Below, one piece after another: positions 1 through 64,000 of a DNA stretch of 64,000 nt (the stretch's first letter is position 1; the number at the start of each line of letters is the position of its first letter). The notes under the pieces are model-generated. The model made no database searches, had not been told where the DNA came from, and saw nothing but the letters and a program-made list of their open reading frames with translations. Made by a program: the position numbers and the translations under genes. The stretch is from Saprospiraceae bacterium (GTDB lineage: Bacteria > Bacteroidota > Bacteroidia > Chitinophagales > Saprospiraceae), in NCBI GenBank assembly GCA_021739645.1, contig JAIPBL010000007.1, forward strand, positions 1 to 64,000. The letters are read 5' to 3'.

Positions 1-341
1 GGACGGTTTGCTGCGCAATGACAAAGGCGGCGAAAAGCATGACGACAACCATGGCGTGGACGGGTTGCTTCGCAATGACAAAGGCGGCGACAACCATGAC
101 GACAACCGGGGCGTGGACGGTTTGCTGCGCAATGACAAAGGCGGCGACAACCATAACGACAACCGGGGCGTGGACGGTTTGCTGCGCAATGACAAAGGCG
201 GCGAAAACCATGACGACAACCATGGCGTGGACGGGTTGCTGCGCAATGACAAAGGCGGCGACAACCATGACGACAACCATGGCGTGGACGGGTTGCTTCG
301 CAATGACAAAGGCGGCGACAAACGGGGCGCTAACTGGGGCA
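1..341. repeat. 57-bp tandem repeat array, about six copies
   Basis: A 57-bp unit beginning GGACGGTTTGCTGCGCAATG is repeated from the window edge, with copies starting near 1, 58, 115, 172, 229 and 286; the last is partial and diverges after about 38 bp. Copies differ at only a few positions (CATGGC versus CGGGGC, AAAAGC versus CAACC). Because 57 is divisible by three and the unit lacks stops, at least two frames stay open through it and read as 19-residue repeats containing LLRNDKGG or AMTKAA. Such strings are typical of non-coding repeats translated by mistake, so I treat the array as intergenic. It may continue beyond the left edge. Confidence 0.9.
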
Positions 342-382
342 ACATTAGAAAACTAAAACACTATTTCCACTATCTTCGCAGC

Positions 383-556
383 ATGTCAACACCTGCCAAC
401 CACCAACCTCACCAGCCTTTGCATGGCTCGTCGAAGCCGAATAGACCACATTGGCTGCTGTACCTAATCGGTGCAGTCGTTGTTTTGTTCCTCATGCAAA
501 AAGTGGGCTGCGGACCGATGCGGACGGAGGAGAAGGTGGAGTGGATTGATAGGTGA
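383..556 (+). CDS. Small single-span membrane protein, hypothetical
   Basis: A 57-residue frame beginning with ATG immediately after the repeat array. It has a polar, proline- and histidine-rich N-terminus, one hydrophobic segment (residues about 24-40, with LYLIGAVVVLFLM) and a short charged tail containing GCGPMRTEEK. Its stop lies 5 bp from the convergent lptD stop, which fits a real gene end. The frame is open upstream through the repeats to position 8, but a start at 383 yields a plain short membrane protein without repeat-derived residues. A TATCTTCG sequence lies just before the ATG, too close for an ordinary leader. Function unknown; it could also be an accidental frame. Confidence 0.4.
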   Translation: MSTPANHQPHQPLHGSSKPNRPHWLLYLIGAVVVLFLMQKVGCGPMRTEEKVEWIDR

Positions 557-561
557 AAAAC

Positions 562-3312
562 CTAAAATCCCCCAAACCCACTACTATCCTGTATCCCCTT
601 CCGGTACGGGATATTGATGAAGTCCAATTTGCCCGGTTTTACTCGAAGAAAAAAGCTGTAGGAGCCGAACTGTGGCTGCCAGGCCACGCCCATTTCCCAG
701 CAGTGGAGGTCACGGGAGAAGGAGAAGTCGGGGTAGGTGATGCGCTTGGACTGGAAGTCGTAGCCGAAGTTCCCGACGTTGATGTTCCAGTTGGGCGTGA
801 GTTTGATGGTGCCCCGGCTGGAGATGGTGTGCGTGGTGATGGCGATGGAATCCTTGCCCACATTGGTGTAGTACCGCTGCGACAGGGTGAAGTTGTGGGC
901 GATGCTGAAATTCTCGAAGAGGCTCAGGAAATCCTCCGGGCCTTCCAGGTTGGCGATGTTGGCGTCGGTGCCTTCCTCATCGTCGGTACGGGGGCGGTTG
1001 GCCACTTTCTTGTCGGTGTCCTCGCCTTTTATCAGGTCTCGCAGCCTGTTCACCGTGATGTTGGTGGTGAGAGTGGTATTCCATGAGGTGAGGTGGAGCA
1101 GCTTCCCGTTGGTTTCGATGTTCAGTTGGTTGAGGCGGCGGCCATTTGACCGGTCGAAGTCATAGGGGTCTAGCACGATGCCGAAGCGGAAGGAGGTCAG
1201 GTTGTTGAAAAAATTGGTGTTGCCGCCGATGGTCACCGTGCTCCAGTTCAGGGAATCTGCCGCAAAATTGTAGTTGCCGTTGAGAGAAATGGAGTTGAAC
1301 AACTTGACGTTTTTCAGCGTCGAATCCCGTTTGGAGAAAATCTTTGCTTCGAAAAGGTTGCTGAACCCATAGTTGACGGCCATCTGTTTTCCGCTCGTGC
1401 TCGGCTGCTCAAATCCACTGATGCGGTTGTTGTCGTAAATACTGTACCGCAACTGTTCGTCTTCCCGCAAATCTTTTTGCACCGTTTTAAAATAGCCCCA
1501 GTCGGGGTTCGTGAAATCGGGGGTGTAGTTGAACCCGAAAGTGGGGGTGATTACATGGCGCAGCCCCCTGATTTTCCCTTTTTTGAAAAGGAGTGTTCCA
1601 AATATTTTGGTGCTCATGCTGATGCCCGCATTGTACTGGCGCAACGGCTTGAAACGCCAATTCTCATTCGTGACGATATGCCCGAAATTCGTGGTGTCGT
1701 TCGTCACCTGGAATTCCGTAGAGTCGTCGTTCCATGTCGTGTCCATCTGGATGGTCAAGCTCGGGTCGAAGGTTTTGTCCTGTGTTTTAAAATACCAAAC
1801 CTCTTTGTAGCTCATGCTGGGCGAGAAGTTGAAGAACTTCAGGAGGTTGAAGCTGGTGCTGGCCGTCACGTTGTGGCGCAAGCCGAATTTGGCGCTGTCC
1901 AGCGTAGCTTGGGTGAAAAGGGTACTGTCCTTCGCCGTGAACTGGTTGCGGGCCTCCGAGGTATAGCGCATTTGCACTCGCTCGAACCATTTTTCCCCGC
2001 CTGTTTTCACCTTCCTTTTAAATGGGAAAAGGTTTTGCGTCTGGAAATTGACGGTTGGGAAGCTGATGGTCACGTTGCGGGTGTTGGTGTTCTGCGAGTG
2101 GCTGAACGCTGCGCTGAGGTCGAACGGCTTGTCGAACCGCTGGCGGTAGCTCATGTTGGAGCTGAGGGAGCTGTTCAGCCGGGCGGCGGCATCCGTGCGG
2201 TTGCTGCGCTGGTAGTTTCCGGTTTGGATGTTGATGCTGCCGCCGAGGCTTCGGTATGGGTGCGCTTTAGCGTCTTGGTTGTGCGACCATTGCAGGCTGC
2301 CTGAGGGCTGGTGCGAGATGATGCCTTCGCTGTCCTCCGTTCGCTGGTAGGCGAAATCGAGGTTTGCCCTGCCACTGTATTTGTAGCGTTTTCTGTAATT
2401 CGACAGGGCGTGGAGTCGGAATGTCCCTTTCAGGTAAATGTCGCTTGTCAGTTGAAGGTCCATGTTGTCGTTGATGGGCAGGTAGTATCCTACCCCATCG
2501 AGGCCAAATCCCCAAGCCTCGGAATACTGGTAGTTTTGGGGGAAAATCAGGCCGGTGCGCTGTCCCAATTTCAACGGAAAAAAACCAAATGGCAGCCATA
2601 GTGGCGTGGGTATATCCCCAATTATGAGGTTGCAAGGCCCAACGATGGCCACTTTGTCCTGCACGATTTTTTGTTTGTTGCTGCGGATGCCAAAGTGCGG
2701 GTGATCCAGGTCGCAGGTGGAGAAAATGGCGTTTTTGTTGTAAATCACATTTGATTTCGTCGAGTCAGTTCCAGCTCCGAAAAACTTACCTTTTTCACCC
2801 ACAATATTCAGCCCCTCCTGCTTTGTCTGCGAGTCGTAAATGACGCCCTTGTACGTCTTGTAATTGTACTTCATGCTGCTGGTCGTGAAATCCTGGGCTC
2901 CTTCGGTAAAATGGGGTTTGCCCAGCCACTCTCCGTTGGGCAACTGCTCACCGTTGGCGGACATGGTGCTCTCCTTCCAATCAATCAGGATGTAGTGCGC
3001 CTGCATGGACATTGTCTGAAACTTGACCTCAGCCTGCCCATACAAGTGTATTTGCTTGTTTTTGATGTCAAAATACATGGAATCCACCGCTGAATAATCA
3101 ATCTGGTCATCCAGGGCATCACCAGAAATCTTGATGCTGTCGAGGTTGGAAGTAGCGGAAATCGAGCCGCTGAACGGTTTGGCAGGCGGCAAAGAATCAG
3201 TTTCCGTGCGCTCATTTCCAGGGATAGGCCGCTTAAATGGAGGTGCCTGCCCTTGCAACGCAATTGCGTAAAGCATTATGAAAGAAAGAATTATGACTAA
3301 CTTTGCGGGCAA
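562..3312 (-). CDS. lptD: LptD-like LPS assembly outer-membrane protein
   Basis: Predicted outer-membrane translocon that inserts lipopolysaccharide into the outer leaflet. After a signal peptide (KLVIILSFIMLYAIALQGQA) the N-terminal part has the OstA/LptA-like beta-jellyroll, with MYFDIKNKQIHLYGQAEV followed by repeated strand motifs. The long remainder is the beta-barrel, recognisable by IPTPLWLPFGFFPLKLGQRTG and alternating aromatic strands up to a C-terminal region rich in aromatic residues. About 916 residues, usual for Bacteroidota LptD. The frame is open to 3417, but residues read there come from an ATTGGGT-type repeat, so I prefer the TTG at 3312, which starts just before the signal peptide; no ATG is suitably placed. 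It is divergent from the amidase gene. Confidence 0.85.
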   Translation of the reverse strand: MPAKLVIILSFIMLYAIALQGQAPPFKRPIPGNERTETDSLPPAKPFSGSISATSNLDSIKISGDALDDQIDYSAVDSMYFDIKNKQIHLYGQAEVKFQTMSMQAHYILIDWKESTMSANGEQLPNGEWLGKPHFTEGAQDFTTSSMKYNYKTYKGVIYDSQTKQEGLNIVGEKGKFFGAGTDSTKSNVIYNKNAIFSTCDLDHPHFGIRSNKQKIVQDKVAIVGPCNLIIGDIPTPLWLPFGFFPLKLGQRTGLIFPQNYQYSEAWGFGLDGVGYYLPINDNMDLQLTSDIYLKGTFRLHALSNYRKRYKYSGRANLDFAYQRTEDSEGIISHQPSGSLQWSHNQDAKAHPYRSLGGSINIQTGNYQRSNRTDAAARLNSSLSSNMSYRQRFDKPFDLSAAFSHSQNTNTRNVTISFPTVNFQTQNLFPFKRKVKTGGEKWFERVQMRYTSEARNQFTAKDSTLFTQATLDSAKFGLRHNVTASTSFNLLKFFNFSPSMSYKEVWYFKTQDKTFDPSLTIQMDTTWNDDSTEFQVTNDTTNFGHIVTNENWRFKPLRQYNAGISMSTKIFGTLLFKKGKIRGLRHVITPTFGFNYTPDFTNPDWGYFKTVQKDLREDEQLRYSIYDNNRISGFEQPSTSGKQMAVNYGFSNLFEAKIFSKRDSTLKNVKLFNSISLNGNYNFAADSLNWSTVTIGGNTNFFNNLTSFRFGIVLDPYDFDRSNGRRLNQLNIETNGKLLHLTSWNTTLTTNITVNRLRDLIKGEDTDKKVANRPRTDDEEGTDANIANLEGPEDFLSLFENFSIAHNFTLSQRYYTNVGKDSIAITTHTISSRGTIKLTPNWNINVGNFGYDFQSKRITYPDFSFSRDLHCWEMGVAWQPQFGSYSFFLRVKPGKLDFINIPYRKGIQDSSGFGGF

Positions 3313-3374
3313 ATCTTTGGATTGAAGTTTGTTTGAACGCTGGTATTGTGGAATGAATCGCTCGGCTGACTCAG

Positions 3375-3459
3375 TTGGGTATTGAAAATGGGCATTATGT
3401 ATTGGGTATTGAAGCACTTCCTACAATTTCCAATTACTAATACCAAATACCCAATATCC
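3375..3459. repeat. Inverted tandem-oligomer element (ATTGGGT type)
   Basis: TTGGGTATTG occurs at about 3375 and again within TATTGGGTATTG at about 3400. The complementary arm CCAATTACTAATACC / AAATACCCAATATCC lies at 3430-3459, so the segment can fold into a hairpin. It lies between the divergent lptD and amidase genes and extends the open lptD frame artificially (the spurious residues include LQYPIHN and FQYPTES). It shares architecture with the elements near 9.3, 14.6, 14.85, 33.2 and 41.06 kb. Confidence 0.7.
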
Positions 3460-3491
3460 TTCCTCCACCCTGAACCTTATTTATCTTCAAA

Positions 3492-4982
3492 ATGAAGGCT
3501 ATCTATTTCCTTCCAACGCTGCTGCTGTTCTGCTCCGCTTGGAGTTTGCCAAAACTTAACAACGCCGCCGAATGCGAAAAGGGCGGCCACCTAGTGGCGG
3601 GCAAAATTATCAAAGCTGCAACAAACAGCCCATACTTTCTCAATATGCCTGCCGAGGCAGATACTTTGGGTACTCCCGAACTGACCATTTATCGCAGAAA
3701 AGGCGGGTTAAGCATAAATACGGTCGTCATTGACCCAGGGCACGGTGGTCACGACCCCGGTTGCCACGGCAGAAACACCAAAGAAAAACATGTCTGCCTC
3801 GCCGTCGGCAAATACTTTGCGGAGGCTATCAAGGACAATTTCCCGGATGTGAACGTCATCATGACCCGCTCGACGGACGTCTTCATCCCCCTGAACGAAC
3901 GTGCTGCCATTGCCACCCGAAACAAAGCGGACTTGTTCATTTCCATCCATTGCAACGCTATCCCCAATGCCAATAGGACAGTGGGTACTGAGACTTACGT
4001 GCTCGGCCTCCACGCCACCAATGCCAACCTTGAAGTGGCCAAACGGGAGAACGAATCCATCTTGTTGGAGGAAGATTATCAAAAAAACTATGACGGCTAC
4101 GACCCCAATTCACCAGAGGCACACATTATTTTATCAATGTTCCAGAATGCCTTTTTGGAGCAGAGCCTCCGCTTTGCTGATAAAGTGCAAAACCACTCCA
4201 ACATCATTGCAAAGCGCAAAAATCGGGGTGTAAAACAAGCAGGATTCCTGGTACTCCGCCATGCTACCATGCCCAGTGTTTTGGTGGAAACAGGTTTTTT
4301 GACCAATGCAGCCGAAGAGGCATATCTAAGAACTAATACAGGTCAAAAAGCAATGGCCAATGCGCTGTTGTCAGCTTTCAGCGAATACAAATCAGAGATG
4401 GAAGGCAGTGCCCCAGCGCGACTTGCCATGCTCAACTCGACGGATTCGGAAGATGGAAACGACACAGCGACACTTGACGATGAAAAAGCAACAACAGCGG
4501 AAGAAACTACATTTGTGAAACCTGTCAAGCAACAAGAATCAACGCCACTTACCAATTCCAAACCTGAAAAAACGAAGCCCCAGGTCGCCGTTGAGGAGCC
4601 CCAAAAGTCAACAAAACCTGCCACGGAGGTGGTTAATTTACCAATGGACAAACAGGCTCGGACAAATGGCTACACAAAAATTTTAGTTGAAATACCAGTC
4701 TCAGAGTCAACGCCAATCAATGAAAAACCGATTATTCAAAACGCTGACATTCAATACCGTGTACAGTTGGCGGCCTCGCCGAAACAGCTTGATGTGAACA
4801 CAGGGAAATGGGCACGGGTGGATTATTTGATTCAAGTAATTGAAGAAAATGGCCTGTTTAAATACCAAGTCATTAATTTCGCCACCCAAGAAGAAGCAAC
4901 TGCTGCCAAAACAAAGCTCCGAGCCATCGGTTTTAGTGATGCCTTTGTTGTTTCTTATCAAAATGGCACAAGGCTAAAATAA
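3492..4982 (+). CDS. N-acetylmuramoyl-L-alanine amidase with C-terminal SPOR-like domain
   Basis: Zinc-dependent cell-wall amidase (Amidase_3/AmiC type) that cleaves the bond between muramic acid and the stem peptide in the periplasm. A signal peptide covers residues 1-20. The catalytic domain starts at about residue 77 with VVIDPGHGGHDPG (zinc ligand His84), continues with the glutamate in TKEKH (Glu98), then ISIHCNA (second His) and VLVETGFLTN (catalytic Glu). A Thr/Lys/Glu-rich linker follows, and the last 75 residues (YRVQLAASPKQ to AFVVSY) resemble a SPOR peptidoglycan-binding domain. The following MCE gene starts 81 bp downstream on the same strand, and this amidase/MCE pair is familiar in Bacteroidota. 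Confidence 0.93.
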   Translation: MKAIYFLPTLLLFCSAWSLPKLNNAAECEKGGHLVAGKIIKAATNSPYFLNMPAEADTLGTPELTIYRRKGGLSINTVVIDPGHGGHDPGCHGRNTKEKHVCLAVGKYFAEAIKDNFPDVNVIMTRSTDVFIPLNERAAIATRNKADLFISIHCNAIPNANRTVGTETYVLGLHATNANLEVAKRENESILLEEDYQKNYDGYDPNSPEAHIILSMFQNAFLEQSLRFADKVQNHSNIIAKRKNRGVKQAGFLVLRHATMPSVLVETGFLTNAAEEAYLRTNTGQKAMANALLSAFSEYKSEMEGSAPARLAMLNSTDSEDGNDTATLDDEKATTAEETTFVKPVKQQESTPLTNSKPEKTKPQVAVEEPQKSTKPATEVVNLPMDKQARTNGYTKILVEIPVSESTPINEKPIIQNADIQYRVQLAASPKQLDVNTGKWARVDYLIQVIEENGLFKYQVINFATQEEATAAKTKLRAIGFSDAFVVSYQNGTRLK

Positions 4983-5063
4983 CTGTAATCAGTCGTATCT
5001 CAAAAATTTGGGGGAGCCATCATCGGTCAGCCAAATAGTTTTGGCAATCACTTACTATCAACA

Positions 5064-6098
5064 ATGCGCAAAGAAGTCAAAATCGCAATTTTCTCCATCA
5101 TCACGGTGGCAATGGCCATTTGGGGCTACAAGTACCTTAAAGGTTTCAATATTTTAAGTAAAAAACTGGTGGTGTATGCCACCTATGAGCGGGTGGACGG
5201 GCTGCGCATCTCCACGCCCATCTTGATAAATGGCCTTCAAGTCGGACTCGTCTCCGATATTTTTCAAGACAGTGAAAACCCCAATAAAATCACCGCTGAA
5301 TTGCATTTGGACAACGGCACACGGGTGCCAAAATCTACCGTGGCTACCATCGTTTCCGACGGCCCGATGGGCGGTACACATGTTGACTTGATTTTCGCAG
5401 GCATCTGCAACGGCGATGATTGTGCAAAGGACGGCGAATATTTGAAAGGCTTCACCAAAGGCCTGCTGGCTTCCATGGTCACTCCCGACGAGATGCGGCT
5501 TTATGTTGACCAACTCAACGGAGGCTTGAAGGATATGCTCGACACACTTTCCGACCGCCTGAAAAACAGCAAAGAAATCAATCAAAGTGTTGAAGATGCC
5601 AGGGTAACCCTAGCCAATTTGCGGAGCACGACCGACCGCCTGGACAAGATGATGGCAAACTCTGCTGGCTCGGTAGAACGAAGCATCAAAAACATTGAGT
5701 CCATTACTGGAAACCTCAAGGAAAGCAACCAGCAAATCAAGAATATTTTGGCAAATGCGGAGGGTATTTCCAAAGACCTAAAAGATGCCGACGTGTCTGG
5801 CCTTGTCGGTGAAACGAAGGTGACGATGCAAAAGCTGCAATCCACCTTGGCCAGTAGCGACAAAGCCATTGCCGACCTCAGCGGCCTTTTGCAAAGCCTA
5901 AAATCAGGTGATGGCGCTATCCCGATGTTGCTGAACGACAAGGAATTTGCCTCCAATTTGGAGACCACCATCAAAAACATGGATTTTCTTTTGCGGGACC
6001 TACGCCTGCACCCCGAGCGCTACCGTCGTATTTTGTCGAAGAAAAAAATGGAGTACGAGTATGAGCCTGTGGAAAACGACCCGGCGTTCAAGAACTAA
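5064..6098 (+). CDS. MlaD/MCE-family lipid-transport protein
   Basis: Single-pass inner-membrane protein with a periplasmic MCE domain, the substrate-binding part of phospholipid transport systems of the Mla type. An N-terminal membrane span (VKIAIFSIITVAMAIWGYKYL) is followed by the MCE domain at residues about 35-120 (YERVDGLRISTPILINGLQVG, then VATIVSDGPMGGTHVDL). The rest is a long alpha-helical, coiled-coil-prone tail typical of the family. No mlaE, mlaF, mlaB or mlaC gene lies beside it, so the permease and ATPase must be encoded elsewhere. It is probably co-transcribed with the amidase upstream. Confidence 0.88.
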   Translation: MRKEVKIAIFSIITVAMAIWGYKYLKGFNILSKKLVVYATYERVDGLRISTPILINGLQVGLVSDIFQDSENPNKITAELHLDNGTRVPKSTVATIVSDGPMGGTHVDLIFAGICNGDDCAKDGEYLKGFTKGLLASMVTPDEMRLYVDQLNGGLKDMLDTLSDRLKNSKEINQSVEDARVTLANLRSTTDRLDKMMANSAGSVERSIKNIESITGNLKESNQQIKNILANAEGISKDLKDADVSGLVGETKVTMQKLQSTLASSDKAIADLSGLLQSLKSGDGAIPMLLNDKEFASNLETTIKNMDFLLRDLRLHPERYRRILSKKKMEYEYEPVENDPAFKN

Positions 6099-6109
6099 AA
6101 TTAAGGTTT

Positions 6110-6784
6110 TTAAGCTCGGCCATTTCTTTTTCCCAATCCCAGCGATTTGTCCCACCAGCCCGTTTTGGAAATTGGAAAGCGAGCTTGAAAGGCATAAATC
6201 ACCATCGCCAGCAGCACTCCAAGTATGCTACCAGCATACACATCTGGCCAAAAATGCTGCACGAGGTAAATCCTGGAAATGCCCACCAACAGTGCCAACG
6301 AAAAAAGCCCAACTGCGTAGCTTTTTTTTGTAGGAAGTAAAAATACAAGCAAGCTGTACAAGGCAAAAGCTGACGTCGTGTGCCCCGACGGGAAACTTGT
6401 AGCACCCGAATGCAATTCAACACCATCCAATAAATTGAGGCTATCCAGCAAGTTTTGTTTCGTAAAAAAAGCCATCGGTCGGTCGAAGGCGAAGGCAGCC
6501 TTGAGGGAAAAACTGACTAGCATCACGGTTATTCCAGTAATGGCCACCAACAGCGTGTACCTGAATCGAATCAACAATGCCGTCAGTCCAATTACAATGT
6601 AGGCATAGCCCTCGCCAAAATGGGTGACTATTTTAAACGCTTCGTTCAGAAATGGCGACCGGTTTTCGCTAAAAAAGAAAATCGCATCCACCTTATTGGT
6701 TTGGAACAAATAAACTCCGCCAACGAAAATGAACAAACTTAAAAGCAAGAAGAAAAACCTATTTTCTTGGACTGTTTTTACCAT
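6110..6784 (-). CDS. PAP2-family membrane phosphatase
   Basis: Predicted integral-membrane phosphatidic-acid/undecaprenyl-diphosphate phosphatase type enzyme of 224 residues with about six membrane spans. All three motifs of the superfamily are present: KAAFAFDRP (KxxxxxxRP), FPSGHTTS (PSGH), and SRIYLVQHFWPDV (SRxxxxxHxxxD). These position the catalytic histidines on the outer membrane face. A substrate cannot be assigned from sequence; lipid A, undecaprenyl pyrophosphate and phosphatidic acid are all possible. I chose the ATG at 6784 over a GTG at 6793. Convergent with the MCE gene, 11 bp apart. Confidence 0.9.
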   Translation of the reverse strand: MVKTVQENRFFFLLLSLFIFVGGVYLFQTNKVDAIFFFSENRSPFLNEAFKIVTHFGEGYAYIVIGLTALLIRFRYTLLVAITGITVMLVSFSLKAAFAFDRPMAFFTKQNLLDSLNLLDGVELHSGATSFPSGHTTSAFALYSLLVFLLPTKKSYAVGLFSLALLVGISRIYLVQHFWPDVYAGSILGVLLAMVIYAFQARFPISKTGWWDKSLGLGKRNGRA

Positions 6785-6868
6785 GCAAATCACTTTTTTT
6801 GGGCAAAGTTGAGCCTTTTTGATTCAAAACGAACGATGAAAAGCATCTTCTCTGCATCTTTGAGCCTC

Positions 6869-7471
6869 ATGGAAATAACAACCGCAGAATACAAAGGGAC
6901 TTTCATCAAAGTGGAAGATTGCCCAGCCTCAAAACTTCCAGAGTTCGCCTTCATCGGCCGCTCCAACGTCGGCAAGTCTTCGCTGATAAACATGCTGACC
7001 GGGCGAAAAGGCTTGGCACACGTCTCCAACACACCCGGCAAGACCCAAACCATCAATTTCTTCAACATCAACGAAACTTGGCATTTGGTGGACCTTCCCG
7101 GTTACGGCTATGCCAAAACTAGCAAGAAAATCAGGGCAGGTTTCGGGCCAATGATTGAGAATTATTTGCTGCATCGAGAGGCTCTTGTCTGTTGTTTCGT
7201 GCTAATTGATTCCAATATCGAACCCCGTAAAAACGACCTTGAATTTTTGGGCTTTTTGGGTGAAAATCAAGTCCCGTTCGTCATCGCCTACACCAAATGT
7301 GACCGCCTCTCGAAAACACAACTGGAACGACGGCTGACCGCATTCCGAAATGCGTTGCTGGAAACATGGGAGGCCCTTCCTCAGGAGTTCATCACCTCTT
7401 CCCAGTACAGCAATGGCCGGGACGAGGTGCTGAATTTTATCCAAGAAACTAGTAAAACTGCGCTAAAATAG
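6869..7471 (+). CDS. engB: Ribosome biogenesis GTPase YsxC/EngB
   Basis: Essential GTPase needed for assembly of the large ribosomal subunit. G1 is GRSNVGKSS (residues about 30-38), G2 lies in the NTPGKTQT segment, G3 is DLPGYGYAK and G4 is TKCD. A start at ATG 6869 gives 200 residues, the usual EngB length beginning MEITTAEYKG. Upstream in-frame starts at 6836 (ATG) and 6767 would add residues not typical of the family. A CATCTTTG box lies just upstream of the chosen ATG, which would give an almost leaderless message. pyrF follows after 21 bp. Confidence 0.95.
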   Translation: MEITTAEYKGTFIKVEDCPASKLPEFAFIGRSNVGKSSLINMLTGRKGLAHVSNTPGKTQTINFFNINETWHLVDLPGYGYAKTSKKIRAGFGPMIENYLLHREALVCCFVLIDSNIEPRKNDLEFLGFLGENQVPFVIAYTKCDRLSKTQLERRLTAFRNALLETWEALPQEFITSSQYSNGRDEVLNFIQETSKTALK

Positions 7472-7492
7472 CATCCAACTACGAATTTTGCC

Positions 7493-8311
7493 ATGACTCG
7501 ACAACAACTCTTCGAGCAAATTTTAGCCAAAAAATCCTTCCTCTGCGTGGGTTTGGACAGCGATTTGTCCAAGCTACCGAAGCATTTGCTGAAGTACGAC
7601 GACCCCATTTTTGAGTTCAACCGCCAAATCATCGAAGCCACGCAAGACCTTTGCGTGGCTTACAAACCCAACCTCGCCTTCTACGAATCACAGGGCTGGG
7701 AGGGCTGGCGGACGCTCGAAAAAACGATGGCGCTCATCCCCGATGACATCTTCACCATCGCAGACGCCAAGCGGGGCGACATCGGCAACACTTCCACGCA
7801 ATACGCCAAGGCTTTTTTTGAAAAAATGAACTTTGACGCCGTGACCGTAGCACCGTACATGGGCGAGGACAGCGTGAAGCCCTTCCTCGATTTTGAGGGA
7901 AAATGGGTCATCCTGCTGGCATTGACGTCAAACAAGGGCAGCTTCGACTTTCAGTTTGCGGCGCAAGAAAACGGCGAACCGCTTTTTGAAAAAGTGATGA
8001 AAAAAGCGCAAACTTGGGGAAGCCCCGGTAATTTAATGTTCGTGACCGGAGCGACGCATCCCGAAAAATTCAAGGAAATCCGGCAGATAGCACCCGACAA
8101 TTTCCTGCTCGTTCCGGGCATCGGGGCGCAGGGTGGCGAACTGGAAAAGGTGTGCGAATTTGGGCTGAACAGCCAATGTGGGCTGTTGGTCAATTCCTCA
8201 CGGGGCATCATCTTTGCAAGCAACGGCGAAGATTTTGCCGAAAAAGCCAGGGCTGCTGCCCTCGAAATTCAGGGACAGATGGCGCAAGTTTTGGCTAAAC
8301 ATTTTCGTTAA
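7493..8311 (+). CDS. pyrF: Orotidine 5'-phosphate decarboxylase
   Basis: Catalyses the last step of de novo UMP synthesis. It is the longer (type 2, about 270 residues) form used by many Bacteroidota and actinobacteria. The substrate-binding start FLCVGLDSD and the catalytic segment [11 protein letters not shown] (Asp91, Lys93, Asp96) are present, as is the phosphate-binding [11 protein letters not shown] region. It sits 21 bp after engB and 33 bp before the DUF6089 gene, all on the same strand, so the three may share a transcript. Confidence 0.96.
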
Positions 8312-8344
8312 GGCATTTTTCAACTTGACTTCATTCCAATTTTT

Positions 8345-9214
8345 ATGAAAAACATCATTCAAATCCTCGCCCTTTCGCTGCTGCCGATGGCGGCATTTGC
8401 ACAACATTTGGAAGCTGGCATCCTGATTGGCGGCGCCAATTACGTCGGCGATTTGTCCAACAACTCCAGCAACCTCTATTTGAAAGAAACCAAACTGGCC
8501 GCAGGTGCTTTCGTTCGCCAAAACTTCAATGACTTGTTCGCCGTTAAACTTGGCTTCAACTGGGCCAGAATTTCTGGTCAAGATGCCAACGTGCGCAACG
8601 ATGATTACGTCCACGACCGCAACCTGAGTTTCCGCTCTAGTCTCCTGGAGCTTTCGCTGGTCGGTGAGTGGAATATCCTGGGCTACCAACCTTACGGCTT
8701 GGCTCGTCCGTTCTCTCCCTATCTTTTTGCTGGAATTGCAGGTACGAAGTTTAATCCAAAAGCCCGCTACCTTGGCAACTGGGAAGAATTGCAACCTCTC
8801 GGCACGGAAGGCCAAGGCATGGCTGGATTTGATTCGCCGTACAAGCGTTTTGCTTTTGCAATCCCCTTCGGTGTGGGTGTGAAATATGCCCTCACCGACC
8901 GCATCAACCTCGGCCTCGAACTCGGCGCTCGGCCTACTTTTACCGATTACCTCGATGATGTGAGCGGTGACTATGTCTCCTACACTGAACTCATGGCTGG
9001 CAACGGTCAACTTGCCGCCGCCCTCGGTAATCGCACAGGCGAGTTGAATGAAAATGGCGAACCTGCCATTGTGCCAACTGGTACACAGCGTGGCGACAAT
9101 GCCAAGAAAGATTGGTATTTTATCGTTGGCATCACTGCCTCCTACAATTTCCTCGACAACGGCCTCATGGGCGGCAGGAAGCGGGGGAAACGCAGGGCGG
9201 GTTGCTATAATTAG
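8345..9214 (+). CDS. DUF6089-type outer-membrane beta-barrel protein
   Basis: Secreted protein of 289 residues with a signal peptide ending MAAFAQ. It then has the family-typical LEAGILIGGANYVGDL, the strand pairs FAVKLGFNWARISGQDAN and PFSPYLFAGIAGTKFNPKA, and FGVGVKYALTDRINLGLELG. These alternating hydrophobic/aromatic strands indicate a small outer-membrane barrel. The family is widespread in Bacteroidota and has no established function known to me. A strong terminator embedded in an inverted repeat element follows at 9213-9386. Confidence 0.8.
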   Translation: MKNIIQILALSLLPMAAFAQHLEAGILIGGANYVGDLSNNSSNLYLKETKLAAGAFVRQNFNDLFAVKLGFNWARISGQDANVRNDDYVHDRNLSFRSSLLELSLVGEWNILGYQPYGLARPFSPYLFAGIAGTKFNPKARYLGNWEELQPLGTEGQGMAGFDSPYKRFAFAIPFGVGVKYALTDRINLGLELGARPTFTDYLDDVSGDYVSYTELMAGNGQLAAALGNRTGELNENGEPAIVPTGTQRGDNAKKDWYFIVGITASYNFLDNGLMGGRKRGKRRAGCYN

Positions 9215-9386
9215 TTTGCAGTTCGACAGTTTGCAGTTGGCAGTCAGCTTGCAGTTGTTTAGTCGGTGCGCAGCTCCGAAACAAGAGAGGAGGTAACTTT
9301 GAATAGCTACCTCCTCTCTTGTTTTTGCAGACGTTGCTGAACAACTGTCGAACTAGACTGCCAACTGCAAACTGTCGAACTGAAAA
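9213..9386. repeat. Inverted tandem-oligomer element (GCAGTT type) enclosing a terminator
   Basis: Left arm 9213-9260 repeats TTTGCAGTT, TCGACAG and TTGGCAGTCAG. The right arm 9336-9386 is the complementary series CAACTGTCGAACTAGACTG, CCAACTGC, AAACTGTCGAAC. A perfect 17-bp terminator hairpin (9279-9324) sits between the arms. The element fills the gap between the DUF6089 gene and the convergent methyltransferase gene, whose stop codon lies at the right end of the array. Confidence 0.85.
9279..9324. terminator. Bidirectional intrinsic terminator, 17-bp stem
   Basis: AAACAAGAGAGGAGGTA at 9279-9295 is exactly complementary to 9308-9324, with a 12-nt loop and T/A runs on both sides. It serves the convergent DUF6089 and methyltransferase genes. 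Confidence 0.9.
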
Positions 9387-10178
9387 CTATTTTTTCCGTT
9401 TCCCAATCTTGTGCTCCTCCTGAATCTCGCCATTGTTTCCCAGTCGCTCCGCAATCATCTGGTGGTACTCCGGGTGCAGCTCACAGCTGATAAAATTCCG
9501 GTTCATCTGCTGGCAAAGCACCAACTCTGAACCACTCCCACCGAATAGCACGAACACATCGTCTTGCTCCCGAGTGCATGATTTTATCAGCATTTCCACC
9601 AATCCGAGCGGGATTTGACAGGCGTGAAAAGTCTTGTCCTTGCTCACATTTTTCACCAAATCGAAATAAAACCAACTGTACGGCATCCGACCTACATGGC
9701 CATCGGCCATGCGCTGCATGATGCGTTTGTCGGTTGGGTTTTGGTACGGCACAGCGACTTGGTCCTTGAAAAAATGGTTGTCCTTCGACTTGGTAGCGTG
9801 GAGAATGGAACGGTGTGCCGTGGTAAATCGCCGGGGGCTGTGGCCGACGTTGGTGTTGTAAACCCAGGCGTATTCCTGCACGTCGAAGGCGTTTTCATCG
9901 AGGAATTTCACCCGGAGGTAGGCGTTCTGCTTGGGGTAGTTCATCATGAAAAGGTTGCCTGACGGTTTGAGCACCCGCATGCATTCCCTCGTCAATTCGA
10001 TGTACCAATCCACGTATTCGTTCCATTTGGTGACGTAGGTTTTGCCGTGATAATTGATGCCAACGCCATAGTCGGGGTCACCGTACACCATGTCCAACGA
10101 GTTGTCAGGCAGCTCGGCGAGCACCTGCATCACGTCTTTTTGAAAGACTTTGTTCCTAAACTTTTCGAGGGTCTTCAT
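9387..10178 (-). CDS. DNA adenine/cytosine-N4 methyltransferase, orphan
   Basis: Site-specific DNA amino-methyltransferase of the beta-like arrangement, 263 residues: the catalytic motif IV comes first (VYGDPDYGVG, residues about 31-40) and the SAM-binding motif I near the C-terminus (LFGGSGSELVLC, then FISCELHPEYHQMIAERL). LKPSGNLFMM is the usual strand after motif IV. Motif IV reads DPDY instead of DPPY or SPPY. No restriction endonuclease or specificity gene is nearby, so it is either a regulatory orphan methylase or one acting with a distant nuclease. Target sequence unknown. It lies 23 bp after selD on the same strand. Confidence 0.88.
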   Translation of the reverse strand: MKTLEKFRNKVFQKDVMQVLAELPDNSLDMVYGDPDYGVGINYHGKTYVTKWNEYVDWYIELTRECMRVLKPSGNLFMMNYPKQNAYLRVKFLDENAFDVQEYAWVYNTNVGHSPRRFTTAHRSILHATKSKDNHFFKDQVAVPYQNPTDKRIMQRMADGHVGRMPYSWFYFDLVKNVSKDKTFHACQIPLGLVEMLIKSCTREQDDVFVLFGGSGSELVLCQQMNRNFISCELHPEYHQMIAERLGNNGEIQEEHKIGKRKK

Positions 10179-10201
10179 TTACACAACTGCCTGAAAATCA
10201 A

Positions 10202-11263
10202 TTAACTGAATTGTTGTAAAACTGCAACCACTTTCTCTCCCCGCTCCGTCATACGACCAATTGGCTCCGCAAAATCAGCCAAGCCTTCCTGCCCCAGCAA
10301 CGCCTTCACGGCTTCCAGACTTTCATTTTTTACGGTAAAAAGCAAGCCGCCGTTCGTTTGTGGGTCGGGCAGCAAGGTGAAGGCTTCCAACACATTTACG
10401 CCAGTGCCAAAGCTGATTTTCTCCCCAAAACTGCTCCAGTTGCGAGTGGTCGCATCCGGAAAAATTCGCTGTAAAATGTATCCACGCACACCGTCTAGCA
10501 CCGGTATTTTCTCGTAAAAAAGCTCGGCGGAAAGCCCGCTCCCATCTGCCATCTCGACGAGGTGGCCCAGGAGGCCGAAGCCCGTCACGTCCGTCATCGC
10601 CGTGACACCAGGTAACGTGGCAAGCTGCTCCCCCACCCTGTTCAGCTTGGTCATGCTTTCAATCATAACTACCTGATGCTCACCACTTAACAAGCCCCTT
10701 TTTTGGGATGTTGAAAGTACGCCAACCCCCAAAGGCTTGGTCAAAAACAGCCAGTCGCCCACCTCGGCAGTGTCGTTCTTTTTCAAAAATTCATGGCGCA
10801 CCAGCCCGGTAACTGCCAGCCCGAAAATCGGTTCCGGTGAGTCAATGCTGTGTCCCCCAGCCAATGGGATACCCGCCTCCCGGCAGATGCTGCGCCCACC
10901 TTCCAGCACTTTCGTGGCCAGCTCCACCGGCAGTTTGTCCACCGGCCAACCCAGCACGGCCACGGCCATCAGTGGTTTGCCGCCCATGGCGTAAACGTCG
11001 CTGATGGAATTGGCGGCAGCGATGCGCCCGAAGTCGTAGGCATCATCCACAATGGGCATAAAAAAATCGGTGGTACTGATGATGGCCTGACCATCGCCAA
11101 TATCCATCACGGCAGCATCGTCACGGCCTTCGTTACCGACCAGAAGGTTGGGAAAATTTGCCTTTTCCCCCAAACTGCCCAGAATTTGGTCGAGCACTTT
11201 CGGGGCGATTTTGCATCCACAACCTGAGCCGTGGCTGTATTTGGTGAGTTTTATTTCTTCCAT
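10202..11263 (-). CDS. selD: Selenide, water dikinase
   Basis: Makes monoselenophosphate from selenide and ATP, the selenium donor for selenouridine and selenocysteine. The N-terminal catalytic motif is YSHGSGCGCK with cysteines at 15 and 17 and Lys18; the enzyme uses cysteine rather than selenocysteine here. The PurM-like ATP-binding core follows with RDDAAVMDIGDGQAIISTTDFFMP and LAGGHSID, then TDVTGFGLLGHLVEMADGS in the C-terminal half. Lies downstream of selU on the same strand (47 bp gap that includes a GTTATTGG repeat). No selA or selB in the window. Confidence 0.95.
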   Translation of the reverse strand: MEEIKLTKYSHGSGCGCKIAPKVLDQILGSLGEKANFPNLLVGNEGRDDAAVMDIGDGQAIISTTDFFMPIVDDAYDFGRIAAANSISDVYAMGGKPLMAVAVLGWPVDKLPVELATKVLEGGRSICREAGIPLAGGHSIDSPEPIFGLAVTGLVRHEFLKKNDTAEVGDWLFLTKPLGVGVLSTSQKRGLLSGEHQVVMIESMTKLNRVGEQLATLPGVTAMTDVTGFGLLGHLVEMADGSGLSAELFYEKIPVLDGVRGYILQRIFPDATTRNWSSFGEKISFGTGVNVLEAFTLLPDPQTNGGLLFTVKNESLEAVKALLGQEGLADFAEPIGRMTERGEKVVAVLQQFS

Positions 11264-11270
11264 TTTTAGG

Positions 11271-11298
11271 ATGTTATTGGGTTATTGGGTTATTGGGG
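11271..11298. repeat. GTTATTGG tandem octamer (three copies plus G-run)
   Basis: Three tandem copies of GTTATTGG are followed by a run of G in the short selU-selD gap. No complementary arm is visible, so this looks like a half element of the kind described elsewhere in the window. Confidence 0.6.
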
Positions 11299-11310
11299 GG
11301 GGCTGGGGTA

Positions 11311-12342
11311 TTAAAAAGTATGTTTATTGGCCAGTTCGACCAATTGTTTAGCGATGGCTAGAGCATCCATTTTTTCTACTTCCAATCTTACGGTTTGAGA
11401 AAAATTGCCTTGCCCGGTTGAGTGGGCGTATGTCTTGTCGTAGTAGTTCAGGGCGATGGCGGTGGCATCCTCCACCCTACCCGCCTCGAAGGCTTCGAGG
11501 GCATCCTTCACGTTATTGCCCCCCATCCTTTTGGTAATTTTCAAAAGCGATTCGATGATTTCATCCTTCGGAAAAGTGGCGTACACCACAGCTAGATGAC
11601 GAATCCGCTCCTCAAATGGCACCTCCAAAACTACCAACGGTGCTATCTTGTACTGCTCGAAAAAGCCCGCCGGAATCGAAACCCTGCCGATGGTACGGCT
11701 CTCGTTTTCCACCCAGATGCGGCGCTGGTGGTCTATTTTTTCCAATTCGGCGAAGAGGTCGTTTTCAAATTGCTCAACCCTCGGCTGGGGTTCCTCACCC
11801 AGTGCTCCAAAAGCGGAACCCTTGTGATTGGCCAGTCCTTCGAGGTCTATGACTTGTTCGCCGAGGCTGGTGAGTGCTTTCAGCACTTCCGTTTTGCCAC
11901 TTCCTGTCTTGCCGCCCAGTACCACGAACCGACTTTTGCGGAGCGAAAAATGCTCCAACACATGCGCCCGGTATGCCTTGTACCCTCCCTCCAAAACTTG
12001 AACATCGAACTTCGCAAACGACAACAAGGTGGCCAAGCTGCCGCTTCGCTGTCCGCCCCGCCAGCAGTGTACAGCGACTTTTTTTTCTGGTGCCAACTTC
12101 ATGGCTTGTTTCACGTACCACGACATTTTTGCGCCAGCAATATCCAAACCCCGAAGGAAAGCCCGTTCTGGACTTGCTTGTTTGTACAGGGTTCCCACTT
12201 CCGCCCGCTCCTCGTCACTGAATAGCGGCAGGTTTTGCGCACCGGGCACGTGACCTTGGGCGTACTCCGCAGGTGTACGCACGTCAAGCAGCACCCTTTC
12301 AGGTTCGAGTTGGAAAATTTGTGTAGCGTTAATTCGCTTCAT
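11311..12342 (-). CDS. selU: tRNA 2-selenouridine synthase
   Basis: Converts 2-thiouridine at tRNA wobble position 34 to 2-selenouridine using selenophosphate (also called MnmH/YbbB). The N-terminal rhodanese domain shows LLDVRTPAEYAQGHVPGA and the catalytic loop VHCWRGGQRSGS (active cysteine near residue 92). The C-terminal P-loop domain begins GGKTGSGKTEVL near residue 139 and continues with the family-specific ENESRTIGRVSIP. Length (343) is normal. A TACTTTCG box 29 bp upstream of the ATG suggests it heads the selU-selD unit. Confidence 0.95.
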   Translation of the reverse strand: MKRINATQIFQLEPERVLLDVRTPAEYAQGHVPGAQNLPLFSDEERAEVGTLYKQASPERAFLRGLDIAGAKMSWYVKQAMKLAPEKKVAVHCWRGGQRSGSLATLLSFAKFDVQVLEGGYKAYRAHVLEHFSLRKSRFVVLGGKTGSGKTEVLKALTSLGEQVIDLEGLANHKGSAFGALGEEPQPRVEQFENDLFAELEKIDHQRRIWVENESRTIGRVSIPAGFFEQYKIAPLVVLEVPFEERIRHLAVVYATFPKDEIIESLLKITKRMGGNNVKDALEAFEAGRVEDATAIALNYYDKTYAHSTGQGNFSQTVRLEVEKMDALAIAKQLVELANKHTF

Positions 12343-12370
12343 TGCTGGGAATAATATTGAACTTTGGGCT

Positions 12371-12379
12371 GCGAAAGTA
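12371..12379 (-). promoter_or_regulatory. Bacteroidota-type -7 box for selU
   Basis: On the minus strand the sequence reads TACTTTCGC, matching TAnnTTTG with one difference, 29 bp before the selU ATG. The -33 element is not clear. Confidence 0.45.
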
Positions 12380-12480
12380 GGATTTTTACAGGCAGAAAGC
12401 CATGAAAAAATTGAACCCGCTTCCTCATAAATCCATGAAACTGCCGCTATATCGGCATGTATCCAAAACGATTAACCAAA

Positions 12481-13086
12481 ATGTCCAGCTACATGAAAGT
12501 AATTTCCATCCTTGTATTTTTGAGTTTTTTGTTGCCCAATTTCCTTTTTGCCCAGCTAACTATTGAAACGGTAACTGGAAAAAAGCGGACAAAAAACATT
12601 CCGGTCAAAACGAAAATTGGTCTGAAAATGCCCACACAAACGGCCAACAACGACTGCAATTGTTGCCACATGACTTATACCGGAATTCTTGATTCTATTG
12701 ATACAGAATATGCCAGCCTTAATCTATTGGAATCCAACAGGGTGTTCGTGGATGAGCGAGGCATCAACCAATTTCACAATGTCAGGTTTGAAGCAAAAGC
12801 TATTGTACCGACCAATATTCCATTGAATTCGCTTAAAGCAGTAACTGTTTTTCCAAAATCCAGAGAGACATTGAGGAACACTGGATATACCCTGCTTTTG
12901 GTAACAACCATTCAATCCTTGGTCATCAACCCTTTTTTGGATGGCAAAAACAGGAGGATTGGTAATGCTGCCGCTGCAACAGGATTCTTGACTGGCCTCG
13001 TTTTCAGCATTCTTCCCAATAAAAAAACCTACTATTTTGAGCAGCCTCCAGGGAGCCCAAAAAGGCTTTGGCGGTTAAAAAAATAG
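12481..13086 (+). CDS. Secreted hypothetical protein
   Basis: About 200 residues. A clear signal peptide (MKVISILVFLSFLLPNFLFAQ) starts at the internal ATG 12493; the frame also offers ATG at 12481 and 12457. The mature part contains a CNCCHMTYTGILDSID segment with three close cysteines (two adjacent) and, near the C-terminus, one or two hydrophobic segments (GYTLLLVTTIQSLVINPFL and AAAATGFLTGLVFSIL) that may be membrane spans. I do not recognise a family. It is monocistronic, with spacing to both neighbours over 100 bp. Confidence 0.7.
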   Translation: MSSYMKVISILVFLSFLLPNFLFAQLTIETVTGKKRTKNIPVKTKIGLKMPTQTANNDCNCCHMTYTGILDSIDTEYASLNLLESNRVFVDERGINQFHNVRFEAKAIVPTNIPLNSLKAVTVFPKSRETLRNTGYTLLLVTTIQSLVINPFLDGKNRRIGNAAAATGFLTGLVFSILPNKKTYYFEQPPGSPKRLWRLKK

Positions 13087-13217
13087 CCGGAACCAAGTTC
13101 CACCGTGTAAACCTTGGTGGGGTAAAACCTTCCCTTTATCGAATCGTTTGATAGATTGAGAAACAAAATGCCAACTTCGGGGCTTGTTTTTCGCTTATTT
13201 TGCCAAAATCTTCCGCC

Positions 13218-14477
13218 ATGCGTATTTTTTTACGGGTCTTTTCAGAGAGTGCCATGCAGGCTTGGGGCCAACTTTCGGGCAACAAACTGCGCAGTTTCCT
13301 TTCGCTAATGGGCATCACCATCGGCATTTTTTGCATCATCGCCATTCAGGCGGCAGTGAACTCCATGCAGGACAACGTGATGGGCAGCCTAAAAAAAATG
13401 GGAGATGACGTCGTGTATGTTTCCAAAGTTTCATGGACGGAAGACCCGCACACCAACTACTGGAAGTACCAGCGCAGACCAAACATTGATTACAATGATT
13501 TTGAGGCCATTAAAACAAAGGCCGAAACAGTTGGCGCAGCTTCACTGCATGTTTTTATCGGCATGAAGACCTTGAAATACCGCTCAAACTCTGTCGAAGG
13601 TGCCTTCTGTGTTGCGGTCACCTACGACATGGATGAAATCTTCAAGCCTGAATATGAAAAGGGAAGGTATTACACGCTTGGTGAGTACCATTTAGGGGCA
13701 AACAAGGCATTAATCGGTGCAAAAGTGGCAGAAGAGTTGTTCGGGTCTATAGAACCTATCGGTAAGAAAATCAGGATGAGCGGTCGGGACATAGAGATAA
13801 TTGGTGTTTTCAAACGCTCCGGAAAAGACCTGCTCAAAGTCATGGACTTCGACAACGGTATCATCATTTCTTACGAATTGGGCAAAAAAATTGCCAACCT
13901 GAAGACAGATAATCCATTTGGGGCATCACTCAATGTGAAAGCTGCCGAAGGTGTTGACATAGAAAAGGTGAAAGATGACCTTACGGGGACGCTGCGTCAA
14001 GAACGGCACCTAAAGCCCCGGGAGGAGGACAATTTCTCCCTCAACACCATGTCCATCATTGCGAAGTTGCTGGGCAACGTATTTGGCGTACTGAACTTGG
14101 TGGGTCTTGTTATCGGCATGTTCGCCATCGTTGTGGGTATGGTGAGTGTCGCCAACATCATGTTCGTTTCGGTAAAAGAGCGCACGAACATCATTGGTAT
14201 AAAAAAAGCACTGGGTGCCAAAAGCGGCGTCATTCTGCTCGAATTCCTTGTCGAATCCGTGATTCTGTGCATTTTCGGTGGCATTTTCGGGTTAATGCTC
14301 GTTTATGGCCTGTTGGCCGCACTTGAAAGCACGATGCCTTTCCCCGTTTATCTCGACCTAGGGAATGTTGGTTGGGGAATGTTCCTGTCAATTGTGGTAG
14401 GCGTTCTAGCCGGTGTCATTCCAGCTATGCAAGCCGCCCGAATGGACCCAGTAGATGCCATGCGGCAAGGAGGGTGA
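13218..14477 (+). CDS. MacB/FtsX-type ABC transporter permease
   Basis: Permease subunit of a MacB-like ABC system. One N-terminal membrane span (NKLRSFLSLMGITIGIFCIIAIQAA) is followed by a large periplasmic MacB_PCD domain (residues about 40-270). Three C-terminal FtsX spans follow, with VSVANIMFVSVKERTNIIGIKKALGAK between the first two. The sequence ends with the characteristic ARMDPVDAMR. About 419 residues from ATG 13218; an upstream TTG at 13200 is less likely. The cognate ATPase is not adjacent. Substrate unknown. Confidence 0.9.
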   Translation: MRIFLRVFSESAMQAWGQLSGNKLRSFLSLMGITIGIFCIIAIQAAVNSMQDNVMGSLKKMGDDVVYVSKVSWTEDPHTNYWKYQRRPNIDYNDFEAIKTKAETVGAASLHVFIGMKTLKYRSNSVEGAFCVAVTYDMDEIFKPEYEKGRYYTLGEYHLGANKALIGAKVAEELFGSIEPIGKKIRMSGRDIEIIGVFKRSGKDLLKVMDFDNGIIISYELGKKIANLKTDNPFGASLNVKAAEGVDIEKVKDDLTGTLRQERHLKPREEDNFSLNTMSIIAKLLGNVFGVLNLVGLVIGMFAIVVGMVSVANIMFVSVKERTNIIGIKKALGAKSGVILLEFLVESVILCIFGGIFGLMLVYGLLAALESTMPFPVYLDLGNVGWGMFLSIVVGVLAGVIPAMQAARMDPVDAMRQGG

Positions 14478-14482
14478 CAAAA

Positions 14483-14670
14483 GTTGGCAGTTCGGCAGGT
14501 GGCAGTTAGCAGTCTGTTTTTCGGTTAAAAATAATTCAGTTCATTTTTTCAAAAAGAGGCGATACCTTATCCCTTTGTGTCACCTCTTTTCAATAACGCA
14601 GCCTACGGACAAATTTCCCGCCACCCAGACCGCCAACTGCCGAACTGCCGAACTGCTGAACTGCTGAACT
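14483..14670. repeat. Inverted tandem-oligomer element (GGCAGTTC type) enclosing a hairpin
   Basis: Left arm 14483-14516 carries GTTGGCAGTTCGGCAGG and GGCAGTTAGCAGTC. The right arm 14626-14670 is the complementary series CCAACTGCCGAACTGCCG, AACTGCTG, AACTGCTG. A smaller hairpin (14551-14590) sits between them. It separates the permease gene from the promoter of the cobalamin riboswitch and is built like the 9.3-kb element but with a different unit. Confidence 0.85.
14551..14590 (+). terminator. Hairpin between the inverted arrays, probable terminator
   Basis: AAAAAGAGG at 14551 pairs with CCTCTTTT at 14583-14590; the stem extends with one mismatch through GATA/TGTC. A T-rich end is present on both strands. 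Likely terminator of the MacB-like permease gene. Confidence 0.6.
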
Positions 14671-14678
14671 ATTTTTTC

Positions 14679-14686
14679 TATCTTTG
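14679..14686 (+). promoter_or_regulatory. Bacteroidota -7 promoter box (TATCTTTG)
   Basis: A perfect TATCTTTG lies 5-10 bp before the first conserved bases of the cobalamin riboswitch, so transcription should begin near 14691. No convincing TTTG at -33; the upstream bases belong to the repeat array. Confidence 0.7.
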
Positions 14687-14690
14687 CGCG

Positions 14691-14930
14691 GCTACGGTGA
14701 TTTGTGGCACTGCCACAAGTCTGAAAAGGGAATCCGGTGAAAATCCGGAGCAGTCCCCGCTGCTGTAAGCTTCATTGATTTTTTTGACATAAAGCCACTT
14801 GTTGAAAGTTTTGAGTTTTGAGTTTTGAGTTTCGAGTTGTGCACGTCATAACTCGAAACTCAAAACTCAAAACTCAAAACTCAAAATTGGGAAGGCGTCA
14901 AAAAAGAAGCGAGTCAGAAGACCTGCCGTT
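14691..14930 (+). promoter_or_regulatory. Cobalamin riboswitch
   Basis: Conserved blocks occur in the right order: GGTGATTTGTGGCACTGCC near 14696, GGGAATCCGGTGAAAATCC near 14727, the B12-box-like AGCAGTCCCCGCTGCTGTAA near 14750, AAGCCACTTG near 14791, GGGAAGGCG near 14890, and GCGAGTCAGAAGACCTGCC near 14909. The segment between GCCACT and GGGAAGG, normally a short variable stem, holds a 78-nt inverted array of TTTTGAG units. A downstream GGCTTTC...GAAAAGCC stem (near 14948) may be part of the expression platform. It controls the TonB-dependent receptor that starts 142 bp later; adenosylcobalamin or another cobamide should repress expression. Confidence 0.93.
14809..14886. repeat. Inverted tandem-oligomer element (TTTTGAG type) inside the riboswitch
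   Basis: About four TTTTGAG heptamers at 14809-14838 (the last is TTTCGAG) pair with AACTCGAAACTCAAAACTCA and further CAAAACT units at 14850-14886, with an 11-nt loop containing GTGCACGTC. The stem is about 30 bp. The GTGCAC loop is itself palindromic. Confidence 0.9.
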
Positions 14931-15072
14931 GCGTATTTTCTCATTCGGGCTTTCGGAGGAAAAGCCGGGGAAGAAACGCAGCAATCCGTCTCCATCGGCT
15001 TGAAAATCAAGGCTTTATCGCCAATCTCGTTTCCAACCTGCCCTCCTTTTTGCCCACTTTTGGCAGGTAGTT

Positions 15073-16965
15073 TTGGAAAAAAACAGCATTCCATTCTTAC
15101 TTTTTGTGTTGCTTTCGCAATTGCCAGCCTTGGCCCAAAAGGACACGCTTGTCCAACTGCCAGTCGTTGAGGTCAGTGCCACCTCGCTCCGCAATGAGCC
15201 TCCGGGAAGTTTTGTTGAGAAATGGTCAGGAAGCGACCTCTCAGAGCATGGTGCTAGCAGTGTTGCCGATTTTTTGCAAAACCAAACCGGAATTTACCTT
15301 AAAAGCTACGGAAGTGGCAGCCTCGCCACGGCATCTATCAGAGGAGCCAGTGCAAGCCAAACTGCGGTACTCTGGAATGGCTTTCAGGTGCAAAGCCCCA
15401 TGCTTGGGTTGCTGGATTGGTCGCTTTTACCCGTCCATTTTTCGGATAAAATCACCTTGCAACATGGCGGCAACAGCGCCAGTTGGGGAAGCGGTGCCAT
15501 CGGCGGGGTGGTTTCGATGGATAACAAACCCGATTTTGGAATAAAGCGACAGTTGAATTTGGCCACTGGCTACGGTAGTTTCGGAAGTTGGAATGGACAG
15601 GCCACCGCAAAATTCGCCAGTCAGAAAGTGGCCAGCGCTACTCGCTTTTTTTACCAAAAAGCCAATAACAATTTCCCGTACCAACCCGCAACCGGACTAC
15701 CCGAAAAAGAACAGACCAATGCTGGCCAAAAGCAAAAAGGGCTTTTGCAAGCATTCTATTTTCGGCCTTTTGCCAATATACAGCTTGGCTGGCATACCTG
15801 GCTCCAACAAAATTACCGGGAAATACCGCCCACCACTACTCAGAACCGGAGCGAAGCCAATCAAGAAGACAAAGTGTTTCGGTCAGCATTCAATTTCAAT
15901 TGGCACTTTCGGCAAAATATTTTTCAAGCAAAAACTGCAGTTTTCCGGGAATCCATCCGCTATCGAGATGAACTAACAGGACTCGATTCTCCGAGTCATT
16001 TTTTGACAAACATCAATGAACTGGAATGGCAGCGCATTTTTTTGAAAAAATTCACCCTACAACTCGCTGGTAATCAAACCTATACCAAGGCATTTATCAA
16101 AAACTATTCAGGCTCAACGGCAGTGCGGCACCAGTCGGCAATGTTTGCCTCGTTTCGGTACAGGAGCAGTAATTTCAGTGCCCAACTGGATGGACGGCAA
16201 GAGGTGGTTGATGGCAAACTTGTTCCGTTCACGCCATCGTTTGGTGCCGAACAGCAGCTGAAAAATTGGCTGAAATTCGGCGCTAAACTCGAACGCAACT
16301 ACCGGTTGCCCACCCTCAACGACCTGTATTGGACACCAGGCGGCAACCCAGACCTGCTCGCCGAATCGGGCTGGAGCAGCGAATTGAATTCACAATTTAC
16401 CTTCAAAAAAAACCGGTCAACATTCCGTTTTTCAACTGCCATTTTCAACCGAAACATCAAAAATTGGATACTCTGGCATCCAAGTCCTGTGCAGGTTTTT
16501 TGGTCGGCCTCCAACATCGCTGAGGTTTGGAGCAGGGGCCTGGAGAATCGGCTGCGCTATTCTTGGAAAAGCTCGAAGTGGCATTGTCAGCTATTGGGCG
16601 GATATGATTTTGTCCGTTCGACCAATCAAAAAGCGGTTGTTCTGCCAAAAATAGAGGCGGGCCAACAGCTCATCTATGTGCCTGAAAATCAAGGTTTTAT
16701 CAGTATCGAAATTAGCTTTGGAGCGTTTTCAGGCAAATATCGCCACCAGTTTACGGGGTCCGTCCTGACCGAGTTGGGCGAACTGCCCAGTTTTCAAATC
16801 GGTGAATTCGAGCTGGGTTTTGAAAGGCAAATTGGTGGTGAACCTGCCCGGCTCTTTTTTCAAATCAACAACCTCTGGGATTCAAATTATCGGGTCATTG
16901 AGCGCAGGCCGATGCCGGGCAGGAGTTACCAGGTGGGGTTGTCCTTGAATCTTTCAAAAAAATAA
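15073..16965 (+). CDS. btuB: TonB-dependent outer-membrane receptor, probable cobalamin transporter
   Basis: Outer-membrane beta-barrel with plug, predicted to import vitamin B12 using TonB energy. A signal peptide ends LPALAQ. The sequence LPVVEVSATSLRNEPPG is TonB-box-like, and the plug continues with VADFLQNQTGIYLKSYGSGSLATASIRGAS and GSGAIGGVVSMDN. The barrel follows to a final aromatic-rich strand ending LSLNLSKK. The 630-residue length suits BtuB-type receptors. The start is TTG at 15073; no ATG is suitably placed. Substrate assignment rests mainly on the upstream cobalamin riboswitch, not on sequence alone. Confidence 0.9.
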   Translation: MEKNSIPFLLFVLLSQLPALAQKDTLVQLPVVEVSATSLRNEPPGSFVEKWSGSDLSEHGASSVADFLQNQTGIYLKSYGSGSLATASIRGASASQTAVLWNGFQVQSPMLGLLDWSLLPVHFSDKITLQHGGNSASWGSGAIGGVVSMDNKPDFGIKRQLNLATGYGSFGSWNGQATAKFASQKVASATRFFYQKANNNFPYQPATGLPEKEQTNAGQKQKGLLQAFYFRPFANIQLGWHTWLQQNYREIPPTTTQNRSEANQEDKVFRSAFNFNWHFRQNIFQAKTAVFRESIRYRDELTGLDSPSHFLTNINELEWQRIFLKKFTLQLAGNQTYTKAFIKNYSGSTAVRHQSAMFASFRYRSSNFSAQLDGRQEVVDGKLVPFTPSFGAEQQLKNWLKFGAKLERNYRLPTLNDLYWTPGGNPDLLAESGWSSELNSQFTFKKNRSTFRFSTAIFNRNIKNWILWHPSPVQVFWSASNIAEVWSRGLENRLRYSWKSSKWHCQLLGGYDFVRSTNQKAVVLPKIEAGQQLIYVPENQGFISIEISFGAFSGKYRHQFTGSVLTELGELPSFQIGEFELGFERQIGGEPARLFFQINNLWDSNYRVIERRPMPGRSYQVGLSLNLSKK

Positions 16966-16997
16966 TCACTCATCAAGGTCATCAAAAACATCAGAAA

Positions 16998-17972
16998 ATG
17001 AAATCACTCAACATCCTTCTCCTTGTATTTTTCACCATAAAATTGGCTGCACAGACGGTAGCCGATTTTGAAAATTTCAACCTCTCCGTCGGGAGTTACA
17101 TCAATGACGCCGGGAGCAGTCACGTCTTCCAAAGTGGCAATATTGAATTGCCAAATAGCTACGTCGATGACCCCAATTTTCCCTACTGGTCAGGCTGGGC
17201 AATTTCTGCTGCCACTGACGTGACCACTCCTGGTTTCCAAAATGAATTCAGCGCAATTACAGGCGGAGGTGTGAATGGCTCAAACACTTATTCTGTCAGC
17301 TATATTTTCGGGAGCGGCGTGATGAATCTAACGGGAAATGCGGTCGGAGGTGTGGTTCAGGGGCTATACCTCACGAATAACACCTACGCCTACCTGAGCA
17401 TGTTGGAGGGTGATGGGTTTGCCAAACGGTTTGGCGGCGAGAATGGCAATGACCCAGATTTTTTCAAAGTCACCATCCGGAAATATTTGAATGGTCAAAT
17501 TGGCTCAGATAGCGTGGAGTTCTACCTCGCTGATTATCGCTTCACGGATAACAGCCAGGATTATATCGTGAATAATTGGACTTGGGTGGACTTGACGCCG
17601 CTGGGGAATGTGGACTACCTGGAATTTACAGTGGCCTCCTCCGATGTTAGTACTTCGGGCATCAACACGCCGACTTATTTATGTGTGGATGATGTGACGA
17701 CAACGGATATGCCATCAGCTACCAAAGGGCTTGTGGAGGCTGTGAAAATCAAGGCATGGCCAAATCCTGTGAGCAGTTTTCTGAAAATTTCTTGGGAAGC
17801 CACTGAGCCTGCAACTATTTGGTTATCAAATATTTACGGTGAGACTTTGCTTCGCAAATCGCTACTGGCCAACGACACCGAACTGGATGTTTCGGATTTA
17901 ACGCAAGGGGTGTTTACTTTGCACGTGGCGCACGGTGACCAAGTGCAGTCTCAAATCTTTATCAAAATTTAG
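16998..17972 (+). CDS. DUF4465-type secreted protein with T9SS sorting domain
   Basis: 324 residues: signal peptide (ILLLVFFTIKLAAQ), then a DUF4465-like beta-sandwich (VADFENFNLSVGSYINDAGS, FPYWSGWAISAATDVTTPGF, and later YLCVDDVTTTDMP), then a type A T9SS sorting domain from about residue 250 (AWPNPVSSFLKISWEATEPA to SQIFIKI). It should be exported by T9SS and anchored at or released from the cell surface. It begins 32 bp after the riboswitch-controlled TonB receptor, so a surface cobamide-binding role, like BtuG/BtuH proteins in gut Bacteroides, is plausible but unproven; those are different families as far as I know. Confidence 0.85.
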   Translation: MKSLNILLLVFFTIKLAAQTVADFENFNLSVGSYINDAGSSHVFQSGNIELPNSYVDDPNFPYWSGWAISAATDVTTPGFQNEFSAITGGGVNGSNTYSVSYIFGSGVMNLTGNAVGGVVQGLYLTNNTYAYLSMLEGDGFAKRFGGENGNDPDFFKVTIRKYLNGQIGSDSVEFYLADYRFTDNSQDYIVNNWTWVDLTPLGNVDYLEFTVASSDVSTSGINTPTYLCVDDVTTTDMPSATKGLVEAVKIKAWPNPVSSFLKISWEATEPATIWLSNIYGETLLRKSLLANDTELDVSDLTQGVFTLHVAHGDQVQSQIFIKI

Positions 17973-17974
17973 GC

Positions 17975-18646
17975 ATGAGCAAGGCCACGACCAGTGTAAA
18001 AAAATACCCGCCCGCTTTGCGGAAAAAAGCGGCAGCCATCGCTGAAATTCTCGATGGGTTGTACCCCGATACGCCCGTTCCACTCGAACATCAAGACCAT
18101 TTTACGCTGCTCGTGGCGGTGCTGCTCTCCGCACAATGCACCGATGTACGGGTAAACCAAGTGACGCCAACACTCTTTGCGAAGGCCAACAACCCGATGG
18201 ACATGGCCAAACTTGATGTGAAAGAAATCGAAGACATTATCCGGCCTTGTGGCTTGTCTCCGCAAAAGTCGAAGGCAATTTTTGGGCTGTCACAAATTTT
18301 ACTAGAAAAACACAGTGGCCAAGTGCCGCAAGATTGGGATGCCCTGGAGGCGCTGCCTGGGGTTGGTCACAAAACGGCCTCGGTGGTGATGTCGCAAGGA
18401 TTCGGGGTGCCGGCATTTCCCGTTGATACCCACATTCATCGTTTGGCGGAGCGTTGGGGACTGAGCAATGGGAAGAACGTGGAGCAAACTGAGCGGGATT
18501 TGAAGGCTTTATATCCAAAAGAAAGCTGGAACAAGCTGCATTTGCAAATCATTTTCTTTGGCCGTGAGCATTGCCCAGCACGAGGTCACGACCCAAAAAA
18601 GTGCTTGATTTGCAGTAAATACGGTATAAAAAATCCATCAAAATGA
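17975..18646 (+). CDS. nth: Endonuclease III, with incomplete iron-sulphur site
   Basis: DNA glycosylase/AP lyase for oxidised pyrimidines in base-excision repair, 223 residues. The helix-hairpin-helix LPGVGHKTASVV holds catalytic Lys133, and VDTHI holds catalytic Asp151. The C-terminal cluster region has only three cysteines, spaced C-x9-C-x2-C (HCPARGHDPKKCLIC), and lacks the fourth cysteine of the usual C-x6-C-x2-C-x5-C. The 4Fe-4S cluster is therefore probably absent or differently ligated. Starts 2 bp after the DUF4465 stop and overlaps cutC by 4 bp, so it should be co-transcribed with the B12 receptor genes. Confidence 0.93.
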   Translation: MSKATTSVKKYPPALRKKAAAIAEILDGLYPDTPVPLEHQDHFTLLVAVLLSAQCTDVRVNQVTPTLFAKANNPMDMAKLDVKEIEDIIRPCGLSPQKSKAIFGLSQILLEKHSGQVPQDWDALEALPGVGHKTASVVMSQGFGVPAFPVDTHIHRLAERWGLSNGKNVEQTERDLKALYPKESWNKLHLQIIFFGREHCPARGHDPKKCLICSKYGIKNPSK

Positions 18647-19272
18647 GACCAACCAATTTGACTTTGGAAGCCTGCGTGGAAACGTTGCACGATGCCATTC
18701 GAGCTGAACACTGCGGCGCTAACCGGATAGAGCTTTGTGGCGATTTGAGTGTTGGCGGGGTCACGCCTTCTGAGGAACTGACACTGGCCTGTCTTCAAGG
18801 TTTGAAGATTCCGATTATGGCCATGGTTCGGCCTCGGGGCGGAGATTTTGTTTACACAGATACGGAAATTGAAGCGATGAAAAACGATATTCAGTATTTC
18901 AAGAGTGTGGGCGTTGCAGGCGTCGTGTTTGGAATATTGGATGAAAATGGAGGGGTGGATATTGCTAGAACCCGTGAGCTTTCGGAATTGGCGAAGCCAC
19001 TTTTGGTGACTTTTCACAAAGCAATTGATGATACACCTGACCCTGTTGTAGCTATCGAGCATTTGACCCAAATCCCTGATATTCAGCGAGTTCTAACCTC
19101 TGGTGGTAAAAGTACAGCCATGGAAGGATCTGAAATTCTTCGTAAAATGCGAGCTGTTGCCGAAGGTAAAATAAAAATTATAGCAGCGGGAAAGGTGACA
19201 AAGGAAAACTTGATGCAAGTCCACACAGCTGTGCGCACTACGGAGTACCATGGGAAGCGCATTGTGTTTTAG
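18643..19272 (+). CDS. cutC: CutC family protein
   Basis: TIM-barrel protein of the CutC family, historically linked to copper homeostasis, although the role in bacteria is disputed. Family motifs are LEACVETLHDAIRAEHCGAN, IELCGDLSVGGVTPS, MVRPRGGDFVYT, VTFHKAIDD and VLTSGGKSTAMEG. At 209 residues it is shorter than the roughly 245-residue Escherichia coli protein. The ATGA overlap with nth indicates translational coupling. Convergent with the next permease-like gene, whose stop overlaps by 4 bp. Confidence 0.92.
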   Translation: MRPTNLTLEACVETLHDAIRAEHCGANRIELCGDLSVGGVTPSEELTLACLQGLKIPIMAMVRPRGGDFVYTDTEIEAMKNDIQYFKSVGVAGVVFGILDENGGVDIARTRELSELAKPLLVTFHKAIDDTPDPVVAIEHLTQIPDIQRVLTSGGKSTAMEGSEILRKMRAVAEGKIKIIAAGKVTKENLMQVHTAVRTTEYHGKRIVF

Positions 19273-20453
19273 GTTGGCTTCGTAACCGATCGGCGTATGT
19301 TTGCGATGTTTAGCAAAAGTAATGCAGCACAGAAAGCAACGCCAACCAGCCAGACCATCATTTCTAGACCAGATTTTAGTTCAAAACCTTGTTTTGAAAA
19401 ATAGCCAATCTCCCAAAATCGGATGGCAAATAGTGCCACGAACACAGCAAGTAATACAAGTCCAAATTGCATGGAAAATCGTTTTGACAAAAGTCCACTA
19501 ATTTGTATTGGATAATGGCCCGTTTCAAGCAGTAACGTAATATCTGGGCGGCTTTGAGCTATCAATAATTGAAAGTTCAGGGTAAAAACCAACATGGATA
19601 GCGCCAATATCAAGAGGCCCATCGCCCAAAGAACAACTAGCACCAATTTCAACAAAATGCCAAATTGGCTACCAATCAGCCTCCCAACACTCACTTCGTA
19701 GTTTTTCTCTTTTAAAAAAGTTTGAAAATCCTTGGACAGCGGATTTTGAACTTTCAATATCAACCGAGAAGCTAGACCAGGTTCACTCCCGAACTTACCG
19801 TTTGCCCAAGCCATGAAGTCCGGCGGCACGAGAATGGAGTTGATGCGGTCACTGAATCCAACAATTTTTCCATTGAACGATTGCTTGCCCCCCTGCCCAC
19901 TGACGGTGATTTCCATATTGAGCTTACTTACAGTTGATGGGGTAACTTGGGGCAGCCCCTGACTTGGCGCAAACCCAAAATTATAGAGTGCTAAATAGTC
20001 CTTGGAAATAATTACCGGTACATTGTTTTGGCCTTCCGACCATCGAAAGGATGGTTCATGGACATCCAAAAATTCTTTGGGGACTGATTCAAAAAACAGC
20101 TCGGTGTAAAATCCGAGCATGTCGCTGGAAGCCCCAGCCCTGAAATCATTGGCTGTAAATTTCCCTACCGACTCGATGAATGGTTTTGATTTCATCTCGT
20201 CAATATCAGCTTCCGAAAAAACTGCTTTTACCCCAAGGGTATTGAAAAGGTTGACTTTCTTGTTGATTTGTACATATTTGTCGCTGGGGTCGGCATCGCC
20301 CTGAAGCATATTTTGCACGTCGAAATAGAACTGCAAAGTGCTCAATAGTAAAAATAGTCCAATGAAAGCACCAAGTGCAGCTCCATAAAGCAGCCATTTG
20401 CTTTTACCTTTCCAAAGGATTTTGTTGAGAATTTTTCGAGTTTGGTTGGCCAT
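19269..20453 (-). CDS. FtsX-like permease family membrane protein
   Basis: 394 residues with the topology of MacB/FtsX permeases. There is one N-terminal span (WLLYGAALGAFIGLFLLLSTLQF), a large extracytoplasmic region (residues about 45-260), then three spans (LVLVVLWAMGLLILALSMLVFTLNF, FGLVLLAVFVALFAIRFW, MVWLVGVAFCAALLLLNIANI). The loop after the second span has LLLETGHYPIQISGLLSKRF, equivalent to the ALGA loop of MacB permeases. No ATPase gene adjoins it. Substrate unknown; family assignment is by topology and moderate similarity. Confidence 0.65.
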   Translation of the reverse strand: MANQTRKILNKILWKGKSKWLLYGAALGAFIGLFLLLSTLQFYFDVQNMLQGDADPSDKYVQINKKVNLFNTLGVKAVFSEADIDEMKSKPFIESVGKFTANDFRAGASSDMLGFYTELFFESVPKEFLDVHEPSFRWSEGQNNVPVIISKDYLALYNFGFAPSQGLPQVTPSTVSKLNMEITVSGQGGKQSFNGKIVGFSDRINSILVPPDFMAWANGKFGSEPGLASRLILKVQNPLSKDFQTFLKEKNYEVSVGRLIGSQFGILLKLVLVVLWAMGLLILALSMLVFTLNFQLLIAQSRPDITLLLETGHYPIQISGLLSKRFSMQFGLVLLAVFVALFAIRFWEIGYFSKQGFELKSGLEMMVWLVGVAFCAALLLLNIANIRRSVTKPT

Positions 20454-20464
20454 GCTTTAACTGA

Positions 20465-20498
20465 AAAAGGGCGATTAGCTGTAGCCAATCGCCCTTTT
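20465..20498. terminator. Intrinsic terminator between tonB and the FtsX-like gene
   Basis: AAAAGGGCGATT at 20465-20476 is exactly complementary to AATCGCCCTTTT at 20487-20498, with a 10-nt loop. It lies just past the tonB stop on the minus strand. Confidence 0.85.
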
Positions 20499-20516
20499 GA
20501 ATTTTCAAGAGAAGTA

Positions 20517-21407
20517 TTACTCAAGTTTGTACTTCACCGGAAGGTTGAATTGTACCCGAACTGCACGGCCACGCTGTTTGCCTGGCTGCCATTTCGGCAT
20601 CAATTTCACAACCCTCAGTGCTTCGTCTCCGCAACCAGCGCCGATATCACGTACAACTTCTGGCAAGGTAATGCTGCCGTCCTTCTCAACAACAAATTTC
20701 ACGTAAACGGTACCTTCAACGCCGTTTTCACGAGCAATTGGTGGATACTTGATATTGCTGTAAATAAACTGAAGCATTTTCGTTTCAGCACATTTTTTCT
20801 TCTCAGTTTTGTCAGAGATGTCTTCGCAACCGGGAAAAGCTGGTTGGTCTTCAACAACCTTGAAGATTTCTTCCTCTTCCTCTTTTGGAGGTGGCGGTGG
20901 AGGAGGTGGCGGTGGAGCTTTCTCAATTACTGGAGGAGCTATCACTTGGGTTTCTTCTTCAATGGACTGATCCTGTTGAATCACTGTCTCCACTGAAATG
21001 TCATCTGGAACCTCTTGAATTACTGGTGGTGGTGGAGGTGGTGGTGGTGGTGGTTCCGCCGTCCTTGGTGTCTCCATCTCAATCTCTTCGTCAAGTGTTC
21101 CCAATAGACCAGATACGTCAATAACTCTGTCGTATTTAGTCCAACTGAAAGCAAGTATCATCAGGATGATGGCAGCAAGAATGCCAAAATTCCTAAAGGT
21201 TGTACCCAAACTAAAGGTATCTACCTCGGGGTACTTATTTCGACCCTCCAGTGGAGAGCTGAAAGTAGTGCCGGCATGTTTTGCCGTTAGATTGCTCTCT
21301 GAACGTTTCTTGTACACCCCCTTCACAACGATGATAAGGGCTATGGTCAACAATACTATCAGAATTGATATGAGCATTACGATTGATCCACTAATTTCGA
21401 AATCCAT
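20517..21407 (-). CDS. tonB: TonB energy transducer with two proline tracts
   Basis: Couples proton motive force to TonB-dependent receptors such as the B12 receptor in this window. It has two predicted spans (SIVMLISILIVLLTIALIIVV at residues about 8-28, and NFGILAAIILMILAFSW near 75-91), where classical TonB has one. Periplasmic linkers are two runs of ten prolines separated by an acidic stretch (VPDDISVETVIQQDQSIEE). The C-terminal TonB domain follows with YPPIARENGVEGTVYVKFVV and MPKWQPGKQRGRAVRVQFNLP. Starts 5 bp after the vanZ-like stop. Confidence 0.9.
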   Translation of the reverse strand: MDFEISGSIVMLISILIVLLTIALIIVVKGVYKKRSESNLTAKHAGTTFSSPLEGRNKYPEVDTFSLGTTFRNFGILAAIILMILAFSWTKYDRVIDVSGLLGTLDEEIEMETPRTAEPPPPPPPPPPVIQEVPDDISVETVIQQDQSIEEETQVIAPPVIEKAPPPPPPPPPPKEEEEEIFKVVEDQPAFPGCEDISDKTEKKKCAETKMLQFIYSNIKYPPIARENGVEGTVYVKFVVEKDGSITLPEVVRDIGAGCGDEALRVVKLMPKWQPGKQRGRAVRVQFNLPVKYKLE

Positions 21408-21412
21408 ATTGG

Positions 21413-21763
21413 TTATTTTTTAGTGAAGTGAAAATTGAATATTATATAAACTAGAACAGCGCCGATAAAGTTAGCCACCATGTCCCAAACTTCGAGAAAC
21501 CGGTTTGGGAAGAAGCCCCATTGTACGAGCTCCATCAAAACTCCGTAACTCGTAACAACTAAGGTGGCAATTAATACTGATTTGGATGTAAGGTTATCAC
21601 TTGAAGCCAATCCTTTTATTGCCAGCCAATTGAAAATACCATAAATGGCAAAATGTCCCAATTTGTCAGTAGCAATAATTGTTGTTGGCAATTGAACCCC
21701 GGGCATGGTTGACAATATTAAAATGATAATTGCCCAGAGGATTACAGGAACAAAAGGCTTCAT
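21413..21763 (-). CDS. VanZ-like small membrane protein
   Basis: 116 residues with four predicted spans: VILWAIIILILSTMPG, HFAIYGIFNWLAIKGL, SVLIATLVVTSYGVLMELVQ and VANFIGAVLVYIIF. The DKLGHFAIYGIF segment and YGVLMELVQWGFFPNRFLEVWD match the VanZ family (named for teicoplanin resistance), whose members outside enterococci have no proven role. Lies between gcvH and tonB on the same strand. Confidence 0.82.
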   Translation of the reverse strand: MKPFVPVILWAIIILILSTMPGVQLPTTIIATDKLGHFAIYGIFNWLAIKGLASSDNLTSKSVLIATLVVTSYGVLMELVQWGFFPNRFLEVWDMVANFIGAVLVYIIFNFHFTKK

Positions 21764-21836
21764 GTCAAATAACTTATGCCCAAAAGATGCGACGCTTCTT
21801 TACTTTGGTGTGCGATTTCAATCTTTTTTTTGAAAA

Positions 21837-22229
21837 TCAACCAACCAGCTCACTATAGGCAGATGAATCTAACAACTCGTTCAATTCTGAAAGGTCACTC
21901 ATTTCTATTTTGATAATCCAACCAGCATTGTACGGGTCTGAATTAACAAGCGTGGGGTCATCTCCACCGTTTTCGGTAATCTCCGAATTGACTTCGATGA
22001 TTTTTCCAGAAACTGGCATAAATAAATCCGAAGTAGTCTTCACTGCTTCAATGGTTCCAAATACTGCTTCTTTTTCCAGGGATTCCCCATCTGTTTCAAC
22101 TTCAACATAAACGATTTCACCCAATTCTCCTTGGGCAAAATCGGTGATGCCAACTACGGCGAAGTTTCCACCTTCAACCCTAATCCATTCGTGGTCTTTT
22201 GTGTATTTTAAGTCTGCTGGTAGGTTCAT
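21837..22229 (-). CDS. gcvH: Glycine cleavage system H protein
   Basis: Lipoyl carrier of the glycine cleavage complex, shuttling the aminomethyl group between P and T proteins. At 130 residues it has normal length, with [10 protein letters not shown] near the N-terminus, [18 protein letters not shown], and the lipoylation site [15 protein letters not shown] (Lys64). The other system genes are not in the window. The 820-bp region upstream holds a possible attenuated leader or small RNA (22577-22643). Confidence 0.96.
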
Positions 22230-22576
22230 AAAATAATTATGTTTTGTTAGTTCACATTTTCCATTAAAAAAGACACGTTGAGAGACAGCAGTTCAAACCT
22301 TTGAATTTTCATGCTACAAACGTTTTCACAGAAAACCGCTTTGGTTAATCAATCTGGCCCTAATGTGCTTCTTTGCCATTTTCTAAACCCAAAACATTGA
22401 AAGCAAATTGCAGGTGGCTTGGTAGCTATCCTCTCAAAAAGTCTTCTTTTAGGACGCCCAAATGTAGTGCAATTCTCAAAACAACAATACTAAATGGAGG
22501 AATTTATACGAAGCGGAAAATAGCTTCTTGAAAAATTAATTGCTGGCAGGATTGGACTTCTCAAAACAGTTTTCAT

Positions 22577-22643
22577 AAAAAAAACCGGGCTTGCGCATAA
22601 ATGCTTGCAAGCCCGGCGAAAACACGCTCTCTCTAATTTTTAT
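22577..22643 (-). ncRNA. Candidate small RNA or attenuated leader
   Basis: On the minus strand, TTTG (22673-22676), a 17-bp spacer and TATCTTAG (22648-22655) form a Bacteroidota-type promoter. About 26 nt after the predicted start comes a strong terminator: a perfect 10-bp stem CCGGGCTTGC/GCAAGCCCGG (22585-22616) followed by eight U. The product would be about 67 nt. It could be a stand-alone small RNA, or a prematurely terminated leader of gcvH, which begins about 350 nt further on the same strand. Confidence 0.45.
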
Positions 22644-22989
22644 CCTGCTAAGATAAGGTTTTTTGCAAAAACCAAATCATTTGTACTTATTTTTATAAAA
22701 AAATCAGAAGGCGATAAATTAACTTGTACTTACATCTATCTGATTATCAGCGATTTCTGTTGCGTTCTTTTTCAGACTTTTTTTGTACCACCCCATTTAA
22801 AAGCGTTTAAGGATTTCGTTGTGAAACGCTAATCATACTTTCTACCATCATTGATTTCTCTTCCACCCCAGAACCATCTTGAGGATTGAAGAGCGGAAAG
22901 GAAAATTCTGGATCTAAAGTAAATTACACCTAGCGTCCAAAGAAAACTGGGTCAGTGGCAAATATTTCAAAATGTCTTAGTAGTTAAGT

Positions 22990-23019
22990 TTTGAAGAAAA
23001 AGAAAAAGGATTATCTTTG
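22990..23019 (+). promoter_or_regulatory. rpmE2 promoter (TTTG - 18 bp - TATCTTTG)
   Basis: TTTG at 22990-22993, an 18-bp spacer and TATCTTTG at 23012-23019 form the best match in the window to the Bacteroidota primary-sigma consensus. The ATG lies 33 bp downstream, in an A-rich leader. Confidence 0.8.
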
Positions 23020-23051
23020 CCCGCTAATTTAAAAATCGAAAAAAATCTAAC

Positions 23052-23330
23052 ATGAAAAGTGATATCCATCCAAAGAATTATAGAAAGGTAGTTTTCAAGG
23101 ATTTCTCTTGCGATGAATCTTGGATTACCTATTCTTGCGCTCAAACCAAAGACAGTATTACTTGGGAAGATGGCAACGAATACCCGCTTGTGAAGCTGGA
23201 AATCTCATCTGCTTCGCACCCTTTCTTTACTGGCAAAATGAAGTTTGTTGACACAGCAGGCCGTATCGACAAGTTCAACAAGCGTTTTGCGAATACAAAA
23301 TTCAAAAAAGAAGAATCGCCAGCAGAGTGA
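23052..23330 (+). CDS. rpmE2: Ribosomal protein bL31, type B (zinc-free form)
   Basis: 92-residue large-subunit ribosomal protein beginning [17 protein letters not shown]. It contains [23 protein letters not shown], a signature of bL31, and lacks the CxxC zinc ligands of type A, so it is the zinc-independent type B paralogue. A strong promoter precedes it and an intrinsic terminator follows, so it is monocistronic. Confidence 0.96.
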
Positions 23331-23355
23331 TTCATCGAATGATTTTTTGCAATTC

Positions 23356-23389
23356 AAAAAGCCTCGACTCTACGGTTGAGGCTTTTTTT
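23356..23389 (+). terminator. rpmE2 terminator
   Basis: AAAAAGCCTCGAC pairs with GTTGAGGCTTTTTTT (one G-U pair) around a short loop, 25 bp after the rpmE2 stop. Confidence 0.85.
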
Positions 23390-23459
23390 GTAAACTTGCC
23401 CTTGATTATTTTTCCTTAAAACTATTTGCGCTAAACAGTTTACTTCCCAAGCCTTTTCA

Positions 23460-24707
23460 ATGAAAAATATTATTCTTTTCGATAACGAAACCAGAGACCA
23501 CCTGCTTCCTTTCACCTTCACACGTCCTGTTTGTGAAATCAGGCTTGGCGCAATGACCAACCGGGAACGTTGGGAAAAGTGGATGAATGGCAAAGCTTCA
23601 TTCATCACACAGGATTACTTGTCAGAGCGTTATGACATCACCATTTCAGAGGTAAATTACCTCATAAACGGCTCAGTGTTACCGACCCACGAAATCGTTT
23701 CACTGATTAACCAGATGGAAAACGGCGACGCCATGCTGCTGGATGGTGAATTGATTGCCGCCGTTCTTGACCGGACACAGTTTGACCGGCTAATGGATGA
23801 CGACATCGAAGACCTCAACAGTTTTGAAATAAAGGAATCGCCTGTATTAAAATTGAACCGGCTTTGGGATATTTTTCAACTGAGCGAAAAAACCATCATT
23901 TCTGACTACAAATTGTTGGCGGCAAGTCGAACCTCGCACCCAATTAGTCCGAGCAATACCATTATTGGTGAGGGGCAAATTTTTATCGAAGAAGGTGCCG
24001 CCGTGGAAGGCGCCACTTTGAACGCCAGTAAAGGCCCAATCTACATTGGAAAAAATGTTGAGGTCATGGAGGGTGCATTAATTCGTGGACCTTTTGCAAT
24101 CGGTGAGAATAGTGTGGTAAAAATGGGTGCTAAGATTTACGGCCCGACATCTATTGGCACGCATTGCGTAGTAGGAGGTGAGGTCAAGAACATCGTCATG
24201 TTCAATCATTCCAGTAAAGGACACGAGGGCTACCTTGGCAACTCCGTAATTGGTGAATGGTGCAACCTCGGAGCTGACACCAACTGCTCCAATCTCAAAA
24301 ACAACTGGGACGAGGTGAAACTTTGGAGCTACGTCACCGGTCAATTGGAACAAACGGAGCAATTGAAAATCGGTCTCCTAATGGGCGATTATTCAATGTG
24401 TGGGATCAATACCATGTTCAATACCGGCACAGTTACTGGCCTTTGTTGCAATTTGTTTGGCGCTGGATTCTTGCCCAAATTCATGCCTTCCTTCTCTTGG
24501 GGTGGTACGGACAATTTTTCAACTTATGTTCCAGAAAAGGCCTTTGATGCCGTGGAGAGGATGATGGCAATTCACGGCCACCATTTGGAGGTAGAAGACC
24601 GCCTGCTGTTGATGGCTGTTTTTGAGGAAACAGCCCAATATCGCCCTTGGGAACAAAAAGAAGAAGCAGGACGGAAGTTTTTCAAAATGTTTGATTCAAA
24701 ATCTTAA
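23460..24707 (+). CDS. GlmU-like sugar nucleotidyltransferase/acyltransferase family protein
   Basis: 415 residues in two parts. The N-terminal, divergent nucleotidyltransferase-like region (about 1-190) starts NIILFDNETRDHLLPFTFTRPVCEIRLG. The left-handed beta-helix of hexapeptide repeats (about 190-380) includes IYIGKNVEVMEGALIRGPFAIGENSVVKMG, later NTGTVTGLCCNLFGAGF. This matches the Bacteroidota family described as an alternative GlmU, thought to act on a sugar-1-phosphate. The usual GxGxRx6PK motif is absent, so substrate and exact activity are uncertain. Confidence 0.85.
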   Translation: MKNIILFDNETRDHLLPFTFTRPVCEIRLGAMTNRERWEKWMNGKASFITQDYLSERYDITISEVNYLINGSVLPTHEIVSLINQMENGDAMLLDGELIAAVLDRTQFDRLMDDDIEDLNSFEIKESPVLKLNRLWDIFQLSEKTIISDYKLLAASRTSHPISPSNTIIGEGQIFIEEGAAVEGATLNASKGPIYIGKNVEVMEGALIRGPFAIGENSVVKMGAKIYGPTSIGTHCVVGGEVKNIVMFNHSSKGHEGYLGNSVIGEWCNLGADTNCSNLKNNWDEVKLWSYVTGQLEQTEQLKIGLLMGDYSMCGINTMFNTGTVTGLCCNLFGAGFLPKFMPSFSWGGTDNFSTYVPEKAFDAVERMMAIHGHHLEVEDRLLLMAVFEETAQYRPWEQKEEAGRKFFKMFDSKS

Positions 24708-24716
24708 CCTTCAGGT

Positions 24717-25385
24717 TTGTTGTTTTGGAAAAAAATCCTCAGCTATTTTGTTGATATTCAATTGGATAGTGCTGTTACAGGACTTAACCCTGTCTTAAAT
24801 CTTTCGCTCCGCAATGGACGATTCTACCTTACCACCACCAATGCCGTCTATTCATTCGGTGACCTCTACGACAATTTTTCAAAGACTTTTGAAAAGTTTG
24901 ATTTTGAAAAAAACAAGTTTCAGAGCCTTCTTGTGCTTGGCTTCGGCATGGGAAGTGTGCCTTACATGCTGGAGCGGGTTTTTGGTCAAAAAATGCCCTG
25001 CACAGGCGTTGAGGCCGATGCTAAAATAATCGAATGGGCGTCGAAATACACGCTGCCAACCCTTACCAATCCCATTGAACTGATTCACCAGGATGCACTT
25101 GCTTTTGTTGAAAAATGCTCTCAGCAATTCGGCCTCATTGTCGTGGATTTGTTCTTGGACGACCTTGTGCCCAAGCAGTTTGAGTCGCTTGATTTTTTGC
25201 AAAAAACCAAGTCGCTGCTCGCACCAAACGGCCTGCTCCTCTTCAACCGCCTTGCCGACACAGAGGCATCGCTGACTGCTACACAGCATTATTTTGAAAA
25301 AACGTTCAAATCCGTTTTCCCTGGAGGAACTTACATGGATGTGGATGGAAACTGGATGCTTGCTAATCGGGCAGCTTGGGTTTGA
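24717..25385 (+). CDS. Spermidine-synthase-like SAM-fold protein
   Basis: 222 residues with the Rossmann fold of polyamine aminopropyltransferases. LLVLGFGMGSVPYML is the SAM/dcSAM-binding loop, TGVEADAKIIEWA the acidic end of strand 2, and LIVVDLFLDDLVPKQF the region after strand 4. It is shorter than true spermidine synthases, so it may be a related methyltransferase-type enzyme. The start is a TTG at 24717, 9 bp after the preceding gene. The last 23 bp overlap the convergent dinB stop region. Confidence 0.78.
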   Translation: MLFWKKILSYFVDIQLDSAVTGLNPVLNLSLRNGRFYLTTTNAVYSFGDLYDNFSKTFEKFDFEKNKFQSLLVLGFGMGSVPYMLERVFGQKMPCTGVEADAKIIEWASKYTLPTLTNPIELIHQDALAFVEKCSQQFGLIVVDLFLDDLVPKQFESLDFLQKTKSLLAPNGLLLFNRLADTEASLTATQHYFEKTFKSVFPGGTYMDVDGNWMLANRAAWV

Positions 25386-26520
25386 TGCTGTCGTTTTCAT
25401 CAAAATCAAATTCCAACTGAACGCCCTCCCCTGCCCCTTCCCGCTCCAAGTTGGAGACAGAAATACCCAACAGCCGCAAAGCTTCGAACTCATCCCGACT
25501 TGCCTCCAACAGTTCAAAAGTAGCTTGCTGCAATGCTTCCAAACTGCGGATTTCCCCACCAAACGACTTGCTCCGACTGATGATTTTGAACTCCGGTGTC
25601 TTCATTTTCAGCGTTACCGTCCGCCCGAAATTGTCGTGCTTGGCCATGTAGTTGAACACCGTTTCGATGATTGGCACGAGGCGTTCCTTCATTTCAGCGG
25701 CATCACTCACATCCTCGAAGAATGTGCGCTCCGCCCCAATGGACTTGCGTATGCGGTTTGGATTCACGGGTCGGTTGTCCTCTGCCCGCACGATTCGGTA
25801 GTAGTAGCGCCCCGATTTTCCGAAGCGTTGCGACAGCTCGATTTCGGTCAGGTTTTTCAAATCCAAGCCCGTGCGGATGCCCATTTTTTTCATGCGCTCC
25901 GCTGTCACTTTGCCGATGCCGTGGAATTTTTCAACGGGTAGTTTTGCCAGAAAATCCAATGCCTCCTCCGGCAAAATGGTCTTCATGCCGTTGGGTTTGT
26001 TGATGTCAGAAGCCACTTTTGCCAAAAACTTGTTAAAGGAAACGCCCGCCGAGGCCGTCAACCCAGTCTCCGCTTCGATGCGGCGGCGGATGTCCATGGC
26101 GATTTGCATGGCGGAAGTGATGTTCTTTTTGTTTTCGGTGACATCGAGGAAGGCTTCGTCAAGCGAAAGTGGCTCAACGAGGTCAGTGTAGTCAAGGAAG
26201 ATTTCCCGGATTTGTTTGGAGACTTCGTGGTAGGCCTTGAAGTTGGACTTCACGAATATTATGTTCGGGCAAAGCCGCTGCGCCGTAATGCCGGGCATTG
26301 CGGAGCGCACCCCGTACCGCCGAGCCTCGTAACTGGCAGAAGCCACCACGCCCCTCGTCCCACCACCGCCCACTGCCACGGGCTTGCCACGCAGTTCGGG
26401 GTTGTCCCGCTGCTCGATGCTGGCAAAAAAGGCATCCATGTCAATGTGGATGATTTTGCGGTAGAGGAGGTAATCTGGATTCACGATTGCGGATTCTGGA
26501 TTCTGGATTTGGGTTGCCAA
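25363..26520 (-). CDS. dinB: DNA polymerase IV (Y family)
   Basis: Error-prone translesion polymerase. Catalytic motifs are IIHIDMDAFFASIEQRDNPELRGKP near the N-terminus and PLSLDEAFLDVT (Asp-Glu pair); the steric-gate and helix-hairpin-helix parts follow (FHGIGKVTAERMKKMGI), then the little-finger domain. The longest frame starts with TTG at 26520, but the first residues (ATQIQNPESAI) are translated from a GGATTCT tandem repeat. A GTG at 26484, giving MNPDYLLYRKIIHID, is an equally good start. A fragment of the same 5' region recurs at 27138-27212. Confidence 0.94.
   Translation of the reverse strand: MATQIQNPESAIVNPDYLLYRKIIHIDMDAFFASIEQRDNPELRGKPVAVGGGGTRGVVASASYEARRYGVRSAMPGITAQRLCPNIIFVKSNFKAYHEVSKQIREIFLDYTDLVEPLSLDEAFLDVTENKKNITSAMQIAMDIRRRIEAETGLTASAGVSFNKFLAKVASDINKPNGMKTILPEEALDFLAKLPVEKFHGIGKVTAERMKKMGIRTGLDLKNLTEIELSQRFGKSGRYYYRIVRAEDNRPVNPNRIRKSIGAERTFFEDVSDAAEMKERLVPIIETVFNYMAKHDNFGRTVTLKMKTPEFKIISRSKSFGGEIRSLEALQQATFELLEASRDEFEALRLLGISVSNLEREGAGEGVQLEFDFDENDSIKPKLPD
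26485..26513. repeat. GGATTCT tandem heptamer at the dinB 5' end
   Basis: GATTGC, GGATTCT, GGATTCT, GGATTTG follow each other over the presumed dinB start. No complementary arm is present nearby. Its translation on the minus strand gives the IQNPES string, a common artefact of such repeats. Confidence 0.55.
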
Positions 26521-26536
26521 ATCTCTACGGTTTTTC

Positions 26537-26544
26537 TATTTTTG
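26537..26544 (+). promoter_or_regulatory. -7 box of the toxin-antitoxin pair (TATTTTTG)
   Basis: TATTTTTG fits TAnnTTTG and lies 20 bp before the antitoxin ATG. Confidence 0.5.
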
Positions 26545-26564
26545 TTGCATCAAAATTGTTTTCA

Positions 26565-26813
26565 ATGAATGTCACTATTGATAAATTAGACCTGATACAA
26601 CAAATCTTACTCATCAAAGATGAGAAGATGTTGGAAGCTATTGCCCGATTGATTCAAACGAAACGGAAATCCTCGGATGAAGTGGATGGTTGGGAGGAAT
26701 TGCCAAGCTCGGTGAAAAATTCGATTGAAACCTCTCAAAAGCAAATGGAGGATGGGGAAGGCATTCCATTGAACGAGGTATTGGCTAAGTACCGCAAAAG
26801 GTATCAGGCATGA
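26565..26813 (+). CDS. Antitoxin of a ParE/RelE-type module
   Basis: 82-residue protein beginning MNVTIDKLDLIQQILLIKDEK, helical and charged. Its C-terminal part (KKQMEDG-like, here QKQMEDGEGIPLNEVLAKYRKRY) is typical of antitoxins paired with RelE/ParE toxins in Bacteroidota. An upstream in-frame ATG at 26487 lies in the repeat and the dinB start, so I chose the ATG at 26565. The stop overlaps the toxin ATG by 4 bp (ATGA), the usual coupled arrangement. Confidence 0.82.
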   Translation: MNVTIDKLDLIQQILLIKDEKMLEAIARLIQTKRKSSDEVDGWEELPSSVKNSIETSQKQMEDGEGIPLNEVLAKYRKRYQA

Positions 26814-27103
26814 ACCCGTTTGTGACTATTTCACCCAAGGCCGACGAGGAATTGGACGGCATTCTAACCTACCTTGAGGCCAATTTTAGTGTTACCGCTG
26901 CTGCAAACTGTTTGGATGTCATTGAAAAAATATGTTGGGACGTAGCAGCCTTCCCTTTTGCCTTTCCTGCCTACAAAAGAAAAAGTGTTCGCAAGGCTGT
27001 GGTGAACAAGCATCTTTCCATGTATTATCAAGTTCGCAAGGATACAATCGAAGTGCTGTCATTTTGGGACAACAGGCGGGATGTTGAAAGCCTTGACCTC
27101 TAA
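26810..27103 (+). CDS. ParE/RelE-family toxin
   Basis: 97 residues with the RelE/ParE fold pattern. It has ISPKADEELDGILTYLEANF at the N-terminus (the ParE helical hairpin), a central FPFAFPAYKRKSVRKAVVNKHL, then YYQVRKDTIEVLSFWDNRRDVE. The C-terminal FWDNRRD strand is characteristic of plasmid-stabilisation type toxins. Whether it acts on gyrase (ParE) or mRNA (RelE) cannot be read from sequence. It is flanked by dinB on one side and a dinB fragment on the other. Confidence 0.88.
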   Translation: MNPFVTISPKADEELDGILTYLEANFSVTAAANCLDVIEKICWDVAAFPFAFPAYKRKSVRKAVVNKHLSMYYQVRKDTIEVLSFWDNRRDVESLDL

Positions 27104-27137
27104 ACCTCATCCTAATGGATGGGGTTTAGGATACCTG

Positions 27138-27212
27138 CCGCTGCTCCATGCTGGCAAAAAAAGCATCCATGTCGATGTGGATGATTTTGCGGTAGAGAAG
27201 GTAGGTCGGGTT
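27138..27212 (-). pseudogene. Remnant of a dinB 5' end
   Basis: About 75 bp matching 26407-26482 at roughly 67 of 75 positions. On the minus strand it reads YLLYRKIIHIDMDAFFAS, then MEQRQVS and a stop. Most differences within the core are silent or conservative, and the similarity ends abruptly on both sides. It is a diverged fragment of this dinB or of a paralogue, left just beyond the toxin gene. Confidence 0.8.
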
Positions 27213-27242
27213 ACTTTGCAATTCAAGAATTGAAATGAATTA

Positions 27243-28778
27243 TTATTGCTTTAGAAATCTGCTAGTGTATACATCACCTGTCGAAGAAATAGCAGATAAA
27301 TTGTATATCCCACTACTTAAATGAGAGATATCAAGATTTACATTATTAAATTTAGAATCTAAAATAACAGTTCTACCAATTGTGTCCGAAATCAGAACAC
27401 TCTTCCAAAGAATATTAGTTCTTGTCACAAGCTGGATTTTCTGATATGCTGGATTCGGAAGAATTCTAAAACCTTCATCATCTGCAATTTCTTTTTCTTT
27501 AGCTTCGTTGATTGGGGTAGGAGACAATTTTACAACCCAGGCATCATTATAATCAATATGAGAAGAAACATCTCCATCATTCGAATAAGAAGCTCCCGAA
27601 ACGATAATATTATTGTCAGTAGTTTGTTCAATATCATAACAAAAGTCGCTTGAACTTCCCCCTAGAGATAGGTTCCATTCTAGAATTCCTGTATTACTAA
27701 TTTTAAATACCCAATAATCTTGAAATCCATGATTATTACTAACATCTCCATTATCAGAGCGAGATGTCCCGCAAACAATATACCCTCCATTATTATTTGA
27801 GAGACTAATTCCTTGAGCATAATCTAAACTTGAACCTCCGTATGAATGTTCCCAAAGCACTGCTCCTAAAGATGTTATCTTAAATACCCATACATCTTCG
27901 GAACCATTGTTTTCTGATACATTGCCATCATTTGACCTTGAACTTCCTACACAAATAAAGCTCCCAGAACTAGTCTCAATAATATCACTTCCTCCATCAA
28001 CTTCACTTCCTCCATAGCATTTTTGCCAAAGCTTATTTCCCAAACTATCTAGTTTCAAAACCCAAACATCACCACCTCCGTGATTTCCAGTTACGTCACC
28101 ATCTGTTGAAGCAGTTGAACCAATAATTATGTAATTACCACCTGAAGTTTTTCTTATAGCACCAATGTCATCAAACTCTGAACCTCCAAATGTTTTTTCC
28201 CATTCTATATCTCCATCTTGTGATATCTTAACAACCCAAGCATCAAAGGACCCATAATGGATACTTATATCCCCATCATTTGATTTGCTTTTAGTCGCAA
28301 ATGTAAATCCCCCATCATCGCTCTGAACAATATCAGGACAACACTCACTGCTGCTTCCTCCATAGGTTTTTTGCCATTCTAATTCACCGATTGAGGATAA
28401 CTTAATCAACCAAATATCTGATAAACCATGAGCTAAAGTAACATCACCGTCTGAGGAATTTGTTGTTGCTCCTATCAAAAAACCTCCATCTTCAGTTTGA
28501 ATTGCTGAAGTAGCATAATCATCATTTGAGCCGCCAAAGGTCTTTTGCCAAATCAAGGTTCCTTCTGAGGACATTTTTACTATAAAAACATCTTCATTCC
28601 CGTTGTTAAATGAACTTGAACTGCCAACTGAAAGGTAATCCCCATCTGAGCATTGAATTACCGCATAGGAATAGTCATTGTATGAACCTCCAAAACTCTT
28701 CTCCCAAATTATCTCAGGTTGGGCAAAAAGTGTAACTGAAAGTAAAATTGAGAGACTAAATAGAATAAGGTACCTCAT
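27243..28778 (-). CDS. Secreted seven-bladed beta-propeller-like protein with T9SS domain
   Basis: 511 residues: signal peptide (LILFSLSILLSVTLFAQ), seven tandem repeats of 57-58 residues, and a type A T9SS sorting domain (RILPNPAYQKIQLVTRTN to SRFLKQ). Each repeat has the plan W-x-K-x-[FY]-G-G-S, then GG[FY]-[IL]-x-[GAT] and NDGDV, ending [DE]-x-W-[VL]-x-K. Seven repeats suggest a seven-bladed propeller. Function unknown; it is probably surface-exposed. The gene is clearly richer in A+T than the flanking dinB and smc genes, which points to separate ancestry or different selection. Confidence 0.85.
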   Translation of the reverse strand: MRYLILFSLSILLSVTLFAQPEIIWEKSFGGSYNDYSYAVIQCSDGDYLSVGSSSSFNNGNEDVFIVKMSSEGTLIWQKTFGGSNDDYATSAIQTEDGGFLIGATTNSSDGDVTLAHGLSDIWLIKLSSIGELEWQKTYGGSSSECCPDIVQSDDGGFTFATKSKSNDGDISIHYGSFDAWVVKISQDGDIEWEKTFGGSEFDDIGAIRKTSGGNYIIIGSTASTDGDVTGNHGGGDVWVLKLDSLGNKLWQKCYGGSEVDGGSDIIETSSGSFICVGSSRSNDGNVSENNGSEDVWVFKITSLGAVLWEHSYGGSSLDYAQGISLSNNNGGYIVCGTSRSDNGDVSNNHGFQDYWVFKISNTGILEWNLSLGGSSSDFCYDIEQTTDNNIIVSGASYSNDGDVSSHIDYNDAWVVKLSPTPINEAKEKEIADDEGFRILPNPAYQKIQLVTRTNILWKSVLISDTIGRTVILDSKFNNVNLDISHLSSGIYNLSAISSTGDVYTSRFLKQ

Positions 28779-28916
28779 TGGAATTTCTTTTTATTTGAAG
28801 TTATTGGGGCCAAGAAAGTAAAATTAATCAGTCATCAAAAATTTCAAAGCTAATTGAAAAAATTATTTTGTTCCAAATTCAAGAATAGTTCCACTTCCGC
28901 TATTAACCATTTTCCC

Positions 28917-28924
28917 TACCTTCG
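28917..28924 (+). promoter_or_regulatory. -7 box upstream of smc (TACCTTCG)
   Basis: TACCTTCG differs from TAnnTTTG at one position and lies 18 bp before the smc ATG. The -33 element is weak. Confidence 0.45.
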
Positions 28925-28942
28925 CCCCCCGAAACAGAACAA

Positions 28943-31900
28943 ATGCGTCTCAAGACCCTCGAAATTAAAGGCTTCAAGTCGTTCGCCGATGAAACGGTCA
29001 TCCATTTCAATGAGGACGTCATAGGCATTGTCGGGCCGAACGGCTCGGGCAAGAGCAACGTCGTGGACGCCATCCGGTGGGTACTTGGCGAGCAGAAAAG
29101 CAGTGAACTTCGCCTCGATACCATGTCCAGCGTCATTTTCAATGGCACCAAAACCCGAAAGCAGGGCGGTGTGGCCCAGGTGACGCTTAGTTTCGAGAAC
29201 ACCAAAAACCTGCTACCTACCGAGTATAATTCCGTCGCCATCACCCGTAGGCTGTACCGCAGCGGCGAGAGCGAGTACCAACTGAACGGCGTCGTCTGTC
29301 GTTTGAAGGACATCACCAACTTGCTGATGGACACGGGCATCGGCTCCAACAGCTACGCCATCATTGCACTGGGCATGGTGGACGAGATTCTGGCAGACAA
29401 GGACAACGCCCGCCGCAAGATGTTCGAGCAGGCCGCTGGTATTTCAAAATACAAAATCAGGAAACGGGAAACCCTCCAAAAACTACAAGCCACCACCGCC
29501 GACCTGGAGCGGGTAGAAGATTTGTTGTTTGAAATCAACAACAACCTGAAAACGCTGGAACAACAGGCCAAGCGGACGAAAAAATATTTTGAACTAAAAG
29601 GTGAATACAAGGATTTGTCCATCAAATTGGCGGCACTGAAATCGGAATCGCTGAAGGCCAGGTACAAGGAGTTAAAGGATTCGTTGGAAAAAGAAGAAGA
29701 CCGTTATCGACAGTTGGAAGTGGAGCAACGGCAGATGGAGGCTGGGCTGGAGCAGCAACGTAAGTCGAACCTAGACCAAGAACAAGCCCTGAGCGAACGT
29801 CAGCGGGAAATGAACCAACTCGTTGGGAAAATCAGGGACATGGAAAACGAGAAGCGGGTGCTGGAGCAGCGCATCACGTTTGTGGAGCAGAACAAAACCA
29901 AGTCGCAAGAGGCGATTCTGATTGCAAAATCACGTATTTCGACGTTGGAAGAAGAGATTGCGGGATACCGGGAGACACTCACCGAAGACCGCCGCCTGGA
30001 GGGCAAATTGGAGCAACAATTGGAAGCCGCCGAAAAAAGATTGAGCGATATTCGCCAGAGCCACGGTGAAATGAAGGCTGGGTTGGACGCCATCATGCAG
30101 AACCAGCAGCAGGTGGAGCGGGAACTGTACGAACTGGAAAAATCGAAAGCGGTAAACACCAACCAGATAGAAAACCTTCGGCACGACATCGCTCACGGTG
30201 AAGAGGAAGTTAAGAACCGGACCACGGAAACCGAGTCGTTGCGAAGCAAAATAAAAGAACTGGAAAAGGAGGAAGCTGAGCGCCGAGCAAGTGTGGAAGC
30301 CCTCGAACAAACGGAAGAAAAACGCCGGGAAGCCATTGCCGAAGGCGAAACAAAACTCGATGACCTAAAAAGTCGAGTGCAGAAAATACACCGGGAACTG
30401 GACGCCAAGCGAAACGAGTACAAGCTGACCAAAAGCATGGTCGAAAGTCTGGAAGGTTTCCCGGAGAGCATCCGGTTTTTGAGCAGTGCAAAGAACTGGA
30501 CGAAGCAGGCGCCGCTGCTTTCTGACCTGATTTATGTGGAGGTGGACTACCGGGTGGCCATCGAAAACTACCTCGAACCGTATCTCAATTTTTACGTGAC
30601 AGAAAACATGACGGACGCCCAGCAGGCGGTGCAGTTGCTCCAATCCGCCCAAAAAGGCAAGGCCAATTTTTTCGTCAACGACAGCTTCAAGGATTTCACG
30701 CCGAGCATCGCCATGCTTTCCGGTGACATGCGGCCCGCAACGGACCTCGTGCAATGCGACCCCGTCTATCGCAACCTTGTCAATTACCTTTTGGACAATG
30801 TTTTTATCCTTGAAAAAGAGGAGGTCACAAAGCAAATGTCCGATGAAAAAATCACGCTGTTGGCCAAATCTGGTCGGTTTATACAACGCAGGCACAGCTT
30901 GAGCGGAGGCAGCGTTGGGTTGTTTGAAGGCAAAAAAATTGGGCGGAAAAAGAATCTTGAAATTCTGGAAAACGCCATCAAGCGGGGCGAAGAAGACGAA
31001 AACAAGCTCTCGACGGAGATGTACCAATTAAAGTCGAGTATCGAAATTTTGAAAGGGCAACAGTCTAGGCAGCAGATTCAGCAGGAGCAAAATTTACTGA
31101 ACAAAGTCTCGCAAGAGCGGGTTTCGTTGGCTGCCCGTTTGGACAGTTTCGAGTCGTATATCCGGGACGTGGATGCCAAAAAAGTACTGACTTTGGAGCG
31201 CATCAAAGGTTTTGAAGCAGCCAATGCAGCCAGCGAAAAGCTACTGGAAGAAAAGCTGCAAACCGCCGATGTAGCCCGAAAGGAAATCAGCAATACAGAC
31301 GGGAAATTCCGTGCTGTCGCCGAGGAGATGAGCCAAGCCAGCACTGAGTTCAACAACAACAACATCGAATTCATCAAGCAGCAAAACAAGGTATCGGCGC
31401 TGCAACGAGAGCTTTCTTTCCGGGAAAAACAACTTGATGAAACCAAGGCCACCTTGGCCACCAACCAGCGTTCCCTCGACCAATCGGGCGATGAAGTAGC
31501 ACAAATCAACGATGACATTGAGCGGCTGGTGAAAGAATTGCAGGTAAGTTATGAGGTACGCAAAGAGAAAGAAGGCGCCCTCTCTCAGACCGAGCAGACC
31601 TTCTTTTCGGCACGGAACATCATCCATGAAATTGAGGACAAGCTGCGGCAATTGGCTCGCCAGTCACAGGAGTCTCAGATAAAAATCAATAACACCAAGG
31701 ACAAATACAGCGATACCAAATACCAACTCACGAACATTGCGGAGCGGCTCCGAATTGAGTTCAACCTCAGCATCAACGACCACGAAGCACTGACACTGAC
31801 GGAGGAGCAAAGGGCGGGGTTGGATGAAAACGACCTGCAAATCAAAGTCGAACGCATGAAGGGGCGCCTGGATAATTATGGCGAAATCAACCCAATGGCC

Positions 31901-32512
31901 TTGGAAGCTTATGAGGAAATGAAGGAGCGCCATGATACCATCACGGAGCAGCGGGACGATATCTTGAAAGCCAAAGATGACCTGATGGAAACGATTCGAG
32001 AAATAGAGGAGACAGCCACGGCACAATTTCTTGAGGCTTTTGGGAAGGTACGGCTTTATTTTATTGACGCCTTCCGCAGCTTGTTCACCAACGACGACAC
32101 CGCTGACCTCATCCTACTTGACCCTGAAAACCCACTGGAAAGCAGCATCGAAATCGTTGCGAAGCCAAAAGGCAAGCGCCCACAGAGCATCAGCCAGCTA
32201 TCAGGCGGGGAAAAAACACTGACTGCCACTGCCCTACTCTTTTCGCTCTACCTGCTTAAGCCGGCGCCATTCTGCATTTTCGATGAAGTGGATGCCCCAC
32301 TGGACGATGCCAACATCGAGAAGTTCAACCATATCATCAAGGATTTCAGCAAGGACAGCCAGTTCATCATCGTCACCCACAACAAGCAAACGATGGCTGC
32401 CGTGGACACGATTTATGGGGTTTATATGGCGGAGCAAGGAGTTTCGGCGGTGACTCCCGTTGATTTTAGGAGCTTGAAAAATGACTTGGTTTTCTCAGAA
32501 GTCGAGAATTAA
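28943..32512 (+). CDS. smc: Chromosome segregation ATPase SMC
   Basis: 1189-residue SMC protein for chromosome condensation and segregation. The N-terminal head has LKGFKSFADETVIHF and Walker A GPNGSGKSNVVDAIRWVLGE. Two long coiled coils (about 170-500 and 680-1020) flank a hinge (about 510-670, with APLLSDLIYVEVDYRVAIENYL). The C-terminal head carries the ABC signature QLSGGEKTLTA and Walker B FCIFDEVDAPLDDANI. ScpA and ScpB partners are not in the window. Full length and intact. Confidence 0.97.
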   Translation: MRLKTLEIKGFKSFADETVIHFNEDVIGIVGPNGSGKSNVVDAIRWVLGEQKSSELRLDTMSSVIFNGTKTRKQGGVAQVTLSFENTKNLLPTEYNSVAITRRLYRSGESEYQLNGVVCRLKDITNLLMDTGIGSNSYAIIALGMVDEILADKDNARRKMFEQAAGISKYKIRKRETLQKLQATTADLERVEDLLFEINNNLKTLEQQAKRTKKYFELKGEYKDLSIKLAALKSESLKARYKELKDSLEKEEDRYRQLEVEQRQMEAGLEQQRKSNLDQEQALSERQREMNQLVGKIRDMENEKRVLEQRITFVEQNKTKSQEAILIAKSRISTLEEEIAGYRETLTEDRRLEGKLEQQLEAAEKRLSDIRQSHGEMKAGLDAIMQNQQQVERELYELEKSKAVNTNQIENLRHDIAHGEEEVKNRTTETESLRSKIKELEKEEAERRASVEALEQTEEKRREAIAEGETKLDDLKSRVQKIHRELDAKRNEYKLTKSMVESLEGFPESIRFLSSAKNWTKQAPLLSDLIYVEVDYRVAIENYLEPYLNFYVTENMTDAQQAVQLLQSAQKGKANFFVNDSFKDFTPSIAMLSGDMRPATDLVQCDPVYRNLVNYLLDNVFILEKEEVTKQMSDEKITLLAKSGRFIQRRHSLSGGSVGLFEGKKIGRKKNLEILENAIKRGEEDENKLSTEMYQLKSSIEILKGQQSRQQIQQEQNLLNKVSQERVSLAARLDSFESYIRDVDAKKVLTLERIKGFEAANAASEKLLEEKLQTADVARKEISNTDGKFRAVAEEMSQASTEFNNNNIEFIKQQNKVSALQRELSFREKQLDETKATLATNQRSLDQSGDEVAQINDDIERLVKELQVSYEVRKEKEGALSQTEQTFFSARNIIHEIEDKLRQLARQSQESQIKINNTKDKYSDTKYQLTNIAERLRIEFNLSINDHEALTLTEEQRAGLDENDLQIKVERMKGRLDNYGEINPMALEAYEEMKERHDTITEQRDDILKAKDDLMETIREIEETATAQFLEAFGKVRLYFIDAFRSLFTNDDTADLILLDPENPLESSIEIVAKPKGKRPQSISQLSGGEKTLTATALLFSLYLLKPAPFCIFDEVDAPLDDANIEKFNHIIKDFSKDSQFIIVTHNKQTMAAVDTIYGVYMAEQGVSAVTPVDFRSLKNDLVFSEVEN

Positions 32513-32524
32513 CAGAATTCAAAA

Positions 32525-33163
32525 TCATTCCTGCTTCCACGACTTAACCGCCCGCCTGTCTCTCGCCTTGTGCTTTTCAAAATAAACATCGAACAAGGCC
32601 TTTCTTTCCGTTTCATTTAATCGGTAGGGTTCTTCGTAAAACCCTTTCGTATTTCTTTGCCGGAAAGCCTCGTACAATGTCACCGCACAAGCCACCGAGA
32701 TGTTCAAACTTTCCGCCATTCCCACCTGTGGAATCATAAATTTTCCATCCAGCAATGGTTGTGAAACTGCCGAAATCCCCCGGTGTTCGTTGCCAAAAAA
32801 AAGGGCAAGTGGTTCGGTCAAGTCGATGTGGTGAAAATCGCTGACACCCTCGCCGAGCATGGCACCAAGCACTTTGTCGTATTTGCTTCGCAATCTTTCA
32901 AAACATGCCTCGGCATCTGTGAAGTAATGGGCCTCCACCCATTTGCCGGAGCCCATGGAGGTGCGCTTTCCTATTTTCACAAACTCGGTTTGCAAGTGGG
33001 CATCAGTATTCAGAATATAAATCTCGCCAACCCCTACCGAGTCGGCAGTACGAATGACCGCCCCGATATTGTGCATATCGGTTACGTTTTCCAGCACCAC
33101 AGTCAGGTCTGGCTGTCGTCGGTTTACTACGGCATGGAATTTATCGAGTCGCTTTTTTTGCAT
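32525..33163 (-). CDS. TrmH/SpoU-family RNA 2'-O-methyltransferase
   Basis: 212 residues with the knotted SPOUT fold. Motif 1 is VLENVTDMHNIGAVIRTADSVGV, motif 2 LALFFGNEHRGIS, and motif 3 IPQVGMAESLNISVACAVTLYEAFRQ. This arrangement is that of TrmH-type tRNA ribose methyltransferases (guanosine-18 in the best-known cases). The frame is open to 33247, but those residues derive from a terminator and a GGAATTGG repeat; I chose the ATG at 33163 (MQKKRLDKFHAV). The ATG lies only about 8 bp beyond the upstream terminator stem, so the transcript start must be very close. Confidence 0.9.
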   Translation of the reverse strand: MQKKRLDKFHAVVNRRQPDLTVVLENVTDMHNIGAVIRTADSVGVGEIYILNTDAHLQTEFVKIGKRTSMGSGKWVEAHYFTDAEACFERLRSKYDKVLGAMLGEGVSDFHHIDLTEPLALFFGNEHRGISAVSQPLLDGKFMIPQVGMAESLNISVACAVTLYEAFRQRNTKGFYEEPYRLNETERKALFDVYFEKHKARDRRAVKSWKQE

Positions 33164-33170
33164 AAAAAAC

Positions 33171-33197
33171 AAAGCCGGAAGGTTTGCTTCCGGCTTT
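33171..33197 (-). terminator. Terminator of the receptor-like lipoprotein gene
   Basis: AAAGCCGGAA (33171-33180) is exactly complementary to TTCCGGCTTT (33188-33197). On the minus strand it is followed by TGTTTTTT. It abuts the TrmH-like start codon. Confidence 0.85.
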
Positions 33198-33209
33198 GGC
33201 TTTGGTACT

Positions 33210-33265
33210 GGGGATTGGACACAAGGAATTGCGAACCAAATACCCAATTCCTGATTTCCAATTCC
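33210..33265. repeat. Inverted repeat of GGAATTGG-type units
   Basis: GGGGATTGGACACAAGGAAT at about 33210 is imperfectly complementary (about four mismatches in 21) to 33245-33265, which contains CCAATTCC and CCAATTCCTG. It fills the gap between the lipoprotein stop and the terminator. Confidence 0.6.
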
Positions 33266-33268
33266 AAC

Positions 33269-34735
33269 TCAATCCGCTGGCTGCAAGTGGAAATACTTAA
33301 ACTTCAGGATATGAACGTAGGTGTTCTCCAACTGGTCAAAGTACTTTAGGTTCTCTTTGTGCTTCTCCGGATTGAGTACAACCGGATTGAACTCAAATCG
33401 TCCGTGAAGCACATCGGATGGTGAGACGTCGAGGTGTTTCGCAAAGTCTTTGCCATGCTTGGCCAGCATTTTTCCAAAATACAACATCACGTCGTAGCCG
33501 AGAAAAGCCTCTTCGTCAGGTACGGAACCGTAAGAATTGAAAAATTTCTTTTTAAACTGCTTCACCCGCTCATCATTTTTATCCACGTAAGATGCGCTAC
33601 TCACATGAAGCCCCAACTTTTCGTAGTATTCAAAATCAATTTGCTCAAAATCCAGCCACATGCTCATGCCATAAACCACGATGTCTTCACCTTCTGATTG
33701 CTTTGTCATCAGTTGTCTGAGCAGCGAATAAATAAAAGTTTGGTTTGACCAAGAAGGCACCACAAAAACCGTTGTTTTATTGGGTTTCAAATACTTCGTT
33801 ACATCAATAGTCTGAAAGTTTGAACCACTTTCCGGCACCAGCAATTCTTGGAATTTCTTTATGGTACTACCCTTTTCTATCAAGGTATTTGCATCCTGGA
33901 AATACTTGAACCTCGCCTTCTCCTCTGGTTTGTCCAAAGCGACCAACACCACGTTTTCTGGCTGGTAGGTTCTGCGGATATGCTTGGTCATTGCCTCGCA
34001 ATGTGCTTTCAACGATGGGTTGACTTGAATATAAAAAGGGTTATCCTCTGCCATTCCCATTTGCGCCGTGTAAGGCACTACAAGCGGCACTTTGTTTTTC
34101 TTCGAAAAGGCTTGCATCATGTCCACTATTTCCCTTTTGTATGGCCCGATGATGAGGTCTGACTTGGGCAGGTCGCCACTTTTCAGGAGGCTGTTCACTT
34201 TTGAAGTAGAAGCCTCTGAATCCATGATGGAGACATTGAATTTTGCACCATCCTCCTCTAAATCGTCATAAGCCAGCCTTGCGCCAGCGTAAAAATTCAA
34301 AGCCCAAAGTGAATTATCAGGTACGCCACTGGATGAAGCATTGGCCAAAAATGGAAGCAAAATGGAGATGTCACCGGTTCCATTGCCAGCACCGCCTGTT
34401 GTGCCGCCACCAGTATTGCCGCCCGTCACCGGTGGCTTGGTTCCCCCGGTCATTGGGCTATCCGTCTTGATGGGCGGGTATTTTTCCGCTGGAAGCACCT
34501 TCCACGCTACCGTATCCACATCCTCGTTAACCTCATGGACGGTCCGGTAGGTACCGGTTTCCGGGTCGTACACTTTCGTACCTTGAATATCACCCAGGTC
34601 TTCGTCCTTGTAAACCTTATCTTTGGAAGAATCGGCGGCAGGTTTCAGCCATCCACATGCCGGAAGCGCCAGTGCCAAAAAAACAGCGGCGATTACTATG
34701 TTCAACCGTTGGAGACTAATCGTCCTTTTTCTCAT
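33269..34735 (-). CDS. Periplasmic-binding-protein-like lipoprotein (type 1 fold)
   Basis: 488 residues. A lipoprotein signal ends LALALPAC with Cys27 as the lipidated residue; a Gly/Thr-rich low-complexity linker follows (GGNTGGGTTGGAGNGTG). The rest resembles ABC-type amino-acid/leucine-binding receptors of the periplasmic type 1 fold: ISILLPFLANASS, NFYAGARLAYDDLEEDGAKFNV, LIIGPYKREIVDMM and VPLVVPYTAQ. No permease or ATPase genes are adjacent, so it may be a stand-alone envelope lipoprotein of the LpoA/YraM kind rather than a transport receptor. Confidence 0.75.
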   Translation of the reverse strand: MRKRTISLQRLNIVIAAVFLALALPACGWLKPAADSSKDKVYKDEDLGDIQGTKVYDPETGTYRTVHEVNEDVDTVAWKVLPAEKYPPIKTDSPMTGGTKPPVTGGNTGGGTTGGAGNGTGDISILLPFLANASSSGVPDNSLWALNFYAGARLAYDDLEEDGAKFNVSIMDSEASTSKVNSLLKSGDLPKSDLIIGPYKREIVDMMQAFSKKNKVPLVVPYTAQMGMAEDNPFYIQVNPSLKAHCEAMTKHIRRTYQPENVVLVALDKPEEKARFKYFQDANTLIEKGSTIKKFQELLVPESGSNFQTIDVTKYLKPNKTTVFVVPSWSNQTFIYSLLRQLMTKQSEGEDIVVYGMSMWLDFEQIDFEYYEKLGLHVSSASYVDKNDERVKQFKKKFFNSYGSVPDEEAFLGYDVMLYFGKMLAKHGKDFAKHLDVSPSDVLHGRFEFNPVVLNPEKHKENLKYFDQLENTYVHILKFKYFHLQPAD

Positions 34736-34826
34736 GTTGCTTTTATTTGCGTATTAGATTTTTGGCGCTTTTGGCGTTTTCGGTAGAACCTACCTTAAAT
34801 GCCAAAAGGCTAATTTGCCAACTCGC

Positions 34827-36371
34827 CTATTCCCATTCAATCGTCGCTGGCGGCTTAGTGCTGATGTCGTAAACCACCCGATTTATCCCCTTCACGTTGT
34901 TGACAATTTCGTTGGAAACTACCGCTAAAAACTCGTGCGGCAACCGGCTCCACTCCGCCGTCATGCCGTCAGTGGAATTTACTGCCCGGAGCACAACCGG
35001 CTGTTCGTAGGTGCGCTCATCACCCATCACGCCGACCGATTGGATTGGCAAAAGCATGGTTCCAGCCTGCCAAACTTCGTCATAAAGCCCGAATTTTTTC
35101 AAGTTTTTGGTAAAAATTGCATCTGCCTCCTGTAGCAGTGCCACCTTCTCGGGTGTGATGTCCCCCAAAATCCGAACGCCCAGCCCTGGCCCAGGGAACG
35201 GATGCCGGCCAAGAATATCTGTTGGAATTCCCAACTCCTTCCCTACCCTGCGCACTTCGTCCTTGAACAACGAACGCAATGGCTCCACTATTTTCAGTTT
35301 CAACAAATCCGGCAGTCCGCCCACATTATGGTGTGACTTGATGGTGACCGATGGCCCATGCACCGAAACAGACTCGATTACATCGGGGTAAATGGTGCCT
35401 TGGCCCAGCCACGCAATATCTTCCTTTAACTTGTGAGCCTCGTCTTGAAATACCTCGATGAAGACCCGGCCAATGATTTTTCGTTTCTTTTCTGGATCGG
35501 TAGCTCCGGCAAGTTCGTCATAAAACCGTTGCTTGGCGTCAATGCCGAAGACGTTCAAGCCCATAACTTTGTAGCTGTCCAGCACCTCTTGGTATTCGTT
35601 TTTGCGGAGCAAACCATTGTCCACAAAAAAACAAACCAGCCGGTCGCCAATGGCTTTGTGCAATAATTCGGCGGCCACCGTGCTATCGACGCCACCACTT
35701 AGCCCCATCAGCACCCGTTCGTTGCCGATAGTTTTGCGCAGCTCCACAATTTTTTCTTCGATAAAATGGGTGGGTGTCCAGTCGCCTTTGCAGCCAGCAA
35801 TTTCGTGAACGAAATTGCGGAGGATGGATAGTCCATCGAGGCTGTGGGTTACTTCTGGGTGGAATTGGATGCAATAAACCGGGGCGGCAAAAGCGCCTTC
35901 CTTTGCCTTGAAGGCAGCGACTTCAACGCTCGCCGTACTAGCCATTAGTTCGAACTGCTCCGGCAATTCCACGATGGTATCAGCGTGCGACATCCAGACC
36001 TGTGAGTCAGTTGGCACACCTTTTAACAACGCTCCGTTGGAATGGATTTTCGTCAAAGCTGCCTTGCCATACTCCCGCTTTTCGGAGCGGTCAACTTGCC
36101 CACCCAACTGGTCGGCGATGAGCTGTGCTCCGTAACAAATTGCCAGCACAGGCCGCTGACCAACCACCGTGTTGAGGTCAAGCCGAAGGGCGTCCTCTTG
36201 CCGAACAGAAAAGGGACTACCGCTGAGGATAATGCCTTTCACAGATGCATCGAGCGTTGGCAGTTTGTTGTATGGAACAATCTCACAGTAAGTATTCAAC
36301 TCACGTACCCGGCGGGCGATAAGCTGGGTATATTGAGAACCAAAATCAAGGATGAGTATTTTCTCTGTCAT
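34827..36371 (-). CDS. guaA: GMP synthase (glutamine-hydrolysing)
   Basis: Converts XMP to GMP with glutamine as nitrogen donor. The class I amidotransferase domain (about 1-195) shows [18 protein letters not shown], the nucleophile in LAICYGAQ, and the His-Glu pair in [12 protein letters not shown]. The ATP-pyrophosphatase domain has the P-loop [12 protein letters not shown], and the dimerisation domain ends [17 protein letters not shown]. All 514 residues are present. A TACCTTTG box lies 5 bp before the ATG. Confidence 0.97.
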
Positions 36372-36376
36372 GCGGG

Positions 36377-36384
36377 CAAAGGTA
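36377..36384 (-). promoter_or_regulatory. guaA promoter -7 box (TACCTTTG), probably leaderless
   Basis: TACCTTTG on the minus strand, with TTG 18 bp further upstream, ends 5 bp before the guaA ATG. Transcription from it should start at or within a base or two of the start codon. Confidence 0.6.
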
Positions 36385-36450
36385 GGGCAAACTCTCGAAT
36401 TACAAGCAAGTTTGAAGCGTGGGTTGTTCTCAATTTGCGTTTCACAATTT

Positions 36451-36476
36451 GGTGTTTTTTTACAAAAAAAAACGCC
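36451..36476. terminator. A/T-rich hairpin between dapB and guaA
   Basis: GGTGTTTTTTT pairs with AAAAAAACGCC (one G-U pair) with almost no loop. It lies 10 bp after the dapB stop on the minus strand and could end dapB transcripts. Confidence 0.5.
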
Positions 36477-36485
36477 ATGATCAGC

Positions 36486-37226
36486 CTAAAAGCCGAGCAA
36501 ATCCTGCATTCCAAAACAGCCCTGTTTGCCTACCAACCACCTTGCTGCGGCAATTGCACCAGCAGCAAAGCCCTCCCTGGAATGTGCTGTGTGGCTAATT
36601 TCTATCGTATCTATGTTGGACTCCCAGGTGACAACATGCGTACCCGGCACGTTTTCCACTCTTTTACTGATGATGTTTAGGCTGTTGGGTTGCGAGTTGA
36701 ACTGCTCATTTTCAGTGCTTTGCAAGTAGGTTTGCCAGTCTTTTTTCTTCGCAAAATTTTCAAGAATACCCTGTGCCAAGGTGATGGCAGTACCACTGGG
36801 GTGGTCAAGTTTTTGGGTGTGGTGTGTTTCCTCCATGCGAACATCATACTGCATTTGACCCTCCATCAGTTTAGCGAGGTAGCGGTTCACTGCAAAAAAA
36901 ACATTCACACCGATGCTATAATTGGAGGCATAAAATAGGGCGCCATTTTTTGCTTCACAAATGGTTTTAGCTTCCTCAAATCGGTCAAGCCACCCCGTCG
37001 TGCCACTGACGACAGGCAAGCCAGCCTCCAAACAGGTTCGGATATTTTCGAAGGCCGTTTCCGGGCGACTGAATTCGATGGCGACATCGGCCTTTCGCAA
37101 GTTTTCAGGTGTGAATTCATGCCGGTTTTCCAAGTCAATGGTCAACACCACGGAGTCTCCCGCTTTTTCCGACAGGTTTTTGATAGTTTTCCCCATTTTC
37201 CCAAGTCCAATAAGCACTAAATTCAT
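36486..37226 (-). CDS. dapB: 4-hydroxy-tetrahydrodipicolinate reductase
   Basis: NAD(P)H-dependent step of lysine and diaminopimelate synthesis. The N-terminal nucleotide site is LVLIGLGKMGKTI. The middle has AIEFSRPETAFENI and VSGTTGWLD, and the catalytic/substrate motif is MEETHHTQKLDHPSGTA. The 246 residues match the family. It is preceded by a CRP/FNR-like palindrome and a plus-strand terminator in the divergent gap. Confidence 0.96.
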   Translation of the reverse strand: MNLVLIGLGKMGKTIKNLSEKAGDSVVLTIDLENRHEFTPENLRKADVAIEFSRPETAFENIRTCLEAGLPVVSGTTGWLDRFEEAKTICEAKNGALFYASNYSIGVNVFFAVNRYLAKLMEGQMQYDVRMEETHHTQKLDHPSGTAITLAQGILENFAKKKDWQTYLQSTENEQFNSQPNSLNIISKRVENVPGTHVVTWESNIDTIEISHTAHSREGFAAGAIAAARWLVGKQGCFGMQDLLGF

Positions 37227-37253
37227 TACAGCATTTTGTTTTTGTTACAGTTT

Positions 37254-37269
37254 TGTGACCTTTGTCACG
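37254..37269. promoter_or_regulatory. CRP/FNR-type palindrome upstream of dapB
   Basis: TGTGACCTTTGTCACG matches TGTGA-N6-TCACA with one mismatch. It lies 28 bp upstream of the dapB start codon. Whether this organism has a CRP-family regulator that reads it is unknown. Confidence 0.35.
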
Positions 37270-37325
37270 TTTAGCGTCAAATTTACGATTTTTGTTGTTT
37301 TACTAGCCAACTTCTGGCTTACCCC

Positions 37326-37354
37326 GACCCCTCCTTGCGAGGGGTCTTTTTTTT
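37326..37354 (+). terminator. Strong plus-strand terminator without an upstream gene
   Basis: GACCCCTC/GAGGGGTC with a 5-nt loop and eight T. A small AGCC/GGCT stem-loop precedes it at about 37305. No plus-strand gene ends here, so it terminates an unannotated short RNA or attenuates the DUF5691-like gene downstream. Confidence 0.75.
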
Positions 37355-37435
37355 CCAAGGGTTTCTCTACATTTGAGTTTTCCAGCTTTGTTGCTAAAAT
37401 AATATCAGTGATTTACTTTTCAATTCGACTTTCAC

Positions 37436-38947
37436 ATGCCTTGGAATGACCTCGTAAAAAATGCTTTGCTTGGTGTAGAGAATAGCAGTTTTAAGGAAGC
37501 TGCGCTCGATAAATTGACTCAACTTGGCGTGAGTACCAGTGCCGAAGCGTCACTAATTTTGGCAGATGGAGTAGCTCTGCTCACCCAAATGCGCAAGGCT
37601 GGTTTTTTGCTCCATGATTTTGAAGGCGAAATACCCTCGATTGCACCTTCAAATACGAGAACTGATCCTTCTCTCAAAATCGGCAACATTCTATCACTCA
37701 TTCTTTCGGGTCCACAAAGAACAGTGCTCGCAGAATTTCTTTTTTTACTCAAAAAACATGGGAAGACCCTACCAACCGCCGAGGTGCCATCGTTAATGGC
37801 CTTGCCAGAAATCAATAAGATTTGGCCACAAATTGAACCACTGCTTGGCGAAGCTGGGCAGTGGTTGCTCAGTCAGCACCCTGAATGGTCGCTGCGGCTC
37901 CAAGACCCGTCCAACTTCGATTGGAAAACGGGAAGCCGCAGCGAGCGACTTGCGCAGCTCAAGTTTTGGCGGAAACAATCCCCGAGTTTTGCCATTGAAC
38001 TGCTAACTTCCACTTGGGAATCTGAAAGCCCAGCCGACAAAGCTGCTTTTATCAATTGCCTTGAATTGGGGCTGTCCATTTCTGATGAACCGTTTTTGGA
38101 GCAATCCCTCGATGACCGCCGCAAGGAAGTCAGGCAAGCCGCTCCGCCCCTTTTGGCAAAAATCTCAGGTTCTCAATTGTCCCTACGCATGACCAACCGT
38201 GCAACGGATTGTTTTTCTTTCAAAAACAACTCCCTCAAAATCAACAACTTAGAAGAACCTGACCTAGCGGCGCAGCGTGACGGCATCCTTCAACTGCATC
38301 CCGGTTGGTTGGGAGGAGTCAAGGCTGGGCATTTGGGGCAATTGGTTTCGCTGGTGCCCCCGACCCACTGGGAGTCGGTTTTTGAAAAAACGCCAACAGA
38401 GGTGCTCGATTTGTTTTCAAAAACCGATTGGGGAGAAACGCTAGTGCGAGCCTGTTTGGAGTCCACCGTTTTTCACCAAAATTCAATTTGGGCAGCTGCC
38501 ATTTTTGAATTTAGGCAAGAAAACCAGCAAATGAGTGTCTGGGAATTAGCTGTTCCCGACCGACTGGCCTCCTTGCTTCCCGATGAAGAAGTGAACAGGT
38601 TGGCGCTGAATTTCTTGAACCAAACCACGGGGTTGCCAACCGAATTTACACCAGTTTTTAGTTTACTAAAAAATAGCGAGGCCGAATGGTCCGACGAACT
38701 TAGATTGCTGATTGTCAATCGTTTCAGAATGGAAATCGTGAAGGATTACCGACAAATTTGGCAATTGCAACACCTCAACGGCTACTTGCAAATGCTCGGC
38801 CTCCGTTGCGACCCAGCGTTGTACGACCAGTTGCAAACAGGCTGGAGCAATGACTCGGTACAGTGGCGGATGTGGGAAAAACCCGTGGAGGAAATGCTGG
38901 CAAGGGTGCTTTTCCGGAATGAAATGTTGAAGGAATTTAGAAGTTGA
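37436..38947 (+). CDS. DUF5691-like protein, function unknown
   Basis: 503-residue soluble protein without signal peptide, starting MPWNDLVKNALLGVENSSF. It has alternating helices of HEAT-like character (ERLAQLKFWRKQSPSFAIELL, FEKTPTEVLDLFSKTDWGETLV, SDEEVNRL-type turns) and a conserved-looking RRKEVRQAAPPLLAKI, as in helical-repeat proteins. It resembles the DUF5691 family, often found beside SWIM-zinc-finger, MoxR and VWA genes, but none of these is present here. Family assignment is from memory and moderate. Convergent with the HlyD gene, 11 bp apart. Confidence 0.6.
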   Translation: MPWNDLVKNALLGVENSSFKEAALDKLTQLGVSTSAEASLILADGVALLTQMRKAGFLLHDFEGEIPSIAPSNTRTDPSLKIGNILSLILSGPQRTVLAEFLFLLKKHGKTLPTAEVPSLMALPEINKIWPQIEPLLGEAGQWLLSQHPEWSLRLQDPSNFDWKTGSRSERLAQLKFWRKQSPSFAIELLTSTWESESPADKAAFINCLELGLSISDEPFLEQSLDDRRKEVRQAAPPLLAKISGSQLSLRMTNRATDCFSFKNNSLKINNLEEPDLAAQRDGILQLHPGWLGGVKAGHLGQLVSLVPPTHWESVFEKTPTEVLDLFSKTDWGETLVRACLESTVFHQNSIWAAAIFEFRQENQQMSVWELAVPDRLASLLPDEEVNRLALNFLNQTTGLPTEFTPVFSLLKNSEAEWSDELRLLIVNRFRMEIVKDYRQIWQLQHLNGYLQMLGLRCDPALYDQLQTGWSNDSVQWRMWEKPVEEMLARVLFRNEMLKEFRS

Positions 38948-38958
38948 AAATAAGTGGG

Positions 38959-40260
38959 CTAATTGTCCTGAAAACCTGCCAAAATCCTTTCCAAAACCCT
39001 ATTCAACAAGCTTCGTTTTTCTGTAACAATCCTAGCCGTTCCTTGCATTTCTTGCCGAAAAGGCACCAAGTTTCCATAGCTGGTTTTGAGGTCTTTAGGA
39101 ACAGAAATTTCCAGCTCATAGCCTTGCTCGCCCGGAACAACGGCAATGCGCCGAACCGCTCCATTCAACACGCCAAATTCTTGATAGGGGTAACCATCGA
39201 GGCGAATGATGACGGGCATCCCGATTATCACTTTGCCAGAACGGGCACTTGGGAGCAGTGCTTTTGCCAAAATTTCACCTGCGCCTTCTTGTGGAACGAT
39301 TGTCAGCACTTCCGTACCTGCTTCAACAAATTGCTGCTCGCTCCAAGTTTTTGTCAATGCCACCTCCCCACCTACTGGCGCAAGGAGCAGGTAGGTTTGC
39401 TTCCAAATACCAATCTCACCTTGCAAGCGCTGCGCCTCAGTACGAAAATCGAGTAATTTTTGCGACTCACCGTCTGATTGAACTTGCTGTAAATCAAGTA
39501 TTTGCGCTTGCATTTCTCTAATCCGGAGGTTGTTGCCTGCAGTGCCTGAACGCAGAGCTTCCAGCTCCCGCCGCTTAGCTAGCCAGTCCGATTGGCTTCT
39601 TTCGAATTCTAATTGAACGCCAGATTTATTCGCCAATAAAATGCTGTCACGCTGCATGTTTTTCATGGCCAATAGCACCTCTTCCTGCAATATTTTTTCT
39701 TGTCGGGCAAGGGAGTTATTTAATCTTTGGATTTCGTCCATTTGCTTTCGCAAATTGCTGATTTTCAAGTAGTTGATGTCTTGTGAAAGGAAGTATTTTA
39801 AGTCTTTCAGCCGCTGAGAAAACTCGGCGTAGCGAGCTTGAAGTGCCCCTAGTTTAAGTGCTTCTGGCAATTTTAAATCAAGGTTTCCATTTACCTCCTC
39901 TTTCATCATTTTTTGCAAAACCGAATCGAGAAAGACCACATCCTCCAACCGTGCTGGGCTTTCCAATACTCCCAGCAACGCTCCGAGTTGCACCCGGGAA
40001 CCATTTGAAACAGTCAACTTCTCAATTTTCGCACTGGCTCCCGCTACGAGGCGGATGGGTGGGTTTTCGGTCGTCAGCACGGCCCTAGCTTCAACAACGT
40101 CGGGATAACGAACGAGGTAAGCCACCCAAAACAACAATGCCAGCACGGCAAGCATGGCCGTCAGCCCCCAACGCAGCGTCCAACCGGGTGGGCTGCCGAT
40201 GAGTGCTTCGACGTCGTAACGCTCGTTGAGTTTGATGTCTGACGGGTCTTTTATTGCCAT
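38959..40260 (-). CDS. HlyD-family membrane-fusion protein
   Basis: Periplasmic adaptor that links an inner-membrane exporter to an outer-membrane channel, 433 residues. A short cytoplasmic N-terminus is followed by one span (WGLTAMLAVLALLFWVAYLV). A split lipoyl/biotinyl-like domain (IRLVAGASAKIEKLTVSNGSRV and LLAPVGGEVALTKTWSEQQFV) brackets a long coiled coil (about 125-290). Starts 15 bp after the C39 ABC transporter, forming a type 1 secretion pair. A TolC-like channel is not in the window. Confidence 0.9.
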   Translation of the reverse strand: MAIKDPSDIKLNERYDVEALIGSPPGWTLRWGLTAMLAVLALLFWVAYLVRYPDVVEARAVLTTENPPIRLVAGASAKIEKLTVSNGSRVQLGALLGVLESPARLEDVVFLDSVLQKMMKEEVNGNLDLKLPEALKLGALQARYAEFSQRLKDLKYFLSQDINYLKISNLRKQMDEIQRLNNSLARQEKILQEEVLLAMKNMQRDSILLANKSGVQLEFERSQSDWLAKRRELEALRSGTAGNNLRIREMQAQILDLQQVQSDGESQKLLDFRTEAQRLQGEIGIWKQTYLLLAPVGGEVALTKTWSEQQFVEAGTEVLTIVPQEGAGEILAKALLPSARSGKVIIGMPVIIRLDGYPYQEFGVLNGAVRRIAVVPGEQGYELEISVPKDLKTSYGNLVPFRQEMQGTARIVTEKRSLLNRVLERILAGFQDN

Positions 40261-40275
40261 TTTTGGTAATGAGTT

Positions 40276-42501
40276 TTATGCTCCCAATTCCAACTGTTCT
40301 TTGACCAACTGGTAATATGCCCCACGGCGTTTTGATAATTCATCGTGTGTGCCCACCTCCACTATTTCGCCCTGCTCCAACACCACTATCTGGTCAGCAT
40401 TTTTTACCGTACTGAGGCGGTGCGCAACGACTACAACAGTTTTTCCCTCAAAAAAATGAGCGAGGTTTTGGGTAATTATTTTCTCGGTATGGGCATCGAG
40501 GGCGTTGGTTGCTTCATCAAAAAACAGGTAATCCGGTTGCTTGTAAACTGCCCTTGCAATGAGCAGCCGTTGGCGTTGCCCCTGGCTCAGGCCATTGCCT
40601 CTGGCGCCGACCATCGTATTGTACCCAAGTGGCAAATTTTCGATAAACTCCTGAATATGAGCTACTTGCACAGCAGCAAGCAATTTCCCATGGTCAATGG
40701 CTTCCCAATCCGATTCACTTTCAGCGATGTTGGAAGCGATGGAATCGGAGAAAATATAACCATCCTGCATCACCGCTCCACATTTTGCCCGCCACTCGTC
40801 AAGTGGCAGGTTCTTGAGTTGCACCGTTCCGGCTTTTATAGCGCCAACACTTGGTTCGTAAAAGCCGAGCAGCAGTTTCACCAAAGTGGATTTCCCACTG
40901 CCGCTTGTTCCTACGATGGCGGTCACCTTCCCATCTGGGATGGTCAGGTTGATGTTTTTTAAGACAAAATCGGTGAGTGGATTATAGCGAAAGCTCAGGT
41001 TTTCGAGTACCAGCGGCTTTGAAAGAGGGATGAGGAATGAGGAATTAGGGATGATAGGGCGCTGCGTGTTCATCCCTAATTCCTCATCCCTCATCCCTCC
41101 TTGATGTATTTCGCCCAGCCGCTCCAAACTGATTTTGGCGTCTTGTGCCGACCGCACGAACGAGATAATTTGCTGCAATGGCACGTTCAGTTGGCCGAGA
41201 ATGAACATCGTAGCGAGCATCATACCCAGTGTCATTTCGCCCTGAATAACCGCCGCCGCTGCAATAGCGATGATGAAAATATCCTTGATTTGAGCGATGA
41301 ACTGCGCCCCGGCGTCCTGCCACTGCGTCACTTTGAGTGAGCGCATATTTGCCCTAAACAACCTTGCTTGAATATGCACCCAGCCATAACGGCGCTTGTG
41401 CTCGCTGTTCTGCAATTTAATCTCTTGCATCCCCTGAATCAGCTCGATAATATTGCCTTGATTGGCGGACAAAGCCCTAAATCGTTGGAGGTCGGCATCG
41501 GCTCTTTTCTTCAAAAAAAGAAAAATCCAAGCCACGTACAACACGCTGGCAATCAAGAAGATAGCAAATATTTTGAGGCTATAAACGGCCAATACCCCAC
41601 CAAAAATAACCAAGTTGAATGCAGAAAGCAGGATGTTCAAAGTGCCCACGGTGAGGAACTCCTCGATTCGGCGGTGGTCACCGATGCGTTGTAGGAGGTC
41701 ACCGGTCATTTTGGCATCGAAAAAGCTGATAGGCTGCGCCATGAGCCGTACCAGAAAATCACTGACAAGCGAGATGTTGACCCGGCTGCCGATGTGCAGC
41801 AGAATCCAATTTTGAATGAAACGCACCGTGGTTTGCCCGGCAAACAGCATCAACTGGGCAAAAAGTATCAGCCAAACAAAGCCCAAATCTTGGTTTTCGA
41901 TGCCCACGTCCACTACAGCTTGCGTTAGAAACGGGAACAAAAACTGGATGCAACTAGCCACTAGGACCCCAACGATGAGTTGTGTGGTCAGTCGCCGGTA
42001 AGGCCGCAAATAACTGAGTAAAAAACCAAAACCGCTACGGTTCACCTTGTCCCCTTCTTGGGCATAAAATTCAGGCGTAGGTTCGAGCAAAATGGCAATA
42101 CCCTGACGGCGGTCACTGCTCCAGTTTCGTTGAAACTCGGCATGGCCCATTTTTACTTTTCCCCGGGCTGGGTCAGCTATCCAGATGTTTTTTTTGTTGG
42201 CTTTATAAACAACGACAAAATGGTTTTGACGCCAATGGGCGATGCACGGCAGTGGCGCATCCAACAGTCCAACCTCCTCATTATCAGCACCTTGAAATGG
42301 AATTTTGACGGGCAATGGCCGCAATCCAATCCCCTCCGCCGCTACCACGATGCCCCTCGCCGACACGCCTTCCCTATCCAGATGGGTACGCTGCCGCAAC
42401 TGCTGTAACGAGTAGCGGCGGCCGTGGTACTCAGCCACCATCCGCAGACAGGCTGCACCGCAGTCCATGGCGTCGAGTTGGTGGTGGAAAGGGAAGCGCA
42501 T
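40276..42501 (-). CDS. C39-peptidase ABC exporter, with an in-frame repeat element
   Basis: Combined leader peptidase and exporter of the bacteriocin/double-glycine type, 741 residues. The C39 domain (about 1-130) has catalytic Cys in DAMDCGAACL, His in NHFVVVYK and Asp in WIADPARG. Six membrane spans (about 165-450) follow, then the ATPase with Walker A VGTSGSGKSTL, signature LSQGQRQRLLIARA and Walker B YLFFDEATNALD. Between span region and ATPase, about 26 residues (GMRDEELGMN, then PIIPNSSFLIPLS) are encoded by an inverted repeat (41025-41100) and look alien to the family. No substrate peptide is evident nearby. Confidence 0.92.
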   Translation of the reverse strand: MRFPFHHQLDAMDCGAACLRMVAEYHGRRYSLQQLRQRTHLDREGVSARGIVVAAEGIGLRPLPVKIPFQGADNEEVGLLDAPLPCIAHWRQNHFVVVYKANKKNIWIADPARGKVKMGHAEFQRNWSSDRRQGIAILLEPTPEFYAQEGDKVNRSGFGFLLSYLRPYRRLTTQLIVGVLVASCIQFLFPFLTQAVVDVGIENQDLGFVWLILFAQLMLFAGQTTVRFIQNWILLHIGSRVNISLVSDFLVRLMAQPISFFDAKMTGDLLQRIGDHRRIEEFLTVGTLNILLSAFNLVIFGGVLAVYSLKIFAIFLIASVLYVAWIFLFLKKRADADLQRFRALSANQGNIIELIQGMQEIKLQNSEHKRRYGWVHIQARLFRANMRSLKVTQWQDAGAQFIAQIKDIFIIAIAAAAVIQGEMTLGMMLATMFILGQLNVPLQQIISFVRSAQDAKISLERLGEIHQGGMRDEELGMNTQRPIIPNSSFLIPLSKPLVLENLSFRYNPLTDFVLKNINLTIPDGKVTAIVGTSGSGKSTLVKLLLGFYEPSVGAIKAGTVQLKNLPLDEWRAKCGAVMQDGYIFSDSIASNIAESESDWEAIDHGKLLAAVQVAHIQEFIENLPLGYNTMVGARGNGLSQGQRQRLLIARAVYKQPDYLFFDEATNALDAHTEKIITQNLAHFFEGKTVVVVAHRLSTVKNADQIVVLEQGEIVEVGTHDELSKRRGAYYQLVKEQLELGA
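41025..41100. repeat. Inverted tandem-oligomer element inside a coding sequence
   Basis: GAGGGATGAGGAATGAGGAA at 41025 onward, ending TTAGGGATGA, is answered by TCATCCCTAATTCCTCATCC and CTCATCCCTCC to 41100, with a 15-nt loop. The stem is about 30 bp. It is 76 bp long and in frame with the ABC exporter, at the linker before the ATPase domain. Confidence 0.92.
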
Positions 42502-42851
42502 GTGATATAGAAAATGGAGATTGTGTATTTAGTTTAAAACGGCACTAATTTGATTAGGCTTACTTTATACGGCATTACCAAAATGCAGTTGCGATTAAAA
42601 CCGTCAGCCAATTTTAAGTTAATTCTGGACAATTAGCTCAAAAAAGGATGAATTGCCTCACTATTTGTCAGGCGTAAGCTCAACAATGCGCCAAAATAAT
42701 GATGGCCTAAAGTCACAATTTAGAATTCTTTGCTATAAAAAATCCACATTCAACTACCTTTGCAGCATCCACCAAGAACCTAAACTCAAAGCTAGATTCA
42801 CAAAAAAACCTTAGACAGCCCTGTTCTGTCGCATTTCTCAAAGCCTGTTGA
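42502..42851. other. Divergent intergenic region, C39 exporter / M42 peptidase
   Basis: 350 bp, AT-rich. It holds the M42 peptidase promoter (TTTG 42729-42732 and TACCTTTG 42755-42762, spacer 22 bp). I looked for a short double-glycine leader peptide upstream of the exporter and found none that I could support. Confidence 0.55.
42755..42762 (+). promoter_or_regulatory. -7 box for the M42 peptidase gene (TACCTTTG)
   Basis: A perfect TAnnTTTG, 89 bp before the ATG, with TTTG 22 bp upstream. The long leader is not otherwise explained. Confidence 0.55.
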
Positions 42852-43901
42852 ATGATAAATGTTTCCCTGCTAAAAAAAACCTGCGAAATCCCCGGCGCCC
42901 CGGGCTTCGAGCAGCGCATCCGAAAATTCGTCCTGAACGAAATCGCACCGTATGTGGACGAAATTACCACTGATTCGATGGGCAGCGTTATTGCCGTAAA
43001 AAAAGGTCGCTCACCCAAGAAGGTAATGGTAGCCGCCCACCTCGACGAAATCAGTTTTATCGTTACGCATATTGATGACGATGGCTTTCTGCGCCTGCAC
43101 ACGCTCGGTGGCTTTGACCCAAAAACGCTGACAGCTCAACGAGTCATCGTGCATGGCCGACAAGATATTATCGGTGTGATGGGTAGCAAGCCTATCCATA
43201 TCATGAAAGCGGAAGAACGCACCAAAGCCCCAATAATTCAGGACTATTTCATTGACCTCGGCATGAAAAAAGCGGAGGTCGAAACGCTGGTGGCAGTGGG
43301 GGACCCAGTGACCCGGGAGCGGGAACTCATCGAAATGGGCGAATGCGTGAACAGCAAGAGCATTGACAACCGGGTATCCGTTTTCATCCTCATGGAAGCG
43401 TTACGAGAAATGAAAGATATCGAATTGCCTTTCGATTTGTACGCCGTTTTTACCGTACAGGAGGAGGTAGGCATTCGGGGTGCTATTTCGTCTTCTCACC
43501 GGATAGACCCGGATTTTGGCATTGCCATTGACACTACCATCGCCTTCGATGTGCCCGGCGCACTGCCTCATGAGGTGGTGACCAAGCTTGGCGGCGGTGC
43601 AGCCATCAAAATCATGGACAGTGGCACCATCTGCGATTACAGAATGGTGAAATACCTCAAACAAACGGCGAGCCAGAACAACATAAAATGGCAGCCAGAA
43701 ATCCTGACGGGCGGTGCGACGGACACGGTGGGCATCCAACGTTCCGGCAAGCACGGTGCCATTGCAGGCGCAATTTCCATCCCTACTCGGCACATCCATT
43801 CCGTCATCGAAATGGCCCACAAGGAGGACATCCGCAATTGCATTGATTTGCTGAAAGTCAGTTTGAAAAACATGGAAGATTTTGACTGGAACTTCCATTA
43901 A
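42852..43901 (+). CDS. M42-family metallo-aminopeptidase
   Basis: Cytoplasmic di-metal peptidase (tetrahedral aminopeptidase/FrvX type), 349 residues. Metal ligands are in VAAHLDEISF (His, with Asp nearby), SKSIDNRVS (bridging Asp), FTVQEEVGIRGA (catalytic and ligand Glu), AIDTTIAFD, and PTRHIHSVIE (final His). All key motifs are present and the length is normal. Likely role is peptide degradation; substrate specificity cannot be read from sequence. Confidence 0.93.
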   Translation: MINVSLLKKTCEIPGAPGFEQRIRKFVLNEIAPYVDEITTDSMGSVIAVKKGRSPKKVMVAAHLDEISFIVTHIDDDGFLRLHTLGGFDPKTLTAQRVIVHGRQDIIGVMGSKPIHIMKAEERTKAPIIQDYFIDLGMKKAEVETLVAVGDPVTRERELIEMGECVNSKSIDNRVSVFILMEALREMKDIELPFDLYAVFTVQEEVGIRGAISSSHRIDPDFGIAIDTTIAFDVPGALPHEVVTKLGGGAAIKIMDSGTICDYRMVKYLKQTASQNNIKWQPEILTGGATDTVGIQRSGKHGAIAGAISIPTRHIHSVIEMAHKEDIRNCIDLLKVSLKNMEDFDWNFH

Positions 43902-43952
43902 TAGCTACAGTCTCAAGCCAAGTCATCCTACTTCCAAAATCATCAACCTGCG

Positions 43953-44103
43953 ATGAAACTCACCCTACTACCCACCGGCACTTTCAAACTTGACGGCGGC
44001 GCCATGTTCGGCATTGTGCCAAAACGCATGTGGAACAAGGTCAATCCCGCCGATGAAAACAACCTCTGCATCTGGGCCGTGCGATGCTTGCTCATCGAGA
44101 TAA
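43953..44103 (+). pseudogene. Truncated N-terminus of an MBL-fold hydrolase
   Basis: The first about 49 residues (MKLTLLPTGTFKLDGGAMFG, then VPKRMWNKVNPADENNLC and AVRCLLIE) match the N-terminus of Bacteroidota metallo-beta-lactamase-fold hydrolases. The similarity stops before the metal-binding HxHxDH motif, which is missing. The frame then runs into unrelated sequence (SDCSPFGGGLF) to a stop at 44219. A deletion fragment. It overlaps nothing essential and ends near the DUF4836 gene. Confidence 0.75.
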
Positions 44104-44189
44104 GCGACTGCTCACCTTTCGGTGGGGGGCTTTTCCGCTTCTGGCATTGTGGGCTCATTGAATCAAGGAACCAAAAAACATGGAGCCAT

Positions 44190-45737
44190 TTACAGTGCTT
44201 CTTCTGGGTACTTTCCTGATTGCAAATACGCCGCATTTATCATTTCAAACATCGCCTTGAGGCTGTTCGTTTTCGGGTCTTTTGTTTCTAGGATAAAATC
44301 GGTGCCCTTTCCATTTACTTTGAAATTCATTTCTTTGAAAACGTTCGTGTCAACCCCACCGACGGCGTTTTGCAGCGCAGCGAAATCGAACCACCCCGCA
44401 AATGTCTGATTGTCAAATGATTTGAGCGCAACCGTGCCTTCTCCGCCCGTTTCACCTGCTTTGATTTTGTCAAAAAGTGCTTCGTCCGAGCAGAAAGTCA
44501 ACATGCCGTTTTTAAGCAAAATCTTGCCCATGCCTTTGTTCACAGTGATGTTGAAATCAGCGTTGCCCAAAGAAACTATCTTGAACACATCCTTTTCAAC
44601 TTCCTTCAACTTTTTCTCCTTCACTGCGAATTGAAGTAGCTCCCTGGCTTTGGCCTCGTTTTTAAGGCTCATCGAAACAAGAATCTTGGCGTCCTGCATG
44701 TTTTTGGCACCAAAGCCTGCCACCATCACGTCACCTCCGAGGGCATTGATTAGGTCGCTGCGCTTAATCCCAAAGTCGTTGAGTGCGAAATCTGCGTACT
44801 TCTTGCTGTTTGGGCGCTCGCTGAGGAATTTGTCGATGCCAACCAAATCCAGGGCCATTACGGTGGCGAAGGTCATCGGCTCGTTCGGTAGCACCTTGCT
44901 GAAATCGGCGGATGCTTCTTTCTTGAAAAAGCGACCGATGAAGTCCTTCCCAAGTTCGTCGTTGACTTCAAAATCAGCATGTCCGACCATCTTGCCGTTC
45001 TCAAAATCGGCGTAGCTGCTGATGAAATTGTCCTTTAGCGCCTCCGGTTTCACGTCAATCATGCTGAGGGCGAAGCCTGCCCCACTGTTTTTTGCCAAAG
45101 GGTTTGTCGAAAGCCAACTGGTAACATCGTGGTCTGAATTGAGGGCTTTTTGCAACCCTTTTTCCTTTGCTAACGTGTTTTCTGGGTCAATCTTGAAGGC
45201 AGAAACGAGGCGCTGCTCGAAATCCTCCGAGCCTTCATTGCTGAAAGCAAAAACGGCCAAGGACTCGTTCCAGCCCATGATGGTATTGCCGCCGTCATCC
45301 ATGATTTTTATGCCCTCTTTTTCCGAAATCTCACCTTTGCTAGATTTCATCAACGACCCAAACGCCTTTGCGTCTTTGAGGGGAATGAAGAAATAGGTGG
45401 TCATTTCTTCAGGATTCTGTTCGTCGAAGGCAGTGGCGGAATAGATTTTACCATCGAGGTCAACGCCAGATGCAGCTGGGTCAATTAAAACTTTCGCTAT
45501 TTGCGGGTCATTGTCAGAAGTTTTGGCAACCATTTCTTTGTAGAAATCCATTTGCTTAATCGCCTCGAAATCAGCCTTTTGCATCATCTTTTTCAGGTCA
45601 AAAGCGGTAACACTGGTAGCGGTGGAAGGCACGTAGGCTAGCGCATCGCCCGGCATGGATGCGTCCTTTTTACAGGCAGCTATCAGGAGGATTACGCTAA
45701 CTAGCAGAAAACTCGAAAATGCTTTTAAGAAATTCAT
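44190..45737 (-). CDS. DUF4836-family lipoprotein
   Basis: 515 residues from ATG 45737, with a lipoprotein signal (FLLVSVILLIAAC). The mature protein begins DALAYVPSTATSVTAFDLKKMM, as in DUF4836 proteins of Bacteroidota. The sequence has a repeated pattern of VxAxDLxG- and ILVSMSLKNEAKARELLQFAVK-type segments, suggesting two similar halves. Function unknown; likely attached to the periplasmic or outer face of a membrane. The frame is open upstream to 45770, but the signal peptide supports 45737. Confidence 0.82.
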   Translation of the reverse strand: MNFLKAFSSFLLVSVILLIAACKKDASMPGDALAYVPSTATSVTAFDLKKMMQKADFEAIKQMDFYKEMVAKTSDNDPQIAKVLIDPAASGVDLDGKIYSATAFDEQNPEEMTTYFFIPLKDAKAFGSLMKSSKGEISEKEGIKIMDDGGNTIMGWNESLAVFAFSNEGSEDFEQRLVSAFKIDPENTLAKEKGLQKALNSDHDVTSWLSTNPLAKNSGAGFALSMIDVKPEALKDNFISSYADFENGKMVGHADFEVNDELGKDFIGRFFKKEASADFSKVLPNEPMTFATVMALDLVGIDKFLSERPNSKKYADFALNDFGIKRSDLINALGGDVMVAGFGAKNMQDAKILVSMSLKNEAKARELLQFAVKEKKLKEVEKDVFKIVSLGNADFNITVNKGMGKILLKNGMLTFCSDEALFDKIKAGETGGEGTVALKSFDNQTFAGWFDFAALQNAVGGVDTNVFKEMNFKVNGKGTDFILETKDPKTNSLKAMFEMINAAYLQSGKYPEEAL

Positions 45738-45913
45738 TTGATTAAAATTTTGTGAAAAATGTATGGACAAGAATAGGTCTAAAGAAAAACAGAAAGCCGT
45801 TTACTTGGATAAAACGCAGTTTTATCTCGACGGCACACCAAAATCTACATAAATCCGAAATAATTTACCCTGCGAATATTCACTAATCAGGCTTCCACTA
45901 CCCCACTCCTTGC

Positions 45914-45921
45914 TATCTTTG
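45914..45921 (+). promoter_or_regulatory. purL promoter -7 box (TATCTTTG)
   Basis: A perfect TATCTTTG 28 bp before the purL ATG; no clear -33 TTTG. Confidence 0.6.
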
Positions 45922-45949
45922 CGCCTCTTTCAACGCTGTATAAATTTTC

Positions 45950-48181
45950 ATGCATATCACCGAATCAGAAATCACGGAACAGACGGCTGCCAAACTCGGC
46001 CTCACCGCTGAAGAATTTGAAAAAATAAAGCAAGTTTTGGGGCGAACGCCCAATTTCGTGGAGCTAAGCATCTATTCCGTGATGTGGTCAGAGCATTGTT
46101 CCTACAAAAACTCCATCAAATGGCTGAAAACTTTGCCACGGGAGGGCAAGCGCCTGCTTGTTGGTGCTGGGGAAGAGAACGCTGGACTTGTGGACATCGG
46201 CGATGGTATTGCTTGTGCGTTTAAGATTGAGTCGCACAACCACCCAAGTGCAATTGAGCCGTATCAAGGCGCAGCCACAGGCGTTGGGGGTATCCACCGT
46301 GATATTTTTACGATGGGCGCCCGCCCCATTGCAGCGTTGAACTCACTTCGTTTTGGCAACCCCGACGCCGAACACATGAAGGGATTGGTGAAAGGTGTAG
46401 TAAAAGGCATTGGTGACTATGGCAATAGTTTTGGCGTACCAACGGTAGCTGGCGAGGTGTTTTTTGATGAAAGCTACAACCAAAATATCCTCGTAAACGC
46501 TATGTCTGTGGGCATCGTGAAAATAGGAGAAACGGTCTCCGCCTGTGCTGACGGCCCCGGCAATCCAGTATTCATCGTGGGTTCTGCAACAGGGAAGGAC
46601 GGCATCCATGGTGCAACTTTCGCAAGTGCCGACCTCCACGATGAAAGCCACGAAGACCTGCCTGCGGTTCAAGTTGGTGACCCATTTCAAGAAAAACTGC
46701 TGCTCGAAGCCAGCCTCGAAGCCATAAAAACCGGTGCTGTTGTTGGCATGCAGGACATGGGCGCTGCGGGCATCACCTGCTCCACCTCAGAAATGAGCGC
46801 CAAATCGGATACCGGAATGCGCATCGATTTGAGCAAGGTGCCAACCAGACAAGCCAATATGCTAGCTTGGGAAATCCTGCTTTCCGAGAGCCAGGAGCGG
46901 ATGCTCATCGTCGGTAAAGCTGGTCAGGAGCAACCGCTTTTGGAGGTGTTTCAAAAATGGGATTTGGAATGTGTGCAAATTGGCGAAGTGACAGACACCG
47001 GCTTGCTCGAATATTTTTACGAAGGCAAAAAAGTGGCCGAAGTACCAGCCGAATCGCTCGTATTGGGGGGTGGCGCTCCTGTTTACGACCGAGACTTCTC
47101 CAAGCCTGCCTACCTATCGGAGGTGAGCAAGTTCCGTTTGAACAAAATTGACGTTCCAACGGATATTGTAGCTGCTGCGAAGAAGTTATTTTCCTTGCCA
47201 AACTTAGTCTCAAAGCGCTGGGTTTACGAACAATACGACAGCATGGTACGCACCAACAACCTGAGCACAAACGCTCCATCCGATGCAGCCGTATTGCGAA
47301 TCAAAGGTTCAAAAAAGTCGCTGGTAGTGACCGTTGACTGCAACCCAGCGTATGTCCAAGCTGACCCGTACACTGGAGCAATGATAGCCGTTGCAGAGGC
47401 CGCCAGAAATATAACCTGTACCGGGGGTGTGCCAGTGGCAATCACGAATTGTTTGAACTTTGGAAATCCTTACAACCCCGAGGTTTATTACCAATTTGTC
47501 CATGCAATTAAAGGCATGGGAGAGGCATGTCGTAAATTCAATACCCCAGTGACGGGGGGAAACGTCAGCTTTTACAACCAGAGCGAAGTGGATGGCAAAA
47601 CAGCCCCAGTTTTCCCTACGCCGACAATCGGCATGTTGGGCATATTGGAAGACCCTTTACACCAAACCACACTCAACTTCAAAGAAGAAGGTGATGTTAT
47701 TTACATGCTGGGCAATATCATGAACGACTTGGGGAGTTCAGAGTATTTGCGAAATGTTTTGGGTGTAAAAAATTCACCCGCTCCTTATTTCGACCTGCAT
47801 GAGGAGTTTGAATTGCAGCAGCTCATAAGGAATCTTATCCTGAAAAACTGGTTGAATTCAGCCCACGATGTTTCGGATGGGGGTCTATTCACTAACCTGA
47901 TGGAAAGCGCAATTACCAGCGGGCTGGGCTTCAACATTGAAACCGTGGAAACTTTCAGAAAGGATTGCTTCTTATTCGGAGAAAGCCAAAGCAGGGTGGT
48001 CATAAGCCTTCCAGCAGACAAAGAAGATGAACTCCAAAATTTTTTGATAAACAACAACCTCTCCTTTACAAAACTGGGTGAAGTTTTTGGCACTGAGGTT
48101 GTAATAGATGACAAAAATTATGGAAGTGTGGCAGGTTGGAAGCTCATTTTCGACAATACCTTAGGTGAGAAATTTGACTAA
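45950..48181 (+). CDS. purL: Phosphoribosylformylglycinamidine synthase, large subunit
   Basis: ATP-dependent amination of FGAR in purine synthesis. At 743 residues it is the small PurL type that works with separate PurS and PurQ subunits, which are not in the window. Motifs include [55 protein letters not shown]-like here [18 protein letters not shown], and [17 protein letters not shown] in the second half. Intact. Confidence 0.96.
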
Positions 48182-48268
48182 ACCTATCTTTAGTTTTAGG
48201 AAAATGTAGTGCAATGGCTCACCGTACTCAACAATTTCACAATCAAACAATCATAAATCTTTTTGAGC

Positions 48269-49402
48269 ATGAAAAATTTGGCATTAATACTTTTTGCGAT
48301 AGCAACATTGGCATTTAGTTGTAAAGAGGGCGCAAGTAGCAGCGGCCTTACCATTGAAGGGACCATCACCAATGCAAGTAGCATGCAGGTGTATTTTGAC
48401 AAGGTTGGCTTGAACCCAGAAAGTCCAAACCTGGTAATTCTCAAAGCTGATGCAGACGCATCGGGCAAGTTTTCACTGAATGTCCCTGACAAGCCTACGG
48501 CGGGCATCTACCGACTCAGGGTCGGCGAGCAGCAGATTTTTTTGGTACTTGACGGCAAAGAAAACGGCTTGAAGGTCGATGGAAACCTTGCCAACCTCAA
48601 CCAGTTCCAGTACGAAATTGAGGGTTGCGAAAGCTGCATAGCCTATCGTGACATCATGCAGAAAATCGTGTCGAAACAAGCACAGCCTGCCGATGCACAA
48701 GCGTTTATAGAAAACACGCCGAATGCAATGGCGGGTGTATTGGTGGCCTTGCAGGCGTTTGGTGGAAATCCTACCTACCTTGACACCTACAAAAAGGCAA
48801 AGGTTAGGTTGGAAGCCGCCTACCCTGGTTCTGATTACGTGAGGGATTATGACCTATTCCTTACTTCGATACAAAAAGTTCAACAGCCAAGTAATGGTGG
48901 CTTTCAATTTTACGAAGAAAGTCAACGTCAAGCTGCTCCCGACATCAAACTAAAGAATCCAGATGGTCAGGAATACGCCCTTTCTGACCTCAAAGGAAAG
49001 GTGGTATTGCTTGACTTTTGGGCTAGCTGGTGTCGCCCCTGCCGCATGGAAAACCCCAATGTTGTAAACATTTACAACAATTACAAAGACAAAGGATTTA
49101 CCGTGTTCAGCGTTTCTTTGGACGGCATTGACTCCCGAATGGAGCAATCATTTGCTGGAGACACTAAAAGGTACCAAGAGGCTCGTAAGAACGAAATAAA
49201 GAAATGGAAGGACGCCATCGCACAGGACGGGCTTATTTGGCCTACCCATGTTAGCGACCTCAAGAAATGGGAATGCGAACCCGCCAGGATTTACGGCGTT
49301 AGCAGCATTCCCCGCACCTTCATGATTGACAAAGAAGGCCGAATTGCCGCTACGGGTTTGCGGGGTGAGCAAGTGGAGGAGACGCTCAAGCAGCTTCTTT
49401 GA
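48269..49402 (+). CDS. TlpA-like thioredoxin-fold lipoprotein
   Basis: 377 residues. Lipoprotein signal (LILFAIATLAFSC), then a DUF4369-like beta domain (LTIEGTITNASSMQVYFDKV), a helical linker, and a C-terminal thioredoxin domain starting about residue 235 (APDIKLKNPDGQEYALSDLKGKVVLLDFWASWCRPCR). The CRPC active site, then VSSIPRTFMIDKEGRI with the cis-proline, suggest an envelope disulphide reductase. I chose ATG 48269 over a TTG 6 bp upstream. A perfect terminator follows. Confidence 0.92.
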   Translation: MKNLALILFAIATLAFSCKEGASSSGLTIEGTITNASSMQVYFDKVGLNPESPNLVILKADADASGKFSLNVPDKPTAGIYRLRVGEQQIFLVLDGKENGLKVDGNLANLNQFQYEIEGCESCIAYRDIMQKIVSKQAQPADAQAFIENTPNAMAGVLVALQAFGGNPTYLDTYKKAKVRLEAAYPGSDYVRDYDLFLTSIQKVQQPSNGGFQFYEESQRQAAPDIKLKNPDGQEYALSDLKGKVVLLDFWASWCRPCRMENPNVVNIYNNYKDKGFTVFSVSLDGIDSRMEQSFAGDTKRYQEARKNEIKKWKDAIAQDGLIWPTHVSDLKKWECEPARIYGVSSIPRTFMIDKEGRIAATGLRGEQVEETLKQLL

Positions 49403-49418
49403 TTAGCTGATTTTTTAT

Positions 49419-49457
49419 AAAAAAGGGAGTGTCGCTTATCACGACACTCCCTTTTTT
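49419..49457. terminator. Bidirectional terminator
   Basis: AAAAAAGGGAGTGTCG is exactly complementary to CGACACTCCCTTTTTT around a 7-nt loop, between the TlpA-like gene and the convergent GH3/serine hydrolase gene. Confidence 0.92.
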
Positions 49458-49476
49458 ATGCAAAAGCAAACAGTGC

Positions 49477-52400
49477 TTACCCACCAGCACCTTCTTCCAT
49501 TTCTATATTCTCCTCCTCTATGTCCAATTCTGGCAAGCTGTCGTCAAAGCTGCCAAGCGCACTGTAAACCACTTCATGGATTAGGTTGCGTACATTTTCA
49601 GTGAAAATCTTACCATTTCGAGAACTGGGATTCACCCGGTTGGAGAGGAAAACATAGACTAAATGCTGGTCGGGATCAACCCAAACGCAAGTTCCGGTGA
49701 AGCCAGTGTGACCAAATGTTTTGGGTGATGCCTTGGAAGAATATGCCGGATAACGGCGCTTGGTTGGCTTATCGAAACCAAGTCCTCGATGGTTGGTGTA
49801 TTTGTTGGTCACAAAATCTTCTACTGTGCTTCTATCGTAAAACCGCAATCCGCCGTAGGCACCATCATTCAGCAGCATTTGGAAAAGCGCCGCCAAGTCT
49901 TCCGCATTGCTGAAAATGCCAGCACTGCCCCCTACCCCACCCAATAAGGCCACACAGGGGTCGTGGACATAGCCCTGCACCAGTGTTTTCCGCCAATAGT
50001 TGTCCTGCTCCGTGGGGGCGATGCGGCTCTTTGGAAATTTCTCAAGTGGATTGAAGGCAATATTTCGCAAGCCGAGCGGTCGGTAAATATTTTCAAAAAC
50101 ATACTCATCCATCGGCGTTTTGGTCTTTGCCTCAACAATTCTCTTCAGCAAATAGAAATTCACGTCGCTGTATCGGAATTTAGGCTTCGAAACAACAGGC
50201 AGGTTGAAAACCCGCTTGAGAATGGTGTCCTGAAAAGTTTGCCTGAAATAAAGGCCATCCGCCACTTTAACGCTGTACCCACCTTTCCGTTTGCGGCAGA
50301 AGTAGTTATTGCAACCCTTGGCTGGGACATTTTTACCGGAGAAAAAACGGCTCAGCGGCATCTGAGCTTGCAAGCCAGACTGATGGAGCAGTAATTGTTT
50401 GATTTTGATGTTGCCAATTGCCGAGCCAGTTGGCACCGTGATATAGTCCGAAACTTTGCCCTCCAAATCGAGCTGTTTGGTTTGCACCAATTTCATAACA
50501 ACCAAGGTGGTAGCCGAGACTTTGGTCATTGAAGCGATGTCGTAAAGGTCAGTGTTCTTAACTTCCTGAGCCTTCTTGTTGTAGGTGAAATGACCAAAAC
50601 TCTTGGAAAAAATAACCTCTCCATCCTTAGCGACTACCACCTGACAACCAGGGAAAACGCCGTTTTCAATGGCCGTTTCTGCTATGGCATTGATGCCCTC
50701 CAAGCTTTCATCGGCAATACCCACGTTGCTCGCCACGCCGTAGGCCAGGCGAACGGGTTTATGCCGAATGGAAGTACCATAAATCAAATTTTCATCCACT
50801 GATACTGGCAGCTTGCCTACCGACATAACTCCTCCGAAAAGTAACTGCGCAGCGTATTTCTCCGTGAAGCTGTTCTTTTCGAAAATCTGCACACAGGAGA
50901 CATCCTGCCCAAAAAGATGCAAGTTCTTTGGGTTTCCAAAATTGAGCACCACCACCTGCGACTGGCTCGAAAGAGAATTCACGCTCTCGATAAATTGCCT
51001 GTGAAAGCCGGGTTGGAGGTCAATATTGTCCAACAAAATAATGGCCGCAGGCACCTTGCTTGTTTTCTCTAAAACCAATGGCAGCAAATCTCCAGATGCC
51101 GAAATTGGTCGTTCAACTACCCGGTAGTTGGCATATTTTCCAATCAAGGATTCAAAGTCTCGAAATGCTCGGTTGGAATACTTAAAGACTTGATAATCAG
51201 TATCTAAAATTTTCTTGAACGGTAAATTTGCGCCATCGTCCCGTGCAAGAATCACAGAACTTTCGAAGAGTTTTTCAATGAAAAAATCCCAACGAGGGTC
51301 TTCGAAATAACATACGGTTTTGTCAACTTTAGCATCAAGGTTGCTTGGGCGTGGCCGATGTTCACGGACTATTTCGGGCGAACGTTTTTCGGAAATGGAA
51401 ACAAACTTAACGGGTTGGTGAGTGACATTGTCATGCGGAACGATGGATAGCCTAACTGGGAGGCGCCCTCCATTAACCCAAGCCTTCGCCAGCAGTACCC
51501 TGCGCACCCGTCTGTTCAATTCTAGTTCACTTATTTTGCCAGATTTAAGCAATTTATGCGTTGCTGCGAAAACACTTTCCACATCCGCTGTTATGAGCAG
51601 TTCAGTACCAGCCAACAGCATTTTTTCGGGCAGTTCATTTTCACCTAATTTCATGACCATGAGTCCTTTGAAATTTAAGTAACGGCTCAAATAGTTTCTA
51701 ACATAAGCTGGTGGTAGGCTCGATAAAGTATCCAGTTTTAAGGCTTGATTGTCCACGAGTAATCCTCCAAGGCCATTATTTGTTTTGGTTAAATATCGGT
51801 GCAGTGCCACCCTCCGAATCGAATCGTTTTCGATAAACTTGAATTCGGAAAAATTGTCAGCGACTGCCAATATTCGGTTGCTCTGGAGCACTTCGAACAT
51901 TCGCTCGAAACGCAAGTTCAGGGCATCTTCGTCATCTTCAAATGTTTGAAAATCAAAGGGTTTCAAAGCTGAATTGTCAGTTCTAAGGGTTGGACTGAGC
52001 GCCAAGTTGATACCAAGTGCTTTACAATCGCTTGCAAATTTTTTCTCAAAAAAAACCTGTAAAGCCGCCGAGTCAATGGCTGCCACTGAGGTTGGCAACG
52101 GAAATTTCTGTACACCTGTGAACTGGTTGTTCAATGCCACTTTTTGGTCGGTAGCAATGAATAATGGCAATTTAGTGCTTCGACGGAGGCTGTCAACAGC
52201 ATAGATAAAGGTGGCAAGGTGGACGTTGCGGAGCAAAACGCCTCCAACAAGGCCAGCCGAGGTTTCTTGATAAACCTGCGCTTGAGACAATGAATCCTGC
52301 ATCGGTGCATCCCAAAGGATGAGTTGCCCAATTTTTTCATCCAGTGTCAAGCCCGCCAATACAACGTCCACTTGAGTAGTATCCGCACCGCTAAAAGCGG

Positions 52401-52497
52401 GTACCGTCTCCCCAAGATGCCGCCTCTTAGGTTGGCAGGAGGACACCGCCAACATTAGCAATAGCCCAACTAACTGTATGAATGTTTTAGACCTCAT
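49477..52497 (-). CDS. Lipoprotein with degenerate GH3 domain fused to a beta-lactamase-like serine hydrolase
   Basis: 1006 residues from ATG 52497. Lipoprotein signal LMLAVSSC. The N-terminal GH3-like domain begins LAGLTLDEKIGQLILWDAP and keeps FIATDQKVALNN and FPLPTSVAAID. It lacks the KHFPGHG motif and the SD-x-L/M nucleophile loop (MVMKLGENELPEK stands there). A GH3 C-terminal-like domain follows, then a class C beta-lactamase-like domain with SMTK (nucleophile Ser), YSDVNF and FGHTGFTG. Probable cell-wall or peptide hydrolase in the envelope. The GH3 part looks non-catalytic. The fusion type is familiar in Bacteroidota. Confidence 0.88.
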   Translation of the reverse strand: MRSKTFIQLVGLLLMLAVSSCQPKRRHLGETVPAFSGADTTQVDVVLAGLTLDEKIGQLILWDAPMQDSLSQAQVYQETSAGLVGGVLLRNVHLATFIYAVDSLRRSTKLPLFIATDQKVALNNQFTGVQKFPLPTSVAAIDSAALQVFFEKKFASDCKALGINLALSPTLRTDNSALKPFDFQTFEDDEDALNLRFERMFEVLQSNRILAVADNFSEFKFIENDSIRRVALHRYLTKTNNGLGGLLVDNQALKLDTLSSLPPAYVRNYLSRYLNFKGLMVMKLGENELPEKMLLAGTELLITADVESVFAATHKLLKSGKISELELNRRVRRVLLAKAWVNGGRLPVRLSIVPHDNVTHQPVKFVSISEKRSPEIVREHRPRPSNLDAKVDKTVCYFEDPRWDFFIEKLFESSVILARDDGANLPFKKILDTDYQVFKYSNRAFRDFESLIGKYANYRVVERPISASGDLLPLVLEKTSKVPAAIILLDNIDLQPGFHRQFIESVNSLSSQSQVVVLNFGNPKNLHLFGQDVSCVQIFEKNSFTEKYAAQLLFGGVMSVGKLPVSVDENLIYGTSIRHKPVRLAYGVASNVGIADESLEGINAIAETAIENGVFPGCQVVVAKDGEVIFSKSFGHFTYNKKAQEVKNTDLYDIASMTKVSATTLVVMKLVQTKQLDLEGKVSDYITVPTGSAIGNIKIKQLLLHQSGLQAQMPLSRFFSGKNVPAKGCNNYFCRKRKGGYSVKVADGLYFRQTFQDTILKRVFNLPVVSKPKFRYSDVNFYLLKRIVEAKTKTPMDEYVFENIYRPLGLRNIAFNPLEKFPKSRIAPTEQDNYWRKTLVQGYVHDPCVALLGGVGGSAGIFSNAEDLAALFQMLLNDGAYGGLRFYDRSTVEDFVTNKYTNHRGLGFDKPTKRRYPAYSSKASPKTFGHTGFTGTCVWVDPDQHLVYVFLSNRVNPSSRNGKIFTENVRNLIHEVVYSALGSFDDSLPELDIEEENIEMEEGAGG

Positions 52498-52849
52498 GCT
52501 TAGTTTGACACGAATTGATTGAAATATGCTTAAAATAGCCGAAAAACTGTTGGGGAGGAAAAACAGGAGTCCGAGCTGGGGCAAAAATAGTTAAAACAAA
52601 GTATAAGAATGAATTGCGTTTGTCGTATCCAGGTTTGTGTCTCATATTCCATTTGTTCCAAGATTATGCCCATTTAATATTGACGGCCTTACCCAACCTT
52701 CATGTATATGGCTTCCGTCTTGGTTGTTAGCGAGCAAAAGTTAAGAATAAATCAAATATACCGCTTCACCTCGGTCTTTCGTTTACGGGGTCAGCTAGGC
52801 TCTAAATCATATTATTCAGCTCCAGTCAATTCTTGATGAATCTTTATGT
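52498..52849. other. Divergent intergenic region without recognised features
   Basis: 352 bp between the hydrolase and the small barrel gene. It is AT-rich, with no tRNA, repeat, or convincing TAnnTTTG box on either strand. Confidence 0.5.
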
Positions 52850-53521
52850 ATGAAGCATTTTCTACTGCTTTGCTTAATTTGTACAGCGTTGACGCAAGTC
52901 AATGGCCAACTTAGCATCACTGCTTCAACCACCCGAAACCTTTCGGTCGAGTGGCAGGTAGTCACCGAGAATTTTATTACTCACCGTCGTACAGACTTCC
53001 TGCGTTATGGAACATCTGGTGTAATAGATTACGTTTTTTCAATGAAAAACGAAACCATCAGGTTCCGACCTGCAGTACAGTTTATGCTTGCAAACTCAGT
53101 CTTCAAACAGCATTATTTCCAGGCTAGTGCGGTTGGGGTACAAGGCAATATTGAGGTGGCTTTGTCACCAAAACTAAATAAGGAAGGAAAGAAAAAACCG
53201 ATCAGGCCATTTTTGCAGTTGTCGCCTGGGATTTCATTGGTTAGCTTTCGATACGAGCATCCAAAAGACGATGTAAACAACATAATCGTTTTAAACAAAA
53301 GCCACAGTATCTCGCCAAACATAGGGGCTAGTTTGTTTTTTGAGTTGAAACTTTCACCGCTGCTAACCATTGCACCCGCAGCAGGCTTGCGGTATTACTA
53401 CCAGCTTCAATGGAAAGGGTTTACAGAATCCGTTACAAAAGGCAAAATGAGCGGTACTTACGACCACACCAATTGGAAGCAGCTTAATTTCGGGCTGCGG
53501 GTTGGTCTAAATCTAAAATGA
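52850..53521 (+). CDS. Small outer-membrane beta-barrel-like protein, hypothetical
   Basis: 223 residues with a signal peptide (FLLLCLICTALTQVNGQ). The mature part shows alternating strands such as IRFRPAVQFMLANSVF, RPFLQLSPGISLVSFRYEH, NIGASLFFELKLSPLLTIAPAAGLRYYYQLQW and a C-terminal LNFGLRVGLNLK that ends in a typical barrel strand. No family recognised. Convergent with mltA, 25 bp apart. Confidence 0.75.
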   Translation: MKHFLLLCLICTALTQVNGQLSITASTTRNLSVEWQVVTENFITHRRTDFLRYGTSGVIDYVFSMKNETIRFRPAVQFMLANSVFKQHYFQASAVGVQGNIEVALSPKLNKEGKKKPIRPFLQLSPGISLVSFRYEHPKDDVNNIIVLNKSHSISPNIGASLFFELKLSPLLTIAPAAGLRYYYQLQWKGFTESVTKGKMSGTYDHTNWKQLNFGLRVGLNLK

Positions 53522-53546
53522 TGAGTAAGTTTTCAGCACCCCGTTA

Positions 53547-54734
53547 CTATTCAGCGAGCGCCACCTTTTCATTCTTCTTTGGTAAAAGCACCCAAAGCCG
53601 GCCATAATGGTGCAGGCTGGAAGCCTTAGTTTGACCCAGTGCCCCGTTCCCGCAATAAACATCCACATGTCCTGCTCCTTTAATTGCTCCTCCTACGTCC
53701 TGTGGGAGTAATATCTTGTACTCATGGTGTGTGATTTTACCATCTTCGTAAACAGGCACAGCAGCCAGCACTACGCTTCCCAACGGGAAATAGCGGCTAT
53801 CGGCAGCCATCGAAATAGTCTCCATCAACGGCACGTTTGCCGAACCTTTGGCCAGCCCTCTTCTTGGAGCAAAAAAAGTGTACGACGGGTCGTAATGCAG
53901 TACGCTGTCTATTTTTTCGGGATTTTTCATCAAAAACCGTTTGATGCCTTCCGGTGAGAGATTCCTTAGCGAAAGGTCATCCCGGTTTCTGAAAAAACGC
54001 TGGATGTTACGGTAGCGGTGGCCATTTTCACCTGCATACCTAAAAAGTGCACGCTCTTTCGTATCCAAAAACTCCACCGTTCCGGAGCCTTGCAATTGCA
54101 TAAAATAAATGTCGAGTGGATTGGAAGCGAATGCCAATTCCAGGTCGAGCTTCTCCAAAGCGCCTTTGTTTTCAATTTGTTGGCGGCTTGGCAGCTTTCC
54201 TTTCCAAGCCTTCGGGAAAGCATAAATCGGGTATTTGTAGGTAGCGTCCTTGTATTTCTTCACCTTTAAAACTGGCGTGAAATAACCTGTGAAATAAACG
54301 TTTCCTGCCTGGTCATCGCCCCAAGTTTGATATGGTTCAATGTACTGGTGTAAGTCATTTGGTTGAGTACCTGACCGTTGTATCAACAATTCTAGCACCT
54401 CCTTGAGGTCACTGTAAGTAACCTCTAGGTTCCCAATCTTACGATTATCAGTCAGGTTGCTTTTTTCTAGCACATGCATTTGGTGTTGGAGTGCAATTTT
54501 TACATCTTCGGTGAGTACTGGAAATCCCAAGTCTTCCCAAGTAGATTTCGTGAATACGCTGTCCAGCTTCTCGGTGTTGCTCAATTTACCGTTCCTGTTG
54601 ATAGAAGCATATACTTCAGTGGGGAGGTCCAAGCAAATGGCTGCTTGATGGGTCTTCGTGCTTGAAAAATTAAAAAAGAAAATACAAGCACCAATTAATG
54701 CGGTGGCCAACGTGGCCTTTTTAAAAGTGTTCAT
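53547..54734 (-). CDS. mltA: Membrane-bound lytic transglycosylase MltA
   Basis: Cleaves peptidoglycan glycan strands leaving 1,6-anhydromuramic acid. It has the MltA domain (GNVYFTGYFTPVLKVKKYKDATYKYPIYA, then LQGSGTVEFLDTKERALFRYAGENGHRYRNI) and the C-terminal 3D domain with the three aspartates expected (ILLPQDVGGAIKGAGHVDVYCG). ATG 54734 starts a signal peptide (TFKKATLATALIGACIFFFNF), and the frame is open 43 codons further, which I regard as untranslated. 395 residues. Confidence 0.93.
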   Translation of the reverse strand: MNTFKKATLATALIGACIFFFNFSSTKTHQAAICLDLPTEVYASINRNGKLSNTEKLDSVFTKSTWEDLGFPVLTEDVKIALQHQMHVLEKSNLTDNRKIGNLEVTYSDLKEVLELLIQRSGTQPNDLHQYIEPYQTWGDDQAGNVYFTGYFTPVLKVKKYKDATYKYPIYAFPKAWKGKLPSRQQIENKGALEKLDLELAFASNPLDIYFMQLQGSGTVEFLDTKERALFRYAGENGHRYRNIQRFFRNRDDLSLRNLSPEGIKRFLMKNPEKIDSVLHYDPSYTFFAPRRGLAKGSANVPLMETISMAADSRYFPLGSVVLAAVPVYEDGKITHHEYKILLPQDVGGAIKGAGHVDVYCGNGALGQTKASSLHHYGRLWVLLPKKNEKVALAE

Positions 54735-55257
54735 GGAAAAAAAACTAGGGATGCTAAAATTGACACTTCCCATTCCTAAAAATTTATCATCGTTAGGAGT
54801 TATTGGAAATGAATCTTTTTTACATACGCCCCTTTTGCTGAAATGTTGTGTAGTGTTGTTCATAGTAATGTTGGTAAAAAGGTGTCGCTTTCTAAGCTAA
54901 AAACAACAGAACGAGCATAACTTAAATTTTGTTGACTGAACACATGAAATATTTTTTTACAACTATCTAATAATCAATCATTTAAGAAAAACACAACTAA
55001 ATTTAATAGGAATGCCGAATGTATTTTCGAGTAAAACACTTCAAAAAAGGCGAGATTTGCCAAACTAAATTTTGTTGCATACCATTCCAATAGATAGTCC
55101 ACTTAACCCCGTTCACCAAAAAAAAATCTTCTGTTTCTTTTTCAATTCCAATACAGGTTTGTCTTTGCCTAAAGCCATCAAAGTCACTAAATCAAACTAG
55201 CTTTGTCCTCCTTTTCTAAGCAAAAATTCAGCTTTCACATTAAACCGAACAAGCATA
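54735..55257. other. Divergent intergenic region, mltA / accC
   Basis: About 520 bp, AT-rich. A TAGCTTTG box (55198-55205) lies 52 bp before accC. AACTTAAATTTTGTTG at 54919, AACTAAATTT at 54995 and AACTAAATTTTGTTG at 55063 are direct repeats spaced 70-76 bp apart. No gene is supported here. Confidence 0.55.
55198..55205 (+). promoter_or_regulatory. accC promoter -7 box (TAGCTTTG)
   Basis: Perfect match to TAnnTTTG, 52 bp before the accC ATG. Confidence 0.5.
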
Positions 55258-56724
55258 ATGAAGAAAATTCTTGTCGCCAACCGTGGTGAAATCGCTCTCA
55301 GAGTCATGCGCACTGCTCGCCAGATGGGCATAAAAACGGTCGCTATTTACTCAGAAGTGGACCGGCGTTCACCCCATGTTCTCTTCGCCGACGAGGCCGT
55401 TTGCATTGGGCCGCCTCCCAGCAACCAATCCTATTTGCTCGGCAACAAAATCATAGAACATGCCAAGGCACTTGGCGTTGATGGCATCCACCCCGGCTAC
55501 GGTTTCTTGAGCGAAAATGCAGCATTTGCCCGAGCAGTGACCGATGCGGGCATCCGTTTTATTGGCCCATCTCCGCACAGCATCGAAGTAATGGGCAGCA
55601 AGCTGGCAGCCAAGGACGCCGTTCGGCATTTCAACATCCCAATGGTGCCCGGTACGGACGGCGCCATCGACAATGTGGAAGAAGCGATTAAAGTAGGCAG
55701 AGAAGTTGGCTACCCGCTGCTGGTAAAAGCATCGGCAGGCGGCGGCGGCAAGGGAATGCGCATCGTCGAAAATGAAGGAGAACTGGCCAGCCAAATGGAA
55801 CGGGCCATCAGTGAAGCACAAAGCGCTTTCGGCGACGGTTCGGTTTTTATCGAAAAATACATCGGCTCGCCTCGGCATATCGAAATACAAGTGCTGGCGG
55901 ATTCCTTCGGAAACACCGTTCACCTCTTCGAGCGGGAGTGCAGTGTGCAGCGCCGCCACCAGAAAGTGGTGGAAGAAGCACCAAGTTCTATCCTCACCCC
56001 ACAGGTGCGGGCAGCCATGGGCGCCGATGCCGTGAAAGTGGCACAGGCTTGCCAATACACGGGTGCGGGCACAGTCGAATTCCTTGTTGACGAACACCTG
56101 AATTACTACTTTCTGGAAATGAACACCCGCCTCCAAGTGGAGCATCCAGTAACGGAAATGATAACGGGCATTGACCTCGTGGAACAGCAAATACGAGTAG
56201 CTAGGGGCGAAAAACTGGCCTTTTCACAAGAAGATTTGAGCATAAATTGCCATGCCGTGGAGCTGCGGGTTTATGCCGAAGACCCCCTCAATGACTTCCT
56301 CCCAAGTATCGGCAAATTGACGACCTACCGCCCACCCTCCGGCGAAGGAATCCGGGTGGACGACGGTTTCGTGGAAGGCATGGACATCCCGATTTATTAT
56401 GACCCAATGCTGGCCAAGCTAGTTGCCTTCGGCAAAGACCGCCCTGAGGCTATTCGCCGCCTACTCGCCGCCATTAAAAACTATGAAATAGAAGGGGTAG
56501 CCACTACCCTACCCTTTGGCCGATTCGTATTGGAGCATGAGGCTTTCATTTCGGGCAAATTCGACACGCATTTTGTCAAAAATTATTTCACGAAAGAGGC
56601 GCTGATAGTAGGAGAGAAGGACGAAAGTGAGGTAGCAGCGGCGTTGGCGTTACGACTATTTTTGGAGGAAAAAGGAAGGCTGGAAGTGCCGATGGCGGAA
56701 GGTTCGAATTGGTGGAAGCAGTAG
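55258..56724 (+). CDS. accC: Biotin carboxylase
   Basis: ATP-dependent carboxylation of biotin on a carrier protein, for acetyl-CoA or a related acyl-CoA carboxylase. Starts KKILVANRGEIALRVMRTARQMGI. The ATP-grasp glycine loop is KASAGGGGKGMRIV, with FLEMNTRLQVEHPVTEMITGIDLV as the catalytic C-terminal part. 488 residues, about 40 longer than the Escherichia coli enzyme, with the extra residues at the C-terminus. No biotin-carrier gene is adjacent, so which carboxylase it serves is open. Confidence 0.94.
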   Translation: MKKILVANRGEIALRVMRTARQMGIKTVAIYSEVDRRSPHVLFADEAVCIGPPPSNQSYLLGNKIIEHAKALGVDGIHPGYGFLSENAAFARAVTDAGIRFIGPSPHSIEVMGSKLAAKDAVRHFNIPMVPGTDGAIDNVEEAIKVGREVGYPLLVKASAGGGGKGMRIVENEGELASQMERAISEAQSAFGDGSVFIEKYIGSPRHIEIQVLADSFGNTVHLFERECSVQRRHQKVVEEAPSSILTPQVRAAMGADAVKVAQACQYTGAGTVEFLVDEHLNYYFLEMNTRLQVEHPVTEMITGIDLVEQQIRVARGEKLAFSQEDLSINCHAVELRVYAEDPLNDFLPSIGKLTTYRPPSGEGIRVDDGFVEGMDIPIYYDPMLAKLVAFGKDRPEAIRRLLAAIKNYEIEGVATTLPFGRFVLEHEAFISGKFDTHFVKNYFTKEALIVGEKDESEVAAALALRLFLEEKGRLEVPMAEGSNWWKQ

Positions 56725-56739
56725 TAGCAAGAACAGGTT

Positions 56740-59700
56740 TCACTTCATTAATACCACTTCCCCCTTCAACATCGCCGTCCGCCCATCAATGTATTCGATT
56801 TCAGCCATCCAAACAAAGACTCCCGGCTGAACGGGCATTCCCCGAAAATCCCCGTACCAGTGCGTTGAAGGGTGGAACGGCGCAGCGTTCCAAATGCCAA
56901 AAACCTCCTCGCCCCATCGGTCGAATGCATTCAACTGCTTAACTTTCATCACACTGCGCCCGGGATAGAGCGTAAAGAAATCGTTTATCCCATCTCCATC
57001 CGGTGAAAAAGCTGTCGGAACATAAACATCCTCTTCTTTTTCGACCACTAGCGCAACGACGTTTTCTGCCAGACATCCTTTTTCACTCACAGCTTGCACA
57101 TTGTAATTTGTAGAATTTAACGGCATCGCCTCTGGGTTCGGGCAATCGCTGCAACTCAATCCATCTGAGGGCAACCACTCAATACTGCTGACAGGTAATG
57201 TGGCCTGAACATCCAATCTAACCGATTCTCCAAGTGCCAACGTTTGGCTTTCACTGGCATAAACCTCGAAAGGCGGCGGTTGGGGAAGATATACCTCCAG
57301 TTGAGCCATACACTCAATACTGTCCTTCACAACAATCTTGTGGTTTCCAGAAGCAAGTCCAACCATCTTTTCTTGAAAACTGAATTGCCCCCCGTCACCA
57401 GAAACCAGATATGGTTCAATTCCACCAGAGAGGTTCAGGTGAATCTCGCCGTTTTCTTCGCCGAAACAACGGGGTTCTTCTAAAACAGGTCCTATTTGAG
57501 GAATAGATACGAATAGAAGATGGCTCGCTTCCGCACTACATCCCTTTGCATCAGAAACAGTGATGCCATAATTCCCAGTTTCATTCACTGAAATACTGGC
57601 AGTTCGTTCTTCGTTCGACCATTGATAGGCATGGTAATTACCAGTACGGAGTACCGTTGTTTCACCCGAACAGATTGTTGCAGAGCCAGCAATTACGACC
57701 TCCAAGCGGCTTGCTACCTCTACATTGCAGACGGTAAAACTGTCACAACCATATACCGTTTGACCTGATAGCACAATCACCGTGTCATTGAAAACCCGTT
57801 GCCCAGCATACTCCTCTCCCCAGCAACGGAATGTATCAATGGTTTCATGGACGATTGGCCAGACCGTCAAATGTGTTCGCACAATGCTGTCGCAGCCAGT
57901 AGCGGAACTGGTCAGCGTGTCCACCAACAGGGTGTTCTGTTGGTAAAAAACGCCGCCGAACGCCTCCCCTTCACAGATTTCAGCAAAAATATCAGTGGTT
58001 TGAATGGGAAAAACCTGCAACTGCAAAGTCACCAAGCTATCGCAACCCTGCCAAGTTTGGTAGGTTTGAACGTACTGGCCAGCAGCTGATAGCATCGCAT
58101 TTCCGAAGGGAAAAAGCTCGCCTTCGCAAATTTGAGCAGACAAATTGGTGCTGGCCAGGGATAAAACTTCGAGCGCCAGCGTCACAATGCTATCGCAGCC
58201 GTTCATGGCCGTGAGGTTTTCTTCGTAAATACCAGCCGCCATAAGTTGGGCATTACCGAAGGTAAAAGAGTCCCCTTCACAGATTTGAGCCGTGAGGTTG
58301 GTCGTCAACTGCGGCAAAACTTCCAGGTTCAACACCACCAAACTGTCACAACCAGCCGTTGTTTGGAGCAATTGCTGATATTGACCAGGCGTTGTAAGTT
58401 GCTGATTTCCAAACAAATAGACGCTTCCTTGGCAAATACTGGCGAAAAACTGAGTAGTGGTCACTGGCAGCATGGACAATTCCAAGATTACCGTGCTATC
58501 ACACCCAGATGCCCCAGTCAGGTCCTGCTGGTAAATGCCCGCCGAAGTAAGTTGGTCATTTCCGAAGGTAAAAATGCTACCCTCGCATATTTCCTCTGTA
58601 AGGTGGGTAATTGTTTGCGAAGCAATATTCAGCGTTAGCAGCACCAAACTGTCGCAACCACTCGCAGTTTGGAAAGTCTGTTCATAAACACCCGCTGTGT
58701 TCAATTGCTGTGTCCCAAATAGGTAGCTACTACCCTGGCAAATCTCTACGGTCATTTGGGATGAAATCATGGGTTGAATCGTCAATTCCAACGTCACCAA
58801 ACTATCACAACCGTTGGCCGTTTGCAATGTCATTTGATAGATACCGGGCAATTCAAGTTGCTGATTATCAAACCAATGGCTGCTGCCTTCGCATATTTTT
58901 GCCACTAAATTTGTAGTCAGTTCTGGTAAAACTAGGAGGTGCAACACGGTGGTGCTATCGCAGCCATGAGCGGTAATGCTGATTGACTCATAGTCACCTC
59001 CAACTGTCCGGATCTGCCCACCAAAATTTATAGAGCCGCCCTCACAAATTTGCTCAAAAAGCTCCACCGTCACTTTCGGGTGGACGACAAGGTGCAGCGA
59101 AACGATGCTGTCGCAACCAAGGCTGTTCGTGAAGGTCATCTGGTAATCGCCGGTGTTGGTGAGTGACTGATTTCCGAAGGCAAACTCCTCCCCTTCGCAA
59201 ATCTCAGCTTGCAGGCTGCTCGCACTGATTGGAAAAACCGACAAATCAAGCGTAAGCAGGCTGTCGCAACCATTGGAAGCAGTCAGCGGTATTTGGTAGC
59301 TGCCCGGTAGGGAATACCAGTTTCCCGCAAGTAAAAGACTCCCTCCCTGGCATAGTGTTGCTTGCATAAATCCTTGATAAACAGGCATTTCAATGGTCAA
59401 GGCATTGGAAACGGCACGGCAAAACGGCTCCGAAAGGTTGGCTTGCGCCCCCGCCATCAGCAGCCGAAATTGCTGACCTGCTTGGGCGTTTTGGGTATTG
59501 AGCGTTGGCGCATTTGCACCGGGGATATTGCTCCAATTTATGCCACCATCAAAGCTGGTTTGCCATTGGTAAAAAGCATTTTGCCATGGATTCCCCTCAA
59601 AAGTCGGCTGAAGGTTCAAGCTGCCGCCACAGTTGGTTTCCACAGCGGGCAGCGTGATTTTGGGGCCACAAAAACGCAAGGAGATATTGTCCAAAGCAAG

Positions 59701-60309
59701 GTCGTTGCCGAAACCTCCGAGGGCGTTGTTGCGGAGCGAAAAAGTGAACTGAGAAACGCCGGACGGTGGCGTGAAAGCAAACTCATAGGTCTGCCACTGC
59801 ATCGTCATCGGGATGTCGCCAGTGGAGAAAACCACATTACCATCCATCAAAAAATCCACATTCGGCAGAATAGCGTCGGGGAATTGGGGTAGAAAAAGAT
59901 TGATGATGTCGGCTGAAAAAATGTACGGGGTGTTTTCGCAAACGTTGACCGTCCGCTCATAAAATATTCCGGGCGTGTAATCAGCATTGACGACCATCAT
60001 GTAGCCGTTTGGGTCGGGGCTGTTGTCGCCAATGTCGAGCCAGAAAAGCTCGGCGAACCATGTCCAGCCGTCAGTGCTGTTTGTGACACAATAGGCGCCG
60101 TCCACAGGCGGTGGAGTTTGGGTGTACCAATAACCGGGAGCAATTCCCGGGTCATACGGCAGCACATTTTCAGTCCCGCTTCCTAGCGTCCCATCAGGGA
60201 ACACGTTGGGGCCAAGTGCTCCGGGGCATTGAGCAATCGCAGGGATGGAGAGCCACAGCAGGCTCCAACAACTGAGCACCAAGCGTACTGTTTTCGGGTC
60301 GTAACTCAT
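56740..60309 (-). CDS. Giant secreted repeat protein with type B T9SS (gliding-motility) C-terminus
   Basis: 1189 residues. Signal peptide (WSLLWLSIPAIAQ), then an N-terminal beta-sandwich likely to bind carbohydrate (TVNVCENTPYIFSADIINLF, FGNDLALDNISLRFCG). Eleven tandem 51-residue repeats (about 312-870) follow, each with ICEG...F.FGNQQLT..G.Y and GCDSLV.L.L.V. After an Ig-like region, the end (VPTAFSPDGDGINDFFTLYPG, then FDRWGEEVF and MLKGEVVLMK) is the gliding-motility-associated type B sorting domain. Surface adhesin-like. Convergent with accC, 15 bp apart. Confidence 0.9.
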   Translation of the reverse strand: MSYDPKTVRLVLSCWSLLWLSIPAIAQCPGALGPNVFPDGTLGSGTENVLPYDPGIAPGYWYTQTPPPVDGAYCVTNSTDGWTWFAELFWLDIGDNSPDPNGYMMVVNADYTPGIFYERTVNVCENTPYIFSADIINLFLPQFPDAILPNVDFLMDGNVVFSTGDIPMTMQWQTYEFAFTPPSGVSQFTFSLRNNALGGFGNDLALDNISLRFCGPKITLPAVETNCGGSLNLQPTFEGNPWQNAFYQWQTSFDGGINWSNIPGANAPTLNTQNAQAGQQFRLLMAGAQANLSEPFCRAVSNALTIEMPVYQGFMQATLCQGGSLLLAGNWYSLPGSYQIPLTASNGCDSLLTLDLSVFPISASSLQAEICEGEEFAFGNQSLTNTGDYQMTFTNSLGCDSIVSLHLVVHPKVTVELFEQICEGGSINFGGQIRTVGGDYESISITAHGCDSTTVLHLLVLPELTTNLVAKICEGSSHWFDNQQLELPGIYQMTLQTANGCDSLVTLELTIQPMISSQMTVEICQGSSYLFGTQQLNTAGVYEQTFQTASGCDSLVLLTLNIASQTITHLTEEICEGSIFTFGNDQLTSAGIYQQDLTGASGCDSTVILELSMLPVTTTQFFASICQGSVYLFGNQQLTTPGQYQQLLQTTAGCDSLVVLNLEVLPQLTTNLTAQICEGDSFTFGNAQLMAAGIYEENLTAMNGCDSIVTLALEVLSLASTNLSAQICEGELFPFGNAMLSAAGQYVQTYQTWQGCDSLVTLQLQVFPIQTTDIFAEICEGEAFGGVFYQQNTLLVDTLTSSATGCDSIVRTHLTVWPIVHETIDTFRCWGEEYAGQRVFNDTVIVLSGQTVYGCDSFTVCNVEVASRLEVVIAGSATICSGETTVLRTGNYHAYQWSNEERTASISVNETGNYGITVSDAKGCSAEASHLLFVSIPQIGPVLEEPRCFGEENGEIHLNLSGGIEPYLVSGDGGQFSFQEKMVGLASGNHKIVVKDSIECMAQLEVYLPQPPPFEVYASESQTLALGESVRLDVQATLPVSSIEWLPSDGLSCSDCPNPEAMPLNSTNYNVQAVSEKGCLAENVVALVVEKEEDVYVPTAFSPDGDGINDFFTLYPGRSVMKVKQLNAFDRWGEEVFGIWNAAPFHPSTHWYGDFRGMPVQPGVFVWMAEIEYIDGRTAMLKGEVVLMK
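57700..59376. repeat. Eleven 153-bp coding repeats (51-residue two-cysteine modules)
   Basis: On the minus strand, each module has a Cys in ICEG/ICQG near residue 11 and a second in GCDS near residue 39. The copies have diverged; the last two are the most different. Confidence 0.85.
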
Positions 60310-60539
60310 CTCACTTAGATTTTAGCGTTCCGACTTTTATTGTTGGTGCAAGCCTGGTAGGTAGTGCCTCTAACAAGACAAAAAGCAAACCAAGCTACAC
60401 CAAAAGGGGTAGATGAGTGATATGACCAATCCTGATTTAACGGATAACGAGCGGGGGATGCCGTTGATGAGGGGAGATGAAACTATGTTTCTAAAATGTT
60501 TCGAAAGTTAGTAAATTCTAAATTATTGACATGATTATT

Positions 60540-63500
60540 TCAGGTTTTTATCAATTTGAAAAACGAATTTCCTGTACTGGTTGACATTTTCAGCCAATAG
60601 ACTCCGGCTGACAAACTCAAATTCTCCAAAGTGATTTTGTGCTGACCTGCGCCCATTTTACCCCCAGAAACCAGGGTTTGCACCTGCCTCCCCATCGCAT
60701 CGAACAAGCGAATATCCACCGCTGATGTCTCCGGCAATTCAAACTCCACCGTTAGTTGCTGAGAAAATGGATTTGGGAATGCCTTGACATTCAATGGATT
60801 AGAGGATAAATCTCTCGTTCCCGTGAGCACCGTCAAGTAGAGCGTAACCAAACTATCGCAACCATGGACAGTTTGGAGCGGAACTTCAAAAACACCGTTT
60901 TGGGTAAAAATCAAGCCACCTACCTCCACGAACTCACCCGGAGCGATGGTGTCGAAAAGCACGGTTGATTCGTTTGGAAATACGGTCAGGTTGGAGGTGG
61001 AAATAGAATCGCAGCCGATGGGCAGGTTGAAGGTTTCCACGAAAACGGTATCACTGAAAACCTGCACTCCATGAAAAACTTCCCCTTCGCAGCGGCTGTA
61101 TTCGTCAACCGTTTCCAAATGGTCGGTTACCGCAACATGGGCTACGATGGAACTATCGCAACTCAATGTCCAAGTGGGATAGATGATCGTCACCGTGGTG
61201 TCCGAAAAAATTTGGATGCCTTTATAAAATCCTCCTTGACAAACACTTACGTCAATTTCTGTTGTCGAATTCCCTTCAATATAAACCTGCCTTACGAGCG
61301 TGTCCACCCCAAATCCATTGCCCACGATGAAAGTTACCTCGTAAAAACCAGTTTGTGGGAAGCTGACTGTTGGGTAGCGAAGGTCGGTTTCGGCGGGTGT
61401 AGCACCAGGGAAAAACCAGTACCACGATTCCGGGTTTGAGTAGCTGTTGTCAAGAAACTGGACAACTGGCGCTGCACAATCTCCGTTGTGATTGAAACCG
61501 AAGACCGCTGTTGGCGCAGCCCCGATGGTTATCGTTTGTTCATAACTCGCTGTACCACAGTTGTTTGTGGCGGTCAGCGTCACCGTGTAAGTGCCATTTT
61601 GAAAAAAGACATAGCTTGGATTGGCCGCCATCTGGCAAATACCGTCGCCATAACACCACTCGAACTGCGTACCCGCAAGCCCCATCGGGTCAATGCTGAG
61701 GTTGACGAATTGCACGGTTGCGCCATTAACCACTGTCATAAAGTTCGCTGTGGCGGCAGGTTGAACGGTGATAAAATTGCTGTAGGTAGCCTCATGCTCT
61801 CCCGCTGCATTGCTGACTTTCAGTTTTACTTCGTAAACGCCAGCAGTGAAGTAGCTGATGGGAGGCGGGGTTTGGCCAATATGCGAGGCAGGTGTGCCCC
61901 CCACGAAAGCCCATTCCCAATTTGTCGGGTTTCCACTGACCAAGCTGCTAAACTGCACAGTTTCATTGACACAAATTTCGTTGAAATCAGCTTCGAAAAA
62001 AGCCACGGGCGGCATGAGCGTATTGCTTTCCCGAAGAAAAATCGGCGCACCCGTCAGGGCGATGCTGTTGGGTGAAATGTTCGACACCTGCCCAGTCTGC
62101 GAATGGTTCCACAGCCTGCGTTGGAGCTGCCCGATGCCCAAACTCGTTGGAAATGAATAAGTTGCGTTGGCATTTTCTGTCTGGTCAGACTCGGTTTTTG
62201 CCCAAAGCACGTACACGAACTTGCCCGATGCATCGCTGAACGACGCCCCACCAATATTGGTTGGCAGGTTCATCGCCTCGGTACGCTGCTGGTTGTAGTC
62301 TGTGCCAAAAAGCAAATCCGAGCAGGTTTTCAGGGCAATGCCTTCGTCGTTCACCGTTTGATTGTATGGCGTTACACCCTCCATTTTTTGGTACAATCCC
62401 ATGACTTCAAAGGCATCATTTGCCAGCCAGATATGTTGGCTCTCCGCCAATCGGAAAATGTTCAGCTGACGGATGTTGTCCCGAACGCTCTCTACCCAAG
62501 CTTTAATTATCCAGTTTCGCTGCGCCTCCGCCGAGCCGAGGTATCCGTAAAACGACTGCCTTGGCAGGTTCGCCTCACTGATAATCCATTCTTTTTCAGG
62601 CATTTGCGTTCCGTCGTAACCGTAGTTTGATAGCACCTGCTGAAAGCTGGACTTCACCCTTGGAATCCCACTGACGGCTGCATCGCTGTGTCGCTCGTAG
62701 GCAAACTGCCCAGCACTCACATCGAAATACTGCGTACTGCCATCGAAGTGCGGGTAACTTTTGTAGCCAACCGCATCGAAATAAGCACCACCTTTTTGAG
62801 GATAAGGCGTTTGCACCGAGCCATCCAGTGGGTTGTCGGTGTTGCGGCAAACGGCGTCGAGGAACGATGGATAAGCAATGCCACTGATGGTCACGTAGGC
62901 ATCTGGGTCAAGGAAACGGACAATTTCATAAGCGATGCGGAGGCTTCTGACATAGTAGAAAATCGGCGCTTTCAGTTCATAATCGCACGGGTCGGGGTTG
63001 TTTTGCCACCAGTTGCCGGGTTCACCGGGCGGCAGCCATGCTTTGTCACCCGTCAGGTCGAAGTCGGGGGAATTGTAAATCTCCCAAAACCGGACATAGT
63101 CCTTGTAGGTGTTCACGGTGTTCCAAACATACAGTGCGAACGGGTTTGCATCGTTCACGGGTGTACCGTTTTCACCGTTATCCCAAATATTGAGGTACAA
63201 ATCTTTGAACAATGCGCTCTGCAAATCAGGGCAATAATGGTACGGGTCTCTGTTTTGCGAAGCAGGAAAAGCCAACAAAAAGCTGTTGTCACGCAGGTCG
63301 AGGTTATTGAAATGCTCAAATTCTGCGACACGGGTATCGTAGCCCAAATCGAGAAAAGCACTCTCACCTGTGTAAGTGCGTATCGCTTTTACCCCCGCCC
63401 CTTTCACACCTGATGCACCGGCTAGCGGGTTGCCTGCGGCAATGTCCCCGAGTTGTGGGCTGGTCCAGCCGGGCAAATAATCCCAAGAAGTGCCAGGCCG

Positions 63501-64000
63501 GAACTTTCCGGTGAAGCTGGGGATGCTGTCGTTGGCTGTGAAATCGAGCTGGGTCGTATTCGGTGACACGACACTAACCGGGTGCGAAATACTCACACTT
63601 CCACATTCATTGGTGGCCGTCAGGGTGACGTTGTAGTTACCACTCAGGAGGTAAACATGCGTCGGCACCGCATTCGTACTGGTTGTTCCATCCCCAAAAT
63701 TCCAAGTAAAAGTGGTCAGGCCATAGCTAGTCTGGTTGTGAAAATAGACTATCGGGCCGGTTACTTCGGTGGTAAAAATTGGAGCAGGTTGCGCGGTCAC
63801 GAACAGGGTTTGGCTTTGCTCCGCAATGATTTGTCCACCAGCATTTTTTGCCTGGAGCGACACTGTGTAGTTACCAGGGGTTGTCAGCGTCATCGAGGGG
63901 TTCTGGGTGTTAAAAGTCGTAGGAACGCCGCTTGGTGTCAATATTGTCCAAGCCCATTGCGAAGCACCCGAAACCTGCGATGTAAGTTGAAGTTGGAATG
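60540..64000 (-). CDS. Giant secreted PKD/glycoside-hydrolase-like protein, T9SS type A, 5' end outside window
   Basis: The reading frame is open to the right edge (FQLQLTSQVSGASQWAWTIL before the TTG at 63941), so the N-terminus is missing. In order: two PKD domains (WNFGDGTTSTNAVPTHVYLLSG), a large alpha/beta domain resembling a GH-A clan TIM barrel (with VRFWEIYNSPDFDLTG and EWIISEANLPR), three further PKD-like domains, three two-cysteine repeats like those in the preceding gene, and a type A sorting domain (AFPNPFSQQLTVEFELPETSA to SFFKLIKT). Predicted to be exported by T9SS. The catalytic acid/base glutamate appears replaced by serine. Confidence 0.85.
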   Translation of the reverse strand, partial: FQLQLTSQVSGASQWAWTILTPSGVPTTFNTQNPSMTLTTPGNYTVSLQAKNAGGQIIAEQSQTLFVTAQPAPIFTTEVTGPIVYFHNQTSYGLTTFTWNFGDGTTSTNAVPTHVYLLSGNYNVTLTATNECGSVSISHPVSVVSPNTTQLDFTANDSIPSFTGKFRPGTSWDYLPGWTSPQLGDIAAGNPLAGASGVKGAGVKAIRTYTGESAFLDLGYDTRVAEFEHFNNLDLRDNSFLLAFPASQNRDPYHYCPDLQSALFKDLYLNIWDNGENGTPVNDANPFALYVWNTVNTYKDYVRFWEIYNSPDFDLTGDKAWLPPGEPGNWWQNNPDPCDYELKAPIFYYVRSLRIAYEIVRFLDPDAYVTISGIAYPSFLDAVCRNTDNPLDGSVQTPYPQKGGAYFDAVGYKSYPHFDGSTQYFDVSAGQFAYERHSDAAVSGIPRVKSSFQQVLSNYGYDGTQMPEKEWIISEANLPRQSFYGYLGSAEAQRNWIIKAWVESVRDNIRQLNIFRLAESQHIWLANDAFEVMGLYQKMEGVTPYNQTVNDEGIALKTCSDLLFGTDYNQQRTEAMNLPTNIGGASFSDASGKFVYVLWAKTESDQTENANATYSFPTSLGIGQLQRRLWNHSQTGQVSNISPNSIALTGAPIFLRESNTLMPPVAFFEADFNEICVNETVQFSSLVSGNPTNWEWAFVGGTPASHIGQTPPPISYFTAGVYEVKLKVSNAAGEHEATYSNFITVQPAATANFMTVVNGATVQFVNLSIDPMGLAGTQFEWCYGDGICQMAANPSYVFFQNGTYTVTLTATNNCGTASYEQTITIGAAPTAVFGFNHNGDCAAPVVQFLDNSYSNPESWYWFFPGATPAETDLRYPTVSFPQTGFYEVTFIVGNGFGVDTLVRQVYIEGNSTTEIDVSVCQGGFYKGIQIFSDTTVTIIYPTWTLSCDSSIVAHVAVTDHLETVDEYSRCEGEVFHGVQVFSDTVFVETFNLPIGCDSISTSNLTVFPNESTVLFDTIAPGEFVEVGGLIFTQNGVFEVPLQTVHGCDSLVTLYLTVLTGTRDLSSNPLNVKAFPNPFSQQLTVEFELPETSAVDIRLFDAMGRQVQTLVSGGKMGAGQHKITLENLSLSAGVYWLKMSTSTGNSFFKLIKT

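Follow-up and report, generated by a model that had tools for sequence, protein, structure and literature searches.

The exporter locus and its inverted heptamer element

The window analysed in this study, a stretch of 64,000 nucleotides from a Saprospiraceae bacterium, contains genes for a C39-peptidase ABC exporter and its HlyD-type secretion partner, a cobalamin riboswitch, and inverted arrays of short repeat units (Table 1). The reading frame of the exporter (42501-40276) runs uninterrupted across one of these arrays. An earlier note on this DNA had placed an inverted repeat in frame in the linker of the exporter, and the open frame, the domains and the alignment all agree with this; the in-frame inverted heptamer element inside the C39 exporter gene is confirmed as real. 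The inverted repeat that had been given as 41025-41100 (76 bp) starts 3 nt earlier and ends 2 nt later, and the inverted-repeat search gives a total of 81 bp, with 33-nt arms that are 94% complementary and a 15-nt loop. The 8-mer units of the earlier description give way to heptamers, since TRF finds period 7 in both arms, as does autocorrelation; the units are degenerate forms of GGGATGA/GGAATTA.

Table 1. Positions in the window of the genes and repeat elements discussed in the text
Position	Strand	Feature	Basis
9212-9389	.	Inverted AGTTTGC-type heptamer arms around a strong hairpin, then T-rich sequence, between two convergent ORFs	Autocorrelation, alignments
14678-14944	+	Cobalamin riboswitch aptamer (RF00174) holding a second heptamer element	Rfam match, 107.6 bits
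14807-14881	+	Inverted AGTTTTG-heptamer element in the riboswitch stem-loop between CACT and GGGAAG	TRF, autocorrelation, loops of relatives
38959-40260	-	HlyD-type secretion partner, 433 aa	ORF and domain match
40276-42501	-	C39-peptidase ABC exporter, 741 aa, host gene of the element	ORF; Peptidase_C39, ABC_membrane and ABC_tran domains
41022-41102	-	Inverted tandem-heptamer element, exporter residues 467-494 (residue numbers by arithmetic from the gene start at 42501)	Inverted-repeat search, TRF, folding, Markov control
41070-41102	-	First arm on the coding strand, G-rich heptamers GGGATGA GGGATGA GGAATTA GGGATGA	Inverted-repeat search
41055-41069	-	Loop of the exporter element, 15 nt	Inverted-repeat search
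41022-41054	-	Second arm on the coding strand, C-rich complement	Inverted-repeat search

Under a Markov-1 model, 100 copies of the full window reach 14 at best, compared with an inverted-repeat score of 27 for the element. Its DNA fold on the plus strand has a z of -8.1 and its RNA fold on the coding strand reaches -60.3 kcal/mol (z -12.2), with none of 200 shuffles as good in either case. The lag-7 score of 12 merely equals the best of the 100 Markov-1 copies, and hence it is the inversion, not the tandem signal alone, that carries the significance.

The solved exporter 4ry2 aligns with the exporter of the window over residues 7-735. In an AlphaFold2 model built on 32 aligned proteins, which is of moderate quality only (mean pLDDT 73.9, pTM 0.50), the longest stretch with a pLDDT below 50 comprises residues 468-492, lying between the final membrane helix (425-478) and the ATPase domain, whose first strand spans residues 497-504. 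The element would accordingly be predicted by the model to code for part of a disordered linker ahead of the ATPase domain, and this disorder may be the reason why the exporter tolerates changes there.

The linker in related exporters

We compared the linker, measured as the residues between EIH and LENLSF, among 101 distinct proteins obtained from 131 exporter loci (L039, L100 and L114 had no ORF and 27 duplicates were merged). The genus set comprises 14 genomes, including that of the window itself (G000) and that of a sister species (G013). Outside the genus the linker has 20-25 residues in 82 of 87 exporters, mostly 22-23, the other five having 26, 28, 28, 48 and 48. Within the genus it has at least 28 residues in 11 of the 14 exporters; the exceptions are G007 with 23 and G004 and G002 with 20 each, the latter two being distant exporters (53 and 52% identical to the protein of the window). 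The window's exporter has 32 linker residues, an excess of about 9-10 over exporters outside the genus and well short of the roughly 26 extra residues that the earlier note had supposed to be tolerated. Nor do close exporters show the clean gap of 25-26 residues that had been expected: the sister G013 has 33 unrelated residues in place of the 32. Similar lengths without a heptamer signal are found in G005 (32), G011 (32) and G003 (33), so that unrelated sequence of the same length, which had been named as speaking against an insertion, is literally what four relatives (G013, G005, G011 and G003) carry.

Outside the linker the exporters of G000 and G013 are 97.2% identical in amino acid sequence (query residues 315-741, the part present on the G013 contig), and their DNA is 83-100% identical in 13 segments on both sides, compared with 35% in the 96-nt linker. 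The linker of G013 is not recognizable as a remnant of the element either, its local alignment being no better than shuffles (622 of 1000 as good). By eye, no target duplication is visible at the linker boundaries in the two sequences, and no near relative was found to have an empty site in its exporter, where an empty site and a target duplication had been sought; in G013 the segment is replaced, not missing. Judged from these sequences, the whole linker segment was exchanged after the split of G000 and G013, whether the element was gained once long ago or several times. A recent donor similar to G008 was considered for the linker of G000 and rejected, because the linker identity of 70% does not exceed that of the flanks (61-93% by segment).

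Five of the 14 genus linkers show a heptamer signal (p<0.01 against 1000 dinucleotide shuffles), with GRRATGA units in G000, G008, G006 and G012 and direct CAGTCCG units in G001. At the same threshold it is absent from the linkers of G005, G011, G003, G013, G009, G010, G004 and G002. The linker of G007 holds a palindrome of another type, whose core pattern is present in 8 of the 14 genus genomes. Hairpins better than those of shuffles are formed by the linkers of G008 (z -2.5), G006 (-3.6), G012 (-5.7) and G007 (-6.0), and hairpins no better than shuffles by those of G013 (-0.3), G005 (-0.9), G003 (-0.6) and G001 (1.0).

On the tree the GRRATGA state needs four changes. A single clade of the four GRRATGA linkers is rejected (AU test, p 1.8e-45 against 4 rows and 2e-5 against 16), and label shuffling does not show them to be clustered (500 of 500 shuffles as low). 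The four linker peptides are nevertheless alike, with z values from 6.6 to 11. This likeness fits one old insertion, but identical units read in frame would also produce it. The linker of G011 weakly resembles the GRRATGA linkers (DNA, 0 to 11 of 1000 shuffles as good; protein, z 4.8 with G006), and that of G013 weakly resembles the linker of G003 (DNA, 3 of 1000 shuffles, as one of 6 pairs tested; protein, 14 of 300). It is on this last likeness, weak as it is, that the direction of change in G000 rests.

PKS linkers and the riboswitch loop

A PKS matched in 12 of the 14 genus genomes behaves similarly. Three of its linkers carry a heptamer signal in 9, 6 and 7 of the 12 species, with differing units, although the background of this test is high (lag-7 signal in 20 of 231 windows). 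In the second linker the units are ATTCCTC in G000, of the CAGTCGC type in G013, CCATCGT in G006, AATCCGC in G008, AATCGTC in G012 and ACCAACA in G010. When the DNA of G000 is set against that of G013, identity is 96, 50 and 67% for the three linkers and 85% elsewhere in the compared part. Outside the three linkers a lag-7 signal occurs in 23 of 614 PKS windows, versus 13, 4 and 3 at lags 8, 10 and 11. A heptamer-like array can be recognized by eye in 22 of the 23. The PKS linkers, like the exporter linker of G001, also hold tandem arrays without inverted arms. Directly before the IGS(VKT) motif of the PKS there is an inverted GRRATGA element in G008 and G007, and a GATTTCG array in G012. In the PKS orthologues L195-L206 we noted about six further offsets with heptamer arrays in some species, several of them with differing units (by offset and eye, unaligned).

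The riboswitch is present in all seven species in which the region was read; the loops of three of the six relatives were anchored by script and the other three were read through Rfam. AGTTTTG-type arms are found in the loops of G000 (89 nt) and G013 (85 nt), and other inverted repeats in those of G008 (81 nt), G006 (80 nt) and G012 (80 nt), the last scoring 18 at lag 8 and 12 at lag 7. In G003 and G011 the loop has 11 and 20 nt, and these short loops supply the empty state that the earlier note had looked for, at a locus other than the exporter. Exporter linker, PKS linkers and riboswitch loop are thus sites that are occupied by different repeats in related species. The element at 9212-9389, over which a 901-base query gave 88 matches in its own genome, behaves differently: the alignments with G013, G008 and G003 run across it without a break (83, 77 and 75% over the whole match), so that not every site turns over.

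Heptamer repeats elsewhere in the genome

The exporter element is one copy of a dispersed family of degenerate 7-base units in two inverted arms. That copies of the family exist elsewhere had been claimed before and is borne out: two adjacent units (GRRATKAGRRATKA) match 29 times in G000, at 16 places by our own grouping, whereas the reversed control gives 0, both directions being counted. Across the genus the counts of GRRATKAGRRATKA range from 5 (G001, control 2) to 903 (G002), with 8 in G013; in G002 and G004 the pattern is unspecific, since the control exceeds the count. Within its own genome, GRRATGA-type copies also lie between genes, and further in-frame pieces were found in a PKS, in a 600-aa ORF and upstream of one C-terminal segment, which we take to be a type IX sorting domain. 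A hybrid kinase contains a palindrome of another type (L139), presumably between its receiver and DNA-binding parts, as labelled from the sequence; this kinase has matches in all 14 genus genomes, with only L207 of the 14 loci passing the ORF filter. An AATTGAG array of 4.5 units was noted at L183:10243-10274, in an apparent receiver domain of a 941-aa ORF, translated EILNSQFSILNL.

In 460,834 bases of the same genome we found 47 inverted repeats with a score of at least 16. In 13 of them the lag-7 identity of the arms reaches 0.59 or more, and others repeat with period 8 or 9; 32 of the 47 are not spanned by an ORF of at least 100 aa. Period-8 arms were seen, for example, at L192:8163-8251 and L178:19157-19227, the same genome thus holding other unit lengths.

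A scan for lag runs covered four whole contigs (684,532 bases) with a score threshold of 13, which leaves the exporter element (score 12) below it. Lag-7 runs lie deep in ORFs in 7 cases, outside ORFs in 20 and mixed in 2; the deep counts are small, and one of the seven runs (C80:22068) may lie in a spurious ORF. At other lags the runs deep in ORFs number 0 (lags 4, 5, 8, 10 and 11), 1 (13 and 16), 2 (6, 9, 14 and 15) or 3 (12), and 12 lag-8 runs lie outside ORFs. Repetition of a peptide alone would give multiples of three and does not explain period 7.

DISCUSSION

How could a heptamer array have come to lie in the linker of a conserved exporter? In our best explanation, to which we assign a probability of roughly 0.6, dispersed heptamer elements that work in a similar way to the Rickettsia palindromic elements (RPEs) take over tolerant sites again and again, displacing one another or older sequence. 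Elements of this kind would be copied into tolerant places such as linkers, surface loops, riboswitch loops and intergenic hairpins. The copying might take place during repair or replication, most likely through template switching or ectopic conversion where a hairpin or array already stands, and the copied element would overwrite the sequence previously at the site. Selection would then retain only variants that are in frame and free of stops. On the G-rich strand, an unvaried run of GGGATGA units meets a stop codon every 21 nt whichever of the three frames is read. Arrays can therefore persist in genes only if every third unit is a variant, and the open frame acts as a filter. In a test of unit phase TGA was avoided by 7 of 7 units in stop phase and by 5 of 15 others, a comparison that is illustrative only, as the first figure is inevitable given the open frame and some first units were assigned a wrong phase by the unit finder.

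The earlier note had seen in the element direct evidence of movement into new sites. The site does differ between close relatives, but by replacement of a segment and not by insertion into an empty site, and neither a donor copy nor a strain pair that would prove movement directly was found. No enzyme was identified for the exporter element either. REPIN/RAYT systems combine paired REP palindromes with a Y1 transposase, and Y1 (PF01797) transposases have matches in 12 of the 14 genus genomes (7 in G000, 0 in G013 and G001); they seem unlikely as the agent, as no link to the element emerged and there is no visible correlation with the state of the linker across the 14 genomes. MITEs have terminal inverted repeats, a target-site duplication and a transposase acting in trans. 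The exporter element has inverted arms; visual inspection of the G000/G013 boundaries revealed no duplication, and no transposase is linked to it.

More tentatively, as a possible rather than a probable course of events, we suggest that fixed permissive sites of proteins and RNAs might be rewritten by a process that ignores sequence but keeps to its place: whichever repeat family is active in a lineage would write over the array or hairpin that stood there before. The linkers of large enzymes would then become lineage-specific peptides derived from selfish 7-base repeats.

Alternatively, the element might have been inserted once, in the ancestor of the clade of eight species, and have descended in four of them while being lost, decayed or recombined away in the other four. 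The GRRATGA linkers are alike, that of G011 weakly resembles them, and the linkers of all eight species have 32-43 residues, longer than the range common outside the genus. One old gain followed by four losses also costs about as much as several gains. We nevertheless consider this unlikely, as it needs those four losses, as other repeat-type sequences occupy the same site in G001 and G007, and as simple decay would not leave the linkers of G013 and G000 no more alike than shuffles within otherwise nearly identical proteins.

Slippage in a fast-evolving linker, producing heptamer arrays on the spot and independently in each lineage without movement between sites, would account for arrays that lack inverted arms (PKS linkers, G001) and for units that differ between species. 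It seems quite improbable for the exporter element, because the GRRATGA unit family is dispersed in the genome, 33-nt inverted arms are not made by slippage alone, and an inverted GRRATGA element recurs at one PKS place in G008 and G007. A selected function of the hairpin in the exporter mRNA or linker, such as pausing translation between the membrane and ATPase domains, would suit the strong RNA hairpin on the coding strand and the hairpins of the G008, G006, G012 and G007 alleles, but is very improbable given that the sister G013, G005, G003 and G001 have none better than shuffles. The presence of the element can be explained without giving it a role in the exporter.

Among known systems, the described parts of the sources place RPEs closest in behaviour to the replacing elements that we prefer, and the heptamer repeats of cyanobacteria, Xanthomonas and Beggiatoaceae closest in unit. 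RPEs are palindromic repeats of 105-146 bp that lie between genes, are fused in frame in conserved protein genes and also occur in RNA genes; one enzyme bearing such an insert was active, and in-frame palindromic elements are already known from Rickettsia and some MITEs (PMC2229807). As far as that account goes, the exporter element resembles them as an in-frame palindrome inside a conserved protein gene, with intergenic copies too and with another heptamer family in the riboswitch. At 81 bp it is smaller than an RPE, and the RPE passages describe no tandem units, in contrast to the degenerate 7-mer arms, the many families and the differing families per site in related species seen here. By analogy the element would work like an RPE, but we do not file it as one because of its size.

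The heptamer repeats (TAACTGA, GGGNATC; STRR) are tandem 7-mers, dispersed and mostly intergenic, and TAACTGA also occurs in five Bacteroidetes (PMC4679880, PMC4692102). In these partial descriptions they share with our elements the tandem, degenerate and dispersed 7-base units that lie mainly outside genes. They are mainly direct repeats of one unit, however, whereas here we find inverted arms, many units per genome and apparent exchange within protein linkers. An STRR also lies inside an RNase P RNA gene. Among the titles and abstracts of the literature matches listed, we found no report of an exchange of heptamer families at orthologous protein linkers, which does not prove that none exists.

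In related uncultured bacteria, then, the same linker is filled by different repeats, in an exporter and in a PKS, and the same holds for a riboswitch loop. This natural series of linker swaps could be used to test which changes interdomain linkers tolerate, and it also forms a tractable system in which to ask how short heptamer repeats spread. Peptides such as SLIPHPSS or NPQSAIRNPQS are a caution as well: what looks like a conserved motif in a linker can be a DNA repeat in translation.

Translated repeats are known from other systems as well. In the mitochondria of Nematomorpha long inverted repeats lie inside translated genes and both arms encode conserved residues (PMC6649704); from what is described there, they are like the exporter element in being translated inverted repeats, but the element lies in a variable linker. 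Borg tandem repeats evolve fast and create disordered protein regions (PMC9879509), as the repeats seem to do here. The in-gene repeats described for Borgs are perfect peptide repeats with units divisible by three, in contrast to the unit of 7 found here. At the start of the window (1-321) we also noted a 57-bp tandem repeat of 5.6 copies, whose period is divisible by three and which is possibly a protein repeat of 19 residues.
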